This document shows, in pieces, positions 1-55,519 of a stretch of DNA of 55,519 nucleotides. Made by a program: the position numbers and the translations under genes. The number at the start of each line of letters is the position of its first letter. Within the stretch, counting starts at the first letter, position 1. This DNA is from an uncultured Deefgea sp. (GTDB lineage Bacteria; Pseudomonadota; Gammaproteobacteria; Burkholderiales; Chitinibacteraceae). The notes below the pieces were generated by a model that had not been told where the DNA came from, did no database searches, and was given only the letters and a program-made list of their open reading frames with translations. The DNA lies in NCBI RefSeq assembly GCF_947072475.1, contig NZ_CAMTIA010000019.1:1-55519 (forward strand). Reading direction: 5' to 3'.

Positions 1-42
1 CAGCAGCAGAGAGGCCGAAATATACGGCAGCCCTGCGATCAC
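1..42 (-). CDS. Possible 5' end of a gene leaving the window
   Basis: The first 50 bases are much richer in GC than the next 250, which suggests coding DNA at the edge. On the minus strand a GTG at 42-40 opens a frame reading VIAGLPYISASLLL to the window edge. An AAGG lies seven bases upstream of that GTG. The hydrophobic start would suit a membrane or exported protein. Only 14 codons are visible, so product and even reality are uncertain; the end of a plus-strand gene is an alternative. Confidence 0.25.
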   Translation of the reverse strand, partial: MIAGLPYISASLLL

Positions 43-339
43 GTCAACACCTTGTGATAAACAAAATAGGACTAAGACGCTAAGTTGTTGAATTAAATAC
101 GATCTAATTTAAAACATTTTATCAATTTAAAACTAAGATAGTTATCTTATTAAATTCAAATGCTCATATATTATCTAATAAACCATCAAAAAAATTCCAA
201 AAGCATAAAATTTAAAACCATCGAAACCATATTCACCCCTCTCAATCATGAAAAAACCACCCTACGTCTTGTTTCCGCTTCATTTGCCCCTATGTTCTTA
301 ACAAGATTAAAGAACAAATACCGTTTGAGGAATAAATAG
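43..339. other. AT-rich intergenic region upstream of grxC
   Basis: This stretch has no convincing gene. Bases 61-240 are strongly AT-rich, with an AAGATA/TATCTT palindrome near 137-150. DNA like this is a typical target for H-NS-family proteins, one of which is encoded at 12013-12330. A TTGTTT...TATGTT pair near 269-296 could be the grxC promoter. If the minus-strand start at 42 is real, this is a divergent promoter region. Confidence 0.5.
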
Positions 340-594
340 ATGGCGAAAGTAACAATGTATAGCACGGGTACTTGCCCATATTGCGACCGCGCTGAGCGCT
401 TATTGCAACACAAAGGGATTACTGATTTAGTTAAAATCCGAGTCGATCTCGATCCGAGCCAAAGACAAGTGATGGTAGAGCGTGGTCAACGTACTGTGCC
501 GCAAATTTATATCGACGATTTTCATGTGGGTGGCTTTGATGACCTCGCTGCGCTGGATCGCGCCGGTAAACTCGACCCATTACTGAATAAATAG
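340..594 (+). CDS. grxC: Glutaredoxin 3 (GrxC)
   Basis: An 84-residue dithiol glutaredoxin, the usual size for bacterial Grx3. It reduces disulfides and glutathionylated proteins in the cytosol using glutathione. The CPYC active site is at residues 12-15. The cis-proline motif TVP is at 52-54 and the glutathione-binding GGFDD at 64-68. A GAGG element lies just upstream of the ATG. It leads a co-oriented set with secB, an SH3 protein and gpsA. GrxC next to SecB is a common proteobacterial arrangement. No anomaly is seen. Confidence 0.96.
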   Translation: MAKVTMYSTGTCPYCDRAERLLQHKGITDLVKIRVDLDPSQRQVMVERGQRTVPQIYIDDFHVGGFDDLAALDRAGKLDPLLNK

Positions 595-696
595 TATCGT
601 CTCGATGGCATTGACATCGCAAACTATGCGATGATTTCTATTGAAGCACCGTAAAATTTAGTTTTATATATACGCAACCGTTTTTAAGGGATGATC

Positions 697-1176
697 ATGA
701 GCGAAGAAACTCAAGAAGTACAACAACCGATTTTTGCCGTACAAAAACTCTATGTAAAAGATATCTCGCTTGAATCACCAAGTGCACCGAATGCATTTAT
801 GGAACAAGAACAGCCAGAATTTAACATTCAGTTCCGCAATCAAGCGCGTAGCTTTGACAATGGTTTTTTTGAAGCCAGCTTAACAGTGACTGCCACTGCA
901 ACTGCTGAAGATCGGACTATTTTCTTGGTTGAAATTACTCAAGCCGGTTTATTCCAAATCGAAAACGTGCCAGAAACTGAACTTGACCCACTGCTCGGCA
1001 TTGGCTGCCCAAGTATTTTATTCCCTTACCTACGTGAAGCCGTTTCTGACTTAACAACTCGCGCAGGCTTCCCACCATTGCTCTTGCAGCCAATCAACTT
1101 TGAAGGCATTTATATGCAACAACGCCAACAAGCTGAAGCCGCAGCACAAGAAGCTAATGAACAAATCACACATTAA
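697..1176 (+). CDS. secB: Protein-export chaperone SecB
   Basis: SecB is a homotetrameric cytosolic chaperone that keeps preproteins unfolded and hands them to SecA. The protein shows the family's central region (QARSFDNGFFEASLTVT, then FLVEITQAGLF) and the conserved GCPSILFPYLREAVSDL segment. I start at the ATG at 697 (MSEETQ) rather than 691, because the AAGGG at 686-690 directly abuts 691 but is spaced six bases from 697. That gives 159 residues, normal for the family. The Gln/Ala-rich C-terminal tail is also typical. The next gene starts inside its 3' end. Confidence 0.97.
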   Translation: MSEETQEVQQPIFAVQKLYVKDISLESPSAPNAFMEQEQPEFNIQFRNQARSFDNGFFEASLTVTATATAEDRTIFLVEITQAGLFQIENVPETELDPLLGIGCPSILFPYLREAVSDLTTRAGFPPLLLQPINFEGIYMQQRQQAEAAAQEANEQITH

Positions 1177-1633
1177 TTTAATAACGCGATCAGCGTTATT
1201 AAATCGAGTGTGCGCCATGAGCCTACTTGCCGTTTTGGCAAGTGGCGCTCAGGCGGTTGATTACCGCTCAACCGCACGCCACGGCGTCATTGTTTATGAT
1301 GCCCCTGCCGACACGGCCAGCAAACGTTTTATTCTCAGTGCCAACATTCCACTCGAAATGCTCAGCGAGCAAGGCGACTGGATTCGCGTTCGCGATCGTG
1401 ATGGCACACTGAGCTGGATTAAAAAATCCGACGTACTCGCGCGTCGCTACCTACAAGTCAGCCGTCCAAGTGCCGTGCACCAAGCGGCGAATAAATCATC
1501 GGCGACCATCTATAAAGTAGAACGTAATGTACTACTTGAACTACTCGACTCTGCGGGCTCAGGCTGGCTTAAAGTCAAACATCGCGACGCTCCAGCGGGC
1601 TTCATTCGTATGGAAGATGTTTGGGGCGCTTAA
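1157..1633 (+). CDS. Exported SH3-domain protein
   Basis: The frame stays open upstream into secB, but the ATG at 1157 gives a good Sec signal peptide: a basic start (MNKSHINLITR), a hydrophobic core (MSLLAVLASG) and an AQA cleavage site before VDYRS. The mature protein holds two bacterial SH3-like repeats, each ending in a Gly-Trp or Asp-Trp strand (GDWIRVRDRDG and SGWLKVKHRDA). Such domains usually bind peptidoglycan or periplasmic partners. The start overlaps secB by 20 bases, suggesting translational coupling. The exact function is unknown; the position between secB and gpsA suggests an envelope role. Confidence 0.85.
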   Translation: MNKSHINLITRSALLNRVCAMSLLAVLASGAQAVDYRSTARHGVIVYDAPADTASKRFILSANIPLEMLSEQGDWIRVRDRDGTLSWIKKSDVLARRYLQVSRPSAVHQAANKSSATIYKVERNVLLELLDSAGSGWLKVKHRDAPAGFIRMEDVWGA

Positions 1634-1669
1634 GGCGTCGACTCTCCGCGCAATCAAGAGGAATACCCA

Positions 1670-2662
1670 TTGAAACTTGCTGTTTTAGGCGCTGGCGCTT
1701 GGGGCACTGCCCTTGCCATTCGATTTGCTGACCGCCAAACCGTCAGCCTGTGGTCGCGTGAGGCCGAACAAGTAACACACATGCAGGCAGAACGCTGTAA
1801 TCAGCGCTATCTCGCCGACGCGCCTTTTCCTGACAATCTCAGCGTGACCGCAACACTTGCTGACGCCGTTGCCGATGCGGGCTTGATCCTGATCGTGACG
1901 CCAATGTCTGGATTGCGCAATACACTCAAAGCGCTACGCGAACTCGGCAGCACTGCGCCAGTGCTATGGGCGTGTAAAGGCCTTGAAGCCGGTACGATGA
2001 AATTGCCGCATCAAGTCGCGATCGAAGAAATGGATGATGCAATCCCGCGCGGGATGTTATCTGGCCCTAGTTTTGCGCAAGAAGTCGCCAAAGGCCTACC
2101 TGCTGCCGTGACCATCGCATCGAGCGACGCCGCTTTTGCTCAGCAAGTAGTGCAAGATTTGAATACGAGCGTGCTGCGTCTTTATGCCAGCGACGATTTA
2201 ATCGGCGTTGAAATCGGCGCCGCAGTGAAAAACGTGATGGCGATTGCCGCTGGCGTTGCTGATGGTTTAAACCTTGGCCTCAATGCACGCGCCGCATTAC
2301 TCACCCGTGGCCTGGCTGAAATGGCGCGCTTCTCGACTGCGCTGGGTGGCAAAGCCGAAACGATGATGGGTTTGGCGGGGATTGGCGACTTGATGCTGAC
2401 CGCGACTGGCGATTTATCGCGCAACCGCCGTGTTGGACTGTTGCTGGCGCAAGGTTTGAATTTAGACGAAGTGTTAAAAAACCTCGGCCACGTCGCCGAA
2501 GGCGTACCGACTGCACGTGAAGTGGTGAGCCAAGCTGCTGCGCTGAATATCGAAATGCCAATCAGCCGCGCCGTTTGCCAAGTGCTGTTTGAAAACGTCC
2601 CGGTCAGCGAAATCATCACCGACCTAATGGGCCGCAGCCCGAAGATGGAAACCATGCAATAG
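1670..2662 (+). CDS. gpsA: NAD(P)+-dependent glycerol-3-phosphate dehydrogenase
   Basis: GpsA reduces dihydroxyacetone phosphate to sn-glycerol 3-phosphate, the first step towards phospholipids. The nucleotide-binding GAGAWGTA is at residues 7-14, the CKGLE loop near 102-106, SGPSFA at 131-136 and the AAVKN catalytic lysine at 187. The substrate-binding SRNRR is at 250-254. The 330-residue length is standard. The start is a TTG at 1670, supported by AGAGGA at 1657-1662 and by the family's N-terminal sequence beginning exactly there. A strong terminator follows. Confidence 0.97.
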
Positions 2663-2713
2663 ATGTATTTAACTCCAGCCATTTGCAGACAATGGTTGCG
2701 TAGCAATACCCAT

Positions 2714-2743
2714 GAAAAAGCCACTCGATTGAGTGGCTTTTTT
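2714..2743 (+). terminator. Rho-independent terminator after gpsA
   Basis: AAAGCCACTC and GAGTGGCTTT form a perfect stem around a GATT loop, followed by a T run. It ends the grxC-secB-SH3-gpsA transcript. Confidence 0.92.
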
Positions 2744-2790
2744 AATGAGCGAAGTGAAGAATCCATAAAATAGCAACAAGTAGGTACGAT

Positions 2791-2841
2791 TTAGCGAAGC
2801 GTAATCGTACGCATGACATTCCTCCTATTACGCTTCGCTAA
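2791..2841. repeat. REP-like inverted repeat (TTAGCGAAGCGTAAT)
   Basis: A perfect 15-bp inverted repeat, 2791-2805 and 2827-2841, separated by 21 bases. The similarity extends outward with GTAGG/GCTAC flanks to about 2781 and 2852. The right arm runs into the end of the next gene and supplies its stop codon. The GTAG-flanked palindrome layout resembles the elements at 33653-33841. Confidence 0.8.
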
Positions 2842-3368
2842 TCGGAGCTACGATGCTGGCTAGGTATACGATAAACAACGGAGTTGTATTTCCGTGTTAC
2901 ACAACGATCGACAATTACCCCATTCAGAGACTCTGCGATGAGTCGGCTCGGACGATTGTCTTCTGCAACTGGATAAATGAAGCTTGTAACATCCATCTCC
3001 TGCGAAGCCCATTGCGCTATTAAGCCTACTGCTTCACGGCCAAATCCTTGCAGATGACGATCCTCTCTAATCCATATGCCCAGCTCTGGAGTAACGCTTC
3101 GTAAGTGATGGAGGCCAACCAAACCAAGGAAACTACTGTCACTGATGTGACGTATCGCGAAAACATAGTCCGTTCCATCATCGATAGTAGATAACCAAGA
3201 CCGCCAGACCGAGTCAAAATCTTCACGGCTATCGGGTGGATCCCATGACATAAAACGAGTAAGCGTGGATGTAATGCAAGCAAAGGCCTCGTCCGCATCA
3301 CTGGCGGAAAAAGGATTAATCAAAAGCCGAGTTGATTCAATATGAACTTTGCTTGTTTTCTGATCCAT
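2838..3368 (-). CDS. GNAT-family N-acetyltransferase, RimJ/RimL type
   Basis: A 176-residue protein with the layout of the GNAT acetyltransferases that modify N-terminal amines or small amines using acetyl-CoA. It opens with IESTRLLINPFSASDADEAF, typical of the RimJ/RimL/SpeG subgroup. It has the central LGLVGLH strand and the acetyl-CoA loop GFGREAVGL near 108-116. AAGGAAGGG directly upstream of the ATG is a strong ribosome site. The last codons overlap a REP-like inverted repeat, so the C terminus (RSSD) may have been set by that element. The substrate cannot be told. Confidence 0.88.
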   Translation of the reverse strand: MDQKTSKVHIESTRLLINPFSASDADEAFACITSTLTRFMSWDPPDSREDFDSVWRSWLSTIDDGTDYVFAIRHISDSSFLGLVGLHHLRSVTPELGIWIREDRHLQGFGREAVGLIAQWASQEMDVTSFIYPVAEDNRPSRLIAESLNGVIVDRCVTRKYNSVVYRIPSQHRSSD

Positions 3369-3491
3369 TTCCCTTCCTTGAATATCAACTAATTAGCCGA
3401 CTTTAGCCTAACTCAGTCGATTCATAAGTGCATTATCGCTAAATGAAATGAAACATATATTCCACAATTTTACGCCCCCTGTTTTGATGGC

Positions 3492-4556
3492 TTACTGAAT
3501 AATCCCCCCACCCAAGCAAACTTCATCTTTATACAGCACCATCGATTGCCCCGGTGTCATCGCCCATTGCGGCTCGTCGAACACCAGCTTCACGCCGCCG
3601 TCGACGTAGCTCAGCGTGCATGCCGCGTCTTGTTGGCGATAACGAGTTTTGGCGGTGTAGCGGCCCTCAAGCGGGGTTTCGCCCAGAATCCATGAGCAAT
3701 CTTTGGCGATCAGGGTGGTATTGAGCAGCAGCGGATGATCGTGACCCTGCACCACCAGTAGCTCATTGGTCTCGAGATTTTTGCCCGCGACAAACCATGG
3801 CTCGGTATTGCCTTTGGTGCCACCGATGCCAAGACCACCGCGCTGGCCGAGCGTGTGGTACATCAGGCCTTGATGCTCGCCCATCACTTTGCCCTCGGGC
3901 GTGACCATTTTGCCCGGTGTTTTTGGCAGGTAACGATTTAAAAACTCACGGAACGGCCGCTCGCCGATAAAGCAAATGCCGGTGGAATCTTTTTTCTTGG
4001 CATTCGGCAAATTAATTTGCTCAGCAATCACCCGCACCTCGGTTTTTTGCAAGTCGCCCAGCGGGAACACCGCGTGCGAGATCTGCTCTTGGCTCAGGCG
4101 ATACAAGAAGTACGTTTGATCTTTGCTTTGATCGGCTGCGCGTAGCATTTCGGTGCGGCCGTCGGCACGCAAGCGTGTTTTGGCGTAATGGCCCGTTGCC
4201 AATTTGGCTCCGCCAAGCTTGATGGCGAATTCCAAAAACGATTTGAATTTGATTTCGCTATTACACAAAATATCCGGATTGGGCGTGCGGCCAGCGGCGT
4301 ATTCGGCCAAGAAATGCGCGAATACTCGGTCTTTGTACTCAGTCGCAAAATTGACCAGCTCGATGTCGATGCCGAGCAAATCGGCCACCGCAATCGCGTC
4401 CATGCTGTCTTCTTTAATCGAGCAATATTCGTCGCTATTGTCGTCTTCCCAGTTTTGCATAAACACGCCGTGCACTTCATGCCCCGCCGCTTTGAGTAAA
4501 TGCGCCGCTACCGACGAATCCACGCCGCCGGACAATCCAATCACAATTTTTGTCAT
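3492..4556 (-). CDS. mnmA: tRNA-specific 2-thiouridylase MnmA
   Basis: MnmA thiolates U34 of tRNA-Lys, -Glu and -Gln at position 2, using ATP and sulfur relayed from a cysteine desulfurase. The PP-loop SGGVDSS is at residues 9-15. The two catalytic cysteines are C98 in TPNPDILCN and C195 in STGICFIG. The RNA-binding [13 protein letters not shown] segment follows. The 354-residue length is normal. Its start overlaps the end of the nudix gene by four bases (ATGA), as in the nudJ-mnmA pairs of other proteobacteria. Confidence 0.97.
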
Positions 4557-5023
4557 TTCGCTAACCTATCAAAATCTTTCAGTACCGCCAGCGGGTACGA
4601 CTGCCCCGCCAAATAATCGTCCACACACGCCAATAATAAAGGGCTGCGGTGCTGATCGGCTCGCGCCACAATCTCTTCGCGCGTTAACCATACTGCCGCT
4701 TCAATGCCGTCATCGAGCGACAGCGTGTAATCGCATTCACCCAACAAACCAGTAAAAGCAAAGCGCAAATAAGTTCGCTCACTACCCGGTACCGTCCATT
4801 GATATAGCCCCTGAAACGCCGTTGGCGTGAATGCATACGCGGTTTCTTCACGCGTTTCACGCTGGCAAGCGGCGATAATCGATTCGCCAAATTCAATATG
4901 GCCCGCCGGTTGATTGAGTTTTAACTCACCCTCAATGCGCTCTTCAACCAGTAAAAATCGACCGTCTTTTTCGATCACCGCGCAAACGGTGGCATTGGGT
5001 TTCCACATGGCTGTCTTGTTCAC
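4553..5023 (-). CDS. nudJ: NUDIX hydrolase, NudJ-like phosphatase
   Basis: A 156-residue NUDIX protein. The box runs from G41 to about Y63 (GHIEFGE, then [12 protein letters not shown]), with the metal-binding E56, E59 and E60 intact. The usual glycine near the end of the box is Ala62. Context (directly upstream of and overlapping mnmA, as in E. coli) and the [10 protein letters not shown] lead-in match NudJ, which releases phosphate from nucleoside di/triphosphates and the thiamine pyrimidine pyrophosphate. The substrate is inferred from family and position only. Confidence 0.88.
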
Positions 5024-5099
5024 GTCAAATAATGTTCGATTTTACCTGAAGCCCGCCATCGACGGGGTAAGCGACGATCGGTCGCATTACACAAGTGGT

Positions 5100-6179
5100 T
5101 TAAGCGCGTGCCAAAACTTGCTTGCCCCAACGAATACCGCGCAATTCAATCGCCTGATAACTCCAGCGTGACAGCCATAACACCAAGGCCAAAATCGACA
5201 AGCCGATTAAATTATCACCCCAAGCACTACCGCTACTGAGATACACCAAGCCATTGCCTACGCGAAGCCATTGCGGCAGAAAGGCTTCAAATCCGGCTTG
5301 AATCAAATGCACCAAGGCGTAATGCGTGAGATAAATTGAAAACGACCATTTACCCAGATTCACCCACCACGCTTGCCGCAGGACGCGAGAAATCATGCCG
5401 CTTTCAAACGCAAAACCGATAATCGCCACCGCGAATGCCCAGGCAGCAAAAAAGCTCTTCATGGGGTATTGCGCGGTAATCACCACATACAAAGCGATTA
5501 AGAGCAATACCTCAATGATGCAGCCTAAAACACGGCCAATATGCCAACGATGAATCACATCAAAACCGTGATACGCCAAAGCGCCTAAGAAAAAACACGT
5601 GATGCCGCGAAACCCGCCGCTGCCAACAAAATCGGCTTGCCAATACACACACGCCGAGCAGCCAAGCAGCACCAGCGCAAAAGCCCAACGCTGAAAACGA
5701 CAGCTAGCCCAGAGTATTAGCCCGAACAGCACATAGAGATAGAACTCCACGCTGATACTCCATGCCGGGCCATTAAAGGCAAACGGGTCTGCCGCTGGCA
5801 GCCAAGCTTGCAGCAAGACAATTTGATACAACCATTGCCCACTCATTGCCCATGCATTACTACCCACTTGCAGAAATAGCAACACCGTAAACAGCAGCAA
5901 CATCACCAGATGCAGCGGATAAATCCGAAAAAACCGGCTCACCATATAGCGGGCAAACCCGCGGCCATTCATCGCTTCTTGCTGATAGCGATAGGCCAGC
6001 ACAAAACCACTGAGCGTAAAGAAAAACTCCACCATTAAGCCGGCCGAGCGAAAAAAGTCCCACTCGCTAAAGCCTTGCCATAAATGCAGATGAAACACGA
6101 CCACGCTCAAGGCACAAAGGCCACGAAAGCTATCTAAAACAATGAAACGATGTTTATGCCTAGGGCTGGGATGCGTCAT
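5100..6179 (-). CDS. Membrane acyltransferase, OafA/YrhL type
   Basis: A multi-pass protein of the acyltransferase-3 family, which transfers acetyl or other acyl groups to surface sugars or peptidoglycan from the inner membrane. Family features are the early LDSFRGLCALSVVVFHLHLW (Arg plus catalytic-type His), SAGLMVEFFFTLSGFVLAYR, and WSISVEFYLYVLFG. About ten hydrophobic segments follow. A longer frame reaches 6221, but that start lies inside a terminator hairpin, so I use the ATG at 6179 (MTHPSPRHK), giving 359 residues. It has no sugar-gene neighbours, so the substrate is unknown. Confidence 0.9.
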   Translation of the reverse strand: MTHPSPRHKHRFIVLDSFRGLCALSVVVFHLHLWQGFSEWDFFRSAGLMVEFFFTLSGFVLAYRYQQEAMNGRGFARYMVSRFFRIYPLHLVMLLLFTVLLFLQVGSNAWAMSGQWLYQIVLLQAWLPAADPFAFNGPAWSISVEFYLYVLFGLILWASCRFQRWAFALVLLGCSACVYWQADFVGSGGFRGITCFFLGALAYHGFDVIHRWHIGRVLGCIIEVLLLIALYVVITAQYPMKSFFAAWAFAVAIIGFAFESGMISRVLRQAWWVNLGKWSFSIYLTHYALVHLIQAGFEAFLPQWLRVGNGLVYLSSGSAWGDNLIGLSILALVLWLSRWSYQAIELRGIRWGKQVLARA

Positions 6180-6187
6180 ACGTTTAC

Positions 6188-6214
6188 ACAAAAAATCGCC
6201 GGCAATGGCCGGCG
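6188..6214 (-). terminator. Terminator after znuA
   Basis: CGCCGGC and GCCGGCG pair around a four-base loop (6197-6214), followed on the minus strand by a T run at 6195-6188. It ends the znu transcript before the acyltransferase gene. Confidence 0.88.
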
Positions 6215-6284
6215 TTAGCATTAAAAAAACAAGTCAGCGCGCTTCAATCAAACCCGCGCCTTGCACCGCGATCAGCGCCGCAGC

Positions 6285-7160
6285 TTACTGTAAAGCGCGC
6301 AAAATAGCTTGGGTATTGTATTCAAATAAGCCTAACCAACTATTGGCTGGCGCTTGTTTAGCCAAGGCATCGGAGTAAATCGGTGGGCCAACTTTAGCGC
6401 CGGTTTCGCGGGCGATTTGGTCAATCAATTTTGGATTGCTGATATTTTCGGCAAACACCGCTTTGATCTGGCTTTTACGCATTTCGCGAATTAAGCGCGC
6501 CATTTCTTTGGCGCTCGGTTCGGCTTCGGTCGAGATGCCTTGCAATGGGAAAAACTCAATCGCATAACGATGGCCTAAATAACCCAAGGCATCGTGCGAA
6601 GTGACCACTTTCTTTTTGCTACTTGCAATTGCGGCAAAAGCCGCTGCAGTGCGTTGATCCAACTGCGTGATTTTGGCTTTAAACGCTGCCGCATTGGCTT
6701 GATAAGCCGCCGCATGGCTAGCGTCGGCCGCTTGCAAGGCCGCGCTAATTTGATCGACCATCAACAACACGGCGCGCGGATCATGCCAAGCATGCGGATC
6801 CACTTTGCCATGGCTGTGGCCATGATCATCATCCAATGCCAAAGGCTTTAGGCCTTGGGTCACCGTAATGACTTTGCCTTTGTAGGCAGCGGCTTGTTCA
6901 ACGCGTTTGAGCCAGCCTTCATAACCCAGCCCATTAACAAAAAACAGCGAAGCGCCCGACAGTTTTTTGAGATCGGCGGGTTTGGCTTGCCACACATGCG
7001 CGTCCTCGCCCGGCCCCACCAGCGTATTCACTTGCACGTGGTCCCCACCTACTTCTTGCACTAGATTGCCCAAAATACTAAAGCTGGCAACGACCTTCAG
7101 TGGCGCGGCAAAGCTGAACGAACTCAGCAGCAAACACATCACAGCAAATATTGAGCGCAT
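6285..7160 (-). CDS. znuA: Zinc (or manganese) ABC transporter substrate-binding protein
   Basis: A periplasmic cluster-A1 metal-binding lipocalin-like solute receptor that delivers Zn2+ or Mn2+ to the ZnuBC importer. The signal peptide is MRSIFAVMCLLLSSFSFA. Metal ligands fit the family: His in GEDAHVWQ, His in VDPHAWHDP, His/Asp in TSHDALGYL and the late IYSDAL. A short His/Asp loop (DDDHGHSHG) precedes the second ligand, a feature of zinc rather than manganese receptors. The ATG at 7160 follows GGGA; a GTG three bases upstream is less likely. It is the last gene of a znuC-znuB-znuA order. Confidence 0.92.
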   Translation of the reverse strand: MRSIFAVMCLLLSSFSFAAPLKVVASFSILGNLVQEVGGDHVQVNTLVGPGEDAHVWQAKPADLKKLSGASLFFVNGLGYEGWLKRVEQAAAYKGKVITVTQGLKPLALDDDHGHSHGKVDPHAWHDPRAVLLMVDQISAALQAADASHAAAYQANAAAFKAKITQLDQRTAAAFAAIASSKKKVVTSHDALGYLGHRYAIEFFPLQGISTEAEPSAKEMARLIREMRKSQIKAVFAENISNPKLIDQIARETGAKVGPPIYSDALAKQAPANSWLGLFEYNTQAILRALQ

Positions 7161-7277
7161 CACATTCCCATTTAATCGGCGTGTCCTTCGACACCCACGT
7201 TAAGCAACAAAGCACATCGAAGTGCTGCATTTTGAACTTGAAACCAGTGCCGCCGATGGCGACACCATAAAAACTCG

Positions 7278-7326
7278 AGGTATATGCAGCAAGCGCTTAG
7301 CCAAAAAAGCTTACCGCGCTATACCT
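7278..7326. repeat. AGGTATA-armed hairpin between znuB and znuA
   Basis: AGGTATA (7278-7284) and TATACCT (7320-7326) form an inverted repeat, with inner AGCGC/GCGCT arms extending the fold. It lies in the 198-base znuB-znuA spacer, so it could adjust znuA mRNA stability or be a dispersed element like those at 39902 and 54148. Confidence 0.5.
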
Positions 7327-7358
7327 GCACATCGCGATTTATTCGTATTGAATTGCCA

Positions 7359-8234
7359 TTAAATCGCATGATGACGGCGCGCTTTGCGGCGCTGCGCCCA
7401 CAAACCAAAAGGTGCGAAGACTAAAGAAAAACAATACAAGCCGCCCGCCACCAGCACAATCGCCGGCCCCGAAGGTAAATCCCATTGATACGACGCCATC
7501 AAGCCAAATAGGCACGACGCGAGGGCCACAATCCATGCAGCCACAAACAACATCGACAAACGCTCAGCCCACAACCGCGCCGTTGCTGCGGGTAACATCA
7601 TCAAGCCCACCGCCATTAAGGTACCCATGGCTTGAAACGCGGCGACAAAATTCAGTACCGCGATAATGACAAAGCCAATATGAAACCGCGCGCCATTGCC
7701 CGTGGTCGCCGCGATAAAACCCGAATCAGCGCATTCGAGCACAATGCCGCGGTATTCCAGTGCCAGCCAAATCAAGGTAATCGACGCCACCGAGCTCACA
7801 ATCAACAGCGAAGGATCATCAATTGCCAGTACCGAGCCAAATAGCAAATGAATCAAATCGACGCTACTGCCCCATTTCGAGACGATCAGTACGCCAATGG
7901 CTAAGGCCAATAAATAAAATCCTGCAAAACTCGCGTCTTCATTCAGTCGCGTTTTGCGCGCCGCAAAGCCTGCCGCTAGCGCCACCAGCAAACCAGCGAC
8001 CAAACCACCGCCGGCCAGCCACGGCAAAGACAAGCCGCCGAGCAAAAAGCCAATCGCCGCACCGGGCAATACCGCATGGGAGAGTGCGTCGCCAAACAAG
8101 GACATCCGCCGCAGTAAGAGTAATACCCCCACTGGCGCACAACCCACTGCCAAAGCCAAACTGCCCACCAAGGCGCGGCGCATAAATGCAAATTCGCCTA
8201 GGGCGTTAAATAATTCAATATTGGGGATTAGCAT
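7359..8234 (-). CDS. znuB: Zinc ABC transporter permease
   Basis: The 291-residue integral membrane subunit of the metal importer, with about eight hydrophobic segments. It matches the ABC-3 family: FMRRALVGSLALAVGCAPVG at the start, LFGDALSHAVLPGAAIGF (the loop that contacts the ATPase) and a conserved AVGLMMLPAATARLWAERL near residue 210. It sits downstream of znuC but is separated from it by a 130-base palindromic repeat element. The family is certain; zinc specificity is inferred from the His-rich partner receptor. Confidence 0.92.
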   Translation of the reverse strand: MLIPNIELFNALGEFAFMRRALVGSLALAVGCAPVGVLLLLRRMSLFGDALSHAVLPGAAIGFLLGGLSLPWLAGGGLVAGLLVALAAGFAARKTRLNEDASFAGFYLLALAIGVLIVSKWGSSVDLIHLLFGSVLAIDDPSLLIVSSVASITLIWLALEYRGIVLECADSGFIAATTGNGARFHIGFVIIAVLNFVAAFQAMGTLMAVGLMMLPAATARLWAERLSMLFVAAWIVALASCLFGLMASYQWDLPSGPAIVLVAGGLYCFSLVFAPFGLWAQRRKARRHHAI

Positions 8235-8254
8235 GACTCGCCCATTTTAAAAGC

Positions 8255-8362
8255 AACCACAAAGGCGCAGAGACACAGAGGAAAAACAACAGACGCACGA
8301 GTTAGGGACTCAAGCTCAGTGCGGGTCTCTGGGCCTCTGTGCCTCTGTGGTGAAAGTTTTTG
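8255..8362. repeat. CAGAGG-family palindromic array, copy 1
   Basis: Arms built of 8-bp units: GGCGCAGAGACACAGAGG on the left, and GGCCTCTGTGCCTCTGTGG on the right. They enclose about 55 bases of unique sequence. It fills almost all of the znuC-znuB gap, inside an operon. Other copies lie at 29903, 30073 and 49921. Confidence 0.85.
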
Positions 8363-8364
8363 AT

Positions 8365-9081
8365 TTAACACTCTTGGCACCATGTCGCATCATTGCGCCA
8401 ATGCTGCGCGCGGCGATTGGCTTCTTGTAGATTTTCCGGCGTTAACACTTCTGGGGTATCGCCCCAAGCCAAAGCTGATTGCGCCAATAATAAGGTTTGC
8501 GGATAGTGCGCGCGAACTTGGCTCATATCGTGCAGTACGGTAATTTGCGTTTTTCCGGCGCGATGCCAATCGTCTTGCACCGCCAATAAATTGGCGATGG
8601 TTTCGGTGTCCACATTGGCAAAAGGCTCGTCGAGCAGCAAAACATCGGCGTCTTCAACAATCAAGCGGGCAAAACGAGCGCGCTGCAATTGCCCGCCAGA
8701 TAAATTACCCATGGGGGATTGAATAAAATCACTCAAACCGACTCGATCCAACGCCGCATCGGCACGCAAGCAATCAGCTTTAGATAAACCGCGCCATGCG
8801 CCGCGCCGCTGCCATGTTCCCGCCAAAGCCAATTCGCGCACAGTGAGTGGAAACTGTTTGTCCAGCGTCGACAACTGCGCCAAATACGCAATCGCGCCAT
8901 GCCGATGAATATGCCCCTCATCAGGCTGCTTGACACCAGCGAGCGCCGCCAAGAGCGTTGACTTACCGGCGCCATTGGGGCCAACCACCGCGGTATGGCT
9001 GCCTGCGACAAAACGGCCCGTTAGCGCATGCACTGCCGCGCGATCGCGATAGCATAAAGTCAGGTGTTCAACTTCGATCAC
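8365..9081 (-). CDS. znuC: Zinc ABC transporter ATP-binding protein
   Basis: The cytosolic ATPase of the importer. From the GTG start, Walker A GPNGAGKST is at residues 34-42, the signature LSGGQLQRARFARL in the middle, and Walker B DVLLLDEPFANVD after it. The H-loop histidine is in VLHDMSQ. A longer frame begins at 9153, but family proteins start near VIEVEHLTL. The GTG at 9081 also overlaps the TGA of a small upstream frame (GTGA), a classic coupling arrangement. That gives 238 residues. The C-terminal WCQEC is unusual and may be lineage-specific. Confidence 0.9.
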   Translation of the reverse strand: MIEVEHLTLCYRDRAAVHALTGRFVAGSHTAVVGPNGAGKSTLLAALAGVKQPDEGHIHRHGAIAYLAQLSTLDKQFPLTVRELALAGTWQRRGAWRGLSKADCLRADAALDRVGLSDFIQSPMGNLSGGQLQRARFARLIVEDADVLLLDEPFANVDTETIANLLAVQDDWHRAGKTQITVLHDMSQVRAHYPQTLLLAQSALAWGDTPEVLTPENLQEANRRAQHWRNDATWCQEC

Positions 9082-9239
9082 GATTGCATCGCCCAAAAAG
9101 TAAACGCCCACAACGCAGCCAATAGCGGCGCGATACACAATAATCGCTGCCAACCGGCCATGGCAAAAAAGCCAAATAGATTAAATCGAGACAACAAACG
9201 CTTCAAAACACCACTCCACGCAGGCCAAAGTCGCTGCAA
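9078..9239 (-). CDS. Possible small membrane protein coupled to znuC
   Basis: A 53-codon frame from TTG at 9239 to a TGA that overlaps the znuC GTG by four bases. It begins with a basic, Trp-containing stretch (LQRLWPAWSGVLKRLLSRF), followed by hydrophobic segments around FGFFAMAG and LCIAPLLAALWAFTFWAM. The basic-then-hydrophobic pattern and the exact stop-start overlap argue for real translation. Against this, I see no clear ribosome site and the start is TTG; an internal ATG would give only 27 residues. I do not recognise it. A leader peptide is an alternative. Confidence 0.35.
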   Translation of the reverse strand: MQRLWPAWSGVLKRLLSRFNLFGFFAMAGWQRLLCIAPLLAALWAFTFWAMQS

Positions 9240-9250
9240 TTAGCGGCAAG

Positions 9251-9278
9251 GATATACAAAAAACCACCCTTGGTGCAA
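9251..9278 (-). promoter_or_regulatory. Candidate promoter of the znu operon
   Basis: On the minus strand TTGCAC (9278-9273) and TATATC (9256-9251) are 16 bases apart, directly upstream of the small frame and znuC. A Zur operator matching the usual GTTATnnnATAAC-like palindrome is not visible here. Confidence 0.4.
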
Positions 9279-9360
9279 GTCAGTTGCATTTGGAAGACAA
9301 AAAAAACGGCAAATCGTCGCAAGAATCACCTCAATCCGAACTCACCCCAAGTTGGGCGAC

Positions 9361-9390
9361 GTGAGCGCTTGCCGCGCTTGCCGCGCTCAC
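9361..9390. repeat. Inverted repeat GTGAGCGC/GCGCTCAC
   Basis: Perfect 8-bp arms at 9361-9368 and 9383-9390, around two GCGCTTGCC-like direct repeats. No T run follows on either side, so it is not a standard terminator. Confidence 0.6.
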
Positions 9391-9396
9391 GCGCCT

Positions 9397-9461
9397 CGTT
9401 CTAGTTCTGGTTCTGGTTCTGGTTCTAGTTCTGGTTCTGGTTCTAGCAGCTCTAGTTCTAG
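9397..9461. repeat. Hexanucleotide tandem array (GGTTCT/AGTTCT)
   Basis: About ten six-base units of the form RGTTCT, interrupted once by AGCAGCTCT. In one plus-strand frame it would encode Ser/Gly repeats, but the frame has no start signal or conserved flanks. Such arrays change length by slippage. Confidence 0.85.
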
Positions 9462-9753
9462 AACAGGTCGTACGCCAAGCTGCGCTGCTTCACGCTAGCA
9501 TGTTCGATGTTCGGTCTGCGGTCTGCGTTGCGCCCAACCCAACCCAACATCATGCCCAAGGGCGACGCATTGCTGCGCTTTGTTCAACAAGCCATTTGAT
9601 ACGCCGAAATATCACTTTCCGTCGTATGCACCGCAATACCTGTCATCGCGGCGCGCTCGGTCAACGCATCAGGATGAACTTGGCGCATGGCGATTTTTTA
9701 TATTGGGTATTGGCAGCGACCACAGACTGAACAAAGCCTGCAGCCCAATACCA

Positions 9754-11925
9754 TCAAACGACTTTCAATTTAGCGTAGGCGACCGCCAACCATTTACTGC
9801 CATGCTGCGCAAAGTTCACCTGCACATTCCCTGTCGCCCCGCCTTCATGGTCGGTGACCACGCCAAGGCCAAATTTAGGGTGCTCCACCTTGCAACCAAT
9901 CGCCAAGCCATGCTCGGGCGTAGATTTTTTAGGCCCCGCCACCGGTTTTGCTGTCGCCGCAGCATTAAAACTACTCGGTGCGGCCGAACTATAACTACTG
10001 GGCGCATAACCGCGATTTAAATACTTTAATAGCACTTGTGGGATTTCATCCAAAAAGCGACTCGCCACACCATAGCGAGTTTGCCCATGCAGCATGCGGC
10101 TTTGCGCCAACGTTAGATACAAACGCTGGCGAGCGCGCGTAATCGCCACATACATTAAGCGTCGCTCTTCTTCGACACTGGCTTGATCTTTACTGCTGTT
10201 TTCATGTGGAAACAAGCCTTCTTCAAGGCCAGACAAAAACACCGCGTTAAACTCCAAGCCTTTGGCCGCATGCACCGTCATCAATTGCAAGGCTTCTTCA
10301 TGCTCACCCGCTTGATGGTCACCCGCCTCTAAACTGGCGTGCGATAAAAAGGCGATCAGATTGTTTTCATCTTCACTAATAAACGTCGCTGCCGCATTCA
10401 CCAGCTCTGCCAAGTTGGCAACCCGCTCTTCGCCATCTTTGTCTTTTTGGTAATGCGCCAGCAGGCCAGAAAGCTCTAGCATCACCTGCACCACGTCAGT
10501 CATCGCCAAACCGGCAATTTGATTGCGCATGGCATCAATGATGCCAACAAACTTGCCCAAGGCTGCCGCACCACGCCCTGCTGCGCCCATACACGCGGCT
10601 TGCCACAGTGAGCAACCTTCTAAGCGGGCTTTTTCAACCATCGCCTCTACGCTACGCGCGCCAATTCCGCGAGTTGGGAAGTTAATCACCCGCAGCAAGG
10701 CGTTGTCATCGCTGGGATTGGCCATTAAGCGCAAATACGCCAAAGCGTGTTTGATTTCTTGGCGCTCAAAAAAGCGTAAACCGCCATACACCCGATAAGC
10801 CACGCCCGCAGAAAACAGCGCATGCTCAATAATTCGCGATTGCGCATTACTGCGATACAAAATCGCAATTTCACTCGCCGCCATGCCGTCGCGAATTAAA
10901 GCTTGCGCTTCTTCAACAATAAATTGCGCTTCTTCAAAATCAGAGCTGGCCTCAAAAACCCGAATCAATTCACCAGCACTGGCCTGAGTCCATAATTCTT
11001 TTCCCAAGCGCTGGGTATTATGGCTAATCACTGCATTGGCAGCGTCAAGGATATTGCCGTGACTGCGATAGTTTTGCTCTAAACGAATCACATGCTTCAC
11101 TAAAAAATCTGATTGAAAATCAATCATATTGCCCACATTCGCACCGCGAAATGCGTAAATCGATTGATCATCATCGCCAACCGCAAAAATAGCCGAATTT
11201 TGCCCGGCTAATAATTTAAGCCAAGCATATTGCAATCGATTAGTGTCTTGAAATTCATCAACTAAAATATGCGAAAAACGCTGTTGGTAATGCGCTCGAA
11301 TTTCAGGCTTATACGACAATAATTCATAACACCGAAGGAGTAGCTCGGAAAAGTCAGCTACGCCTTCTCGATTGCATTGTTTTTCATATTCTTCATACGC
11401 CAATTTCAATTGGCGAGAGTAATCATCCCACGCCTCAACATCAGCAGCGCGACGGCCATTTTCTTTATGGCCATTAATATACTGCTGTACGGTACGCGGA
11501 GGATATTGATCGTCATCTAAAGTCAGTAATTTTAATACCCGCTTAATCGCACTCAATTGCTCTGATTGATCCAAAATCGCAAACGCTTCGGGCAGGCCTG
11601 CATCGCGATGATGCAAACGTAACATTCGATTACATAAACCATGAAATGTCCCCACCCATAATCCGCGCGGATTGAGTGGCAACATGGCGGTAATTCGCGA
11701 CAACATTTCTTTGGCTGATTTATTGGTAAAGGTCACCGCTAATAAACCCGAAGGGCTTATTTGTCCGGTGGATAATAGCCATGCAATTCTTGTGGTTAAT
11801 ACACTGGTTTTGCCACTGCCAGCCCCAGCTAAAATTAAAGCGTGTTCGGCGGGCAATTCAACCGCAGCCGCTTGCTGGGGATTTAATTTAGCAGTTAAAG
11901 CATGGGACATAGCTTGGCTCGACAT
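9754..11925 (-). CDS. uvrD: DNA helicase II (UvrD)
   Basis: A 723-residue superfamily 1A helicase that unwinds DNA 3' to 5' in nucleotide-excision and mismatch repair. Walker A GAGSGKT is at residues 34-40, motif Ia TFTNKSAKEM near 66-75, motif II DEFQD at 223-227 and motif III GDDDQSIYAFRGA at 250-262. Motifs V and VI (TVHAAKGLEF, YVAITRARQRL) are intact. The C-terminal VEHPKFGLGVV tudor-like element separates UvrD from Rep. The start could instead be the ATG five codons later; neither has a strong ribosome site. Confidence 0.95.
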   Translation of the reverse strand: MSSQAMSHALTAKLNPQQAAAVELPAEHALILAGAGSGKTSVLTTRIAWLLSTGQISPSGLLAVTFTNKSAKEMLSRITAMLPLNPRGLWVGTFHGLCNRMLRLHHRDAGLPEAFAILDQSEQLSAIKRVLKLLTLDDDQYPPRTVQQYINGHKENGRRAADVEAWDDYSRQLKLAYEEYEKQCNREGVADFSELLLRCYELLSYKPEIRAHYQQRFSHILVDEFQDTNRLQYAWLKLLAGQNSAIFAVGDDDQSIYAFRGANVGNMIDFQSDFLVKHVIRLEQNYRSHGNILDAANAVISHNTQRLGKELWTQASAGELIRVFEASSDFEEAQFIVEEAQALIRDGMAASEIAILYRSNAQSRIIEHALFSAGVAYRVYGGLRFFERQEIKHALAYLRLMANPSDDNALLRVINFPTRGIGARSVEAMVEKARLEGCSLWQAACMGAAGRGAAALGKFVGIIDAMRNQIAGLAMTDVVQVMLELSGLLAHYQKDKDGEERVANLAELVNAAATFISEDENNLIAFLSHASLEAGDHQAGEHEEALQLMTVHAAKGLEFNAVFLSGLEEGLFPHENSSKDQASVEEERRLMYVAITRARQRLYLTLAQSRMLHGQTRYGVASRFLDEIPQVLLKYLNRGYAPSSYSSAAPSSFNAAATAKPVAGPKKSTPEHGLAIGCKVEHPKFGLGVVTDHEGGATGNVQVNFAQHGSKWLAVAYAKLKVV

Positions 11926-11949
11926 TAATCAATGGTAAATAATTACAAA

Positions 11950-11984
11950 TTTAGAAATACAAACAGGGCGACTAAGCGCCCTGT
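11950..11984 (-). terminator. Terminator after the H-NS gene
   Basis: ACAGGGCG (11963-11970) and CGCCCTGT (11977-11984) form a perfect 8-bp stem. On the minus strand it is followed by a T-rich TTTGTATTTC. It separates the H-NS-like gene from uvrD. Confidence 0.75.
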
Positions 11985-12012
11985 TCTATTTACATTATTT
12001 AAAAATCAATAC

Positions 12013-12330
12013 TTAGATTTTTAATGTATCCAATGTTGCGCCATTAGCGATTGCATCGTGAACCCATTGTGGTTTACGACCACGGCCAGACCAAGTTTGG
12101 CTGGCATCTGCTGGATTGATATAAGCAGCCGCTGCAGGTGCTTTCTTCGCGCCTTTTTTGCCAGATACTTCACCCAATAATTCAGCAATAGTAAAACCGC
12201 TAGCCGCAGCTGCGCTTTGCAATTGGCTCAAAATACGGCTTTTTTCTTGTTCTTTACGACGAACTAATTCACCATCTAGTTGTGCACGCAACTCAACTAA
12301 TTCTTGGTAACCTAAAGTTGATAAATCCAT
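12013..12330 (-). CDS. H-NS-family nucleoid protein
   Basis: A 105-residue H-NS histone-family protein. The N-terminal half (about residues 1-50) is the coiled-coil oligomerisation region. An Ala/Lys-rich linker (KKGAKKAPAAAA) follows, then the DNA-binding core with TWSGRGRKPQWV, the AT-hook-like loop that inserts into the minor groove of AT-rich DNA. GAGGAG upstream gives a strong start. Such proteins silence AT-rich, often acquired genes and compact DNA. The spacer to the TolC-type gene is short but both have their own context. Paralogues are common in this order. Confidence 0.93.
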   Translation of the reverse strand: MDLSTLGYQELVELRAQLDGELVRRKEQEKSRILSQLQSAAAASGFTIAELLGEVSGKKGAKKAPAAAAYINPADASQTWSGRGRKPQWVHDAIANGATLDTLKI

Positions 12331-12423
12331 TTGTTACTCCTCGTATAATGCTATGTTTGATCAATACCAAATGATTATGCGGCCTCAATTCTAATAATTC
12401 AAGGCGAATATTGCATTCAATAT

Positions 12424-13752
12424 TTATTGGACCAACCATTGATTTACTGCATACAGTTGTTTTTCATCTAAATCACCAACAACGGCAGCCAGTTGCAATC
12501 GGGTGTAAAGATAGGTGTAACGGGCAACGGTTAATGCATAACGCGTATTATAAAGTTTTTGTTCTGCATTCAATACATCCACTGTTGTTCTTACGCCAAC
12601 ATCACGGCCTAATTTACTCGAAGCTAATAAACTCTGACTCGACTTTAATACCTGTTCTAAAGCATTAATTTGCGCTGCACCGGCATTAACCCCTAAAAAG
12701 GCTTGCGTGGTGGATTGCTCAGTACTGCGGCGAGTGGCTTCTAATGTTTGTTTTTGTTCTGATTCTTTGGCGGCGGCTTCGCGTAATTCAGATGAACGAC
12801 GACCACCGGTATACAGTGGAATAGACAGCTGTAACGTAATTGCGCCTTTGTTGGTTTGATCTAAACCGCCAGATCGAGAGATACCACTTGCTTCCCAATT
12901 CTGACCATAATTCGCCACTAAATTAACTTGCGGGCTGCTTTCAAATCGATATTTATCGACTTCACGCTTGGCAATATCTAATTGCAATAATTGGCTACCA
13001 ATATTTAAACTGGTATCACTCGATTTTTTCAACCAGACCGAAATATCATTGGGCGCAGCTAAAGTAGGGGCGATATTTTCGCGTAAACGCGCAATTGATT
13101 GGGCATTTAGACCCGTCAGCAAAGTAAATGCATTTTGTTTTACGACTAAGTCATTTTTTGCCACCACTTCTTCGGCCAAGATACTGTCATAACTCGCTTG
13201 TGCTTCATCGGTGTCGGCAATGGTGGCCACGCCGACTTCAAAAGCTTTTTTAGCAAAGGCCAATTGCTCGCCAATGGCTTTTTTTTCTGCCATCGCTAAA
13301 GCGACTTTTTCATCGGCTGCCAAAACCTCAAAATACGTTTTAGCCACGCGTAATATCAAATCTTGCTCAGCCGCTTTAAATGCCACATCGGCCAATTGAG
13401 CTTGGGTTTTTAATTGATCGGCTAAAGCAAATGCGTCAACGCGATAAATCGGCTGAGTGGCCGTTACGCCATAGTTATATCCATGGCCACTTTGATTGCT
13501 CGAAACGCTAGCGTTGGCATTGCCGGGTAAATATTCATTGTCCGAATGCGCTACATTGGCGCCGAGTGTCACTGTTGGCAACAATAAAGATTGGCCCTGC
13601 TGCTTTTTTTCACTGCCCGCAATCTGCGCATACCGTGCGGCAGAAAAACTCGGGTCATATTGCTGAGCCGCCCGCCAAGCTGCCAATAAATCAGCGGCAA
13701 AACTAGGCGCACTGAATAAGGCGAGGCTCAATATCAATACGTTTTTTTTCAT
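12424..13752 (-). CDS. TolC-type outer membrane efflux channel
   Basis: A trimeric outer-membrane/periplasmic tunnel for efflux. The signal peptide begins at the ATG at 13752 (MKKNVLILSLALFSAPSFA), cleaved before ADLLAAW; a longer frame to 13854 lacks support. The mature protein, about 423 residues, has the two structural repeats of the family, including the mid-protein LSIPLYTGGRRSSELREA segment and the late DVGVRTTVDVLNAEQ. The latter is a hallmark of the TolC rather than OprM branch. It follows the RND pump with a 130-base gap containing an inverted repeat, and probably completes the tripartite system. Confidence 0.92.
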   Translation of the reverse strand: MKKNVLILSLALFSAPSFAADLLAAWRAAQQYDPSFSAARYAQIAGSEKKQQGQSLLLPTVTLGANVAHSDNEYLPGNANASVSSNQSGHGYNYGVTATQPIYRVDAFALADQLKTQAQLADVAFKAAEQDLILRVAKTYFEVLAADEKVALAMAEKKAIGEQLAFAKKAFEVGVATIADTDEAQASYDSILAEEVVAKNDLVVKQNAFTLLTGLNAQSIARLRENIAPTLAAPNDISVWLKKSSDTSLNIGSQLLQLDIAKREVDKYRFESSPQVNLVANYGQNWEASGISRSGGLDQTNKGAITLQLSIPLYTGGRRSSELREAAAKESEQKQTLEATRRSTEQSTTQAFLGVNAGAAQINALEQVLKSSQSLLASSKLGRDVGVRTTVDVLNAEQKLYNTRYALTVARYTYLYTRLQLAAVVGDLDEKQLYAVNQWLVQ

Positions 13753-13780
13753 TTTTAATCCAATTATCAATTCGTAAACA

Positions 13781-13793
13781 GGGTCTGTTAACG
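13781..13793. repeat. GGTCTRTTRACG motif, copy 1
   Basis: GGGTCTGTTAACG lies in the pump-to-channel spacer. Related copies at 31220 and 53891 also sit in intergenic DNA and continue into GC-rich sequence. Confidence 0.4.
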
Positions 13794-13850
13794 CCAGAGT
13801 TTGCGCCGCGCTAGATACAATCGCACAGCGCAACCCACTAGTACCGCCAT

Positions 13851-13888
13851 GCATAACGTCTTAAGTGCTACTTTGGATGACGTTATGC
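13851..13888 (-). repeat. Inverted repeat overlapping the RND stop codon
   Basis: GCATAACGTC (13851-13860) and GACGTTATGC (13879-13888) are perfect 10-bp arms around 18 bases. The right arm includes the stop codon of the pump gene. There is no T run, so it may lower read-through or protect the upstream mRNA, making less TolC-type channel than pump. Confidence 0.6.
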
Positions 13889-16800
13889 CGCTTGAGCGGG
13901 CTTTAATTTAAACCACGCGGCATACAGCGCAGGTAAAAACAGCAGCGTTAAAATCGTAGCGACAAACAATCCGCCCATAATCGCAATCGCCATCGGCCCC
14001 CAAAAGGTATCGCGCGTCAGTGGAATCATCGCCAAAATCGCCGCCAGCGCAGTGAGCATAATCGGTCTAAAACGGCGCACGGCCGAATCAATCACCGCAT
14101 CCCATGGCGCACTGCCATGATGAATATCTTGCTCAATCTGGTCCATTAAAATCACCGAATTACGCATAATCATGCCCGACAGCGCAATCACCCCCAAGGT
14201 GGCGACAAAGCCAAATGGCGCTTGGAATAATAACAACGCAATCGTTACCCCAATCATCCCCAATGGCGCGGTCAGCAACACCATAATCATTCTTTGAATG
14301 CTTTGCAGTTGAATCATTAATAAAGTCATTACCACAATCAGCATCAAAGGCATCACCGCCGCGATGGATTCTTGCGATATTTTCGACGCTTCCACCGTGC
14401 CACCGGCTTCGATATGGTAGCCCACCGGTAGTTTGGCTTGAATCTCTTGCATTTTCGGCCACAAAGCATTGGACACATCCGGCGCTTGCGCTTTGCCAAT
14501 CACATCGGCCCGCACCGTTAACGCCGGTACGCGGTTGCGATGCCAGATAATGCTCTCTTCGCTTTCTAACTTGATTTTTGCCAGTTGCGACAAGGGCACG
14601 CTAACCCCTGATGGCAGAGGAATCGGCAAGTTGGCTAAGTAATCGAGCCGTGTGCGCTCATCGGGCGCTAAACGACTAATCACTTCAATCTGCAAATTAT
14701 CTTCACGCAGCGCCGTTGCGGTCACACCCGAGACGGCCATTTGCAATGATTGCGCCAATTGCTGCGACGTTAAACCGGCAGCACGCAATTTATCTTGATC
14801 CACGTCCAAACGCAGCACTTTAACTTGCTCACCCCAATCGGTGTGCACTTGGCGCAGGTTTGGATTCTGCCGCATGAGATTAGCAACGTCATTGGCAATT
14901 TTTTTCAGCTCGCGCTGATCAGCACCAATCACCCGAAATTGCACCGGATAACCCACTGGCGGGCCATTCTCTAGCCGAGTTACTCGACCACGCACATTCG
15001 GAAAGTCGTTATCAAATAACTGCTTCACGCGCTTATAGACATTCTCGCGAACGTGCTCGTCTTTGGTCATTACCGTCAACTGGCCAAAATTTAAGTTTGG
15101 CATTTGTTCATCAAGCGGCATGTAATAACGCGGCGAGCCGACGCCCACATAGCTAGTCACGCTAGCGACATCGGGGTCCTTCATCAAAATCGCTTCGATT
15201 TTTTTGACTTCTTGCTCAGTGGCGTTAAATGACGCGGTATACGGCAGCCATAAATCCACCATCAACTCTGGCCGGCTGGACGCTGGGAAAAACTGCTTGG
15301 GTACGGCAATGGCAAATAAAATCACCGACATCACAAACGCACCCAAGGTCAGCGCAATCGTGGTCTTACGCCAAGTAATGCACCACGTCACCCAGCGGCG
15401 AAACGCGGTGTAAAACTTGCCACTATGCGCGTCATGCGGATGCTCTTTAAGATTTTCTGGCAGCAAGTGATAGCCCATATACGGCGTAAACAGCACCGCA
15501 ACAATCCACGACATAATCAATGCAATACCGACAACAGCAAAAATCGAGAAGGTATATTCACCCGCATTCGATTTAGCCAGGCCGACCGGTAAAAACCCCG
15601 CTGCGGTAATTAAAGTACCGGTCAGCATTGGAAACGCCGTCGAGCTATAGGCAAAAGTGGCTGCACTAAAGCGATCCCAGCCTTGTTCTAATTTCAACGC
15701 CATCATTTCAACCGCAATAATCGCGTCGTCGACCAATAGCCCGAGGGCAATCACCAGCGCCCCCAATGAGATGCGCTGTAATTCCAAATTAAAGATTTTC
15801 ATGCACAAAAACGTCAGTGCCAGCACCAGCGGAATCGACAAGGCCACTACAATCCCCATCCGAAATCCCAGCGCCAAAAAGCTCACCGCCAGCACAATCA
15901 CCACCGCTTCAAGCAAGGATTTCATAAAGATATGCACGGCCGACTTCACGACTGCGGGCTGATCCGAAACCGCTTGAATTTCGATGCCGACCGGTAAATT
16001 TTGCTTAGCTTGCTGCAGCACAGCGTCAATTTGCTCGCCCATTTTGAGCACATTGCCGCCTTTACGCATTGAAATACCTAAGCCAATCGCCGGCTGACCT
16101 TGGTAATACATCCGCGTTTCCGCTGGATTGAGCGAGGCGCGATACACCTCGGCCACATCGCTGACGCGAAAGGTTTTGCCATTGACGGTGATCGGCGTGG
16201 CTTTAATCGCGGCGATGGCGTCAAACTCACCACTAACGCGTAAAAACACCCTCTCGTCATTGCCTTCAACCACACCTGCCGGCGTCACCGTATTGGTCGC
16301 AGCCAGCACTTGATTAATTTGCAGTGGGGTAATGCCCAGCGTTGCTAACTTGGCGCTGCGATATTCAACGTAGATTTTTTCGTCTTGCGGCGCAATCAAG
16401 GTAGCTTTATTAATGTCTGGAATCCGCAGCAACTCGGTTCTGACGTTCTCGACGTATTTTTTTAACTCCGCGTCGCTAAACCCATCGCGCGTAAACGCAT
16501 ACAAACTACCGTAGGTTTCACCAAATTCATCATTAAAAAATGGCCCTACCACGCCAGGCGGCATTTTGCCCTTGGCGTCGTTAATGCGCTTACGGACTTG
16601 ATACCACACGTCGTTGACTTCTTTGCCACGAATGCTCTCTTTGAGCATCACGGTAATCAGCGCCTCCCCCGAGCGAGAGTAGCTCTTGGTAAAGTCGACC
16701 TCAGGAATACCTTGCAGTGCTTCTTCGAGTTTATCAGTGACTTGCAGCTCAACCTCGGCGGCGGAAGCGCCCGGCCAAAAACTGCGCACCACCATCGCTT

Positions 16801-16948
16801 TAAAGGTGAATTCTGGGTCTTCTTTTTGCCCCAACTGGGTATACGCCAGAATGCCAGCGACAGAAAGGATCACCATCAGATACAGCACTAAAGACTGATG
16901 GGTGAGCGCCCAAGCGGATAAATTAAACGACTGCCGTTGTTCGTTCAT
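13883..16948 (-). CDS. RND-family multidrug efflux permease
   Basis: A 1021-residue inner-membrane proton-drug antiporter of the AcrB superfamily. TM1 (LVLYLMVILSVAGILAYTQ) is followed by a large periplasmic porter domain. TM4 has the proton-relay pair in LGLLVDDAIIAVEMM. A second periplasmic domain and C-terminal TMs with SGMIMRNSVILMDQIEQD complete the duplicated architecture. The start overlaps the adaptor stop by four bases (ATGA). Sequence features suggest the hydrophobe/amphiphile class rather than the heavy-metal class, since CzcA-type metal motifs are not seen. The substrate is unknown. Confidence 0.95.
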   Translation of the reverse strand: MNEQRQSFNLSAWALTHQSLVLYLMVILSVAGILAYTQLGQKEDPEFTFKAMVVRSFWPGASAAEVELQVTDKLEEALQGIPEVDFTKSYSRSGEALITVMLKESIRGKEVNDVWYQVRKRINDAKGKMPPGVVGPFFNDEFGETYGSLYAFTRDGFSDAELKKYVENVRTELLRIPDINKATLIAPQDEKIYVEYRSAKLATLGITPLQINQVLAATNTVTPAGVVEGNDERVFLRVSGEFDAIAAIKATPITVNGKTFRVSDVAEVYRASLNPAETRMYYQGQPAIGLGISMRKGGNVLKMGEQIDAVLQQAKQNLPVGIEIQAVSDQPAVVKSAVHIFMKSLLEAVVIVLAVSFLALGFRMGIVVALSIPLVLALTFLCMKIFNLELQRISLGALVIALGLLVDDAIIAVEMMALKLEQGWDRFSAATFAYSSTAFPMLTGTLITAAGFLPVGLAKSNAGEYTFSIFAVVGIALIMSWIVAVLFTPYMGYHLLPENLKEHPHDAHSGKFYTAFRRWVTWCITWRKTTIALTLGAFVMSVILFAIAVPKQFFPASSRPELMVDLWLPYTASFNATEQEVKKIEAILMKDPDVASVTSYVGVGSPRYYMPLDEQMPNLNFGQLTVMTKDEHVRENVYKRVKQLFDNDFPNVRGRVTRLENGPPVGYPVQFRVIGADQRELKKIANDVANLMRQNPNLRQVHTDWGEQVKVLRLDVDQDKLRAAGLTSQQLAQSLQMAVSGVTATALREDNLQIEVISRLAPDERTRLDYLANLPIPLPSGVSVPLSQLAKIKLESEESIIWHRNRVPALTVRADVIGKAQAPDVSNALWPKMQEIQAKLPVGYHIEAGGTVEASKISQESIAAVMPLMLIVVMTLLMIQLQSIQRMIMVLLTAPLGMIGVTIALLLFQAPFGFVATLGVIALSGMIMRNSVILMDQIEQDIHHGSAPWDAVIDSAVRRFRPIMLTALAAILAMIPLTRDTFWGPMAIAIMGGLFVATILTLLFLPALYAAWFKLKPAQAA

Positions 16949-18039
16949 GGCTGTGCTCCTTGCGCTGCTGACAAGATTTTGATTTTTTGCCCTTCACGCA
17001 ATAAATGCACGCCAGCCGTCACCACCACCGATTTAGCGGAAATCCCTTGAATTCTGACCTGCTGACCTTGATGGCCCAGCACAGTAATCGGCTGGCTATG
17101 CACGGTGTTTTTAGCATCCACCAACCACACTCGCATCATTTGCTCTTTACCAAAAACAGCCGACATCGGTACTGATATTTCATTGGGTATCTCTTTAGAA
17201 GCAAATACCTGACTAACCTGTATCGTCATACCCAGTGCTGCGGCATTTTTTTCTGGTAGCGCGACCTTCACGCGAAAGGTGCGGGTTTTACTATCGGCAG
17301 CAGGGGCGACTTCGCTCACCGTGCCGACTAATTCTCGATTGGCATCGGCCCACAGTTGCACCGCCACTTTTTGCCCCGGCTGCCACGCTTGAACGCGATT
17401 TTCTGGCACATCGATCACCGCTTCATACTGCCCAGCTTTGGCCAACATCAGCACCGATTGCCCCGCCGAAACCACCGCACCGGGTTCGACCAAGGTTTGT
17501 GTAATCACCCCATCACTATCAGCGATGAGCTGAGCGTAACTTGACTGATTATTCGCCAAATCCACTTGCGCCTTGGCTTGCTCGGTGAGTTTTTGCGCCG
17601 AAATCAGCGTCGTTTGCCGTTTATCAACCTCGGCTTGGCTCACAAAATTTTGCGCATGCAAGTCTTGCGAGCGCTGATAATCGAGCTTGGCTTGCGCTAA
17701 CTGCGCTTGCGCAGAAGCTAAAGCCGCGCGCGCGCCAGTGGCGTTCAGCGCCACATCGCCGGCATCCAATTGCGCTAACACCTGGCCTTTTTTCACCGTG
17801 TCGCCGACACTCACTGCGCGCGAAATCATTTTGCCGGGAATGCGAAACCCCATTGGCACTTCATGCTGCGCTTTCACCTCGCCGCTATACACCTCAGCCG
17901 CCGCAGGTAAGGCCCCGCCGACCACCATGGTGCGCACCGGACGAATTTCTTCGACTGGCTTTTGTTCGGATTTGCAACCGGCTAAAACCACCATCGCGAC
18001 CAGCAGAGGTACTGACCATTTATTGAGCATGAGAGACAT
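16945..18039 (-). CDS. RND efflux adaptor (membrane fusion) lipoprotein
   Basis: The periplasmic adaptor that joins the pump to the channel. The N terminus carries a lipobox (VVLAGC, Cys22), so it is likely lipid-anchored in the inner membrane. Then come the barrel-sandwich half motif (GRIPGK-like GFRIPGKMISRAVSVGDTV), a helical hairpin rich in Ala/Gln, the second half (DGVITQTLVEPGAVVSAGQ) and beta-barrel and membrane-proximal domains. The ATG at 18039 overlaps the regulator gene by 20 bases; an ATG at 18030 is an alternative. AcrA-like length of 364 residues. Confidence 0.94.
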   Translation of the reverse strand: MSLMLNKWSVPLLVAMVVLAGCKSEQKPVEEIRPVRTMVVGGALPAAAEVYSGEVKAQHEVPMGFRIPGKMISRAVSVGDTVKKGQVLAQLDAGDVALNATGARAALASAQAQLAQAKLDYQRSQDLHAQNFVSQAEVDKRQTTLISAQKLTEQAKAQVDLANNQSSYAQLIADSDGVITQTLVEPGAVVSAGQSVLMLAKAGQYEAVIDVPENRVQAWQPGQKVAVQLWADANRELVGTVSEVAPAADSKTRTFRVKVALPEKNAAALGMTIQVSQVFASKEIPNEISVPMSAVFGKEQMMRVWLVDAKNTVHSQPITVLGHQGQQVRIQGISAKSVVVTAGVHLLREGQKIKILSAAQGAQP

Positions 18040-18667
18040 CCATAGGACGGGCCAAAAGGCCGGTTAAAAATAAATCCACTGTGCACTGCACGTAACGCTG
18101 GGCAGAAAAATCAGCGGGTAAGCAATGTAAGGGGGTGTTTTGCTGCAACATGGCCATCACCATCGGGCTAGATAAAATATGCGCGGCATAGTCGATATCG
18201 TTAATGACAAACTCACCACGCGCCACGCCCAATGTCAGCACCTGCCGCAGCATCGCGTGCCCCGGCGCAAGCACTTCATCGTTATAAAGCTGCATGACCT
18301 CAGGAAAATTGCCCCCTTCAGTAATCATCAACTTGGGCAGCGCCGATAGCGATGTGGCGCCGACATTACGCCACCACAAATGAAATAATTCTTGCAACAG
18401 ATCCCGCGCACTGCCTTGCCAGTCTTGCAATAGCGTCGCGCCAATCGCCAGCTGCGGCAACAGCAAGGAACGAATCACCGACTTAAAGATTTCTTCTTTA
18501 TTGGCAAAGTATAAATAAGGCGTGCCACGGGTTACGCCTGCAGCACGGGCAATGTCTTCGATCTTGGTGGCGGCATAGCCTTTTTCGACAAACAAGGCCA
18601 AAGCGGCCTCGAGGATTTCCTGTGGCCGCGCTTCTTTACGCCGCGACCAACACTTTATGGGGCACAT
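18020..18667 (-). CDS. TetR-family repressor of the efflux operon
   Basis: A 215-residue TetR-type regulator. The helix-turn-helix covers about residues 16-60 (ILEAALALFVEKGYAATK, then RAAGVTRGTPYLYFANKEE), with a divergent ligand-binding C-terminal domain. It is the first gene of the pump operon and overlaps the adaptor. A 22-bp perfect palindrome 11 bases upstream of its start is the obvious operator, so it probably represses itself and the pump together, released by a pump substrate. The Arg-Arg-Lys N terminus is common in this family. Confidence 0.93.
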   Translation of the reverse strand: MCPIKCWSRRKEARPQEILEAALALFVEKGYAATKIEDIARAAGVTRGTPYLYFANKEEIFKSVIRSLLLPQLAIGATLLQDWQGSARDLLQELFHLWWRNVGATSLSALPKLMITEGGNFPEVMQLYNDEVLAPGHAMLRQVLTLGVARGEFVINDIDYAAHILSSPMVMAMLQQNTPLHCLPADFSAQRYVQCTVDLFLTGLLARPMDVSHAQ

Positions 18668-18678
18668 GACATTTCGCT

Positions 18679-18700
18679 AATAAATGAACGTTCATTTATT
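18679..18700. promoter_or_regulatory. 22-bp palindromic TetR-type operator
   Basis: AATAAATGAAC and its exact complement GTTCATTTATT meet at the centre with no mismatches. The ATGAACGTTCAT core is the type seen upstream of AcrR/NemR-like regulators. It ends 11 bases before the regulator's start codon, so binding would block its promoter or early transcription. Confidence 0.85.
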
Positions 18701-18786
18701 ATCTACACTCGCGATTTCAGCGTCAATCATTCAAAGGCATTCATCTGGTATTTATTTTGCGACACAATCCACCCCCAGATTTCTGA

Positions 18787-19716
<930 letters not shown>

Positions 19717-19734
19717 GCTGCAATCAATATGGTC

Positions 19735-19763
19735 AAAAGGACGGCGAAAGTCGTCCTTTTTTC
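19735..19763 (+). terminator. Terminator after argB
   Basis: AAAAGGACG and CGTCCTTTT form a 9-bp stem around GCGAAAGT, followed by further Ts. Confidence 0.93.
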
Positions 19764-19823
19764 TTGCATGTTAAACCCTGTCAGCTACAGTAAAAACACT
19801 GCTTAGCCAAGGGAAAACTAGAA

Positions 19824-20255
19824 ATGACTACCGCTCGTCAAATGCTCGCCGCCAAAAACAAACACGAGACCGTCGCTGTCTCGCCGAACGCGACGGTGTA
19901 TCAAGCCTTACAAGTGATGGCCGATGCCAATATCGGTGCCATTTTGGTAATGGAAAACGACAAACTCGTTGGTATTTTCTCCGAGCGCGATTACGCGCGC
20001 AAAGTAGTTTTAATGGGGAAAACCTCGTCCAACACACCGGTTGCAGAAATCATGACGCATAAATTACTTTGCGTACCGCCCAATGCCACGACCAATGAAT
20101 GCATGGGGCTTATGACAGAAAAACGCATCCGTCACTTACCGGTACTCGACGGCGACACCGTACTGGGCGTGTTATCGATCGGAGATTTGGTGCATGAAAA
20201 AATGGCCGAACAAGAATTCACTATTGAGCAACTTGAGCAATATATTTACAGCTAA
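19824..20255 (+). CDS. CBS-domain pair protein
   Basis: A 143-residue protein made of two CBS domains (about 10-65 and 75-135). The first has TVYQALQVMADANIGAILVM and FSERDYARKV; the second has MTEKRIRHLPVLDG and VLSIGDLV. Such stand-alone pairs bind AMP, ATP, NAD(H) or SAM derivatives and act as energy or redox sensors for partner proteins. AAGGG upstream supports the start. No partner enzyme is encoded next to it, so its target is unknown. The 60 bases to the HAD gene allow co-transcription. Confidence 0.92.
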   Translation: MTTARQMLAAKNKHETVAVSPNATVYQALQVMADANIGAILVMENDKLVGIFSERDYARKVVLMGKTSSNTPVAEIMTHKLLCVPPNATTNECMGLMTEKRIRHLPVLDGDTVLGVLSIGDLVHEKMAEQEFTIEQLEQYIYS

Positions 20256-20318
20256 ACGCATTGTTTATCTTGAGTAAACTCGACACAATGGCCGATCTTA
20301 TCGGCCATTTTCTCGACT

Positions 20319-20939
20319 ATGCCCCAAGCCACCTGGATTTTTGATCTCGACAATACGCTGCATCACGCTAGCCGGCATGCCTTTCCCGTGATTGATTCGG
20401 CCATGACCGCTTGGCTACAAAGTGAATTGCAACTGCAGCCATCGGCCGCCAATCAGCTACGCCAAGATTATTGGCGGCGCTATGGCGCAACTTTAATGGG
20501 CTTGATTCGCCACCATCCGCACCTAAACCCACATCATTTTTTAGCCGCTTGCCATCCATTGCCGCAGCTACTAAGCCAAGTGCATCCAATGCCACAGCTT
20601 AAATCCACACTGGCTAGACTGACCGGCAACAAGATTTTATTTACCAATGGTCCCATTGCCTACGCCACAGCCATGCTGGCGGCGCTCGATATTGAGCGAT
20701 ATTTCATCGGTATCGCCGCCATCGACACGCTCAATCTCACCCCCAAGCCTATACCCAAGGCTTATCACCAAATGCTACGCCAATTTAAACTCAAAGCCAG
20801 CGACTGCATCATGGTTGAAGACAGTATCGACAATCTAATCACCGCCAAAAAATTGGGCATGCAAACGGTCTGGTTACGCCATGGCTATAAAAATCACCCC
20901 GCCGCCGATCGCTGTATTACACAACTAAAACAGCTATAA
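20319..20939 (+). CDS. HAD-family pyrimidine 5'-nucleotidase-like phosphatase
   Basis: A 206-residue haloacid-dehalogenase phosphatase. Motif I is FDLDNTLH with the nucleophile Asp9 and acid Asp11. Motif II is in LFTNGP, motif III is the Lys in TPKPIPKAY, and motif IV is MVEDSIDNL. The helical cap between motifs I and II (IDSAMTAWLQ, RQDYWRRYGATLMGL) matches the pyrimidine 5'-nucleotidase (SDT1/PHM8-like) subgroup that removes phosphate from UMP/CMP. Substrate assignment is by family only. I see no clear ribosome site. Confidence 0.88.
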   Translation: MPQATWIFDLDNTLHHASRHAFPVIDSAMTAWLQSELQLQPSAANQLRQDYWRRYGATLMGLIRHHPHLNPHHFLAACHPLPQLLSQVHPMPQLKSTLARLTGNKILFTNGPIAYATAMLAALDIERYFIGIAAIDTLNLTPKPIPKAYHQMLRQFKLKASDCIMVEDSIDNLITAKKLGMQTVWLRHGYKNHPAADRCITQLKQL

Positions 20940-20964
20940 AAAAACGCAGCCCGTAGGCTGCGTT
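20937..20964 (-). terminator. Terminator after kup (convergent region)
   Basis: AACGCAGCC and GGCTGCGTT pair around CGTA. The A run at 20937-20944 becomes a T run on the minus strand, so it stops kup transcription. It could partly stop the plus strand too. Confidence 0.85.
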
Positions 20965-21012
20965 GATGTATAGGGTGCTAACCCTTAACTAATAATGCTT
21001 AGAGTCATATAC

Positions 21013-22905
21013 CTATAGCTCTACCTGCATCCCCATTTCAACCACCCGGTTCGGTGGGATTTTAAAGAAGTTGGTAACCCGCGTGGCGTTGCGACTCATC
21101 AAACTAAACAAGCGACGACGCCACCAGCTCATGGATGGATATTTCGCCTCAACAATCGTTTCACGCGACAAGAAGAACGACGTATTCATTTCATCAAATA
21201 CCAATTCTGGCTGCAACTGCGTCACTTGTAGCAACACTTCGGGCACATTGGGTTCTTCTTTAAAGCCAAATGTCGCCACAATTTGATAAAAACTATCGCC
21301 CAATCGCCGCACCGTGACCCGCTCTTTGAGTGGCACATAGGGAATATCATTGGTTTGCACCGTCAAGAACACCACTTGCTCGTGCAGTACTTTATTGTGT
21401 TTTAAATTATGCAATAAGGCATGCGGCACGGTGTCGGTATTGGCGGTCATAAAGATTGAAACGCCTTCAACACGTTGTGGCGGATGTGCTTCAAGGCTTT
21501 CCACAAAACCAGTTAATGGCATTTCACCTTCGCGAAGCTTGGCCGACAGCATTTTTCGCCCTCGCTTCCACGTCGTCATCAAGATAAAGGCCACCAAACC
21601 AATCACCAATGGGAACCAGCCGCCTTCATGGATTTTGAGCGAGTTAGAAGCAAACAAGGCCAAATCGACGACTAAAAATAAGCTCAACATCGCATATAAG
21701 CCATATTTTTTCCAGCCAGCCAAACCACGACCCAATACCATAAACGCCAGCAAAGTCGTCATCACCATGGTGCACGTCACCGCAAAACCATACGCGGCGG
21801 CTAAATTACTCGAGGTTTTAAAGCTAATCACCAGCAAAATCACCGACGCCAATAAAAACCAATTAATCCCCGGCATGTAAATCTGGCCAATTTCACGCTC
21901 AGACGTATGCTGGATATCCATTCTTGGTACAAAGCCGAGCTGAATCGCTTGGCTAGTCACCGAATACGCCCCAGAAATAACCGCTTGCGAAGCAATAATC
22001 GACGCACAAGTGGCCAATACCACCAGTGGCATCACCATCCATCCTGGCGCCATCATATAAAAGGGGTTTTTAATCGCTTCGGGGGTGGTCAACAATAGCG
22101 CGCCCTGCCCTAAATAATTGAGCATCAAGGCGGGCAACACCAAACCAAACCATGCATAACGAATCGCCGGACGACCAAAGTGGCCCATATCGGCGTACAA
22201 GGCTTCTGCACCGGTCAATGCCAACACCACTGCACCGAGCAAAATAAAGGCAATTTTTGGACTGGTGATAAAAAAATCAATCGCATACAAGGGGTTCAGT
22301 GCGTTTAAGACTTGAGGCGCTTTAATAATTTGTGCAATCCCTAAGCCTGCCAGTACCAAAAACCACGCAATGGTAATTGGGCCAAATAACTTGCCCATAC
22401 TGGCCGTACCGCGTGCTTGAATACCAAACAGCAGCACCATCACCACAACGGCAATCGGAATGATGTAAGGATCAAAAGTGTGCGAAACAATGCTAATCCC
22501 CTCTAGCGCCGAAAGCACTGAAATCGCCGGGGTAATGATGGAGTCACCATAAAACAACGCTGCGCCAAATAAACCAATAATGGTGATCCACATCGCCTTG
22601 CGAGAACCCGGTGTGGCATTACGCGCCGCCAAGGCCATCAAGGCCAAAATACCGCCTTCGCCGCGATTATCCGCACGCATAATAAACATGATGTATTTGG
22701 TCGAAACGACGATCATCAGGCTCCAAAAAATCAGCGATAAAATACCTAAAATATTCGCCGGATTTAAATCTAGAGCCACATGGCCGTTAAAGCATTCTTT
22801 TAGAGTGTACAGCGGGCTAGTACCAATATCGCCATAGACCACACCGATCGCACCGACGATCAGTCCGGCTAGCTTTTTTGGGTCCTGCGCTTGAGAAGTC
22901 GACAT
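21013..22905 (-). CDS. kup: Low-affinity potassium transporter Kup
   Basis: A K+/H+ symporter of the KUP/HAK/KT family in the inner membrane. The hallmark GAIGVVYGDIGTSPLYTLKE starts near residue 18, and DNRGEGGILALMALA follows. About twelve TM segments precede a C-terminal cytosolic domain (roughly 440-630) with ERVTVRRLGDSFYQIVATFG. I start at ATG 22905 (MSTSQAQD); the frame runs five codons further to a TTG. The resulting 630 residues fit the family. A terminator follows the stop codon. Confidence 0.95.
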   Translation of the reverse strand: MSTSQAQDPKKLAGLIVGAIGVVYGDIGTSPLYTLKECFNGHVALDLNPANILGILSLIFWSLMIVVSTKYIMFIMRADNRGEGGILALMALAARNATPGSRKAMWITIIGLFGAALFYGDSIITPAISVLSALEGISIVSHTFDPYIIPIAVVVMVLLFGIQARGTASMGKLFGPITIAWFLVLAGLGIAQIIKAPQVLNALNPLYAIDFFITSPKIAFILLGAVVLALTGAEALYADMGHFGRPAIRYAWFGLVLPALMLNYLGQGALLLTTPEAIKNPFYMMAPGWMVMPLVVLATCASIIASQAVISGAYSVTSQAIQLGFVPRMDIQHTSEREIGQIYMPGINWFLLASVILLVISFKTSSNLAAAYGFAVTCTMVMTTLLAFMVLGRGLAGWKKYGLYAMLSLFLVVDLALFASNSLKIHEGGWFPLVIGLVAFILMTTWKRGRKMLSAKLREGEMPLTGFVESLEAHPPQRVEGVSIFMTANTDTVPHALLHNLKHNKVLHEQVVFLTVQTNDIPYVPLKERVTVRRLGDSFYQIVATFGFKEEPNVPEVLLQVTQLQPELVFDEMNTSFFLSRETIVEAKYPSMSWWRRRLFSLMSRNATRVTNFFKIPPNRVVEMGMQVEL

Positions 22906-23007
22906 GTGTATTTCTATCAAACCAAGTAGAGGATGCGGATTATAGTCCTGTGATCCGTCACTAGGGCATGAATAAACGTCAATCGTTGCGGCAACGCAGC
23001 ATAAACA

Positions 23008-23655
23008 TTAGCTTTGGCTGATGTTGCCAGTTTGGCGTAATTCCAAAATCGTTGCCGACAGCAAATCCCAGTAAAAATAAGGGCCGGGATCGGTTTTTCG
23101 CCCGGGTGCAATCTCGCTATGCCCCAATAAAAAAGCCAGCGGGTAGCGGCGCTGTAATGCCGCAGCCAGTGAATTCAACGCTGCATATTGCGCTGGCATA
23201 AACGGTACAAAGTCCGAGCCTTCCAATTCAATACCAATCGAAAAATCATTACAGCGCTCACGCGCTTGCCAACATGAAACGCCGGCATGCCAAGCGCGCA
23301 GCGTACACGGTACAAATTGCAGGATTTCACCACTACGGCGAATCAAAAAATGCGCCGAGACCCGCAATTGCGCCAACTCTGCATAACAAGCGTGATCAGC
23401 CACATCCAGCGTATTGGTAAATAGCCGCTCAATGTCCGGACCAGTAAATTCAAGCGCGCCTGCCGGTTGCGGTGGCAAATGAATATTGTGAATCACCAGC
23501 ATATCGGGCGCTTGTCCTGCTGGGCGAGCATCGCAATTGGGGCTCGGTATCCGCTTGGCCGCATTGCACCAGCCCAGTTCATCGATTTCAAACTGCAATA
23601 TGGGCTCATTCGATTTCATTGTTGCTGATTCACACCGCTCAAGCGACTTACTCAT
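23008..23655 (-). CDS. ampD: 1,6-anhydro-N-acetylmuramyl-L-alanine amidase AmpD
   Basis: AmpD is a cytosolic zinc amidase of peptidoglycan recycling that cuts the peptide from anhydro-muropeptides and so lowers inducers of AmpC-type responses. Zinc ligands fit His56 (LVIHNI), His179 (LGHSEIAPG) and Asp189 (RKTDPG); WHAG is at 122-125. It lacks a signal peptide, as expected. The ATG at 23655 overlaps the pilR stop (ATGAGTAA), implying coupling; a second ATG at 23619 is possible. The long insert before WHAG is normal for AmpD. Confidence 0.94.
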   Translation of the reverse strand: MSKSLERCESATMKSNEPILQFEIDELGWCNAAKRIPSPNCDARPAGQAPDMLVIHNIHLPPQPAGALEFTGPDIERLFTNTLDVADHACYAELAQLRVSAHFLIRRSGEILQFVPCTLRAWHAGVSCWQARERCNDFSIGIELEGSDFVPFMPAQYAALNSLAAALQRRYPLAFLLGHSEIAPGRKTDPGPYFYWDLLSATILELRQTGNISQS

Positions 23656-25015
23656 CTTGCGTAATCCCCAATCTTTCTAAGCGATAACGCAAACTGCGAA
23701 AAGTCACGCCGAGTAATTTGGCCGCCTGCGTTCGATTAAAGCCAGTTTTATCCAGCGCCGCGATAATGGCGGCTTTTTCGACTCGATCCAGATAATCTTG
23801 TAATGGATAAGTGTCGCCTAAATTAGCCGCAACGGCTTCGGCCTTATCGCCAGAGGCGTGCTGCAATTGCAAATCGTCGAGATCAATCTGCTGGCCATCG
23901 GCCAAAGCCATTGCGCGCTCAAGTAGATTTTCTAATTCACGCACATTACCGGGAAAATCATAACGGCATAGCGCCTCTTTGGCGGCGGCAGTAAAAGCCA
24001 GCACCGGCATGCCATGCCGCGCAGCGATGTCTTCGACTAAAAACTGGGCGATCAATAATACATCGTTGCCCATTTCGCGCAGTGCCGGCATTTTTAGCTC
24101 GATCACATTCAGTCGATAATACAAATCTTGCCGAAAACGCCCAGCCTCAACGCAGCGCGAGAGATTTTGATGCGTTGCCGAAATAATCCGCACATCCACG
24201 TCTTCTTCTTGCACCCCGCCCACTTTGCGTACTTTGCGCTCTTGAATGGCGCGCAGCAATTTAACTTGCATCAGCAAGGGCAAATCGGCGACTTCATCTA
24301 AAAAGAGCGTACCGCCGTGCGCCGCTTGAAAAAAGCCATCGCGATCCTCCAAGGCGCCAGTAAATGCGCCTTTGCGGTAGCCAAAAAACTCACTTTCCAT
24401 CAAGTTTTCTGGAATCGCCCCGCAGTTCACCGCAATAAATGGCTGATCCACCCGGCTTGAGCAGCTATGAATCGTTCGCGCGGCCCGCTCTTTACCTGAA
24501 CCAGATTCTCCGGTGACGTACACTGGCGCTTGATTGCGCGCTAGTTTTTCAATTAATACCAAAGCGTGTTGCAATGCCGGCGAATCACCCAGCAGCGGAC
24601 GATCTCGCCGGGCGGCTTTCACCGCTGGCGTGGCTTCGATTTTAAGCGCTGATTTCACTAAAGCGCGTAGTTGCTCCAGTGCCACCGGCTTGGCCAAATA
24701 ATCAAACGCACCGGCTTTGAGTGCCGCAACGGCATTCTCGGTATTGCCATACGCAGTAATCACCGCAATCGGTAAATCTAAACCTTTACTTTGAACATAC
24801 CGAACTAGATCTAAGCCCTCACCATCGGGCATGCGCATATCGGTCAAACACAAATCAAAATGCTGGCGATCAATCAAAGCTTTGGCGGCAATCACCCCAT
24901 TGGCGGTTTCAACCGCCAGCCCCATTTTGAGCAACGTTAATTCGAGTAGTTCGGCCAAATCAGGCTCATCATCCACCACCAAAACTCGGGGTAATACTTT
25001 AGATTTTTTCGCCAT
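23648..25015 (-). CDS. pilR: Type IV pilus response regulator PilR (NtrC family)
   Basis: A sigma-54-dependent activator of pilin transcription. The receiver domain has the acidic pair Asp15/Asp16, phospho-acceptor Asp59 and Lys109. The AAA+ domain has Walker A GESGSGKE at 169-176 and the sigma-54 contact GAFTGA at 216-221. The Fis-type helix-turn-helix (NRTQAAKLLGVTFRSLRYRL) ends the protein. The frame extends to 25201, but 25015 (MAKKSKVLPRVLVVDDE) is the family start, giving 455 residues. It overlaps pilS by 17 bases. No pilin gene is in this window. Confidence 0.93.
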   Translation of the reverse strand: MAKKSKVLPRVLVVDDEPDLAELLELTLLKMGLAVETANGVIAAKALIDRQHFDLCLTDMRMPDGEGLDLVRYVQSKGLDLPIAVITAYGNTENAVAALKAGAFDYLAKPVALEQLRALVKSALKIEATPAVKAARRDRPLLGDSPALQHALVLIEKLARNQAPVYVTGESGSGKERAARTIHSCSSRVDQPFIAVNCGAIPENLMESEFFGYRKGAFTGALEDRDGFFQAAHGGTLFLDEVADLPLLMQVKLLRAIQERKVRKVGGVQEEDVDVRIISATHQNLSRCVEAGRFRQDLYYRLNVIELKMPALREMGNDVLLIAQFLVEDIAARHGMPVLAFTAAAKEALCRYDFPGNVRELENLLERAMALADGQQIDLDDLQLQHASGDKAEAVAANLGDTYPLQDYLDRVEKAAIIAALDKTGFNRTQAAKLLGVTFRSLRYRLERLGITQDE

Positions 25016-26585
25016 CGGTATATCCAAATAAAATTCGAAAACAAGCACCGCTCTCTGGCGGGGATTGATACTCCAGTAAAGCGGCATTGGCAGCGCAAAT
25101 TTCCCGCGCAATATACAAACCCAAACCGGTGCCTTTACTTTCGGTGGTAAAAAAAGGCTCGAACAACTGGCTTTGCGCGTCGCTGGGCACCCTAGGTCCA
25201 TCGTTAATCACACTGAGCATCCAGCCAGAGCGAAATACACTCACCGTAAAACGCAGACTATGATCTTGCTTTAAACAATAGCGCCATCCATTGCGCGACA
25301 AATTCCATAGCACTTGATGCAAATGCCCCACATCAAACCGCACCGTCGCCTCCGGCGGGCAAATGATGGCGAGCTGCACTGGGATTTTTTCTTGCTGCCG
25401 AAACTCATCGACAAAATTGGCCAGCCAATCGGCCAAGTGAATATCGATACGCTCAACTCGATCACGACGATTGAGCTCTAAGACGTCTTTCACCATTCGC
25501 TCAAGACGCAGGCTGTTGTCATTAATAATTCGCGTCAGTTTTTGCAATAAGGGATCGTCACTCGCCTCTTCGCGCATCAACTCAGCGGCATGGCTGATCG
25601 CCCCTAATGGATTGCGGATTTCATGCGCTAAATTGGCCGTTAAACGCCCCAGCGCGGCGAGTTTTAATTGCTGTGACTCACGGCGTAAGCGCGCCATATC
25701 TTCGAGATAAATCAGCACATTCCCGCTCGAATCCTGCGTCAAAGACACAAAGCGAGCACGCAAAGTATTGCGTCCCCCCGCCGTTTGCACTAATTCACTA
25801 TTGCCCAACTCAGGAAACTCGCGCCAGCGCTGTAAAGGCCCAGCCAGCTCGGGGAAATCGGCCGCTAACGGGCCACCTAAATCAGCCCGCACACCGGTCA
25901 CACGAACCGCTTGCTCATTAAATTGTTGAATTAAATTTTGATGATCGACCACCAATACGCCATCTGAAACATCTTGCAAAATCCGCGTATTCAGTTGACC
26001 TAAATTGGCAATATCCACACTGCGTCGTTCCGCCAATTCACGGTTTTCTTCGGCATACCGAGAGAGGCGGTATGCCAGCCAAGCAACCGCAAATGAAGCG
26101 ATACAGAGAAATACCGTCGACATCGGTATCGTTGACTCTAAATCACCGTGAATCGCGCTCCACAGCATTTCAGCCAATAAAGCAATGCTGGCAATCGCCG
26201 CATGAAAAATCGTCATGCGGCCACGCGCAATCAAACCGGCGCCGGCTAAATAGGGTAATAATAAAATCCCAAATCCGCTTTTAATCCCACCGCCGAGATG
26301 CATCAAAGTGACAATAAAAATCACATCAATCAACACATGAATCGACAATTGCACGTCAAAACGCGGCCATTTTTTGGCAATACCAAAGGCAAAAACAATC
26401 CCGCACAAGGTATAAAACCCTAAAATCCAAATCACTCCCCAAAAATGATCGCGCTCCAGCAAGCTCTCACCGGTGAGCAAAAACGCGCCCACCATCAAGC
26501 CGATCACGATTAATAGCCGGAAAATATTAAAAAGAGAGAGCGATTGCCATAGATGCTCACTCGATGAGCGATTGAAATCGGGCAT
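24999..26585 (-). CDS. pilS: Type IV pilus sensor histidine kinase PilS
   Basis: The membrane kinase partner of PilR. From ATG 26585, six hydrophobic segments fill about residues 20-175. A linker and PAS-like domain (VSDGVLVVDHQN) follow, then HisKA with the phospho-accepting His321 in NLAHEIRNPLGA, and the ATPase domain with GTGLGLYIAREIC. N, G1 and G2 boxes look intact. A longer frame to 26615 starts inside the rppH terminator and is rejected. PilS senses pilin levels in the membrane in Pseudomonas; the same is inferred here. Confidence 0.93.
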   Translation of the reverse strand: MPDFNRSSSEHLWQSLSLFNIFRLLIVIGLMVGAFLLTGESLLERDHFWGVIWILGFYTLCGIVFAFGIAKKWPRFDVQLSIHVLIDVIFIVTLMHLGGGIKSGFGILLLPYLAGAGLIARGRMTIFHAAIASIALLAEMLWSAIHGDLESTIPMSTVFLCIASFAVAWLAYRLSRYAEENRELAERRSVDIANLGQLNTRILQDVSDGVLVVDHQNLIQQFNEQAVRVTGVRADLGGPLAADFPELAGPLQRWREFPELGNSELVQTAGGRNTLRARFVSLTQDSSGNVLIYLEDMARLRRESQQLKLAALGRLTANLAHEIRNPLGAISHAAELMREEASDDPLLQKLTRIINDNSLRLERMVKDVLELNRRDRVERIDIHLADWLANFVDEFRQQEKIPVQLAIICPPEATVRFDVGHLHQVLWNLSRNGWRYCLKQDHSLRFTVSVFRSGWMLSVINDGPRVPSDAQSQLFEPFFTTESKGTGLGLYIAREICAANAALLEYQSPPESGACFRILFGYTDGEKI

Positions 26586-26595
26586 AAAATCCAAA

Positions 26596-26625
26596 TAAAA
26601 AAACGGGCGACCCAAGCCGCCCGTT
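26596..26625 (-). terminator. Terminator after rppH
   Basis: AACGGGCG (26602-26609) and CGCCCGTT (26618-26625) form an 8-bp stem, followed by a long T run on the minus strand. It separates rppH from pilS. Confidence 0.92.
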
Positions 26626-26636
26626 CTAATGCTGTT

Positions 26637-27131
26637 TTAGTTGACGACAGATGGCGGATGTTGACCAATCAATCGCGCTAACTCCCCCAAAGCCGCTTCA
26701 TACACGCCACGTTTGAAATCAATCACCGCCTCAAGCGGCGACCAATATTCATTCCAGCGCCATGCATCAAACTCGGGATGCGTGGTTTTACGCAAGCAAA
26801 CGTCAGAATCCTTCCCGACTAGCCTGAGCATAAACCAAATTTGTTTTTGTCCTCTGTAAGTCCCGCGCCATTCACGGCGCACCCAATTGGTCGGCACATC
26901 ATATTTCATCCAGTCCCGCGTGCGGCCCACAATTTCTACATGCTCCGGCAGCAGACCAACTTCTTCGGCCAGCTCTCGAAACATCGCCTGCTCAGGAGTT
27001 TCCCCCTGCTTAATGCCGCCTTGCGGAAACTGCCACGAATGCTCTCGCACGCGTTTCCCCCAAAACACTTGGTTCTGTTGATTAATGATAATGATGCCGA
27101 CGTTTGGCCGATAGCCGTCACGATCGAGCAT
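26637..27131 (-). CDS. rppH: RNA pyrophosphohydrolase RppH
   Basis: A NUDIX enzyme that removes pyrophosphate from the 5' end of mRNA and so starts RNase E-dependent decay. It has the RppH start [17 protein letters not shown], the [12 protein letters not shown] lead and the full box from about Gly38 to Leu60 (RELAEEVGL). The C-terminal half carries [20 protein letters not shown], diagnostic for RppH over other NUDIX proteins. At 164 residues it has normal length. AGG lies upstream of the ATG. A terminator follows. Confidence 0.96.
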
Positions 27132-27209
27132 AAGTACGACCTATTTAAGATTTCGTTGATTACCCTGATTTTTTCACATTCGCGAGCACTTGAAAACCTT
27201 TATTAACGC

Positions 27210-27294
27210 GGGGAGTGGGGAGTAGGGAATCGGGAGTGAAAAAAACCTTTCTTTTCTGCTTTTACTCCCTACTCCCTCACTCCCAACTCCCTGC
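27210..27294. repeat. GGGAGT-type palindromic array
   Basis: The left arm is a run of 7- to 8-bp units (GGGGAGTG, GGGAGTA, GGGAATC, GGGAGTG). The right arm is the complement (ACTCCCT, ACTCCCTC, ACTCCC). The centre is AT-rich. It has the same layout as the CAGAGG elements but a different unit. Confidence 0.85.
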
Positions 27295-27299
27295 CTTCA

Positions 27300-28091
27300 T
27301 CAGATAAACAGACGTCGATCGTTATGCGGGTTCATTCGCGCCAAATCACTAACAAACTCATTAAATTCAAGACCATATTCCGCTTCGAGTTTTTTGGCTT
27401 TATCGGCTAATCGCTCCCACTGCGGATTGTTTTGTCCGCGCATAAATGCAAAAGCGATCACATTGCCTTTTTGCCGTGCTGGCAAGCAAATCAATCGACC
27501 TTCAAACACTTCGGACAATTGTGCGCAATACTGCTCAAACCGGCGATCAATACTCCATAAATTCACCGCCAAAACGCCATCATCGGTGAGCTTATGTTTG
27601 CACGCGGTAAAAAAATCGGTACTGGCCAATGGTGCGGCAATGCCGGTTGCCGAATACGCATCCATCATAATCATATCGACCGATTCGTCCGCCATATTGT
27701 AAACATGCGCCGCGCCATCGCCGGTAATCACTTGCAAACGCTCATCGTCTGGCGGCAAAAAAAACATCGAGCGCGCCACATTCACCACCTGCTGAAATAG
27801 CTCAACGCACGTCAAATGCGTCGTCGGCAAATACTCATGCACCCATTTGGCAATCGAGCCGCCGCCCAAGCCAATCAACAGCATTTTTTGCGGTGGCTCT
27901 AAAAACAATAAACTGCCAAATACGCAGCGCGAATACGCCAATAGCAATTCATTGGGCGCATTGATCTTCATCGCGCTTTGCGTGTCATCGCTACCAAAAT
28001 GCAGTTTGCGAACGCCGCCCTCTTCAGAGACATCGATCATCAGCTCATCGTCAAAATTTCTCGGGCGACGCCGAGTGCGCGATAACATCAT
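27300..28091 (-). CDS. Spermidine-synthase-like methyltransferase-fold protein
   Basis: A 263-residue Rossmann-fold protein related to polyamine aminopropyltransferases. The nucleotide loop is [15 protein letters not shown], followed by the acidic CVELFQQVV and [24 protein letters not shown], the position of the aminopropyltransferase gate. The conserved GGEG-like substrate motif of true SpeE is not clear, so the reaction is uncertain. The ATG at 28091 overlaps the ttcA stop by four bases (ATGA), giving coupling to a tRNA-modifying gene. An RNA-linked methyl or aminopropyl role is speculation. Confidence 0.82.
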
Positions 28092-29038
28092 GACGCATCT
28101 CCACACGCGCTGGCTGCAGGCTTACTCGATAAAATCGAAATCCGGCTCGGATCAGTAAACGTTTCGCGATCAAATGCCTTATCACCATCGGCGCGTGGCG
28201 TGCCATCGGCCTTGGCATTTACAAAATCGTAACGCTTAGGATCAGCCAAATGCGATGGCACAATATTGCACATCGCGGTAAACATCGTTTCCAAACGCCC
28301 CGGAAAACGTCGATCCCAATCACGCAACATATCGCCAATCACTTGACGCTGTAAATTGGGCTGCGAGCCACATAAATTACACGGAATAATCGGAAATTCA
28401 CGCGCTGCGCTGTATTTTTCAATGTCTTTTTCACGGCAATACGCCAATGGGCGAATCACCATATGTTTGCCATCGTCCGACACCAATTTGGGCGGCATGC
28501 CTTTGAGCTTGCCACCGTAAAACATATTCAAAAACAGCGTTTCTAAAATGTCATCCCGATGATGGCCCAGCGCAATCTTGGTTGCGCCCAATTCATCCGC
28601 TACGCGGTACAAAATGCCACGGCGCAAACGACTACACAAACCACAGGTGGTTTTTCCTTCTTCGATCACCCGCGTCACAATCGAATAGGTATCTTCTTCG
28701 ATAATTCGATACTCAACGCCGATTTTGGCCAGATAAGCCGGCAAAATATGCTCAGGAAAACTCGGTTGTTTTTGGTCTAGATTCACCGCAACAATCGAAA
28801 AATTAATCGGCGCTGATTTTTGCAAACTCAGCAAAATATCCAGCATGGTGTAACTGTCTTTGCCGCCCGACAAACACACCATCACCCGATCGCCCTCTTC
28901 GATCATATTAAAATCGTTAATCGCGTCGCCCACGTTATGGCGCAAGCGTTTCACCAACTTATTGAAATTATATTTCTGCTTTTGCTCCGCCTCTGTCAGT
29001 TGCGGTTTCTCTTGCGGCTGTTCGGTCATTGCGTTCAT
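28088..29038 (-). CDS. ttcA: tRNA 2-thiocytidine biosynthesis protein TtcA
   Basis: TtcA thiolates C32 in several tRNAs using ATP and an iron-sulfur cluster. The PP-loop SGGKDS is at residues 57-62. Cluster ligands are C132 and C135 ([11 protein letters not shown]) and C223 (PCNLCGSQ). [15 protein letters not shown] is characteristic. The 316 residues fit the family. Two ATGs (29038 and 29029) are possible starts. The gene overlaps the next one by four bases. Confidence 0.96.
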
Positions 29039-29436
29039 AGAATAAATACGGGACGCCCAAAGGACGCCCCGCTATAGGTAATTGAATTGGCAGTGATTTT
29101 ACCTGAAAAACCCCTACACGTACGCACAAAGCCATTCGCTCACAGCAACACACTGCTGAGTGTTTGATTTTTCACCGCAATCTCATACCGCAATAGGCCG
29201 CCAGAATGCGGTGTTGTAAAATCAGCAATTCAATACCGCAACTAAAATAACTTATATGCCCCCCTAAACCAGTGCAAAACCAGCAACTGGCAGGCCTATC
29301 ACACAGCGCTACAATCAAGCTATGCGTGTGAAATAAATCCATCAAGGCAAAGGGCGCCCCCCCCCAAATGGATTTGTGCAACAAAGCCAATTAAAGTGCA
29401 AAATGCTCTGATTCAACTGAAATAAACTCACTTTTA
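29039..29436. other. Intergenic region upstream of the Cys-cluster gene
   Basis: No convincing gene. An 8-bp direct repeat (GGACGCCC) occurs at 29051-29070. A C9 tract is at 29357-29365, next to TTTGTGCAACAAA at about 29372-29384. A 72-codon minus-strand frame here runs through the C/G tract but has no ribosome site or recognisable protein. Both flanking genes diverge from this region, so it must contain promoters for ttcA and the Cys-cluster gene. Confidence 0.5.
29357..29365. repeat. Homopolymeric C9 tract
   Basis: Nine consecutive Cs about 72 bases upstream of the Cys-cluster gene. Tracts like this slip during replication and act as phase-variation switches in Neisseria. Confidence 0.9.
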
Positions 29437-29766
29437 ATGAATCATCAAATCATCCACCTCCACCCACTCGCCCCCGCTAAACCCGCTATGGGTGCGGCGT
29501 GTAATGGTTGCGGGGTGTGTTGTGCGGCGGAGCCTTGTCCGGTGGGGGTGTTAATCAGCCGCAAACGGCGCGGGCGGTGCGCGGCTTTGGTTTGGGATGA
29601 AGCGCAACATCGCTATTGGTGCGGTATGTTGCTGGAACCCGCGCGCTATTTACCGGTTAATTGGCCTTGGCTCAATCGGCGCATTAGCCGCTGGGCGCAG
29701 CGCTCAATTGCCGCTGGGCTAGGCTGCGATTCGGACAGTCTTGTTGCCACTAAGCTGGATGCGTGA
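29437..29766 (+). CDS. YkgJ-like cysteine-cluster protein
   Basis: A 109-residue cytosolic protein with a tight cysteine cluster, CNGCGVCCAAEPCPVG, near residues 22-37, and further cysteines at CAALVW and WCGM. That spacing resembles the zinc/iron-binding CxxCG(x)CC domain of the YkgJ family, shorter than usual. The C-terminal half is rich in Trp and Arg (NWPWLNRRISRWAQRS). It has no membrane segment or signal peptide. Function in this family is unknown; metal or Fe-S binding is inferred. It is a lone plus-strand gene between minus-strand genes. Confidence 0.8.
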   Translation: MNHQIIHLHPLAPAKPAMGAACNGCGVCCAAEPCPVGVLISRKRRGRCAALVWDEAQHRYWCGMLLEPARYLPVNWPWLNRRISRWAQRSIAAGLGCDSDSLVATKLDA

Positions 29767-29902
29767 CCCTATTGGCAAAAGAGATGCTGGTATTGTCTTC
29801 ACCAGAAAACGCCATCTGGCACGCTTTAACCAAAAGCCTATCAAAAAATAAAGCGGGGTAAATACATAAATACAGTTCACTTAACGACAAACCCTGAAAA
29901 CC

Positions 29903-29976
29903 TGACGCAGAGGCGCAGAGGCGCGGAGGAAAATCAGGGTTTTTCGATTGATTTTCTCTGTACCTTTGCGTCAAAA
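29903..29976. repeat. CAGAGG-family palindromic array, copy 2
   Basis: GACGCAGAGGCGCAGAGGCG on the left faces TTCTCTGTACCTTTGCGTC on the right. This copy is shorter and more degenerate than the one at 49921. Confidence 0.8.
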
Positions 29977-30000
29977 GCGACAACTGCAATGAAATCGAGG

Positions 30001-30036
30001 AAAAAAATGCCGCTCACTTGGCTTAAGTGAACGGCA
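30001..30036 (-). terminator. Terminator for the flavoprotein transcript
   Basis: Imperfect stem GCCG-C-TCACTT/AAGTGA-A-CGGC, followed by a seven-base T run on the minus strand. It lies 300 bases beyond the flavoprotein stop, with a repeat element in between. Confidence 0.75.
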
Positions 30037-30072
30037 CTAGGGTATATACATAGCAATTCAGCTTTAAAAATC

Positions 30073-30212
30073 AAAAACTAACGCAAAGATGCCAAGAAAA
30101 AACGAGTCAATGCAACGGATTTTCAAACCAAGGTCGTCTTAAATAACCATTTTCGCTTTTCTCTGCGTCTCTGCGTCTCTGCGTCTCTGCGTCTCTGCGT
30201 CAAAAGTTTTTG
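30073..30212. repeat. CAGAGG-family palindromic array, copy 3
   Basis: The left end AAAACTAACGCAAAGATGCC is degenerate; the right end is a five-unit CTCTGCGT array ending in GTCAAAAGTTTTTGA. The right-hand sequence is close to that of copy 1 (GTGAAAGTTTTTGA). Confidence 0.8.
30161..30200. repeat. Five perfect tandem copies of CTCTGCGT
   Basis: Five exact 8-bp units without interruption. This is the right arm of copy 3, expanded relative to the two or three units in other copies, and points to recent slippage. Confidence 0.97.
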
Positions 30213-30333
30213 AACCAATGAGATATGTATATTCACGCAGACTTTATGATGCAGTACCTACATAAATATACCCACTAATAAACAACTCAAGACCGCTCGC
30301 CAAGGCTAAATCAGTGCAGTGTCTACTGCGCAC

Positions 30334-31188
30334 TCAGCAGCCCGACAGTGCGTGATCAATTTGCTTGGCCACCACCGCCGCTTGCCCTTGGGTGAGTAAA
30401 ATATTGGGGTAGCTGGGGCAGCTCATATCGCCCAGAATAAACACATCTCGGCTGATTTGCTGATCTGGCCCATACAAGACTGGAAAGGCCGTAATCGACG
30501 TCGATGGCTGATAGCCGTAATACACTGCGGCATAATCGTAAGACTCACCAAATAATTCCACCCCGCTCGCGCTAACACTCAAAGGCAAAGCATCGCCATG
30601 CACCCGAAGATCAATCTGCGCGGCGCGCAATTGCTGCGCCAATACCGCCGATGCACGTAATTGACTGCGTACCAACATCACCACCGAGCAGCCCATCTCT
30701 TGCAAAATCAGCGCGTGTTCTGCGGCATTATCGCCACCGCCTAAAACCAACACCCGATGCCCGGTTTGTAGATGGGCAATTTTTTGTAATCCCGGCCCAA
30801 CAATCACCCGCTCAGACTGAGCAAACGGCGAGACCGGCGCCGCGCCACAGGCAAACACCAGTTTTTTAGCCCGCATTGCGCGCCCATTACTCAGCTGACA
30901 GCGCCAAGCTTGCTCGATCTCATCACTCTCAATCTGCATTAATTCGCAACTGAGCTCGCAATGCGCCGTATCAATGCCCGCCACAATAGCCGCCATATAA
31001 TCGCGCCCCGACACTGCAGGCCAGCCCGGAATCCATTTCAAAACATATTGGCTGTGCGCCAAAGGGCCGCCCAAATACGCTTCGCGCTCAACAATGCACC
31101 AGCTGCGCCCGAGCCCAGTGAGCCATTGCGCCAACGTTAGTCCGCCAACGCCGCCGCCAATAATTAATACCTCTACGTTGTCAGTCAT
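30334..31188 (-). CDS. NAD(P)/FAD-dependent oxidoreductase, thioredoxin-reductase-like
   Basis: A 284-residue flavoprotein. The N-terminal FAD loop is VLIIGGGVGGLTLAQWL, and a second dinucleotide loop (VLVLGGGDNAAEHALIL) sits near 145-161. The late ILGDMSCPSYPNILLTQGQA binds FAD. It lacks the redox CxxC of thioredoxin reductase between the two loops, so it is closer to the ferredoxin/flavodoxin-NADP reductase-like or YpdA/Bdr-type branch. The ATG at 31188 follows a GTG three bases earlier. Substrate is unknown; it is not in an operon with a partner. Confidence 0.85.
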   Translation of the reverse strand: MTDNVEVLIIGGGVGGLTLAQWLTGLGRSWCIVEREAYLGGPLAHSQYVLKWIPGWPAVSGRDYMAAIVAGIDTAHCELSCELMQIESDEIEQAWRCQLSNGRAMRAKKLVFACGAAPVSPFAQSERVIVGPGLQKIAHLQTGHRVLVLGGGDNAAEHALILQEMGCSVVMLVRSQLRASAVLAQQLRAAQIDLRVHGDALPLSVSASGVELFGESYDYAAVYYGYQPSTSITAFPVLYGPDQQISRDVFILGDMSCPSYPNILLTQGQAAVVAKQIDHALSGC

Positions 31189-31219
31189 CACTTTTAAAAT
31201 TTATCTCCACAAAAGCTAG

Positions 31220-31266
31220 CGTCTATTGACGTTGGGTTTCCTGCTGCGCGGGATCGATTTTCACCG
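31220..31266. repeat. GGTCTRTTRACG element, copy 2
   Basis: CGTCTATTGACGTTGGGTTT followed by GC-rich sequence with GGATCG. It resembles 53891-53935, which continues with TTGGTTTGCGGATCGCG. Confidence 0.45.
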
Positions 31267-31410
31267 CCAATCACGGCGTAGCCAGCGCCGTGTCGTCATG
31301 CGATCTGCGCTGGCGAGCAGGCAGCGTCGCCGCGAAAAGCACCGCGCCTGCCACGCGATGGGAACCAACAATGCTAAAATCGGCGACACCTTAACTGGAT
31401 CGACTTCGCC

Positions 31411-32577
31411 ATGAATCAATTGCAATTACCCGTGCCATCGAGCGACGCGCTCGAAGCCAGCCAAGCCTTATGTCAGCATATTGCCGAAACGATAGACGCC
31501 CACGGCGGCTGGATTTCTTTTGCCGACTTTATGCGCTTGGCGATGTACACCCCGGCGCTGGGTTATTACAGCGGCGGCGCGACCAAGTTTGGTGGCGCTG
31601 GCGACTTTGTCACCGCACCGGAAATATCGCCTTTTTTTGGCGCCACGGTGGCCGCCACGTTGGCGCATGTGCTCGATGAAATCGGTCAAAAGTCCGCCAG
31701 TGTGTTGGAAGTCGGCGCGGGCACCGGCCAACTGGCGGCGCAAATTTTGCAAGAACTCGAGCGCCGCAATGCCTTACCCCTACACTATGCCATCTTGGAG
31801 CTTTCCGGCCAATTACGCGAGCGTCAGCGTCAAACTTTGCTTACTTTAGTACCACATTTAATCGCTCGCGTGCAGTGGCTTGATGCACTGCCCGAGGATT
31901 TTGTCGGCATCATGCTCGGCAATGAAGTGCTCGACGCCATGCCGTGCGAGCTGGTGCAACTGGCCGATGGGCAATGGCAACAACGCGGCGTCATCCTCGG
32001 TGAGCATGGTTTTGCCCTGCAAAATCGGCCGATTCAATCTGCGCAATTGGCCGCCGCTTGCGAGCCTTTGCCAACGATTGCCAACTACACCAGCGAAATT
32101 CACCTCGAAGCGCAAGGCTTTATCGCTGCACTCGGGCAAAGCTTGCTGCGCGGTATGATCTTACTGATTGATTATGGTTTCCCGCAGCGCGAGTATTACC
32201 ACCCTGAACGCAGCATGGGCACGCTGATTGGCCATTATCGCCACCACACCATTCACGATCCGTTCTTTTATCCTGGGCTTACCGACATCACCTGCCACAT
32301 TGATTTTACCGCGATGTATACCGCTGCAGAAGCCAGTGGACTTAGCCTAGAGGGCTATACCACTCAGGCCAGCTATTTGCTCGACGCCGGTATTCTCGAC
32401 TTTGCCCAGCAATTGCCCACCACCAGCATCGACTACATGAAAAGCGCCGCTGCCATTCAAAAACTCACTACGCATGCCGAAATGGGCGAGATTTTTAAAG
32501 TGATCGCTTTTTCTAAAGGTCTCACTGGCGACACCGCCCCCGGTTTATGCGGGCGTGATCGCTCTGGTGAGCTGTAA
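31411..32577 (+). CDS. SAM-dependent methyltransferase, MidA/NDUFAF7 family
   Basis: A 388-residue protein of COG1565. Family features are ISFADFMRLAMYTPALGYYS near 38-57, GDFVTAPEISPFFGATVA, the SAM loop VLEVGAGTGQLA, LGNEVLDAMP and the late LIDYGFPQREYYHPERSMGT. The human relative NDUFAF7 methylates an arginine of complex I. The bacterial substrate is unknown, possibly a homologous protein. Typical length. It is followed by an acyltransferase gene with a 195-base spacer. Confidence 0.92.
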   Translation: MNQLQLPVPSSDALEASQALCQHIAETIDAHGGWISFADFMRLAMYTPALGYYSGGATKFGGAGDFVTAPEISPFFGATVAATLAHVLDEIGQKSASVLEVGAGTGQLAAQILQELERRNALPLHYAILELSGQLRERQRQTLLTLVPHLIARVQWLDALPEDFVGIMLGNEVLDAMPCELVQLADGQWQQRGVILGEHGFALQNRPIQSAQLAAACEPLPTIANYTSEIHLEAQGFIAALGQSLLRGMILLIDYGFPQREYYHPERSMGTLIGHYRHHTIHDPFFYPGLTDITCHIDFTAMYTAAEASGLSLEGYTTQASYLLDAGILDFAQQLPTTSIDYMKSAAAIQKLTTHAEMGEIFKVIAFSKGLTGDTAPGLCGRDRSGEL

Positions 32578-32772
32578 ATCCATCCCGCCCCACTGCCGCG
32601 TGGGGCGCGGCTTGCAGCGGTTGCCATCGATAATCGCAGCTAAAATCAGACACAACAGCAGATAAATCCACTTTAAATCTAGTCACGATGCGCAATGCCA
32701 CGCAGTTGGTGTATTTTGATGCCCGCGTAAGTAATAATCGCAAGGGGCACGCCAATTGAGTAAGGATAAATC

Positions 32773-33579
32773 GTGATAAAAACTTGGCTGAGAATCCATC
32801 GATTGCAGCAATTTGTGCGGCATGTGATTTACGGCATGCTGATGGTGCGCTTTCAGTTTCCTCGACTCAATCACGCAGCGCGGCTGAATAAAACCCAAGC
32901 TTGGTCGCAACAATTAGCGCAAAAACTCGGTTTCACCCTCAAAGTCTTTGGCCAAGCCACCCCGCTACACCCCGCCAATCATCTACTGCTGGCCAATCAC
33001 ATCTCATGGTTTGATATTTTTGCCATCAATAGCGTCACCGTCGCCCGCTTTGTCGCCCGATCCGACGTGCAAACTTGGCCCGTCATCGGCATGCTGTGCC
33101 AAGGCGCTGGCACGGTGTTTATTGATCGCAGCAAAGCCCGCGACACCCAACGCGTTAACGCCAGCATCAGCAGCGCACTCAATAATCAAGAATGCATCGC
33201 TTTTTTCCCCGAAGGCACCACCAGCGACGGCCAAGCAATCCGCCCATTCAAAGCCTCGCTCATCCAAAGCGCCTTTGAAACCAACGCCACCATCCAACCG
33301 ATTTATCTGCGCTACACCAACGCCGCCGGTCAATACGTCAGCGACGCCGCCTACATCGACGACATGAGCATCGCCGGCTCGCTGTGGCAAATCACCGGCG
33401 CACAGCACCTCTGTATCGAACTCCATTTTCTAGCGCCACTCACCCCCGAAGGCCACGATAGACGCAGCCTCAACAAAGCAGTCGAAGCCATGATCCGCGC
33501 CAAACATGAAAGTTTGCAGCGGATGGGCACCTTGCCACAGCAAGCCTGTGCGCAGGGAGTGGATGAGGTGGTAGCTTGA
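32773..33579 (+). CDS. 1-acyl-sn-glycerol-3-phosphate acyltransferase-like protein
   Basis: A 268-residue PlsC-family acyltransferase. Catalytic NHISWFD (HxxxxD) is near residues 75-81, and the glycerol-phosphate-binding FFPEGTTSDG near 145-154. VFIDRSKARD and the following IQPIYLRY are also conserved. An N-terminal amphipathic or membrane-associated helix precedes it (FVRHVIYGMLMVRF). The start is GTG at 32773, with AAGGA seven bases upstream. Such proteins make phosphatidic acid or acylate ornithine lipids; the second is possible since this is probably not the only plsC. Lipid substrate is unproven. Confidence 0.9.
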   Translation: MIKTWLRIHRLQQFVRHVIYGMLMVRFQFPRLNHAARLNKTQAWSQQLAQKLGFTLKVFGQATPLHPANHLLLANHISWFDIFAINSVTVARFVARSDVQTWPVIGMLCQGAGTVFIDRSKARDTQRVNASISSALNNQECIAFFPEGTTSDGQAIRPFKASLIQSAFETNATIQPIYLRYTNAAGQYVSDAAYIDDMSIAGSLWQITGAQHLCIELHFLAPLTPEGHDRRSLNKAVEAMIRAKHESLQRMGTLPQQACAQGVDEVVA

Positions 33580-33652
33580 CGATGTGAGGGGTATTTTGTG
33601 GGTATAGCCAGCAGCGCTTCTTAGCTCAAAGGCTACAAACAAATACATCATC

Positions 33653-33685
33653 GTAGGGCGAGTTAGCCTTTAGGCGTAACCCGCC
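33653..33685. repeat. REP-like element GTAGGGCG...CCGCC
   Basis: Imperfect palindrome GGCGAGTTA/TAACCCGCC with a GTAGG head. This head-plus-hairpin shape is that of REP elements. Confidence 0.65.
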
Positions 33686-33724
33686 AATGTGAATCAGTCG
33701 CGATAAAATTAGCTCCTCATCCGC

Positions 33725-33743
33725 GTGCGCAAAATTTGCGCAC
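33725..33743. repeat. Palindrome GTGCGCAAA/TTTGCGCAC
   Basis: Perfect 9-bp arms with a single central base, followed on the plus strand by CCTAC (the complement of GTAGG), as in the neighbouring elements. Confidence 0.8.
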
Positions 33744-33761
33744 CCTACATGGCTACGATGC

Positions 33762-33841
33762 GGTAGGGTGGAATAAACGAAGTGCATTCCACCTAGGCCA
33801 CAACGATCCGGTGGAATGCGCGGAGCTTATTCCACTCTACC
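33762..33841. repeat. REPIN-like inverted pair of GGTAGRGTGGAATAA elements
   Basis: A 32-base element at 33762-33793 (GGTAGGGTGGAATAAACG...CATTCCACC) is followed by an inverted copy at 33810-33841 (GGTGGAATGC...ATTCCACTCTACC). Each half is itself palindromic (GTGGAAT/ATTCCAC). Two REPs facing each other is the definition of a REPIN. No RAYT transposase is in the window. Confidence 0.82.
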
Positions 33842-33931
33842 AAAGCGATGTATTTGATTACAGGTAATTATCTACAAGCCATAGCAGGCAATACCCATAT
33901 AATTCATATATTGCGCTTTGATTTTTTCAAC

Positions 33932-33963
33932 AAAAAAAATAGCCCCGATGCTGCGGGGCTATT
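33932..33963 (-). terminator. Terminator after lysP
   Basis: AATAGCCCCG (33938-33947) and CGGGGCTATT (33954-33963) form a 10-bp stem, followed by a T run on the minus strand. Confidence 0.92.
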
Positions 33964-33982
33964 TCTGCATTTGCTGGCAAGA

Positions 33983-35446
33983 TTAATCGCGCTGGCTGTC
34001 TAAATCCATTTTTTCATACGTGATAAATTGCGTTTTGTTTTTGTAGCGATAGCTAAGCCAAATCAACAAAAACAGCGGAATACCAATATAAGTGGCAACC
34101 ACACTACCCCAATCAATCGTGCCGGCCATAAAGGCTTGGTAGTTTTGGCCGAGCATAATCACCATACACAAGGCAAAGGCAAACATCGGGCCAAAGGGAT
34201 AAAATTTCGAACGATACGGTAAATCGTTAATGTCACGGCCTTGCAAGATATAGGCTTTACGGAAGCGATAATGGCAAATCGCAATCCCAAGCCAAGCAAT
34301 AAAGCCGGTCATCCCTGAGGTGCTCAGTAGCCATAAATACACGGTTTTTTCACCAAAAATCGAGGCAAAAAAGCACAACATTGCCACCAAACAAGTGGCG
34401 TACAAAGCATTGCGTGGCACGCCATTGTTTGACAATTTAGCAAACATTTTTGGCGCTTTGCCTTCTGTAGCCAATGAATACAGCATCCGGCTTGAGGCAT
34501 ACATGCCTGAGTTACCGGCCGATAAAATCGCCGTTAAAATCACCGCGTTCATCACGCTCGCGGCAAAGGCAATGCCGGCGTTTTGAAACACCAAGGTAAA
34601 CGGACTAACGCCAACATTGGCTAAATCGCTTTTAAGCAAATTCGGGTCAGTGTAGGGAATCAACATGCCGATGACGAAAATCGCCAATACATAAAACAGC
34701 AAAATCCGCCAAAACACTTGCTTGATCGCACGCGGGATGTTTTTTTGCGGGTTTTCGGATTCGCCAGCGGCAATACCGACTAATTCAGTGCCTTGGAATG
34801 AGAACCCGGCAATCATCGCCACCCCGAGCATCGCGGGGAAACCACCGACAAAAGGACCGTCGCCCATGGTGAAGTTTTCAAAACCCACGCTGTGCGTGCC
34901 ATTTAAGATGCCAAAAATCATCAACACACCGGTAATGATAAAGATCACCACGGTCACAACTTTAATCAGCGAAAACCAAAACTCCGCTTCACCAAAACCT
35001 TTCACCGAGAGGTAGTTGAGTGAAAACATAATCGCGAGGAACAAGGCGCTCCACAACATGCCTGAGCTGTCTGGAAACCAAAACTTCATCACCATACTGG
35101 CCGCAGCCAATTCAACGGCAATGGTCACCGCCCAGTTGTACCAGTAGTTCCAACCCAAGGCAAAGCCAAAACCGGGCTCAACAAATTTAGCCCCGTAAGT
35201 CGAGAACGAGCCTGAAACCGGCATATACGCGGCCATTTCGGCCAAGCTGGTCATCAAAAAATACACCATCAAACCGATCACGGCGTAAGCAGCCAAAGCG
35301 CCACCAGCGCCCGCTTGGGCCACCGTCGCGCCCGAGGCCACAAATAAACCGGTCCCAATCGAGCCACCAATGGCAATCATGGAAAGATGACGTACACGCA
35401 AATTGCGTTTGAGGTGGGGTGCCGTCTGGGCTTCCTCTGCGATCAT
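33983..35446 (-). CDS. lysP: Lysine-specific permease LysP
   Basis: A twelve-TM amino-acid/proton symporter of the APC superfamily. It keeps LysP signatures: MIAIGGSIGTGLFVASGATV, GWNYWYNWAVTIAVEL, GFGEAEFWFSLIKVVTVVIF and GFSFQGTELVGIAAGESENP. It ends DWGSVVATYIGIPLFLLIW. The frame reaches 35497, but AAAGGA sits six to seven bases before the ATG at 35446 (MIAEEAQ), giving 487 residues, like E. coli LysP (about 489). The 180 bases upstream do not look like a lysine riboswitch. Confidence 0.94.
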   Translation of the reverse strand: MIAEEAQTAPHLKRNLRVRHLSMIAIGGSIGTGLFVASGATVAQAGAGGALAAYAVIGLMVYFLMTSLAEMAAYMPVSGSFSTYGAKFVEPGFGFALGWNYWYNWAVTIAVELAAASMVMKFWFPDSSGMLWSALFLAIMFSLNYLSVKGFGEAEFWFSLIKVVTVVIFIITGVLMIFGILNGTHSVGFENFTMGDGPFVGGFPAMLGVAMIAGFSFQGTELVGIAAGESENPQKNIPRAIKQVFWRILLFYVLAIFVIGMLIPYTDPNLLKSDLANVGVSPFTLVFQNAGIAFAASVMNAVILTAILSAGNSGMYASSRMLYSLATEGKAPKMFAKLSNNGVPRNALYATCLVAMLCFFASIFGEKTVYLWLLSTSGMTGFIAWLGIAICHYRFRKAYILQGRDINDLPYRSKFYPFGPMFAFALCMVIMLGQNYQAFMAGTIDWGSVVATYIGIPLFLLIWLSYRYKNKTQFITYEKMDLDSQRD

Positions 35447-35627
35447 GCTAAATCCTTTGAACATAAAACGGGGAGCAAAACCAATCTTCACCCCCAAGGG
35501 GACAAGATGGTATCAGCTCAGATCGATTCCTAATACCCATAAAATCCCATATCCGCAATCAAGCGAAACATCAATTGATGATTTATCTCTAAACAACTCC
35601 CCCTTCTACAGGTAAAGTGGCATCTTT

Positions 35628-36959
35628 TTGACCAAGTTTTTACTTATGAATGCCGTTTTAATTGCAGTAACACTGATGCTCGCGCTCTCTTTGAGCCGCA
35701 TTCATGTGGTGGTCAGTATCCTCATTAGTGCCGTGGTCGGCGGTTTGGTCGGTGGTTTGGAATTAAGTAAAACCATCGCCGCATTCAATGGCGGCCTCGG
35801 TGGTGGCGCAGGGATTGCGCTGTCTTACGCGCTACTGGGTGCTTTTGCCTTGGCGCTGGCCGAGTCGGGTTTGCCGCACGCGATGGCCGATGGTCTGGCC
35901 AAATTAAGTGCCAAAAGCAGCAATAGCCAGCGCGTGAAATGGGGCATTGTGTTGGCCGTTTTGGCGCTAGCGATTTCCTCGCAAAACATTTTGCCGATTC
36001 ATATCGCGTTTATTCCGCTGGTGATTCCGCCACTGCTCTTTACGCTGGCGCAATTTAAAGTCGACCGCCGTTTATTGGCGTGTGTGATGACTTTTGGTTT
36101 GATTACGCCGTATATGTTGTTCCCTGTGGGCTTTGGTGAGATTTTCTTAACCCAAATTTTATTGGGCAGCATTACCAAATCAGGCTTAGATGTCAGCCAC
36201 GTGAATGTGATGCACGCGATGGCGCTGCCGGCATTGGGGATGGTGTTTGGTTTACTCACCGCGGTATTTGTCACTTACCGTAAACCACGCCAATACAATA
36301 TGGACGTGCTCAAAGCGGTTGAGCGCGAAGACAGTCGCTACACGCGCCGCTCATTGAGCGTGGCGGTGTTGGCGATGGTGACGACCTTTATCGTGCAGCT
36401 GTGCGTCGATTCGATGCTGCTCGGTGCGCTAGCCGGCTTTACCGTCTGTGTACTCGGTGGCGCAGTGCCTTGGCGACAAGCCGATAGTGTCTTTAGCGAA
36501 GGCATGAAAATGATGGCCGGCATTGGTCTGATTATGATTGCTGCTTCTGGCATGGCCGAAGTACTCAAAGCCACCGGCGATGTGGCCAGCTTGGTCACGC
36601 AATCGGCGGATCTAATCGGCAATAGCAAAGCACTGGCGGCGTTTTTGATGTTGCTGGTCGGTTTGGTGGTGACCTTGGGCATCGGCTCTTCATTCTCGAC
36701 GGTACCTATCTTAGCCACCATCTATGTGCCGCTGGCGATGCAACTCGGCTTTAGCCCAGCAGCGATTGTTTGCTTGGTCGGCACGGCAGGTGCATTGGGT
36801 GATGCGGGCTCGCCAGCGTCTGATTCAACACTGGGCCCAACGGCAGGTTTAAATGTCGATGGTCAGCACAACCACATTTGGGATACTTCAGTACCGACTT
36901 TCTTGCATTTCAACCTGCCATTAATGGCATTTGGTTGGGTTGCGGTGATGGTTTTATAA
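35628..36959 (+). CDS. Putative Na+/H+ antiporter, NhaC-like family
   Basis: A 443-residue protein with eleven or more membrane segments, including IHVVVSILISAVVGGLVGGLE early on. Conserved blocks are SSQNILPIHIAFIPLVIPPL, the LITPYMLFPVGFG re-entrant-like region and GTAGALGDAGSPASDSTLGPT. That fits the Na+/H+ antiporter family of the ion-transporter superfamily; some members are reported as amino-acid permeases. I start at the TTG at 35628, because AGTGG at 35616-35620 is seven bases away. The ATG at 35646 has no ribosome site. It diverges from lysP, so an amino-acid link is possible. Confidence 0.8.
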   Translation: MTKFLLMNAVLIAVTLMLALSLSRIHVVVSILISAVVGGLVGGLELSKTIAAFNGGLGGGAGIALSYALLGAFALALAESGLPHAMADGLAKLSAKSSNSQRVKWGIVLAVLALAISSQNILPIHIAFIPLVIPPLLFTLAQFKVDRRLLACVMTFGLITPYMLFPVGFGEIFLTQILLGSITKSGLDVSHVNVMHAMALPALGMVFGLLTAVFVTYRKPRQYNMDVLKAVEREDSRYTRRSLSVAVLAMVTTFIVQLCVDSMLLGALAGFTVCVLGGAVPWRQADSVFSEGMKMMAGIGLIMIAASGMAEVLKATGDVASLVTQSADLIGNSKALAAFLMLLVGLVVTLGIGSSFSTVPILATIYVPLAMQLGFSPAAIVCLVGTAGALGDAGSPASDSTLGPTAGLNVDGQHNHIWDTSVPTFLHFNLPLMAFGWVAVMVL

Positions 36960-37039
36960 ATATTTTGCGTTTTATCTGATTATTTATAAAAAAGGGCTTG
37001 CCAAGACTAAATTCATCGGTGATAATAGCGCCCTCTCTT

Positions 37040-37116
37040 GGCTATGTAGCTCAGTTGGTTAGAGCACAGCACTCATAATGCTGGGGTCGCAGGTTCGAGT
37101 CCCGCCATAGCCACCA
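37040..37116 (+). tRNA. tRNA-Met (CAU), elongator
   Basis: A 77-base tRNA with CCA encoded. The acceptor stem GGCTATG pairs with CATAGCC. The D-loop, the anticodon CAT in CTCATAA and the T-loop GGTTCGAGTCC are all present. The acceptor sequence and the presence of a first base pair match elongator Met rather than initiator, and differ from the usual CAU Ile2. The gene lies 80 bases after the antiporter, which may contribute its promoter. Confidence 0.95.
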
Positions 37117-37147
37117 GTTATCATTCTCTGGCTAGCACAGAGAATTC

Positions 37148-37183
37148 AAAAGCCCCGTTAATCTTAGGATTACGGGGGTTTTT
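37148..37183 (+). terminator. Terminator after tRNA-Met
   Basis: CCCCGT-AATC pairs with GATT-ACGGGG with one bulged T, flanked by an A run and then TTTTT. It ends the tRNA transcript. Confidence 0.85.
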
Positions 37184-37476
37184 GTTGCCTGCTCGATATT
37201 GATTACCGATGTATTGCCAGCCAAACCAATAGAAAAGCTGATTGCAGCCATATACCTGCATATACGGCCGAGTCCAGATGAAACATTGATACTGCGCCTC
37301 GCGCTCGAACCAAGGCTTGCAAATCACGCCAAGCGCAGCAAATCCCACATTAATCGCTTGCCAAACGAATCAGCGCAAAATCTATTCACTCGTAGCCAGC
37401 TTAGAACTTAAATACATTCACGCAAAGCTGCCGCTCGGTCTTTGCAGGCTCGTGCATCCACTGTGTTCAACCCATC
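37184..37476. other. Intergenic region between tRNA-Met and the AraC gene
   Basis: No gene I can defend. Two opposing frames (plus 37199-37411, minus 37121-37348) overlap each other and the terminator, and neither has a ribosome site. CCATATACCTGCATATACGG near 37249-37268 belongs to the recurrent ATATACC motifs. This is the 3' side of the AraC gene. Confidence 0.5.
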
Positions 37477-38355
37477 TCAAACCTCTGGGCTATGGCTCTG
37501 CGCAAGCCAAGCCCTTGGCGACAAACCAACTCGTTGCGCAAAAACCCGTGACAGCGCTGACGAATTCGCATATCCCAAATTAGATGCAATCAACTTCACG
37601 GCATACCCTTGCCGCAGCTGTTTCTTTGCCAGCGCCATACGCCAATCAGTCAAGTATTCAGCTGGAGCAACGCCCACCACCCGCTTGAAGCGACTAGCAA
37701 AGGCACTGCGTGACATGCTGGCTCGCTCTGCCAGCGCCTCGAGAGTCCAAGGCAACTGTGGATTGTCATGAATGGCAGTGAGCGCATACGCCAATTGCGA
37801 ATCAGCCAATCCCGACGCCAGACCAATCGAAACGCCGCCCTCTTCACCATGATCGAGCAACCAGCGCAGCAATTGAAGCAACACGACAGCAAACAAGCGA
37901 TCTGCGATCAATTTTTGCCCGCACCGCACTTGATCGACCTCCTGAAATAATAACTCGAGCGCGCCAGCCAAACTCGGCACCTTAGATAGCGGTAGCACAA
38001 TGAGTGCTGGCAATGCCCGCACCAAAGGATGCGTCACTCCGCCATCAAAAGACACCGTCGCGCAGGTGAAATCAGCGCCATCTTGCGGCGCATTGTGAAA
38101 CTGATGCGCCAGTGGCTGAGGATAAAACAGCAAAGTGGGCTCAACAATTTCAATGCGAGATTGCAGCCCTGAATTTTGGTGGTGCGTCACCACCACGCCC
38201 CCTCTGCGCAGGACATGAAAAAAGCCTCGCCCTGTCTTCGCTTCAAAATCACTCACACCACACAATATGCCAGCATGAAAAAGGCTAACAGAGACTGGAA
38301 AACGTTCCAGCAATGAGGAAAGTCGATCTAAGGGGGGTTTTGAATTAATCAGCAT
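37477..38355 (-). CDS. AraC-family transcriptional regulator
   Basis: A 292-residue regulator with an N-terminal cupin-type sensing domain (AGILCGVSDFEAKTGRGFFH, then LFYPQPLAHQFHN) and a C-terminal double helix-turn-helix (LEALAERASMSRSAFASRFK and VKLIASNLGYANSSALSRVF). I use the ATG at 38355 (MLINSKPPLDRLS); the frame reaches 38403. It is divergent from the gene for a secreted protein at 38467, with 111 bases between, so that gene and the AhpD-like one after it are its likely targets. The effector is unknown. Confidence 0.9.
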   Translation of the reverse strand: MLINSKPPLDRLSSLLERFPVSVSLFHAGILCGVSDFEAKTGRGFFHVLRRGGVVVTHHQNSGLQSRIEIVEPTLLFYPQPLAHQFHNAPQDGADFTCATVSFDGGVTHPLVRALPALIVLPLSKVPSLAGALELLFQEVDQVRCGQKLIADRLFAVVLLQLLRWLLDHGEEGGVSIGLASGLADSQLAYALTAIHDNPQLPWTLEALAERASMSRSAFASRFKRVVGVAPAEYLTDWRMALAKKQLRQGYAVKLIASNLGYANSSALSRVFAQRVGLSPRAWLAQSHSPEV

Positions 38356-38466
38356 TTGTACGAATAGGTATGTTGTTGATACGGTTAGACACCAATAGTA
38401 CACGACAACGGAGCAGACTATGTCTTGTGCATATTTGCACCATTTTACGAGCTACGAGGCATTCAC

Positions 38467-39225
38467 ATGAGAAAAAATCATAGTTACCCCCACTTCGCAC
38501 TTGCCGTCGCTTTGGCAGGATTTTGCCATTATGCCGCCGCTCACGACAATGAACACTCCGGCGGAATCGAGAGCAAAGCCAGCGCATCGGTCAAGTCACC
38601 CTACGACATTGTGCACACCAAAATCTCAACCGAGGGCAATGAGGCCGTGTTTCACATGCAGGTTTCTGGAAAAGCCGGCGCAAGCAAGCCCGCCAAGTCA
38701 GGAAAACTAGCAGGAAGCCGCGTTTTTTCTTATGTTTGGCCCACCTCGTTAGATCCATCGACCGTTGGCTTTGAAGCTAACAGCGGAATTTTGGCCTTAG
38801 CAATCACTTCCCACCCCGATTTTGATGACACCCCTTTGTTTGATGAGAATGCAGACAACAATCCAAAGAACGATGGTGCAGTTTGGCATACCCACTGGGT
38901 GGTACTACAGCCCGACAAAGCTTGCGGTAAAGACGCCCTTAAAGTTGTCGACATCCCCAAAGACGCCAAACCCAAGCTCCCTAAGACATGGCCGCAATTG
39001 CCGATATTGATCGATAGCCCAGGCTGGAGCCCAACGTTCAAGGGCGACACCTTAGAAGTGCGCGTGCCTTTTGATGATATTGGTGCGATCAACGCAGCAA
39101 GTTTTGATGGCGTCACCGCCGCCTTGCGCGTGAATGCCAGCGTCCACAGTCCGCTACTGTGTGTAGTGAATGTCTTTAAAGTGGCCTCTGGTGATTTATC
39201 ACTCCCGGGCAAGGTTAATCATTAA
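38467..39225 (+). CDS. Secreted periplasmic protein of unknown function
   Basis: From ATG 38467 (GAGG eight bases upstream) the protein starts with a Sec signal peptide ending HYAAA before HDNEHSGG. The 252-residue precursor shows a His/Asp start, FHMQVSGKAG, SYVWPTSLDPSTVGFE, AVWHTHWVVLQPDKACG and a C-terminal VFKVASGDLSLP. Two cysteines could form a disulfide. I recognise no enzyme signature. Several His residues (HDNEH, WHTHW) hint at metal binding but prove nothing. It forms a unit with the AhpD-like gene 44 bases downstream. Confidence 0.8.
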   Translation: MRKNHSYPHFALAVALAGFCHYAAAHDNEHSGGIESKASASVKSPYDIVHTKISTEGNEAVFHMQVSGKAGASKPAKSGKLAGSRVFSYVWPTSLDPSTVGFEANSGILALAITSHPDFDDTPLFDENADNNPKNDGAVWHTHWVVLQPDKACGKDALKVVDIPKDAKPKLPKTWPQLPILIDSPGWSPTFKGDTLEVRVPFDDIGAINAASFDGVTAALRVNASVHSPLLCVVNVFKVASGDLSLPGKVNH

Positions 39226-39269
39226 TTCAACGGTTTCAACCGTTCTCGATCAACGAAAAGGAAATCACC

Positions 39270-39815
39270 ATGTCCCGCGTACAACTTATTAACGCTGCCG
39301 AAACCACAGCCAATCGCCAAATTTTATTAGCGCAGATTCAGCAAGCTTTTGGTGCAACACCGAATATGTTTAAAGCCGTTGCTAATTCACCTGCGGCGCT
39401 AAGCAGCATGTGGGGTTCATTTGCAGCTTTAGGCTCCGGCGTACTGGGTGCAAAACTCGGTGAGCAGATCGCCGTGGCAATTGCTGACTACAATCGCTGC
39501 GAATATTGCTTAGCTGCGCATACGGTATTGGGCAAAAATGCCGGCGTGAGCGCCGATGACTTGCAGGCCGCCCAAGCTGGCCAGTCCACCGATGCTAAAA
39601 CCGCAGCGGCATTGACGTTTGCCTTAAAGGTTGTCAAAAACCGCGCGCAAGTTTCAAATCAAGATATCAGCGAATTACGTGCGGCTGGTTTTGACGACGA
39701 ACATATCGTCGAAATCCTCGCGCATATTGCGCTGAATATTTTCACTAATTATGTGAATGTCGCTTTTGATGTGCCGGTGGACTTTCCACGGGTCGCGTTA
39801 AATCCTACAGTCTGA
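39270..39815 (+). CDS. AhpD-like carboxymuconolactone decarboxylase-fold protein
   Basis: A 181-residue alkylhydroperoxidase/CMD-family protein. The active motif EYCLAAH has the Cys pair CEYC at 77-80 and the His at 84. KNRAQVSNQDISELRAAGF and the closing helix suit the peroxidase-related subgroup. AAGGA precedes the ATG. These small helical proteins reduce peroxides with a dithiol or remain of unknown activity. Nearby ahpF and ahpC fit an oxidative-stress role, though transcribed separately and convergently. Confidence 0.9.
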   Translation: MSRVQLINAAETTANRQILLAQIQQAFGATPNMFKAVANSPAALSSMWGSFAALGSGVLGAKLGEQIAVAIADYNRCEYCLAAHTVLGKNAGVSADDLQAAQAGQSTDAKTAAALTFALKVVKNRAQVSNQDISELRAAGFDDEHIVEILAHIALNIFTNYVNVAFDVPVDFPRVALNPTV

Positions 39816-39901
39816 TCGATGCTAACAAGCGGCACATGACGCATCACATGAAGTACACAAGCAGACGATGATGTCGCTCAGTATTAAAACAAATGCCAAT
39901 A

Positions 39902-39946
39902 GTATTGCCATGCAGCGCTTTTAGATAAAAGCATAGATGGCAATAC
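39902..39946. repeat. GTATTGCCAT-armed hairpin
   Basis: Perfect 10-bp outer arms (39902-39911 and 39937-39946) and a perfect 6-bp inner stem (GCTTTT/AAAAGC) around AGAT. No T run follows. A similar element with GGTATATGGC arms is at 54148-54194. Confidence 0.75.
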
Positions 39947-40042
39947 CTCGATAAATGCGAAACAATTATTCGGGCAATACAGCCACTACACACAACAAGA
40001 TACTGACACGAAAATTTTGCGATTTACCTGAAGCAGTTGCAT

Positions 40043-40072
40043 AAAAAAACGAGGCGCTTGGCCTCGTTTTTT
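40043..40072. terminator. Bidirectional terminator between AhpD-like gene and ahpF
   Basis: AAAAAAACGAGGC and GCCTCGTTTTTT pair around GCTTG. A run before and T run after make it active on both strands between convergent genes. Confidence 0.93.
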
Positions 40073-40092
40073 ACGTCATTTCAATCTTGCGA

Positions 40093-41640
40093 TTAATGCC
40101 CGCTGCGAATCAGGTGATCAAAAGCCGATAACGAGGCTTTAGCGCCTTCGCCCATGGCGATAATAATTTGTTTAAACGGCACGGTCGTCACATCACCGGC
40201 GGCAAACACGCCCGGTACTGAGGTCTGGCCACGAGCATCAACGATGATTTCGCCGCTTGGGCTTAAATCGACCACGCCTTTTAACCAATCGGTATTAGGC
40301 AACAAGCCAATCTGCACAAAGATGCCTTCTAGCTCAATGCTGCGCGCTTCGCCAGAAGCACGATCGGTGTAATTGAGCGCAGTGACTTTTTCGCCATTGC
40401 CAATCACCGCCGTGGTTTGTGCTTGCGTCAAAATCGTCACATTTGGCAGGCTGCGCAATTTGCTTTGCAATACCGCATCAGCGCGCATTTGTTCGCCAAA
40501 CTCAAGCAAGGTGACATGGCTAACAATCCCCGCCAAATCAATCGCCGCTTCGACGCCGGAATTGCCGCCACCAATTACCGCCACACGTTTGCCTTTAAAT
40601 AAAGGACCATCGCAATGCGGGCAGTACGCCACGCCACGACCACGGTATTCTTGCTCGCCCGGCACATTCATTTCACGCCAACGCGCACCTGTCGACAAAA
40701 TCACGCTGCGACTTTGCAATTTAGCGCCATTGACCAATTCAATTTCAATCAAATCGCCCGGAGTTAATTTGCTAGCGCGTTGCAAATTCATAATATCCAC
40801 ATCGTATTCGCGAACATGGTTTTCTAAGGCGCTGGCCAATTTCGGGCCTTCGGTGGCTTTAACCGAAATAAAATTCTCAATGCCCATGGTATCGAGCACT
40901 TGACCGCCGAAACGCTCTGCAACCACGCCAGTACGAATCCCTTTACGGGCAGCATACACTGCAGCCGAGGCACCGGCTGGGCCACCACCGACCACCAACA
41001 CATCAAACGCCGCTTTGGCATTGATGTCTTGGGCGGCACGCTCACCGCTGCGGGTATCGAGCTTGGCCACGATTTCTTCAACCGTCATCCGGCCTTGACC
41101 AAAAGGCTGCTCGTTGAGCAACACGGTTGGTACCGCCATTACGCGCTGCTCAGCCACATAATCTTGATACAAAGCACCATCGACCATGGTGTGGGTAATT
41201 GCTGGATTGAGTACGGCTAATAAATTCAAGGCTTGCACCACATCAGGGCAGTTGTGGCAAGACAAAGAAATAAACGATACAAAGTTCAATGGCCCTGGCA
41301 ATGATTTAATCGTGGCAATCGTTGCCTCATCGACTCGTGGTGGATGACCACCGACTTGCAATAAAGCCAAGACCAAAGACGTAAATTCATGCCCCAATGG
41401 AATGCCGGCAAAATGCACGCGCGGCGCATCGCCAAGGCGAGCAATGGCAAACGATGGGCGCAAGGCGGCAACGCCATCCATACGCAACGTCACTTTAGAA
41501 TTTAAAGCGGCGATTTCTTGCAATAAAGTGCCCATTTCATTGGCGGCAGCAGTTTGATCTAATGAAGCAATCAATTCGATCGGATATTGTAGTTTTTCGA
41601 GATAGCCCTGCAATTGGGCGCTAATTTGAGCATCGAGCAT
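40093..41640 (-). CDS. ahpF: Alkyl hydroperoxide reductase subunit F
   Basis: The NADH-dependent flavoprotein that recharges AhpC. The N-terminal thioredoxin-like domain has CHNC at residues 128-131. The FAD loop [14 protein letters not shown] is near 214-227, the redox CPHC at 340-343, and the NAD loop [14 protein letters not shown] follows. The end, [16 protein letters not shown], is conserved. I use the ATG at 41640 ([11 protein letters not shown]), with GGAGA seven bases upstream; 515 residues, close to E. coli AhpF. It follows ahpC in the same direction. Confidence 0.96.
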
Positions 41641-41780
41641 GGGGATTCTCCGGTTGAATTTCACTGATCAAGGGAAACTTGATCACTGAAATCCATGCCG
41701 CCAGCGGCGGCACGGATTAACAGACTGATCTAAATACGGAGTACTTAGATCGCTAAAGCAGAGGGTTTACAGCGCAGGAA

Positions 41781-42344
41781 TTAGATCTTGCCAACTAAAT
41801 CCAAAGACGGCTTCAAAGTCTCTTCACCTGGGGTCCATTTTGCTGGGCAAACTTCACCTGGATGGCTCGCAATGTATTGCGCTGCTTGTACTTTGCGTAG
41901 CAATTCTTTGGCGTCACGGCCAATACCCAAGTCATGAATTTCTGCGACTTTGATCTCGCCTTCTGGGTTGATCACAAAAGTGCCGCGCAATGCCAAGCCT
42001 TCTTCTTCGATCATCACATCAAAGTTGCGAGTAATCGCACCTGTTGGATCACCGATCATTGGGTAGTTGATTTTTTTGATGGTGTCAGACGCATCGTGCC
42101 AAGCTTTGTGAGTGAAGTGGGTATCAGTGGATACTGAGTACACTTCAACGCCCATTTTTTGGAATTCTGGGTATACATCAGCCAAGTCGCCTAACTCAGT
42201 TGGGCAAACAAAAGTAAAGTCAGCTGGGTAAAAGAACACAATCGACCACTTACCTTTTAGCGTTTCATCGCTAACAGGAACAAATTTGCCTTCGTGGTAA
42301 GCAGTTGCTTTGAAAGGTTTGATAACGGTATTGATAATGGCCAT
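41781..42344 (-). CDS. ahpC: Alkyl hydroperoxide reductase subunit C (peroxiredoxin)
   Basis: A 2-Cys peroxiredoxin that reduces H2O2 and organic peroxides. The peroxidatic Cys47 is in [10 protein letters not shown] and the resolving Cys166 in [10 protein letters not shown]. The catalytic Arg is in GALRGTFVI-type sequence at about 120. An AAGGAG ribosome site is present. It is the upstream gene of an ahpC-ahpF unit; the 140-base spacer has two hairpin-prone palindromes (GATCTAAATAC/GTACTTAGATC near 41735) which could set the AhpC:AhpF ratio. I could not confirm an OxyR site. Confidence 0.97.
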
Positions 42345-42606
42345 GGTGTAGCTCCTTGTGAACAGCGTTGTGTGTAATTGACAGGAGCCATTCTAGCCAC
42401 AATACAGCGATAGTTAAAATGAAATATTTACATCGACCCGTTAGTTTTTTTATATCACGCGTCACCAAGCACCAAGACCAACCGCCTCAGTTGAAGCGAC
42501 CGGTTAAAAACGCCGCCAAGCTGATCAAAACCTGTCTATTTCATTTCTCGTCTTGTATGCTTAACTGAGTCCGGCAAAGGCATATCGTGTAGAGGCGGAA
42601 TAATCC

Positions 42607-43392
42607 ATGCATCCAAAAATTCCAAAAATATTATTTTCTTTGTTTGGCCTTGCTTGCTTTACCACAAGCTATGCCAATGATTGCAATGGCATCAAAACCC
42701 CCAATTACACTTTTCCGGTCAATGACCCCAATTTTCATGGCGTGGCCATTGAATTGCCGGGCATTTTAGAAAATAGTAAGACTGGCCCCTTTCCTGAGCT
42801 CATCGCCGTCATCAATCAGTTTTATCCCGCAGGCAAAATCGACTTCAGCCTCGAACCGGTCAAACGAGTCTACCTCGACATCAATAACAAAAATGCGGAT
42901 TTTCGCTTTCCAACGATGAAGATCAAAGATGGCGCAAAAAATGCTGCGCCATATCAGTATTCCAAAGAAATGCTCGGCAAAGTCACCTTCGTGCTGTACA
43001 CCAACAAAAAACAAATCATCCCCAAACAACAAGTCATCCAAGCCGATAACGACACCAAACTACTCATTGAAGCGCCACCAGCCGACTGGGGGTTTCCAAC
43101 GCGCAGCGTCATCAATCTTGAGCAGTCGCTCAAAAAACTCAATGCCGGTCGCATTGCAGGCGTGCTGTGGGCGCAAGAAGAAAGCGACTATCTGATCAAA
43201 AAATTAAAGCTACAACAAATCCACCGCGCCCATTTTGAAGACTACCCCGATGTATTGTTTTTTTCTTGCAATGCGCGTGGCGACTTCGTCAATGACGCCA
43301 TCAGCAAAGCGATTAAAGCGGCAAGAGATAGCGGCGCACTCGAAAAAGCCTACTTCAAAGTGCATAAACCTTATCAAGATTGGCAACCTTAG
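42607..43392 (+). CDS. Periplasmic substrate-binding protein, SBP_bac_3-like
   Basis: A 261-residue exported protein with a signal peptide ending TSYA before NDCNG. The mature protein has the two-lobed layout of amino-acid-type binding proteins (ELPGILENSK, KIDFSLEPVKRVYLDI, ALEKAYFKVH). The characteristic late YDAISKAIKAARDSGALEKAY-type helix is present. It resembles the family of orphan extracellular solute-binding domains of bacterial sensors and transporters. No permease or ATPase is nearby, so ligand and partner are unknown. GGCGGAA precedes the ATG. Confidence 0.8.
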   Translation: MHPKIPKILFSLFGLACFTTSYANDCNGIKTPNYTFPVNDPNFHGVAIELPGILENSKTGPFPELIAVINQFYPAGKIDFSLEPVKRVYLDINNKNADFRFPTMKIKDGAKNAAPYQYSKEMLGKVTFVLYTNKKQIIPKQQVIQADNDTKLLIEAPPADWGFPTRSVINLEQSLKKLNAGRIAGVLWAQEESDYLIKKLKLQQIHRAHFEDYPDVLFFSCNARGDFVNDAISKAIKAARDSGALEKAYFKVHKPYQDWQP

Positions 43393-43474
43393 TCGCTAAT
43401 CGAGTACACCCTGCTTGCAAGGCAATAAGGCCAGCCAAAATCTGCTATCATTGCGCCCACTTGTTGCTATTATT

Positions 43475-43582
43475 TTGAGCAGGGCTTAGCCCGATAGCAC
43501 CTTGATTTGCTGAGCACCTCAGCAAATTGGGCGCTCCCAGTGATCAATTTCAAAGTCCGCTTCGCAAGAAGTGGGCTTTTTG
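43475..43582 (+). ncRNA. Candidate structured RNA upstream of the J-domain gene
   Basis: Within 110 bases there is a GGGC/GCCC helix, then a perfect 10-bp stem ATTTGCTGAG/CTCAGCAAAT (43505-43527), which AGCCC and GGGCGCT could enclose. A rho-independent terminator ends it (AAGTCCGCTTC/GAAGTGGGCTT, then TTTTT at 43577-43581). A possible promoter (TTGCGC ... TATTAT) lies at about 43451-43475. It stops 45 bases before the J-domain ATG, so it could be an sRNA or an attenuator leader. It does not match 6S, 4.5S, RNase P or a riboswitch class I know. Confidence 0.4.
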
Positions 43583-43626
43583 TTTGCTGGCTCACAAGAT
43601 CACCCTCTACAAATTGAGGTTACTTG

Positions 43627-43911
43627 ATGTCTTTACACGATCATTATGCACAGCTGGGTGTTCAGCCCAATGCCAGCATCGAACTGATTAAAGCGGCCTA
43701 CCGCCGCAATGCGACTCAATTTCATCCTGATCGAAACGCCGCACCCGATGCAGCGGCACGTTTTCGAGAAATTCAAGTTGCTTATGAAGTGCTATCTGAT
43801 AGCGAAAAACGTAAAGCTTACGATGATTATCGTCAGCGCAGCTTAATTGATGATCCTTTGGCTATTGCCCAAGAGATTAGCGCCAAATATCTACAAGGTT
43901 TGTTTCAGTGA
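43627..43911 (+). CDS. Stand-alone J-domain protein
   Basis: A 94-residue protein that is little more than a J domain: helix II, the HPD motif in FHPDRNAAPD, and KRKAYDDY at the end of helix IV. A short tail (LAIAQEISAKYLQGLFQ) follows. It lacks the Gly/Phe and zinc-finger regions of DnaJ. J domains stimulate the ATPase of an Hsp70; no dnaK is in the window. The ATG at 43627 follows TTGAGG. Its stop overlaps the GTG start of the next gene by four bases, so the two are translationally coupled. Confidence 0.9.
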   Translation: MSLHDHYAQLGVQPNASIELIKAAYRRNATQFHPDRNAAPDAAARFREIQVAYEVLSDSEKRKAYDDYRQRSLIDDPLAIAQEISAKYLQGLFQ

Positions 43912-44471
43912 ATATCTCTCCCTTTTTTGCCGAATTAATGCCCGTTTACGACGCCGAGCTCGATGACTTAATGACCGATTCAGAAGGTCGTCCGGCGCTA
44001 AAAAAACGCCTGAATGAAAAACGCCAACAATTTGCTCATCTATTGCCGATGATTGAATTCAGCCCTGAAATGGTGGCGGTGGTTTTCTACAATGCATTTA
44101 GCTTTACTTCACCGGCCATGATGAAAGCACTCATCATTAGCGAGCCTGATGGCGACGATTTTATTTCTTGGGATCAATTGCAAGACAATCTCACGATCGC
44201 CGATTGGGCGCAGCAATACACTGCAGCAGCGGTTGCGGCCGATGGTGGCGAGCAATTTTTAGTCATCGCCGCTGCGCTGGAATATTTGCGAATCAAAGGC
44301 GGCCACTACAGCAGCGCGCCTGAGAGCCATGCCGAGTCAGAATCAATTGACGACGATCACGATGTTTACAATTCAGACGACGATGGCGGGCAGATGGGTG
44401 ATTTAGAAGATTCTGGCGCATCTTGGTTATCAGAACAAGGTTTTGAATCGCACGAATCAGAGCGCAAATAA
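43908..44471 (+). CDS. Uncharacterised acidic protein (J-domain cluster)
   Basis: A 187-residue protein, GTG start overlapping the J-domain gene by four bases. Residues 1-140 look helical and soluble, with no signal peptide or membrane segment. The last 45 are very acidic and Ser-rich (ESESIDDDHD, NSDDDGG, ESHESERK). I do not recognise a domain. The acidic tail suggests flexibility or binding to a basic partner. The coupling to a J-domain protein makes it a probable client or targeting partner of that co-chaperone. Confidence 0.75.
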   Translation: MNISPFFAELMPVYDAELDDLMTDSEGRPALKKRLNEKRQQFAHLLPMIEFSPEMVAVVFYNAFSFTSPAMMKALIISEPDGDDFISWDQLQDNLTIADWAQQYTAAAVAADGGEQFLVIAAALEYLRIKGGHYSSAPESHAESESIDDDHDVYNSDDDGGQMGDLEDSGASWLSEQGFESHESERK

Positions 44472-44551
44472 GTGGCCGCAATCGGTACCGACGAGCGTCG
44501 GTTGACCATTGGCTCTTGCTACCTAAATTCAACGCTGCAAAAGGACTGATC

Positions 44552-45319
44552 ATGCATCCAGCAATTATCAATGCCTCACAACTCATTTTGGTTGGCGATA
44601 TTTTAGGCGCCGAAAAAGTGCTGTCCGATATTGCCGATCAACACGGCGATACGGCGCTGATGCAAATTTTGGGCGATGTTGCGCCCAAAGATTTGCTGGC
44701 CATTATGCGCGAATATGATTCTTCCAAAGAATCGTTATTGAGCATGATGGTCACCCCGGAGCAATTTGCCCGCGCAGTCGTACTCGATAAGCACTATGGC
44801 GAGCGCAATAAAGACAAAATGCGCGGCATGATGAATGCGGTGATCTATAAAAATCCCGATTTAACCAGCGAGTATCTTGAGCCGATTTTTAAAGCAGCCG
44901 GTGGCGTTGAGACGATGGCGGATTATTTTTATGGCCGTTTAGAAGACGTGCTCAACTTTGTGATGCACGCCAGCAATACCACCACCCCGCTGCCATTTTT
45001 ATCGGATGATGGCGATAGCACTAGCGATGAAATTCGCGAGTTTTTTAATGTGTTTCATTCGCTGGAACATATTTTGGATAAAACCAACTGGAGCTATACC
45101 CGCTCAGAAGTGGCTGATAACGACTGGAAAGAAACCATTTGGCTGCTGTTTCACGAGCTTCCTGATGAATTTGAATTACTCATCGGCGAATTACAAGGCC
45201 GCGCTTTAATGCAAGCAATGCGCAATGAGCGTCGCAGCAAACCGATTAGCGATAGCGCACTCGAAAGCCTGATGCAGGCAATTAGCAAAACGGATGATAC
45301 TGAGGAGTCGGCAATTTAA
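44552..45319 (+). CDS. Uncharacterised protein (J-domain cluster)
   Basis: From ATG 44552 (AAGGA six bases upstream; the frame opens 36 bases earlier) this is a 255-residue soluble protein. It has helix-rich sequence (ILGAEKVLSDIADQHG, LLAIMREYDSSKESLLSM, EYLEPIFKAAGGVETMADYF) with a mildly acidic middle (DDGDSTSDE). No catalytic motif, signal peptide or membrane segment is visible. I do not recognise it. A CCGAC/GTCGG hairpin lies in the 80-base spacer before it. The next gene starts one base after its stop. Confidence 0.75.
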   Translation: MHPAIINASQLILVGDILGAEKVLSDIADQHGDTALMQILGDVAPKDLLAIMREYDSSKESLLSMMVTPEQFARAVVLDKHYGERNKDKMRGMMNAVIYKNPDLTSEYLEPIFKAAGGVETMADYFYGRLEDVLNFVMHASNTTTPLPFLSDDGDSTSDEIREFFNVFHSLEHILDKTNWSYTRSEVADNDWKETIWLLFHELPDEFELLIGELQGRALMQAMRNERRSKPISDSALESLMQAISKTDDTEESAI

Positions 45320-45320
45320 T

Positions 45321-46526
45321 ATGAGCATCAGTACCACCGTCACTGCGTTTGACTCACGCCGCTTTTTTGATAAAGCTTTTGTCTACGGCGTTCAGCACGG
45401 CATCATCAGTGCTGAACGGCAAACGACGATTCAAGCTGATTTAGCCAAGGGCATGGTGCAGATTGCCAATTATTTTGGCACGGCCTATCTGCGCCCCGAT
45501 CTTGAGCTAGCGATTATCCGCATCACCAATTTGATCAGCATTTACCTTGAAGACCACGCTCAAGGTGATGTGCAAATTGGCGCGCAGTCTTTGCAAAATA
45601 ACTCGTTACTATCGCACTCGAAACAAGGCGCCGATATGCTGCGCCGCCTGCACGCCATGCCCAAAGAAACCTTGCTACTGCAGCATGACCCAGCGTCCAG
45701 CGACGAGCAGCAATCGTTTCTCAATGAAATGAGCCGTGAATCGCAGATTTCGTGGCCCGACTACCAAGCGCAATTAGCGCGAGGACAAGCGATTCAAAAC
45801 CAGCTGGATCTTGGCTTTTGGCTGGCCAAAAAACTGCGATTAGCCAGCGAAGAAATTTGCGATGCCGAGCAACTGATCAACACCGCGATGCTGTTGATTT
45901 TGACACCGAAAGCCGCGATGAAGCGGCCCAAACGCAGTGAGTTTGATGCTTTGCTTAAAGCGCTTAAACCGAAAAAAATCAGCGAAAATCCTGAGCGATT
46001 CGCGTTGTTTTTTAGCGATGCGCCGCCAAAAATCGAGCAAATCGCCCAAACAGAGATGGCGCGATTTATCGCCCAAGAATGGCCCAAAATTCGCAGCAAG
46101 CAATTGAATCTGGCCCATTACTACATCCATGGCGGCATTGATGCGATTAGTGAATACGATGAAGCCATTGCCAAAAATTGGCAGCGCATTAGCCATAACG
46201 ACGACAATAGCGTGATTGCCACGCTGTTTTTATTGGTGGCGACGGGTCAACCAGTCAAATCAGCCATGCTCAAACGCGAAGCCAGCGCCATGGTGCAAGC
46301 GCTGCGCGAACAGGGCCTCAACAATGCGGCAGTGATTGAATTTATCGAGCAGCATGTGCCGGTTGAATTACGCGAAGAGTTGACCGATTTTTGGCTTAAT
46401 GATTTAAAAGAAGACGCAGACACGGCTCTTGCCAATAAAGACCCTGAGTTTCCGGATCTGTATATGGAACGCGCTTTTAAATATCTGCAAAACAACTGCA
46501 ACACCACTTGGAAAGGCCGTAGCTAA
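45321..46526 (+). CDS. Uncharacterised protein (J-domain cluster)
   Basis: A 401-residue soluble protein starting at ATG 45321, two bases after the previous stop codon ends. It is mainly helical, with long amphipathic stretches (FDALLKALKPKKISENPERF, AKNWQRISHNDDNSV, AMVQALREQGLNNAAVIEFI) and an acidic C-terminal region (DFWLNDLKEDADTA). No enzyme motif, Walker loop or membrane segment is seen. I do not recognise it. The frame opens at 45294 inside the previous gene, but MSISTT has the better context. It ends the cluster. Confidence 0.75.
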   Translation: MSISTTVTAFDSRRFFDKAFVYGVQHGIISAERQTTIQADLAKGMVQIANYFGTAYLRPDLELAIIRITNLISIYLEDHAQGDVQIGAQSLQNNSLLSHSKQGADMLRRLHAMPKETLLLQHDPASSDEQQSFLNEMSRESQISWPDYQAQLARGQAIQNQLDLGFWLAKKLRLASEEICDAEQLINTAMLLILTPKAAMKRPKRSEFDALLKALKPKKISENPERFALFFSDAPPKIEQIAQTEMARFIAQEWPKIRSKQLNLAHYYIHGGIDAISEYDEAIAKNWQRISHNDDNSVIATLFLLVATGQPVKSAMLKREASAMVQALREQGLNNAAVIEFIEQHVPVELREELTDFWLNDLKEDADTALANKDPEFPDLYMERAFKYLQNNCNTTWKGRS

Positions 46527-46669
46527 ATATCCATATAATGGGGTATTTTGCTACAGCCTTTATGCAAAAAAAGCCCCAGAGCAATACCCATAGCCTATTG
46601 GTCTTAGCTTGCCCTCTGGTGTTGGTGGTACGGGCCAGCCAAGGCCAACAGCGCCTCAGGAGATCAAAA

Positions 46670-47284
46670 ATGTCTTTGCAGATTTGGTTGGCTTTTATTG
46701 CCACCACTTGTTTTATCTCGGCGACGCCCGGGCCCAATATGTTGCTGATGATTAGCCATGGCGCCCGCTATGGCTGGCGGGCAACAACGGCGACAATGGC
46801 TGGCACCATTGTCGGCTTGGCCTTGCTACTGAGTGCCTCGGCCATGGGAGTCAGTACCATTTTGGCGACTTCGGCGCTGTTATTTACCGCGTTAAAAATA
46901 GTCGGTGCGCTGTATTTACTGTATTTAGGCTATCAATGCTGGCATGCCGGTAGCCAACTGTCGCTGCCGAATGCCAACGCCGATACTGCGCGCGCCCGTT
47001 TTCGTACTGGCCTGACGATCGCCTTATCCAATCCCAAAGCCATTTTATTTGCCGGCGCTTTTTTGCCGCAGTTTCTAAACCCCAGTTTGCCGCAAGGCTC
47101 GCAATGGCTGATTTTACTCAGTAGCTTTTTTGTGATTGAGCTTAGTTGGCAACTGATTTATGCCTTGGGTGGCATGTCGCTAGCGCGCTGGCTGGCCAGC
47201 GGCCAAAGAATTAAAGCGTTTAATCGCAGCTGTGGGCTGGCTTTTTTTGCCGTAGGTGGCGCTTTAGCCTTTGCCAAACGTTAA
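46670..47284 (+). CDS. LysE/RhtB-family amino-acid exporter
   Basis: A 204-residue inner-membrane protein with six hydrophobic segments. Family signatures are FISATPGPNMLLMISHGARYGW near 17-38 and FRTGLTIALSNPKAILFAGAFLPQF around 110-135. Exporters of this group pump out basic amino acids, homoserine or threonine. The ATG at 46670 follows AGGAG; a longer frame to 46538 has no support. It lies after the J-domain cluster with 143 bases between and is probably a separate unit. Confidence 0.92.
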   Translation: MSLQIWLAFIATTCFISATPGPNMLLMISHGARYGWRATTATMAGTIVGLALLLSASAMGVSTILATSALLFTALKIVGALYLLYLGYQCWHAGSQLSLPNANADTARARFRTGLTIALSNPKAILFAGAFLPQFLNPSLPQGSQWLILLSSFFVIELSWQLIYALGGMSLARWLASGQRIKAFNRSCGLAFFAVGGALAFAKR

Positions 47285-47335
47285 AGATTGCAGCACTGCA
47301 ATACCGATTTTTATTTACTCATGAATTCAAAGACT

Positions 47336-47674
47336 ATGACCACAGAACTCATTATCGAAGACCTCATCGTCGGTGATGGCAAGGCCGCTGTCAAAGGTGC
47401 GTTGATTACCACCCATTACACCGGCACTTTGCTTGACGGCACGGTGTTTGATTCTTCACACCTTAAGGGTCGACCCTTTCAATGCGTCATTGGCACCGGT
47501 CGCGTGATTAAAGGCTGGGATCAAGGACTGATGGGGATGCAAGTCGGCGGCAAACGAAAGTTATTCGTTCCCGCGCATTTGGCCTATGGCGAGCGCCAAA
47601 TTGGCGAGCATATCAAACCCAATTCTGATTTGTATTTTGAAATTGAATTATTAGAAGTATTAACGCGCGACTAA
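47336..47674 (+). CDS. FKBP-type peptidyl-prolyl cis-trans isomerase
   Basis: A small cytosolic FKBP (112 residues) of the single-domain type. Family residues are VHYTGTL-like THYTGTLLDGTVFDSS, GRPFQCVIGTGRVIKGWDQG, LFVPAHLAYGERQ and the final YFEIELLEV. It speeds proline isomerisation during folding. I use the ATG at 47336 (MTTELIIED); an earlier ATG at 47321 and the frame start at 47288 are possible, none with a strong ribosome site. It follows the LysE gene by about 50 bases. Confidence 0.92.
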   Translation: MTTELIIEDLIVGDGKAAVKGALITTHYTGTLLDGTVFDSSHLKGRPFQCVIGTGRVIKGWDQGLMGMQVGGKRKLFVPAHLAYGERQIGEHIKPNSDLYFEIELLEVLTRD

Positions 47675-47694
47675 GCCGCATCTGCGGTGGAGCG

Positions 47695-48297
47695 CTAGTA
47701 TGGCCCAGTAGCCAGCCAGCGCTCAAGTTGCGGCAAGCGATCATTACCCCAAAAGCGCTCGCCTCCCACCATAAAAAATGGCGAGCCAAAGACACCGCGC
47801 GCCTCAGCCATATCGACCTCGGCCTTGACCCGAGCACGACTGCTTGGATTACTGCAGGCCTCGTGAAATTCTGCTGCAGAAATATCCACTTGGCTTGCCA
47901 GCGCTTGCAGCTCTTCTAAGATAGCAATGTTTTTGTTTTCGACAAAATAAGCCTTCAGCACCAAGCTGGCAAAAGCCGTGCCTTGCTGCGGATCACGATC
48001 ATGAATGGTATGAAACAGCCGTGCTGCTTGCTCGGTATTCACGCCAACTAAAGACGGCGTTTGATAAGCAATGCCGTAATAAGCCGCCAAACGCTGAGCA
48101 TCGCGCTTAATATAATCGGTGCGCATCATATTGCCGGCCAGTTTCATCCGCTCCATCGATTGAAAATTATCATTTAAAACAATCGCATGCCAACGACTCG
48201 ATCGGTCGTATTTTTCTGCGAGGGGCTCAATCAATTGGGAGGCGATATAACCATAAGGCGAGGAAAAGTCAAAATAAAAATCAATGGCCAGCGACAT
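47695..48297 (-). CDS. 2-hydroxychromene-2-carboxylate isomerase-like DsbA-fold protein
   Basis: A 200-residue thioredoxin-superfamily enzyme of the HCCA isomerase/kappa-GST type. It starts IDFYFDFSSPYGYIAS, with the glutathione-binding Ser in FSSPYGY in place of the usual CxxC. It ends GVFGSPFFMVGGERFWGNDRL. The ATG at 48297 follows AGGA. True isomerases act in naphthalene breakdown, but no such genes are here, so a general glutathione-linked isomerase or transferase role is more likely. It converges with the FKBP gene. Confidence 0.87.
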   Translation of the reverse strand: MSLAIDFYFDFSSPYGYIASQLIEPLAEKYDRSSRWHAIVLNDNFQSMERMKLAGNMMRTDYIKRDAQRLAAYYGIAYQTPSLVGVNTEQAARLFHTIHDRDPQQGTAFASLVLKAYFVENKNIAILEELQALASQVDISAAEFHEACSNPSSRARVKAEVDMAEARGVFGSPFFMVGGERFWGNDRLPQLERWLATGPY

Positions 48298-48428
48298 CTT
48301 TAGTATTCCTATTCTTGGCGCGTCAGCAGGTAAACTCATTGCATCAGTTTAGATGCTGAATCTACATTCGGTAAGCTTTCGCTGCGAATTTAATCCACAT
48401 CATTTTCGCCGCGCTCACCGCATCGCCA

Positions 48429-48454
48429 TAAAAAAACCCGCGATAACGCGGGTT
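48429..48454 (-). terminator. Terminator after cysN
   Basis: AACCCGCG (48435-48442) and CGCGGGTT (48447-48454) form an 8-bp stem, followed on the minus strand by TTTTTTTA. It ends the cysDN transcript. Confidence 0.92.
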
Positions 48455-48476
48455 GAATGCTTAAAAATTTCGGCAA

Positions 48477-49907
48477 TTACTTCAGTAAATCCAAGATGTC
48501 TTTTGCGCCCCAATGCGGGAAGTGCTTGCGAACCAGCACATTCAAATCGGCCTCAAAAGCACGTAAACGCGTCAACTCATCGACTTCAGCCACTGCAGCC
48601 ACGGCTGGCGCATGGATCATACCGGCGGCAGATGTGGCGTTGCTTAAACGATCAATAATAATCAAATTGCCCGTACCACGGCATTCGCGGTAAGTGTCGA
48701 ATGCAATCGGCGCGGTCAAATCGATACGCACCAAACCAATCTCATTGAGCTTGAGTTCTTGCACATTCAGATGATCAAGGCTATTGACGTCGATACGATA
48801 CTGGATGGAGGTAATGCGCCCAAAGCATTGTTTGCCGCCGAGCTTGACCATATACTCCTTGCCAACCACCAACGGCGCTTCGTTCATCCACACCACATGT
48901 GCGTCAAAGGCACTGCCGACATGCGGCTGCGCATCTTGCGCGCGAACAATCATATCGCCGCGAGAAATATCGATTTCGTCTTCCAGCGTCAACGTGATCG
49001 CTTGGCCTGAATATGCGGCTGGCTGCTCGCCCTCATACGTCACAATCGCTTTAACTGTCGATTTTTTGCCTGATGGCAGTGCAATGATTTCGTCACCCGG
49101 TAACACATGACCCGCCGCAATCGTGCCGCAGAAACCACGAAAATCCAGATTCGGGCGATTGACGTATTGCACCGGCAAACGGAAGGCATCGAGTTTGCCG
49201 CTTTTATTGATTTGGACTGATTCGAGCAAGCCCATCAAAGTTTGGCCTTCGTACCACGGCGTTTTTTCCGATTCATTCACCACATTATCGCCACGCAAAG
49301 CTGACAATGGCACGAACTCGATATCTTCAATCGCCAAATCTTTGGCAAAATCCAGATACTGCGCGCAAATTTCCTGGTAACGCGCCTCACTAAATTCCAC
49401 CAAATCCATCTTGTTCACGGCAACGATGACTTGCTTGATGCCGAGTAGCGACACGATAAAGCTGTGGCGACGCGTTTGCGTTTGCACGCCGTAACGCGCA
49501 TCGATCAAGATAATGGCCAGATCCGACGTTGAAGCACCGGTGGCCATATTGCGCGTGTATTGCTCATGGCCTGGGCAATCAGCGATGATGAATTTACGTT
49601 TTTCAGTGCTGAAATAACGATAAGCCACATCAATGGTAATGCCCTGCTCGCGCTCAGCTTGCAAGCCGTCGACCAGCAGCGCCAAGTCGATTTCTTGGTC
49701 GGTGGTGTTAAATTTTTGACTGTCTTTTTGAATCGCCGCGAGGTGATCTTCAAAAATCAGTTTTGAGTCATGCAGCAAACGACCGATCAAAGTCGATTTA
49801 CCGTCATCCACATTGCCGCAAGTAATAAAACGCAGCATGTCTTTATTTTCGTGTTGCTTCAAATACGCCAAGATATCGCTGGCGATGAGTTCTGATTGAT
49901 TTGACAT
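48477..49907 (-). CDS. cysN: Sulfate adenylyltransferase subunit 1 (CysN)
   Basis: The GTPase subunit that drives APS formation from sulfate and ATP. G1 GNVDDGKS is at residues 31-38, G3 DCPGH at 110-114 and G4 NKMD at 165-168. The C terminus stops after the EF-Tu-like domains, without a fused APS kinase. At 476 residues this is a stand-alone CysN. It is the second gene of the pair, separated from cysD by a 78-base repeat element. A terminator follows. The GTP-driven path needs both subunits. Confidence 0.96.
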
Positions 49908-49920
49908 GATAAAAACCTTT

Positions 49921-49999
49921 CAACGCAGAGGCGCAGAGACACAGAGGAAAAACGGAGTCCAAGTTTGGTTTTCTCCGCGCCTCTGCGTCTCTGCGTCAG
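49921..49999. repeat. CAGAGG-family palindromic array, copy 4
   Basis: The cleanest copy: AACGCAGAGGCGCAGAGACA and the matching GCGCCTCTGCGTCTCTGCGT arms, with a short AT-rich centre. It fills most of the cysD-cysN gap, inside an operon, and would form a long stem in the mRNA. Confidence 0.92.
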
Positions 50000-50008
50000 A
50001 TTTTGGTC

Positions 50009-50935
50009 TTAGAAGTAGCCTTCCATTTTTTTCTTTTCCATCGAGCCAGATGAGTCATGGTCAATGGCGCGGCCTTGGCGCTCGGAGGTGGTTGCCAACA
50101 GCATTTCCTGAATCACTTCAGGCAAGGTAGCGGCTTTTGACTCCACGGCACCCGTCAATGGATAGCAACCAAGCGTACGGAAACGCACCCATTTTTTGCT
50201 GATCGTCGCTTTTTGCTCTGGCGTTAGATATTGCAAAATGCGATCGTCGTCGATCATGATTAGCGAGCCGTTGTATTCAACCACTTCGCGCTCTTCTGAC
50301 AAATACAGTGGCACGATCTCGATGTTTTCCATATAGATGTATTGCCAGATGTCGAGCTCAGTCCAGTTCGAAATCGGGAATACACGGATCGATTCGCCTT
50401 TGTCGACTTTCGAGTTGTAGATATTCCACAGCTCTGGACGTTGATTTTTTGGGTCCCAACGATGGTTTTTATCGCGGAACGAATACACGCGCTCTTTGGC
50501 ACGAGATTTTTCTTCGTCACGGCGTGCACCACCAAAAGCGGCGTCAAAACCGTATTTATTTAGCGCTTGCTTCAAACCTTCGGTTTTCATCACGTCGGTG
50601 TGCTTGGCCGAACCCGCAGTAAACGGATTAATCCCAGCCGCAACACCTTCTTGATTCACGTGGGTAATCAAATTCCAGCCGTCTTCAATCTGCTTTTGAC
50701 GCAGCTGGTACATTGCTTGGAATTTCCAAGTGGTATCAACGTGCATCAGCGGAAACGGTGGTTTGCCCGGCGCAAAGGCTTTTTTAGCTAAATGCAGCAT
50801 CACGGCAGAATCTTTGCCAATGGAATACAGCATGACGGGGTTTTCAAATTCAGCGGCCACTTCACGAATGATGTGGATCGATTCGGCTTCAAGCTGCTTT
50901 AAGTGCGTCAGCCTTGCTTCGGACAAAGTATTCAT
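50009..50935 (-). CDS. cysD: Sulfate adenylyltransferase subunit 2 (CysD)
   Basis: The adenylyltransferase subunit partnering CysN. The PP-loop-like SIGKDS is at residues 38-43 from the ATG at 50935 (MNTLSEA). [15 protein letters not shown] and [18 protein letters not shown] are conserved. At 308 residues it is normal size. The frame reaches 50950 but family proteins begin near MNTLS. No cysC, cysH or cysJI lies in the window, so the rest of the pathway is elsewhere. The start precedes a 250-base regulatory spacer with dispersed elements. Confidence 0.95.
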
Positions 50936-51058
50936 AGCGCCTACAATCAAGATGATCTGGGAATGGATGAACTGTACGGAATATTAAGCGAATAAAAAAG
51001 ATCATTTGCTTATATAGATATAATGCCGGATCGGCATCTGTGGCATAACTCAATTTCG

Positions 51059-51106
51059 CGCCGCGTCGTTAGCCCAGTCGTACTGAATGTACGGTCTGCG
51101 GCGGCG
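51059..51106. repeat. GC-rich hairpin element with CGTAC/GTACG core
   Basis: Nested inverted repeats: CGCCGC/GCGGCG outside and CGTAC/GTACG inside around TGAAT. It resembles the CGTACnnnnnGTACG elements often seen downstream of genes in this lineage, and the GCATAG/CTATGC hairpin at 53961-53978. Confidence 0.6.
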
Positions 51107-51163
51107 ACACTGTCTGATCAAACTTTTGCGCAAAATCGGCCTGCGTCTGAACCACACAGGCGT

Positions 51164-51200
51164 AAAAAAAGGCGAGTCCAGCAAAGCTGAAACTCACCTT
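51164..51200 (-). terminator. Terminator after rsfS
   Basis: AAGGTGAGTTTCAGC pairs imperfectly with GCTGGACTCGCCTT, followed on the minus strand by a long T run. It ends the proA-CM-nadD-rsfS transcript. Confidence 0.85.
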
Positions 51201-51209
51201 GTGCAGCAA

Positions 51210-51581
51210 TTAAACTGCTGACCAAGCCTTACCCATTGGGTTGAAGGTTGGTTTTTGACCACCCCACAATTGCTCAAGGTCATAATAATCACGCACTGCA
51301 GGCAACATCACGTGCACAATCAAGCTACCGGCATCCACCAAGACCCAATCGCCAGTCTCTTCACCTTCGGTGCTGAGGATTTCGTAACCTTTGGCTTTCA
51401 ATTCAACGGCGACATTATTAGCCAATGCACGCACTTGACGGTTTGATTCGCCGGTCGCAACGATCATGCAATCGAATAAATCAGTCAGTGTGATGGTATC
51501 CAAAACTTGGATTTCTTTGCCTTTAATATCTTCAAGCGCCAAAACGGCGATATCACGCATTGCGTCGACATATTCTGTCAT
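51210..51581 (-). CDS. rsfS: Ribosomal silencing factor RsfS (Iojap)
   Basis: RsfS binds L14 of the large subunit and blocks subunit joining in starvation. The 123-residue protein has ALEDIKGKEIQVLDT near the start, MIVATGESNRQVRALANNV and GDWVLVDAGSLIVHVMLPAVRDYY, the family core. It follows nadD, the standard bacterial arrangement. Start at ATG 51581 (MTEYVDAM), with an AAGGAAA upstream. Confidence 0.95.
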   Translation of the reverse strand: MTEYVDAMRDIAVLALEDIKGKEIQVLDTITLTDLFDCMIVATGESNRQVRALANNVAVELKAKGYEILSTEGEETGDWVLVDAGSLIVHVMLPAVRDYYDLEQLWGGQKPTFNPMGKAWSAV

Positions 51582-51658
51582 TGTATTTCCTTATAAAAGC
51601 TTCACAGCCACAGCCGCTTTTTCAATTCAAATTGGTCAACTACGGTGCAGCTTGTCAT

Positions 51659-52294
51659 TTAACGGTAAAGCCCACTTTGATCTAACAGGTCGAACACGGG
51701 GGTGAGCGCTGAAACATCTTCCCCGCGTGATAATAAATCACGCACTTGCGTCGACGAGATAGGCATAAGCGGGCTGGATAATAAACTGATTTTACCCCGA
51801 GACAGTGTATCGGTGTTGGCTATTACGTGCCGACTGGCAAATTCTTCTGCTAAATCAGGGCTTAAGCGTGAATTTTCCACGTCAATATCAAACTCAGGCC
51901 GCGCCGCGATCAGTAAATGCCCCAAATCCAATAATTCACGCCAAGCATGCCAGCTTGGTAAATGCTGCCAAGAATCAGCGCCAATTAACCAAACCAGCAA
52001 GGCTTGCGGATTTTCTGCTTGAATCTCGCGCAAGGTATCCAAGGTGTAACAGAAACCAGCCCGACGCACTTCTCGATCATCGGCCAGCAAACCCGCTTCA
52101 CCGGCAATCGCCGCCTTCACCCACGCCAAACGCTGCGCGGGGGACACGGGCGATATCGGCCGATGCGGCGGTAAACCGGTGGGGATTAAGCGTACTTCAT
52201 TGAGCTGCAATTGATCGCGCATACAGCGCGCCAAAGCCAAGTGCCCATAATGAATGGGATCAAACGTACCGCCAAAAATGCCGATTTTTTGCAT
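51659..52294 (-). CDS. nadD: Nicotinate-nucleotide adenylyltransferase
   Basis: NadD makes nicotinic-acid adenine dinucleotide from NaMN and ATP. The nucleotidyltransferase GIFGGTFDPIHYGHLALAR occupies residues 4-22 from ATG 52294. IGADSWQHLPSWHAWRELL and the late ISSTQVRDLL (SSTxIR) are family motifs. At 211 residues it is normal size. The frame continues four codons to 52306. It is followed by rsfS as usual. Confidence 0.95.
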   Translation of the reverse strand: MQKIGIFGGTFDPIHYGHLALARCMRDQLQLNEVRLIPTGLPPHRPISPVSPAQRLAWVKAAIAGEAGLLADDREVRRAGFCYTLDTLREIQAENPQALLVWLIGADSWQHLPSWHAWRELLDLGHLLIAARPEFDIDVENSRLSPDLAEEFASRHVIANTDTLSRGKISLLSSPLMPISSTQVRDLLSRGEDVSALTPVFDLLDQSGLYR

Positions 52295-52306
52295 ACTTAA
52301 ATTCAA

Positions 52307-52582
52307 TCAGCACTGCTGATGCTGCATAACGACTTGATCCAAAATCAATCGCTGCAAACGCAGTGCCCAATCGGGATCAAGGCCAGTTTCGCTCGCCAAA
52401 CGCTGTATTTTTTGCAATTGTGCCGTTTCGCGTGCCACGTCTTGCGCGGGTAACTGACACTGTTTTTTTAATACCCCCACTTGGGCGGTGACTTTAAAAC
52501 GCTCGGCCAGCAGCACAAACAATTGCTGGTCGAGCGCGTCGATTTGCTCGCGCAATGCGAGTAGCTCAGCAGGCACGCTCAT
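52307..52582 (-). CDS. Chorismate mutase (AroQ class)
   Basis: A 91-residue all-helical chorismate mutase that converts chorismate to prephenate for Phe and Tyr. Features are ALREQIDALDQQLFVLLAER, with the active-site Arg at the start, KVTAQVGVLKKQ with the Lys, and the C-terminal LQRLILDQVVMQHQQ helix with Gln. No signal peptide, so it is cytosolic. The start at 52582 is three bases after the proA stop, which supports coupling. It is a lone domain, not fused to a dehydratase. Confidence 0.88.
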   Translation of the reverse strand: MSVPAELLALREQIDALDQQLFVLLAERFKVTAQVGVLKKQCQLPAQDVARETAQLQKIQRLASETGLDPDWALRLQRLILDQVVMQHQQC

Positions 52583-52585
52583 CAA

Positions 52586-53842
52586 TTAAACTCGAATCTC
52601 GCCATCGCCAAACACAATCCATTTTTCGCTAGTCAGCCCTTCTAAACCCACCGGACCACGGGCGTGGATTTTGTCGGTTGAGATGCCGATTTCAGCGCCT
52701 AAACCATATTCAAAACCATCAGCAAAGCGCGTTGACGCGTTAATCATCACCGAAGCCGAATCCACTTCACGCAAAAATTGTCGTGATTTAGTGTAGTTTT
52801 CGGTCACGATGGCATCGGTATGATGGCTGCCATAGGTATTGATGTGATCCATCGCCTGATCCAGATCATCAACAATCCGAATGGCAATAATCGGCGCTAA
52901 ATATTCGGTACGCCAATCGGCTTCTGTCGCCGCCAAAGCATCTGGCAAGATCGCTTGTGTGGCTAAGCAACCGCGCATTTCTACGCCTTTTTCGCGATAA
53001 ATCGCGGCAATTGGTGGCAAGATCGACGCAGCAATGGCTTCATTGACCAGCAGCGTTTCCATGGTATTACACGGCGCATAGCGATGCGTTTTAGCATTGT
53101 CAGCGATACGAACCGCTTTTACTGGATCGGCTTCATTGTCGATATACACATGGCAAATACCATCCAAATGCTTAATTACTGGCACGCGGGCATCACGGCT
53201 AATGCGCTCAATCAAGCCTTTGCCGCCGCGCGGGATAATCACGTCGACAAATTCATTCATCGTAATCAGTTCACCAACCGCAGCGCGGTCTGGCGTTTCG
53301 ATAATTTGCACTGCGCTCGCTGGCAAACCAGCGGCAGATAAACCCTCTTTAACGCAGGCCGCAATCGCTTGATTGCAATTAAATGCCTCACGGCCGCCGC
53401 GCAAAATCGTCGCGTTGCCCGATTTGATACACAGTCCCGCCGCATCCGCGGTCACGTTCGGGCGCGCCTCATAAATAATGCCGATCACACCCAGTGGTAC
53501 GCGCATTTTGCCGACCTGAATCCCGCTCGGACGATATTTAAAATCACTCATATTGCCGATCGGATCGGGCAGCGCCACCATTTCACGCAAGCCTTGCGCC
53601 ATTGTGGCGATGGTTTTTGGCGTGAGTTGCAAGCGATCGAGCATCGCGGCATCCAAACCATCCGCGCGCGCTTGATCCATATCTTGTTGGTTGGCAGCGA
53701 GCAAAAGCGCGGCATCACGCTCGATGGCATCAGCAATCGCATTCAGTGCGGCATTTTTGGCGCCGGTATTGGCTTTGGCCATTAAACGGCTGGCAGCACG
53801 CGCAGCGCGGCCAACGTCTTGCATATATTGTTGGATATCCAT
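52586..53842 (-). CDS. proA: Gamma-glutamyl phosphate reductase
   Basis: ProA reduces gamma-glutamyl phosphate to glutamate semialdehyde in proline synthesis. From ATG 53842 ([12 protein letters not shown] seven bases upstream) it is 418 residues. The aldehyde dehydrogenase fold is clear: [20 protein letters not shown], the Cys of [15 protein letters not shown], and [20 protein letters not shown]-type sequence near the end. No proB is nearby. It is the first gene of the proA-CM-nadD-rsfS unit. Confidence 0.96.
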
Positions 53843-53890
53843 CGATGACTCCATTAAAGATTTGCTTCAATTGTAGCGGAAAGGCCCTAG

Positions 53891-54015
53891 GGTCTGTTGA
53901 CGTTTGGTTTGCGGATCGCGTTTGTGCTGATTTTGGCCTGAAACAAGGCGAAAGACGCGTGGCATAGTCATTCTATGCAAGCGTTTTTCAACGCAGTGTC
54001 AGGCTGACTTGATTT
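53891..54015. repeat. GGTCTRTTRACG element, copy 3
   Basis: Starts GGTCTGTTGACGTTTGGTTT and continues through GC-rich sequence with a GCATAG/CTATGC hairpin (about 53961-53978) and GCGTTTTTCAACGC. It is the longest copy. The pattern, a fixed head plus an ATTC-looped hairpin, hints at a MITE-like or REP-like unit. Confidence 0.5.
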
Positions 54016-54058
54016 AAAAAAGCCGCAGCCAAACCCTAAGGGCTGGCAAGTGCGGCAA
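54016..54058 (-). terminator. Terminator after the serine protease gene
   Basis: GCCGCA (54022-54027) pairs with TGCGGC (54051-54056), with inner GCC/GGC pairs around ACCCTAAGGG. A T run follows on the minus strand. It lies 180 bases past the protease stop. Confidence 0.75.
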
Positions 54059-54064
54059 TTACGG

Positions 54065-54091
54065 TCAATGCGATCAATGCGATCAATGCGA
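54065..54091. repeat. Three tandem copies of TCAATGCGA
   Basis: Three exact 9-bp units. It is a short array likely to vary in copy number. Confidence 0.95.
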
Positions 54092-54147
54092 CCTGTTTGC
54101 AGGCAGCTGGCTGAGGCTGCTCGCCAAGCCATGCGCTTAGCAACATG

Positions 54148-54194
54148 GGTATATGGCTGTAAAACATACTAAATATGGCTTGCTGCCATATACC
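54148..54194. repeat. GGTATATGGC-armed hairpin
   Basis: Perfect 10-bp arms, 54148-54157 and 54185-54194, around 27 AT-rich bases. Compare 39902-39946 and 7278-7326. Confidence 0.75.
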
Positions 54195-54235
54195 TACAAG
54201 CTATTTCAACTGGCCTATTGAATCGCCGCAAGTGT

Positions 54236-55129
54236 TTATAGCGTAGGCAATTGCAAGACGCTCACGCCGACATTGTCCGCTTTTTGGCGATTAAACCAAT
54301 CTGGTGCCGAGCTTTGTACGCCGACCAACAGTGGGCCGTTAGCGGTGGTGAGCCAAATTGGCGATCCAGAATCACCCGATAAGGTGTCGCAGCGATGAAA
54401 CAAGGTATTGTTTTGACGAAATTGAGTTAGGCTGCAAGCCAGATGCACGGTGAGTAATTGATCGTGATCTTCAGCAAAACCGCCTTGATTGAGCTGCATA
54501 TTCGCCGTTTTAAACGCCAGCTCTAAAGCCGCTCGTTCGCCTTTAAACAAAGGCATTGGCGCGGGTGCTACGCCTTCAACCAGCTTTACTTTTAACCAAG
54601 CAATATCGTATTCAGCCGCTTGCGGCAAGATATACACATCATTGCCTTTGTATTGCAATCCGCGTTTAAACGCCGGATGAAACACTTGATCGAGTACTTG
54701 ATATTTGGCTTGATATTCGCCCTGATGAAAACCAGCTTTAAACCATAAACCAGCATCGGGCTTACGCGCTTCCATCATAAAGCAGTGCGCCGCAGTCACC
54801 GCTAAATCAGGAGCGACCAACGTAGCAGTGCAGTTGTAATCATTTTTGGTGGTGAGCTGGCCAATGGCAGCAAATGGCGCAGGATATGGCGCTGGAATCA
54901 CCAAGCGGTCATCCGTACCAAAAAATAGCATCTGCTGCTGCCGAGAGAGTTCGGGATTTTGTTTGTCTGGCATGCTCGCAGCACGCACAAATTCGGCAAC
55001 CGGCACGCTCGCTATCGGTTTGGCGGTGTTTAATCGGGGTGGATTAAATGCCAGCGCCACGGCGCCGATGAGCGTGAAGGCGCTTAAAGTTAAGCCCAAT
55101 GCAACGGCGATTTTTTCTTCAATTATCAT
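54236..55129 (-). CDS. Membrane-anchored trypsin-like serine protease
   Basis: A 297-residue S1-family protease. From ATG 55129 the catalytic triad is His115 (TAAHC), Asp175 (EYDIAWLKV) and Ser254 (LSGDSGSP). An N-terminal hydrophobic segment (IAVALGLTLSAFTLIGAVALAF) at about 6-27 is a signal anchor or uncleaved signal peptide, so the protease domain is periplasmic. Cysteines at TAAHC and in RCDTLSGD can form the usual disulfides. The frame starts at a GTG at 55144, but GGAT precedes the ATG. Substrates are unknown. Confidence 0.88.
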   Translation of the reverse strand: MIIEEKIAVALGLTLSAFTLIGAVALAFNPPRLNTAKPIASVPVAEFVRAASMPDKQNPELSRQQQMLFFGTDDRLVIPAPYPAPFAAIGQLTTKNDYNCTATLVAPDLAVTAAHCFMMEARKPDAGLWFKAGFHQGEYQAKYQVLDQVFHPAFKRGLQYKGNDVYILPQAAEYDIAWLKVKLVEGVAPAPMPLFKGERAALELAFKTANMQLNQGGFAEDHDQLLTVHLACSLTQFRQNNTLFHRCDTLSGDSGSPIWLTTANGPLLVGVQSSAPDWFNRQKADNVGVSVLQLPTL

Positions 55130-55149
55130 ATCGATCCAATCCACAACGC

Positions 55150-55178
55150 AAAAAGGGACGCTAGCGCGTCCCCTTTGT
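55150..55178 (-). terminator. Terminator after the repeat protein
   Basis: AAAGGGGACGC and GCGTCCCTTTTT form a strong stem with a T run on the minus strand. It ends the transcript of the gene at 55197 onward, before the protease gene. Confidence 0.85.
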
Positions 55179-55196
55179 TTACAACGATGCGGCTAA

Positions 55197-55519
55197 TTAT
55201 TTAGCTGCAACAGTTGAAGCTTTAGAAGCTACAGCAGAGGCTTTTTTAGATTGTGCTTTTTGAGCAGCAGAAGCTTTAGAAGCTACAGCAGAAGCTTTTT
55301 TAGATTGTGCTTTTTGAGCAGCAGAAGCTTTAGAAGCTACAGCAGAAGCTTTTTTAGATTGTGCTTTTTGTGCAGCAGAAGCTACAGAAGCGCCAGAAGC
55401 TTTTTTAGCTTGTGCTTTTTGTGCAGCAGAAGCTACAGAAGCGCCAGAAGCTTTTTTAGCTTGAGCTTTTTGTGCAGCAGAAGCTACAGAAGCGCCAGAA
55501 GCTTTTTTAGCTTGTGCTT
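55197..55519 (-). CDS. Ala/Lys/Ser tandem-repeat protein (C-terminal part)
   Basis: The window shows only the last 107 residues of a minus-strand gene whose start lies beyond the edge. It is a tandem array with two repeat types. The first is QKAQAKKASGASVASAA (17 residues, 51 bases); the second is QKAQSKKASAVASKASAA (18 residues, 54 bases). The last unit ends KASTVAAK. The composition is Ala, Ser, Lys and Gln, without aromatic residues, like the C termini of histone-H1-like DNA-compacting proteins or phasin-like coats. Near-identical DNA units imply recent duplication. The N-terminal domain, which would decide the function, is not visible. Confidence 0.85.
   Translation of the reverse strand, partial: AQAKKASGASVASAAQKAQAKKASGASVASAAQKAQAKKASGASVASAAQKAQSKKASAVASKASAAQKAQSKKASAVASKASAAQKAQSKKASAVASKASTVAAK

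Follow-up and report, generated by a model that had tools for sequence, protein, structure and literature searches.

A divergent atcJABC operon with seemingly rebuilt contact points in Deefgea

We analysed a stretch of 55,519 nucleotides, hereafter the window, from contig NZ_CAMTIA010000019.1 of an uncultured Deefgea sp. Four genes occupy positions 43627-46526 of the plus strand, in the order J-A-B-C, downstream of a structured RNA (Table 1). The gene positions given in the original prediction, made from the sequence alone, agree with the open reading frames and translations of the window. The same is true of the GTGA shared by the first two genes (43908-43911) and of the single base between the third stop, ending at 45319, and the fourth ATG, starting at 45321. 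The whole series had been described as overlapping or nearly so. This applies to the J/A and B/C junctions. However, atcB starts 80 bases after atcA and, hence, these two genes do not overlap.

Table 1. Features of the atcJABC-like locus and its upstream RNA.
Feature	Position	Strand	Description
atcJ homologue	43627-43911	+	94 aa; J domain residues 5-66, HPD 33-35, 28-residue C-terminal tail
atcJ homologue tail motif	P77-x7-S85-x2-Y88	+	conserved tail
atcA homologue	43908-44471	+	187 aa, GTG start
atcA homologue architecture			N-terminal domain, acidic linker, conserved C-terminal peptide G-x-x-W-L-x-E-Q-G-F
atcB homologue	44552-45319	+	255 aa, ATG start, helical model, end E-E-S-A-I
atcC homologue	45321-46526	+	401 aa; residues 9-253 align with AtcC, 254-401 do not
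structured RNA upstream of atcJ	43453-43586	+	in 4/7 Deefgea genomes; outside conserved operon
extended -10 TGCTATCAT	43443-43451	+	by eye
leader 5' element	43455-43467	+	by eye
leader inner hairpin	~43501-43531	+	by eye
leader terminator hairpin	43552-43579	+	12 pairs

As predicted, the first gene encodes a J-domain protein (Pfam DnaJ, 1.3e-23). It consists of a J domain containing HPD, and a short C-terminal extension only, as the AtcJ subfamily requires. The other three proteins had been described as lacking a recognised domain or a membrane segment, one of them having a very acidic tail. These descriptions stand. No Pfam family scores above its cut-off for proteins 2-4. The last 50 residues of protein 2 include 9 D, 8 E and 9 S, with 1 K and 1 R. 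Since the Kyte-Doolittle maximum for any 19 residues is at most 1.42 across the proteins, no membrane segment is evident. AlphaFold models of the third and fourth proteins (AtcB, pLDDT 78 and helical; AtcC, pLDDT 82, pTM 0.54) had no PDB match below E 0.001 in Foldseek. The fold of the cytosolic N domain of MgtE, likewise helical, was set beside the AtcB model. The window encodes no Hsp70, again as predicted. The 3.45 Mb host genome encodes both DnaK and DnaJ, as a dnaK-dnaJ pair on another contig. Besides DnaJ, the product of the first gene is the sole J-domain protein above the Pfam cut-off in this genome.

The four proteins were compared with the NCBI models for AtcJ, AtcA, AtcB and AtcC. 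The AtcJ model NF050028 (NCBIfam) aligns with almost all of protein 1 but scores 52 of the 150 bits required, and generic DnaJ models score higher (up to 83 bits). Protein 2 gave a collinear, sub-threshold match to the AtcA model NF047888 (E 0.04, 13.7 of 200 bits). Proteins 3 and 4 gave no match to NF047889 and NF047890. All four window proteins thus fall under the NCBI equivalog cut-offs. For this reason, we call the operon a variant branch and not a standard member.

These NCBIfam matches pointed to atcJABC, and relatives for profile comparisons were gathered from whole-genome searches. Below, 'beta' refers to loci from the order of the window (in the search tool's definition), together with five contigs listed by name (L069-L073), two of which are named to phylum or class level at best. 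'Gamma' refers to comparator loci that fall outside this order but within the same wider class; this label comes from the NCBI atc models, not from names. Using hhalign, with profiles of 27-28 beta sequences against those of 20 gamma operons, we obtained 93.9% for A-A, 79.7% for B-B and 93.9% for C-C. The six crossed pairs of A, B and C reached at most 0.4%. The C-C match spans 238 columns. The B-B match is restricted to some 100 residues in the N-terminal half of the protein, and B is the weakest of the three homology links. In HMM searches, the gene at the same position was the best match for all four genes in loci L022, L023 and L024, and the comparator locus L023 exceeds the curated NCBI cut-offs for all four proteins. 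Furthermore, NF047888 itself matches 8 of 19 beta AtcA relatives at E <=0.1 (best 6.9e-7). Given the A-A, B-B and C-C pairing, and the scores of L023, homology of the window operon to atcJABC is, at the level of sequence, close to certain. The idea of a co-chaperone tied to a private set of proteins is upheld. The suggestion that the system is new is not; proteins 2-4 are related to AtcA, AtcB and AtcC, and the operon is a divergent form of one published in 2019 for Shewanella.

In Shewanella oneidensis, AtcJ (94 aa, SO_1850) is described as stimulating the DnaK ATPase, with HPD required (PMC6715715). The last 21 residues of AtcJ bind AtcC, with a Kd of 7 nM for the full protein and 80 nM for the peptide, and AtcC binds AtcB (PMC6715715). 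Growth at 7 C is strongly impaired without atcJ, atcB or atcC, but not without atcA, and atc expression is said there to hardly change with temperature (PMC6715715). One meeting report places Shewanella AtcB in contact with RNA polymerase (PMC7871303). Another states that the mechanism of the cold role is still to be found (PMC10939069). The published Shewanella operon has the gene order seen here (PMC6715715), and the J, A and B proteins are of similar size (94, 187 and 255 aa in the window; 94, 176 and 253 aa on the comparator side). Both operons also encode an HPD-containing J domain followed by a short tail of the P-x10-aromatic type, and an AtcA with an acidic tail. In neither is a membrane segment evident, and the A, B and C proteins are related at the profile level. 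Differences are also apparent, starting with the scores of the window proteins below the NCBI cut-offs. The J and A genes overlap by exactly 4 bases in all 26 beta loci where a script placed all four genes, whereas 8-24 bases separate them in 74 of the 80 Shewanella, Moritella and Aeromonas genomes reported (PMC6715715). The protein ends also differ, as set out below. HscB-HscA-IscU offers an analogy for Hsp70 targeting, since there too a dedicated J protein is encoded beside its partner (PMC6715715). However, HscB, a class C protein, has a dedicated Hsp70, HscA, and passes on the scaffold client IscU (PMC6715715). The J protein of the window has only a tail, and DnaK is its presumed Hsp70.

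Deefgea and Iodobacter belong to the Chitinibacteraceae, in the Neisseriales. AtcC relatives occur in 16 of 43 genomes of this family, namely 7/7 of Deefgea and 9/9 of Iodobacter, with one match in each. None was found in 27 genomes across the nine other genera. In the order, 13 of 300 sampled genomes have AtcC relatives. The AtcA profile matched 18 of 399 genomes, a sample that includes all 13 of the AtcC-positive ones. The original prediction proposed checking whether the genes are kept together in relatives, and this is the case: J, A, B and C occur together in all 18 carriers. Note that, among these, the AtcC gene of G584 is split over two contigs, and in G556 a contig end truncates the J gene. 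The order J-A-B-C is kept in Deefgea, Iodobacter and scattered relatives. All four genes were found together at 40 of 41 beta and 21 of 21 comparator loci, a co-occurrence conditional on the loci having been chosen by an AtcA or AtcC match. Of the 41, five come from genomes that already contribute a locus, and the one without the full set, L053, holds the remaining part of a divided operon. The A, B and C models were themselves derived from 20 of the 21 comparator loci. The model NF047888 matched 5 of 398 genomes in a sample of the phylum, 3 of them above the cut-off. For the class of genome G258, the figure was 1 of 369 sampled genomes. Even in the comparator family, that of G258, the operon is patchy, with AtcA in 38 of 96 genomes and in 2 of 5 genera. 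Our statements about neighbourhoods are confined to Deefgea; the comparison of flanking frames across loci mixed real genes with chance frames.

The most visible changes concern the ends of the proteins. Weber 2023 reportedly describes a P-x7-W motif in the AtcJ tail. The window AtcJ has P-x7-S. With the proline placed by script, position P+8 is Trp in all 21 gamma tails but in 15 of 35 beta tails, where the 35 derive from 36 loci, L053 having no J gene, and five genome-repeating loci were left out. The 20 beta tails without Trp have Ala (11), Ser (6), Thr (2) or Phe (1). Trp is absent from all 15 fetched Deefgea and Iodobacter loci, and likewise from the window. At P+11, there is Tyr in 35/35 beta loci and Phe or Tyr in 19/21 gamma loci. 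Hence, in the sequences compared, the aromatic residue at P+11 is a better kept feature of the tail than Trp at P+8.

AtcC has 401 residues in the window, compared with 296-300 in gamma loci, and is thus about 100 residues longer overall than in S. oneidensis. The gamma match covers residues 9-253. AtcA ends in [WF]LxxQGF at 32 of 35 beta loci, and the remaining three have WM. This end was found in none of the 18 gamma loci, of 21, in which the model located AtcA. Similarly, the C-terminus of AtcB is a peptide of the EESA[IL] type at 35/35 beta and 0/21 gamma loci. In the window, the two ends are of the WLxEQGF and EESA[I/L] types, which S. oneidensis lacks. We consider both to be putative docking peptides. 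Residue 14 of AtcC is Arg, not Pro, in the Trp-less Deefgea and Iodobacter sequences. We rejected this as a required partner change to the lost Trp, since L054, L069, L073 and L145 are Trp-less yet retain Pro. Taken together, these changes suggest a remodelling of contact points in this branch. Among the papers available to us, none that mentions Deefgea or Iodobacter was found to contain an Atc term; we do not claim priority for the Trp-less branch.

The DNA upstream of atcJ was predicted to specify a structured leader. The region 43460-43626 indeed folds better than its shuffles (z -4.97, 0/200), with a contribution from the terminator-like hairpin. The proposed start, 43475, lies inside the RNA, for which we place the 5' end near 43453 by eye. 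The extended -10 reads TGnTATAAT in three genomes and TGnTATCAT in the window, and a consensus promoter scan of 43350-43700 found no sigma-70 site for either the leader or atcJ. A leader query matched full length in four of the seven Deefgea genomes, at 80-100% identity. The other three have the hairpin match only (38, 38 and 35 bases), preceded by a tRNA-Met gene, 80-85 bases upstream of atcJ. Locus L060 also has tRNA-Met, about 880 bases upstream. By eye, the hairpin stands behind other sequence in 2 of 9 Iodobacter and none is next to atcJ in 7 of 9. Hence, the leader is a feature of some Deefgea genomes and not of the gene system, and we rejected it as a conserved part of the operon. Apart from a tRNA, no Rfam family reached its gathering score in the window. 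The best sub-threshold match for the leader, BTnc231 (20.5 of 80.4 bits), was also rejected.

Within the leader, the 5' element GCCCACTTGTTGC can base-pair with the terminator's 3' arm (8 + 4 pairs, -22.9 kcal/mol). In sets of 1000 shuffles, one set for each of the four genomes, 1, 2, 0 and 0 reached this energy; since the element is common to all four, the tests are not independent. The pairing points to either an attenuator or a small RNA in closed form. If the leader attenuates atcJABC in cis, pairing of the 5' element with the 3' arm would permit read-through. Such an arrangement fits with the position of the terminator, ending about 40 bases before atcJ, with the lack of a promoter in the scanned interval, and with the inner hairpin, which L027 and L028 retain despite differing in sequence. 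However, the scan shows no promoter for the leader itself either, the pattern was noticed after the fact and, with neither pairing element varying, covariation is absent. The replacement by tRNA-Met in three Deefgea, and the missing hairpin in most Iodobacter, also count against it, as does the reported indifference of the Shewanella operon to temperature (PMC6715715). In all four genomes, the calculated balance shifts toward the terminator in the cold. This is opposite to a switch that turns on in the cold, which we rejected. We regard cis attenuation as rather unlikely. The leader may equally be an independent small RNA.

Which function does the operon serve? The most likely is DnaK recruitment for growth in the cold, by a divergent atcJABC branch, to which we assign a probability of about 0.8. 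The J domain of AtcJ would stimulate the housekeeping DnaK, while the C-terminal tail docks on AtcC and AtcC holds AtcB. The resulting AtcJ-AtcC-AtcB assembly would bring DnaK to a specific target so that growth continues in the cold. In Deefgea, the tail would still bind AtcC despite the change of Trp to Ser, Thr or Ala, and the conserved Tyr at P+11 would probably serve as the anchor. This cold role is inferred by homology. So is the assumption that DnaK stimulation, the AtcJ-AtcC and AtcC-AtcB contacts, and the cold phenotype carry over from Shewanella. One Iodobacter strain, a link at genus level, is described as growing from -5 to 25 C (PMC9298515). Counting against the cold-growth explanation are the missed NCBI cut-offs, the absent tail Trp, the longer AtcC, the short B-B match and the patchy comparators.

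Several of these features could instead mean that an operon homologous to atcJABC has changed its job, the J protein now serving another assembly or stress and not cold. Ala, Ser or Thr at P+8 in 19, and Phe in 1, of 35 beta AtcJ tails would fit, as would the extended AtcC and the AtcA and AtcB end peptides absent from comparators. The authors of Weber 2023 are also said to allow functions other than cold growth. On the other hand, the complete cassette, gene order included, persists across a wide range, pointing to a single shared task, and it is kept in all 16 Deefgea and Iodobacter genomes while absent from nine other genera (0/27). A change of job is, in our estimation, quite unlikely. The original prediction also raised an assembly, stress or defence system of a new kind. 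Of these roles, stress is the best inference, and we found no sign of defence. A new, unrelated assembly or defence system with a chance J protein would agree with the lack of Pfam families above cut-off for proteins 2-4 and of PDB matches for the AtcB and AtcC models. It conflicts with the profile-profile and operon identity with atcJABC. A PADLOC search of the four proteins, with E allowed to reach 10, gave no match. A single close-relative scan with AtcC hit no viral contig, and each of the 16 carrier genomes in the family has one AtcC match. Such a system is very improbable, and DnaK recruitment for cold growth is the reading that we retain.

The interest of the operon is in the changed contact points of an operon of known kind. 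One could go further, and picture a rebuilt machine in which AtcC, having acquired a C-terminal part, forms a hub for the AtcJ tail and for the end peptides of AtcA (WLxEQGF) and AtcB (EESAI). The AtcJ tail would be anchored by Tyr88 rather than Trp and, in some Deefgea, an RNA attenuator would be added. We think this extended picture, taken as a whole, unlikely. If true, other residues could stand in for the tail Trp of Shewanella AtcJ. AtcA would then contribute to the machine in this branch, even though Shewanella grows in the cold without it. How AtcJ, AtcB and AtcC permit growth in the cold is still open in the atc reports cited here. A distant branch with the cassette intact, a swapped tail residue and added end peptides is a natural test of which contacts matter. 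AtcA, without a phenotype in Shewanella, gains a conserved feature to test. The four genes in Deefgea, Iodobacter and some relatives can now be named in annotation.

The genes of the atc operon are separated from tRNA-Met by very different distances in different Deefgea genomes. In three of these (loci L030, L031 and L032), 80-85 bases lie between tRNA-Met and atcJ. In the window (37040-43626) this distance is 6.5 kb, and three further genomes have spacings of roughly 3.8, 13.5 and 16.3 kb. Hence, the stretch adjoining tRNA-Met, upstream of atcJ, is variable within the genus. Its contents in the window are listed below.

Features of the variable stretch in the window, identified by eye
Feature	Position	Remark
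Second terminator-like hairpin	about 37148-37184	after tRNA-Met
AraC-type regulator gene	within 37040-43626	
AhpF-type and AhpC-type genes	within 37040-43626	
Two genes for exported proteins	within 37040-43626	

For AtcB (window 44552-45319), the predicted fold, together with a weak profile match, hints at a possible helical fold like that of the MgtE N domain.

The operon at L026 (G410:C35:12500-23500) is more distant than the others and is possibly a third atc branch. Here, the AtcJ tail reads P-x7-W, and AtcB-like and AtcC-like genes are also present. The AtcA match is weak, and an in-frame TAA is reported inside it.

Iodobacter also carries atc genes. According to a proteome study of Iodobacter sp. 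PCH194, a protein named 'DnaJ', which may be DnaJ or AtcJ, increases at freezing temperature, while DnaK shows no rise (PMC9298515).

In a comparator family, that of genome G258, AtcA occurs in 38 of the 96 genomes and in two of the five genera. The operon is thus patchy in this family and, therefore, losses or transfers must have occurred.
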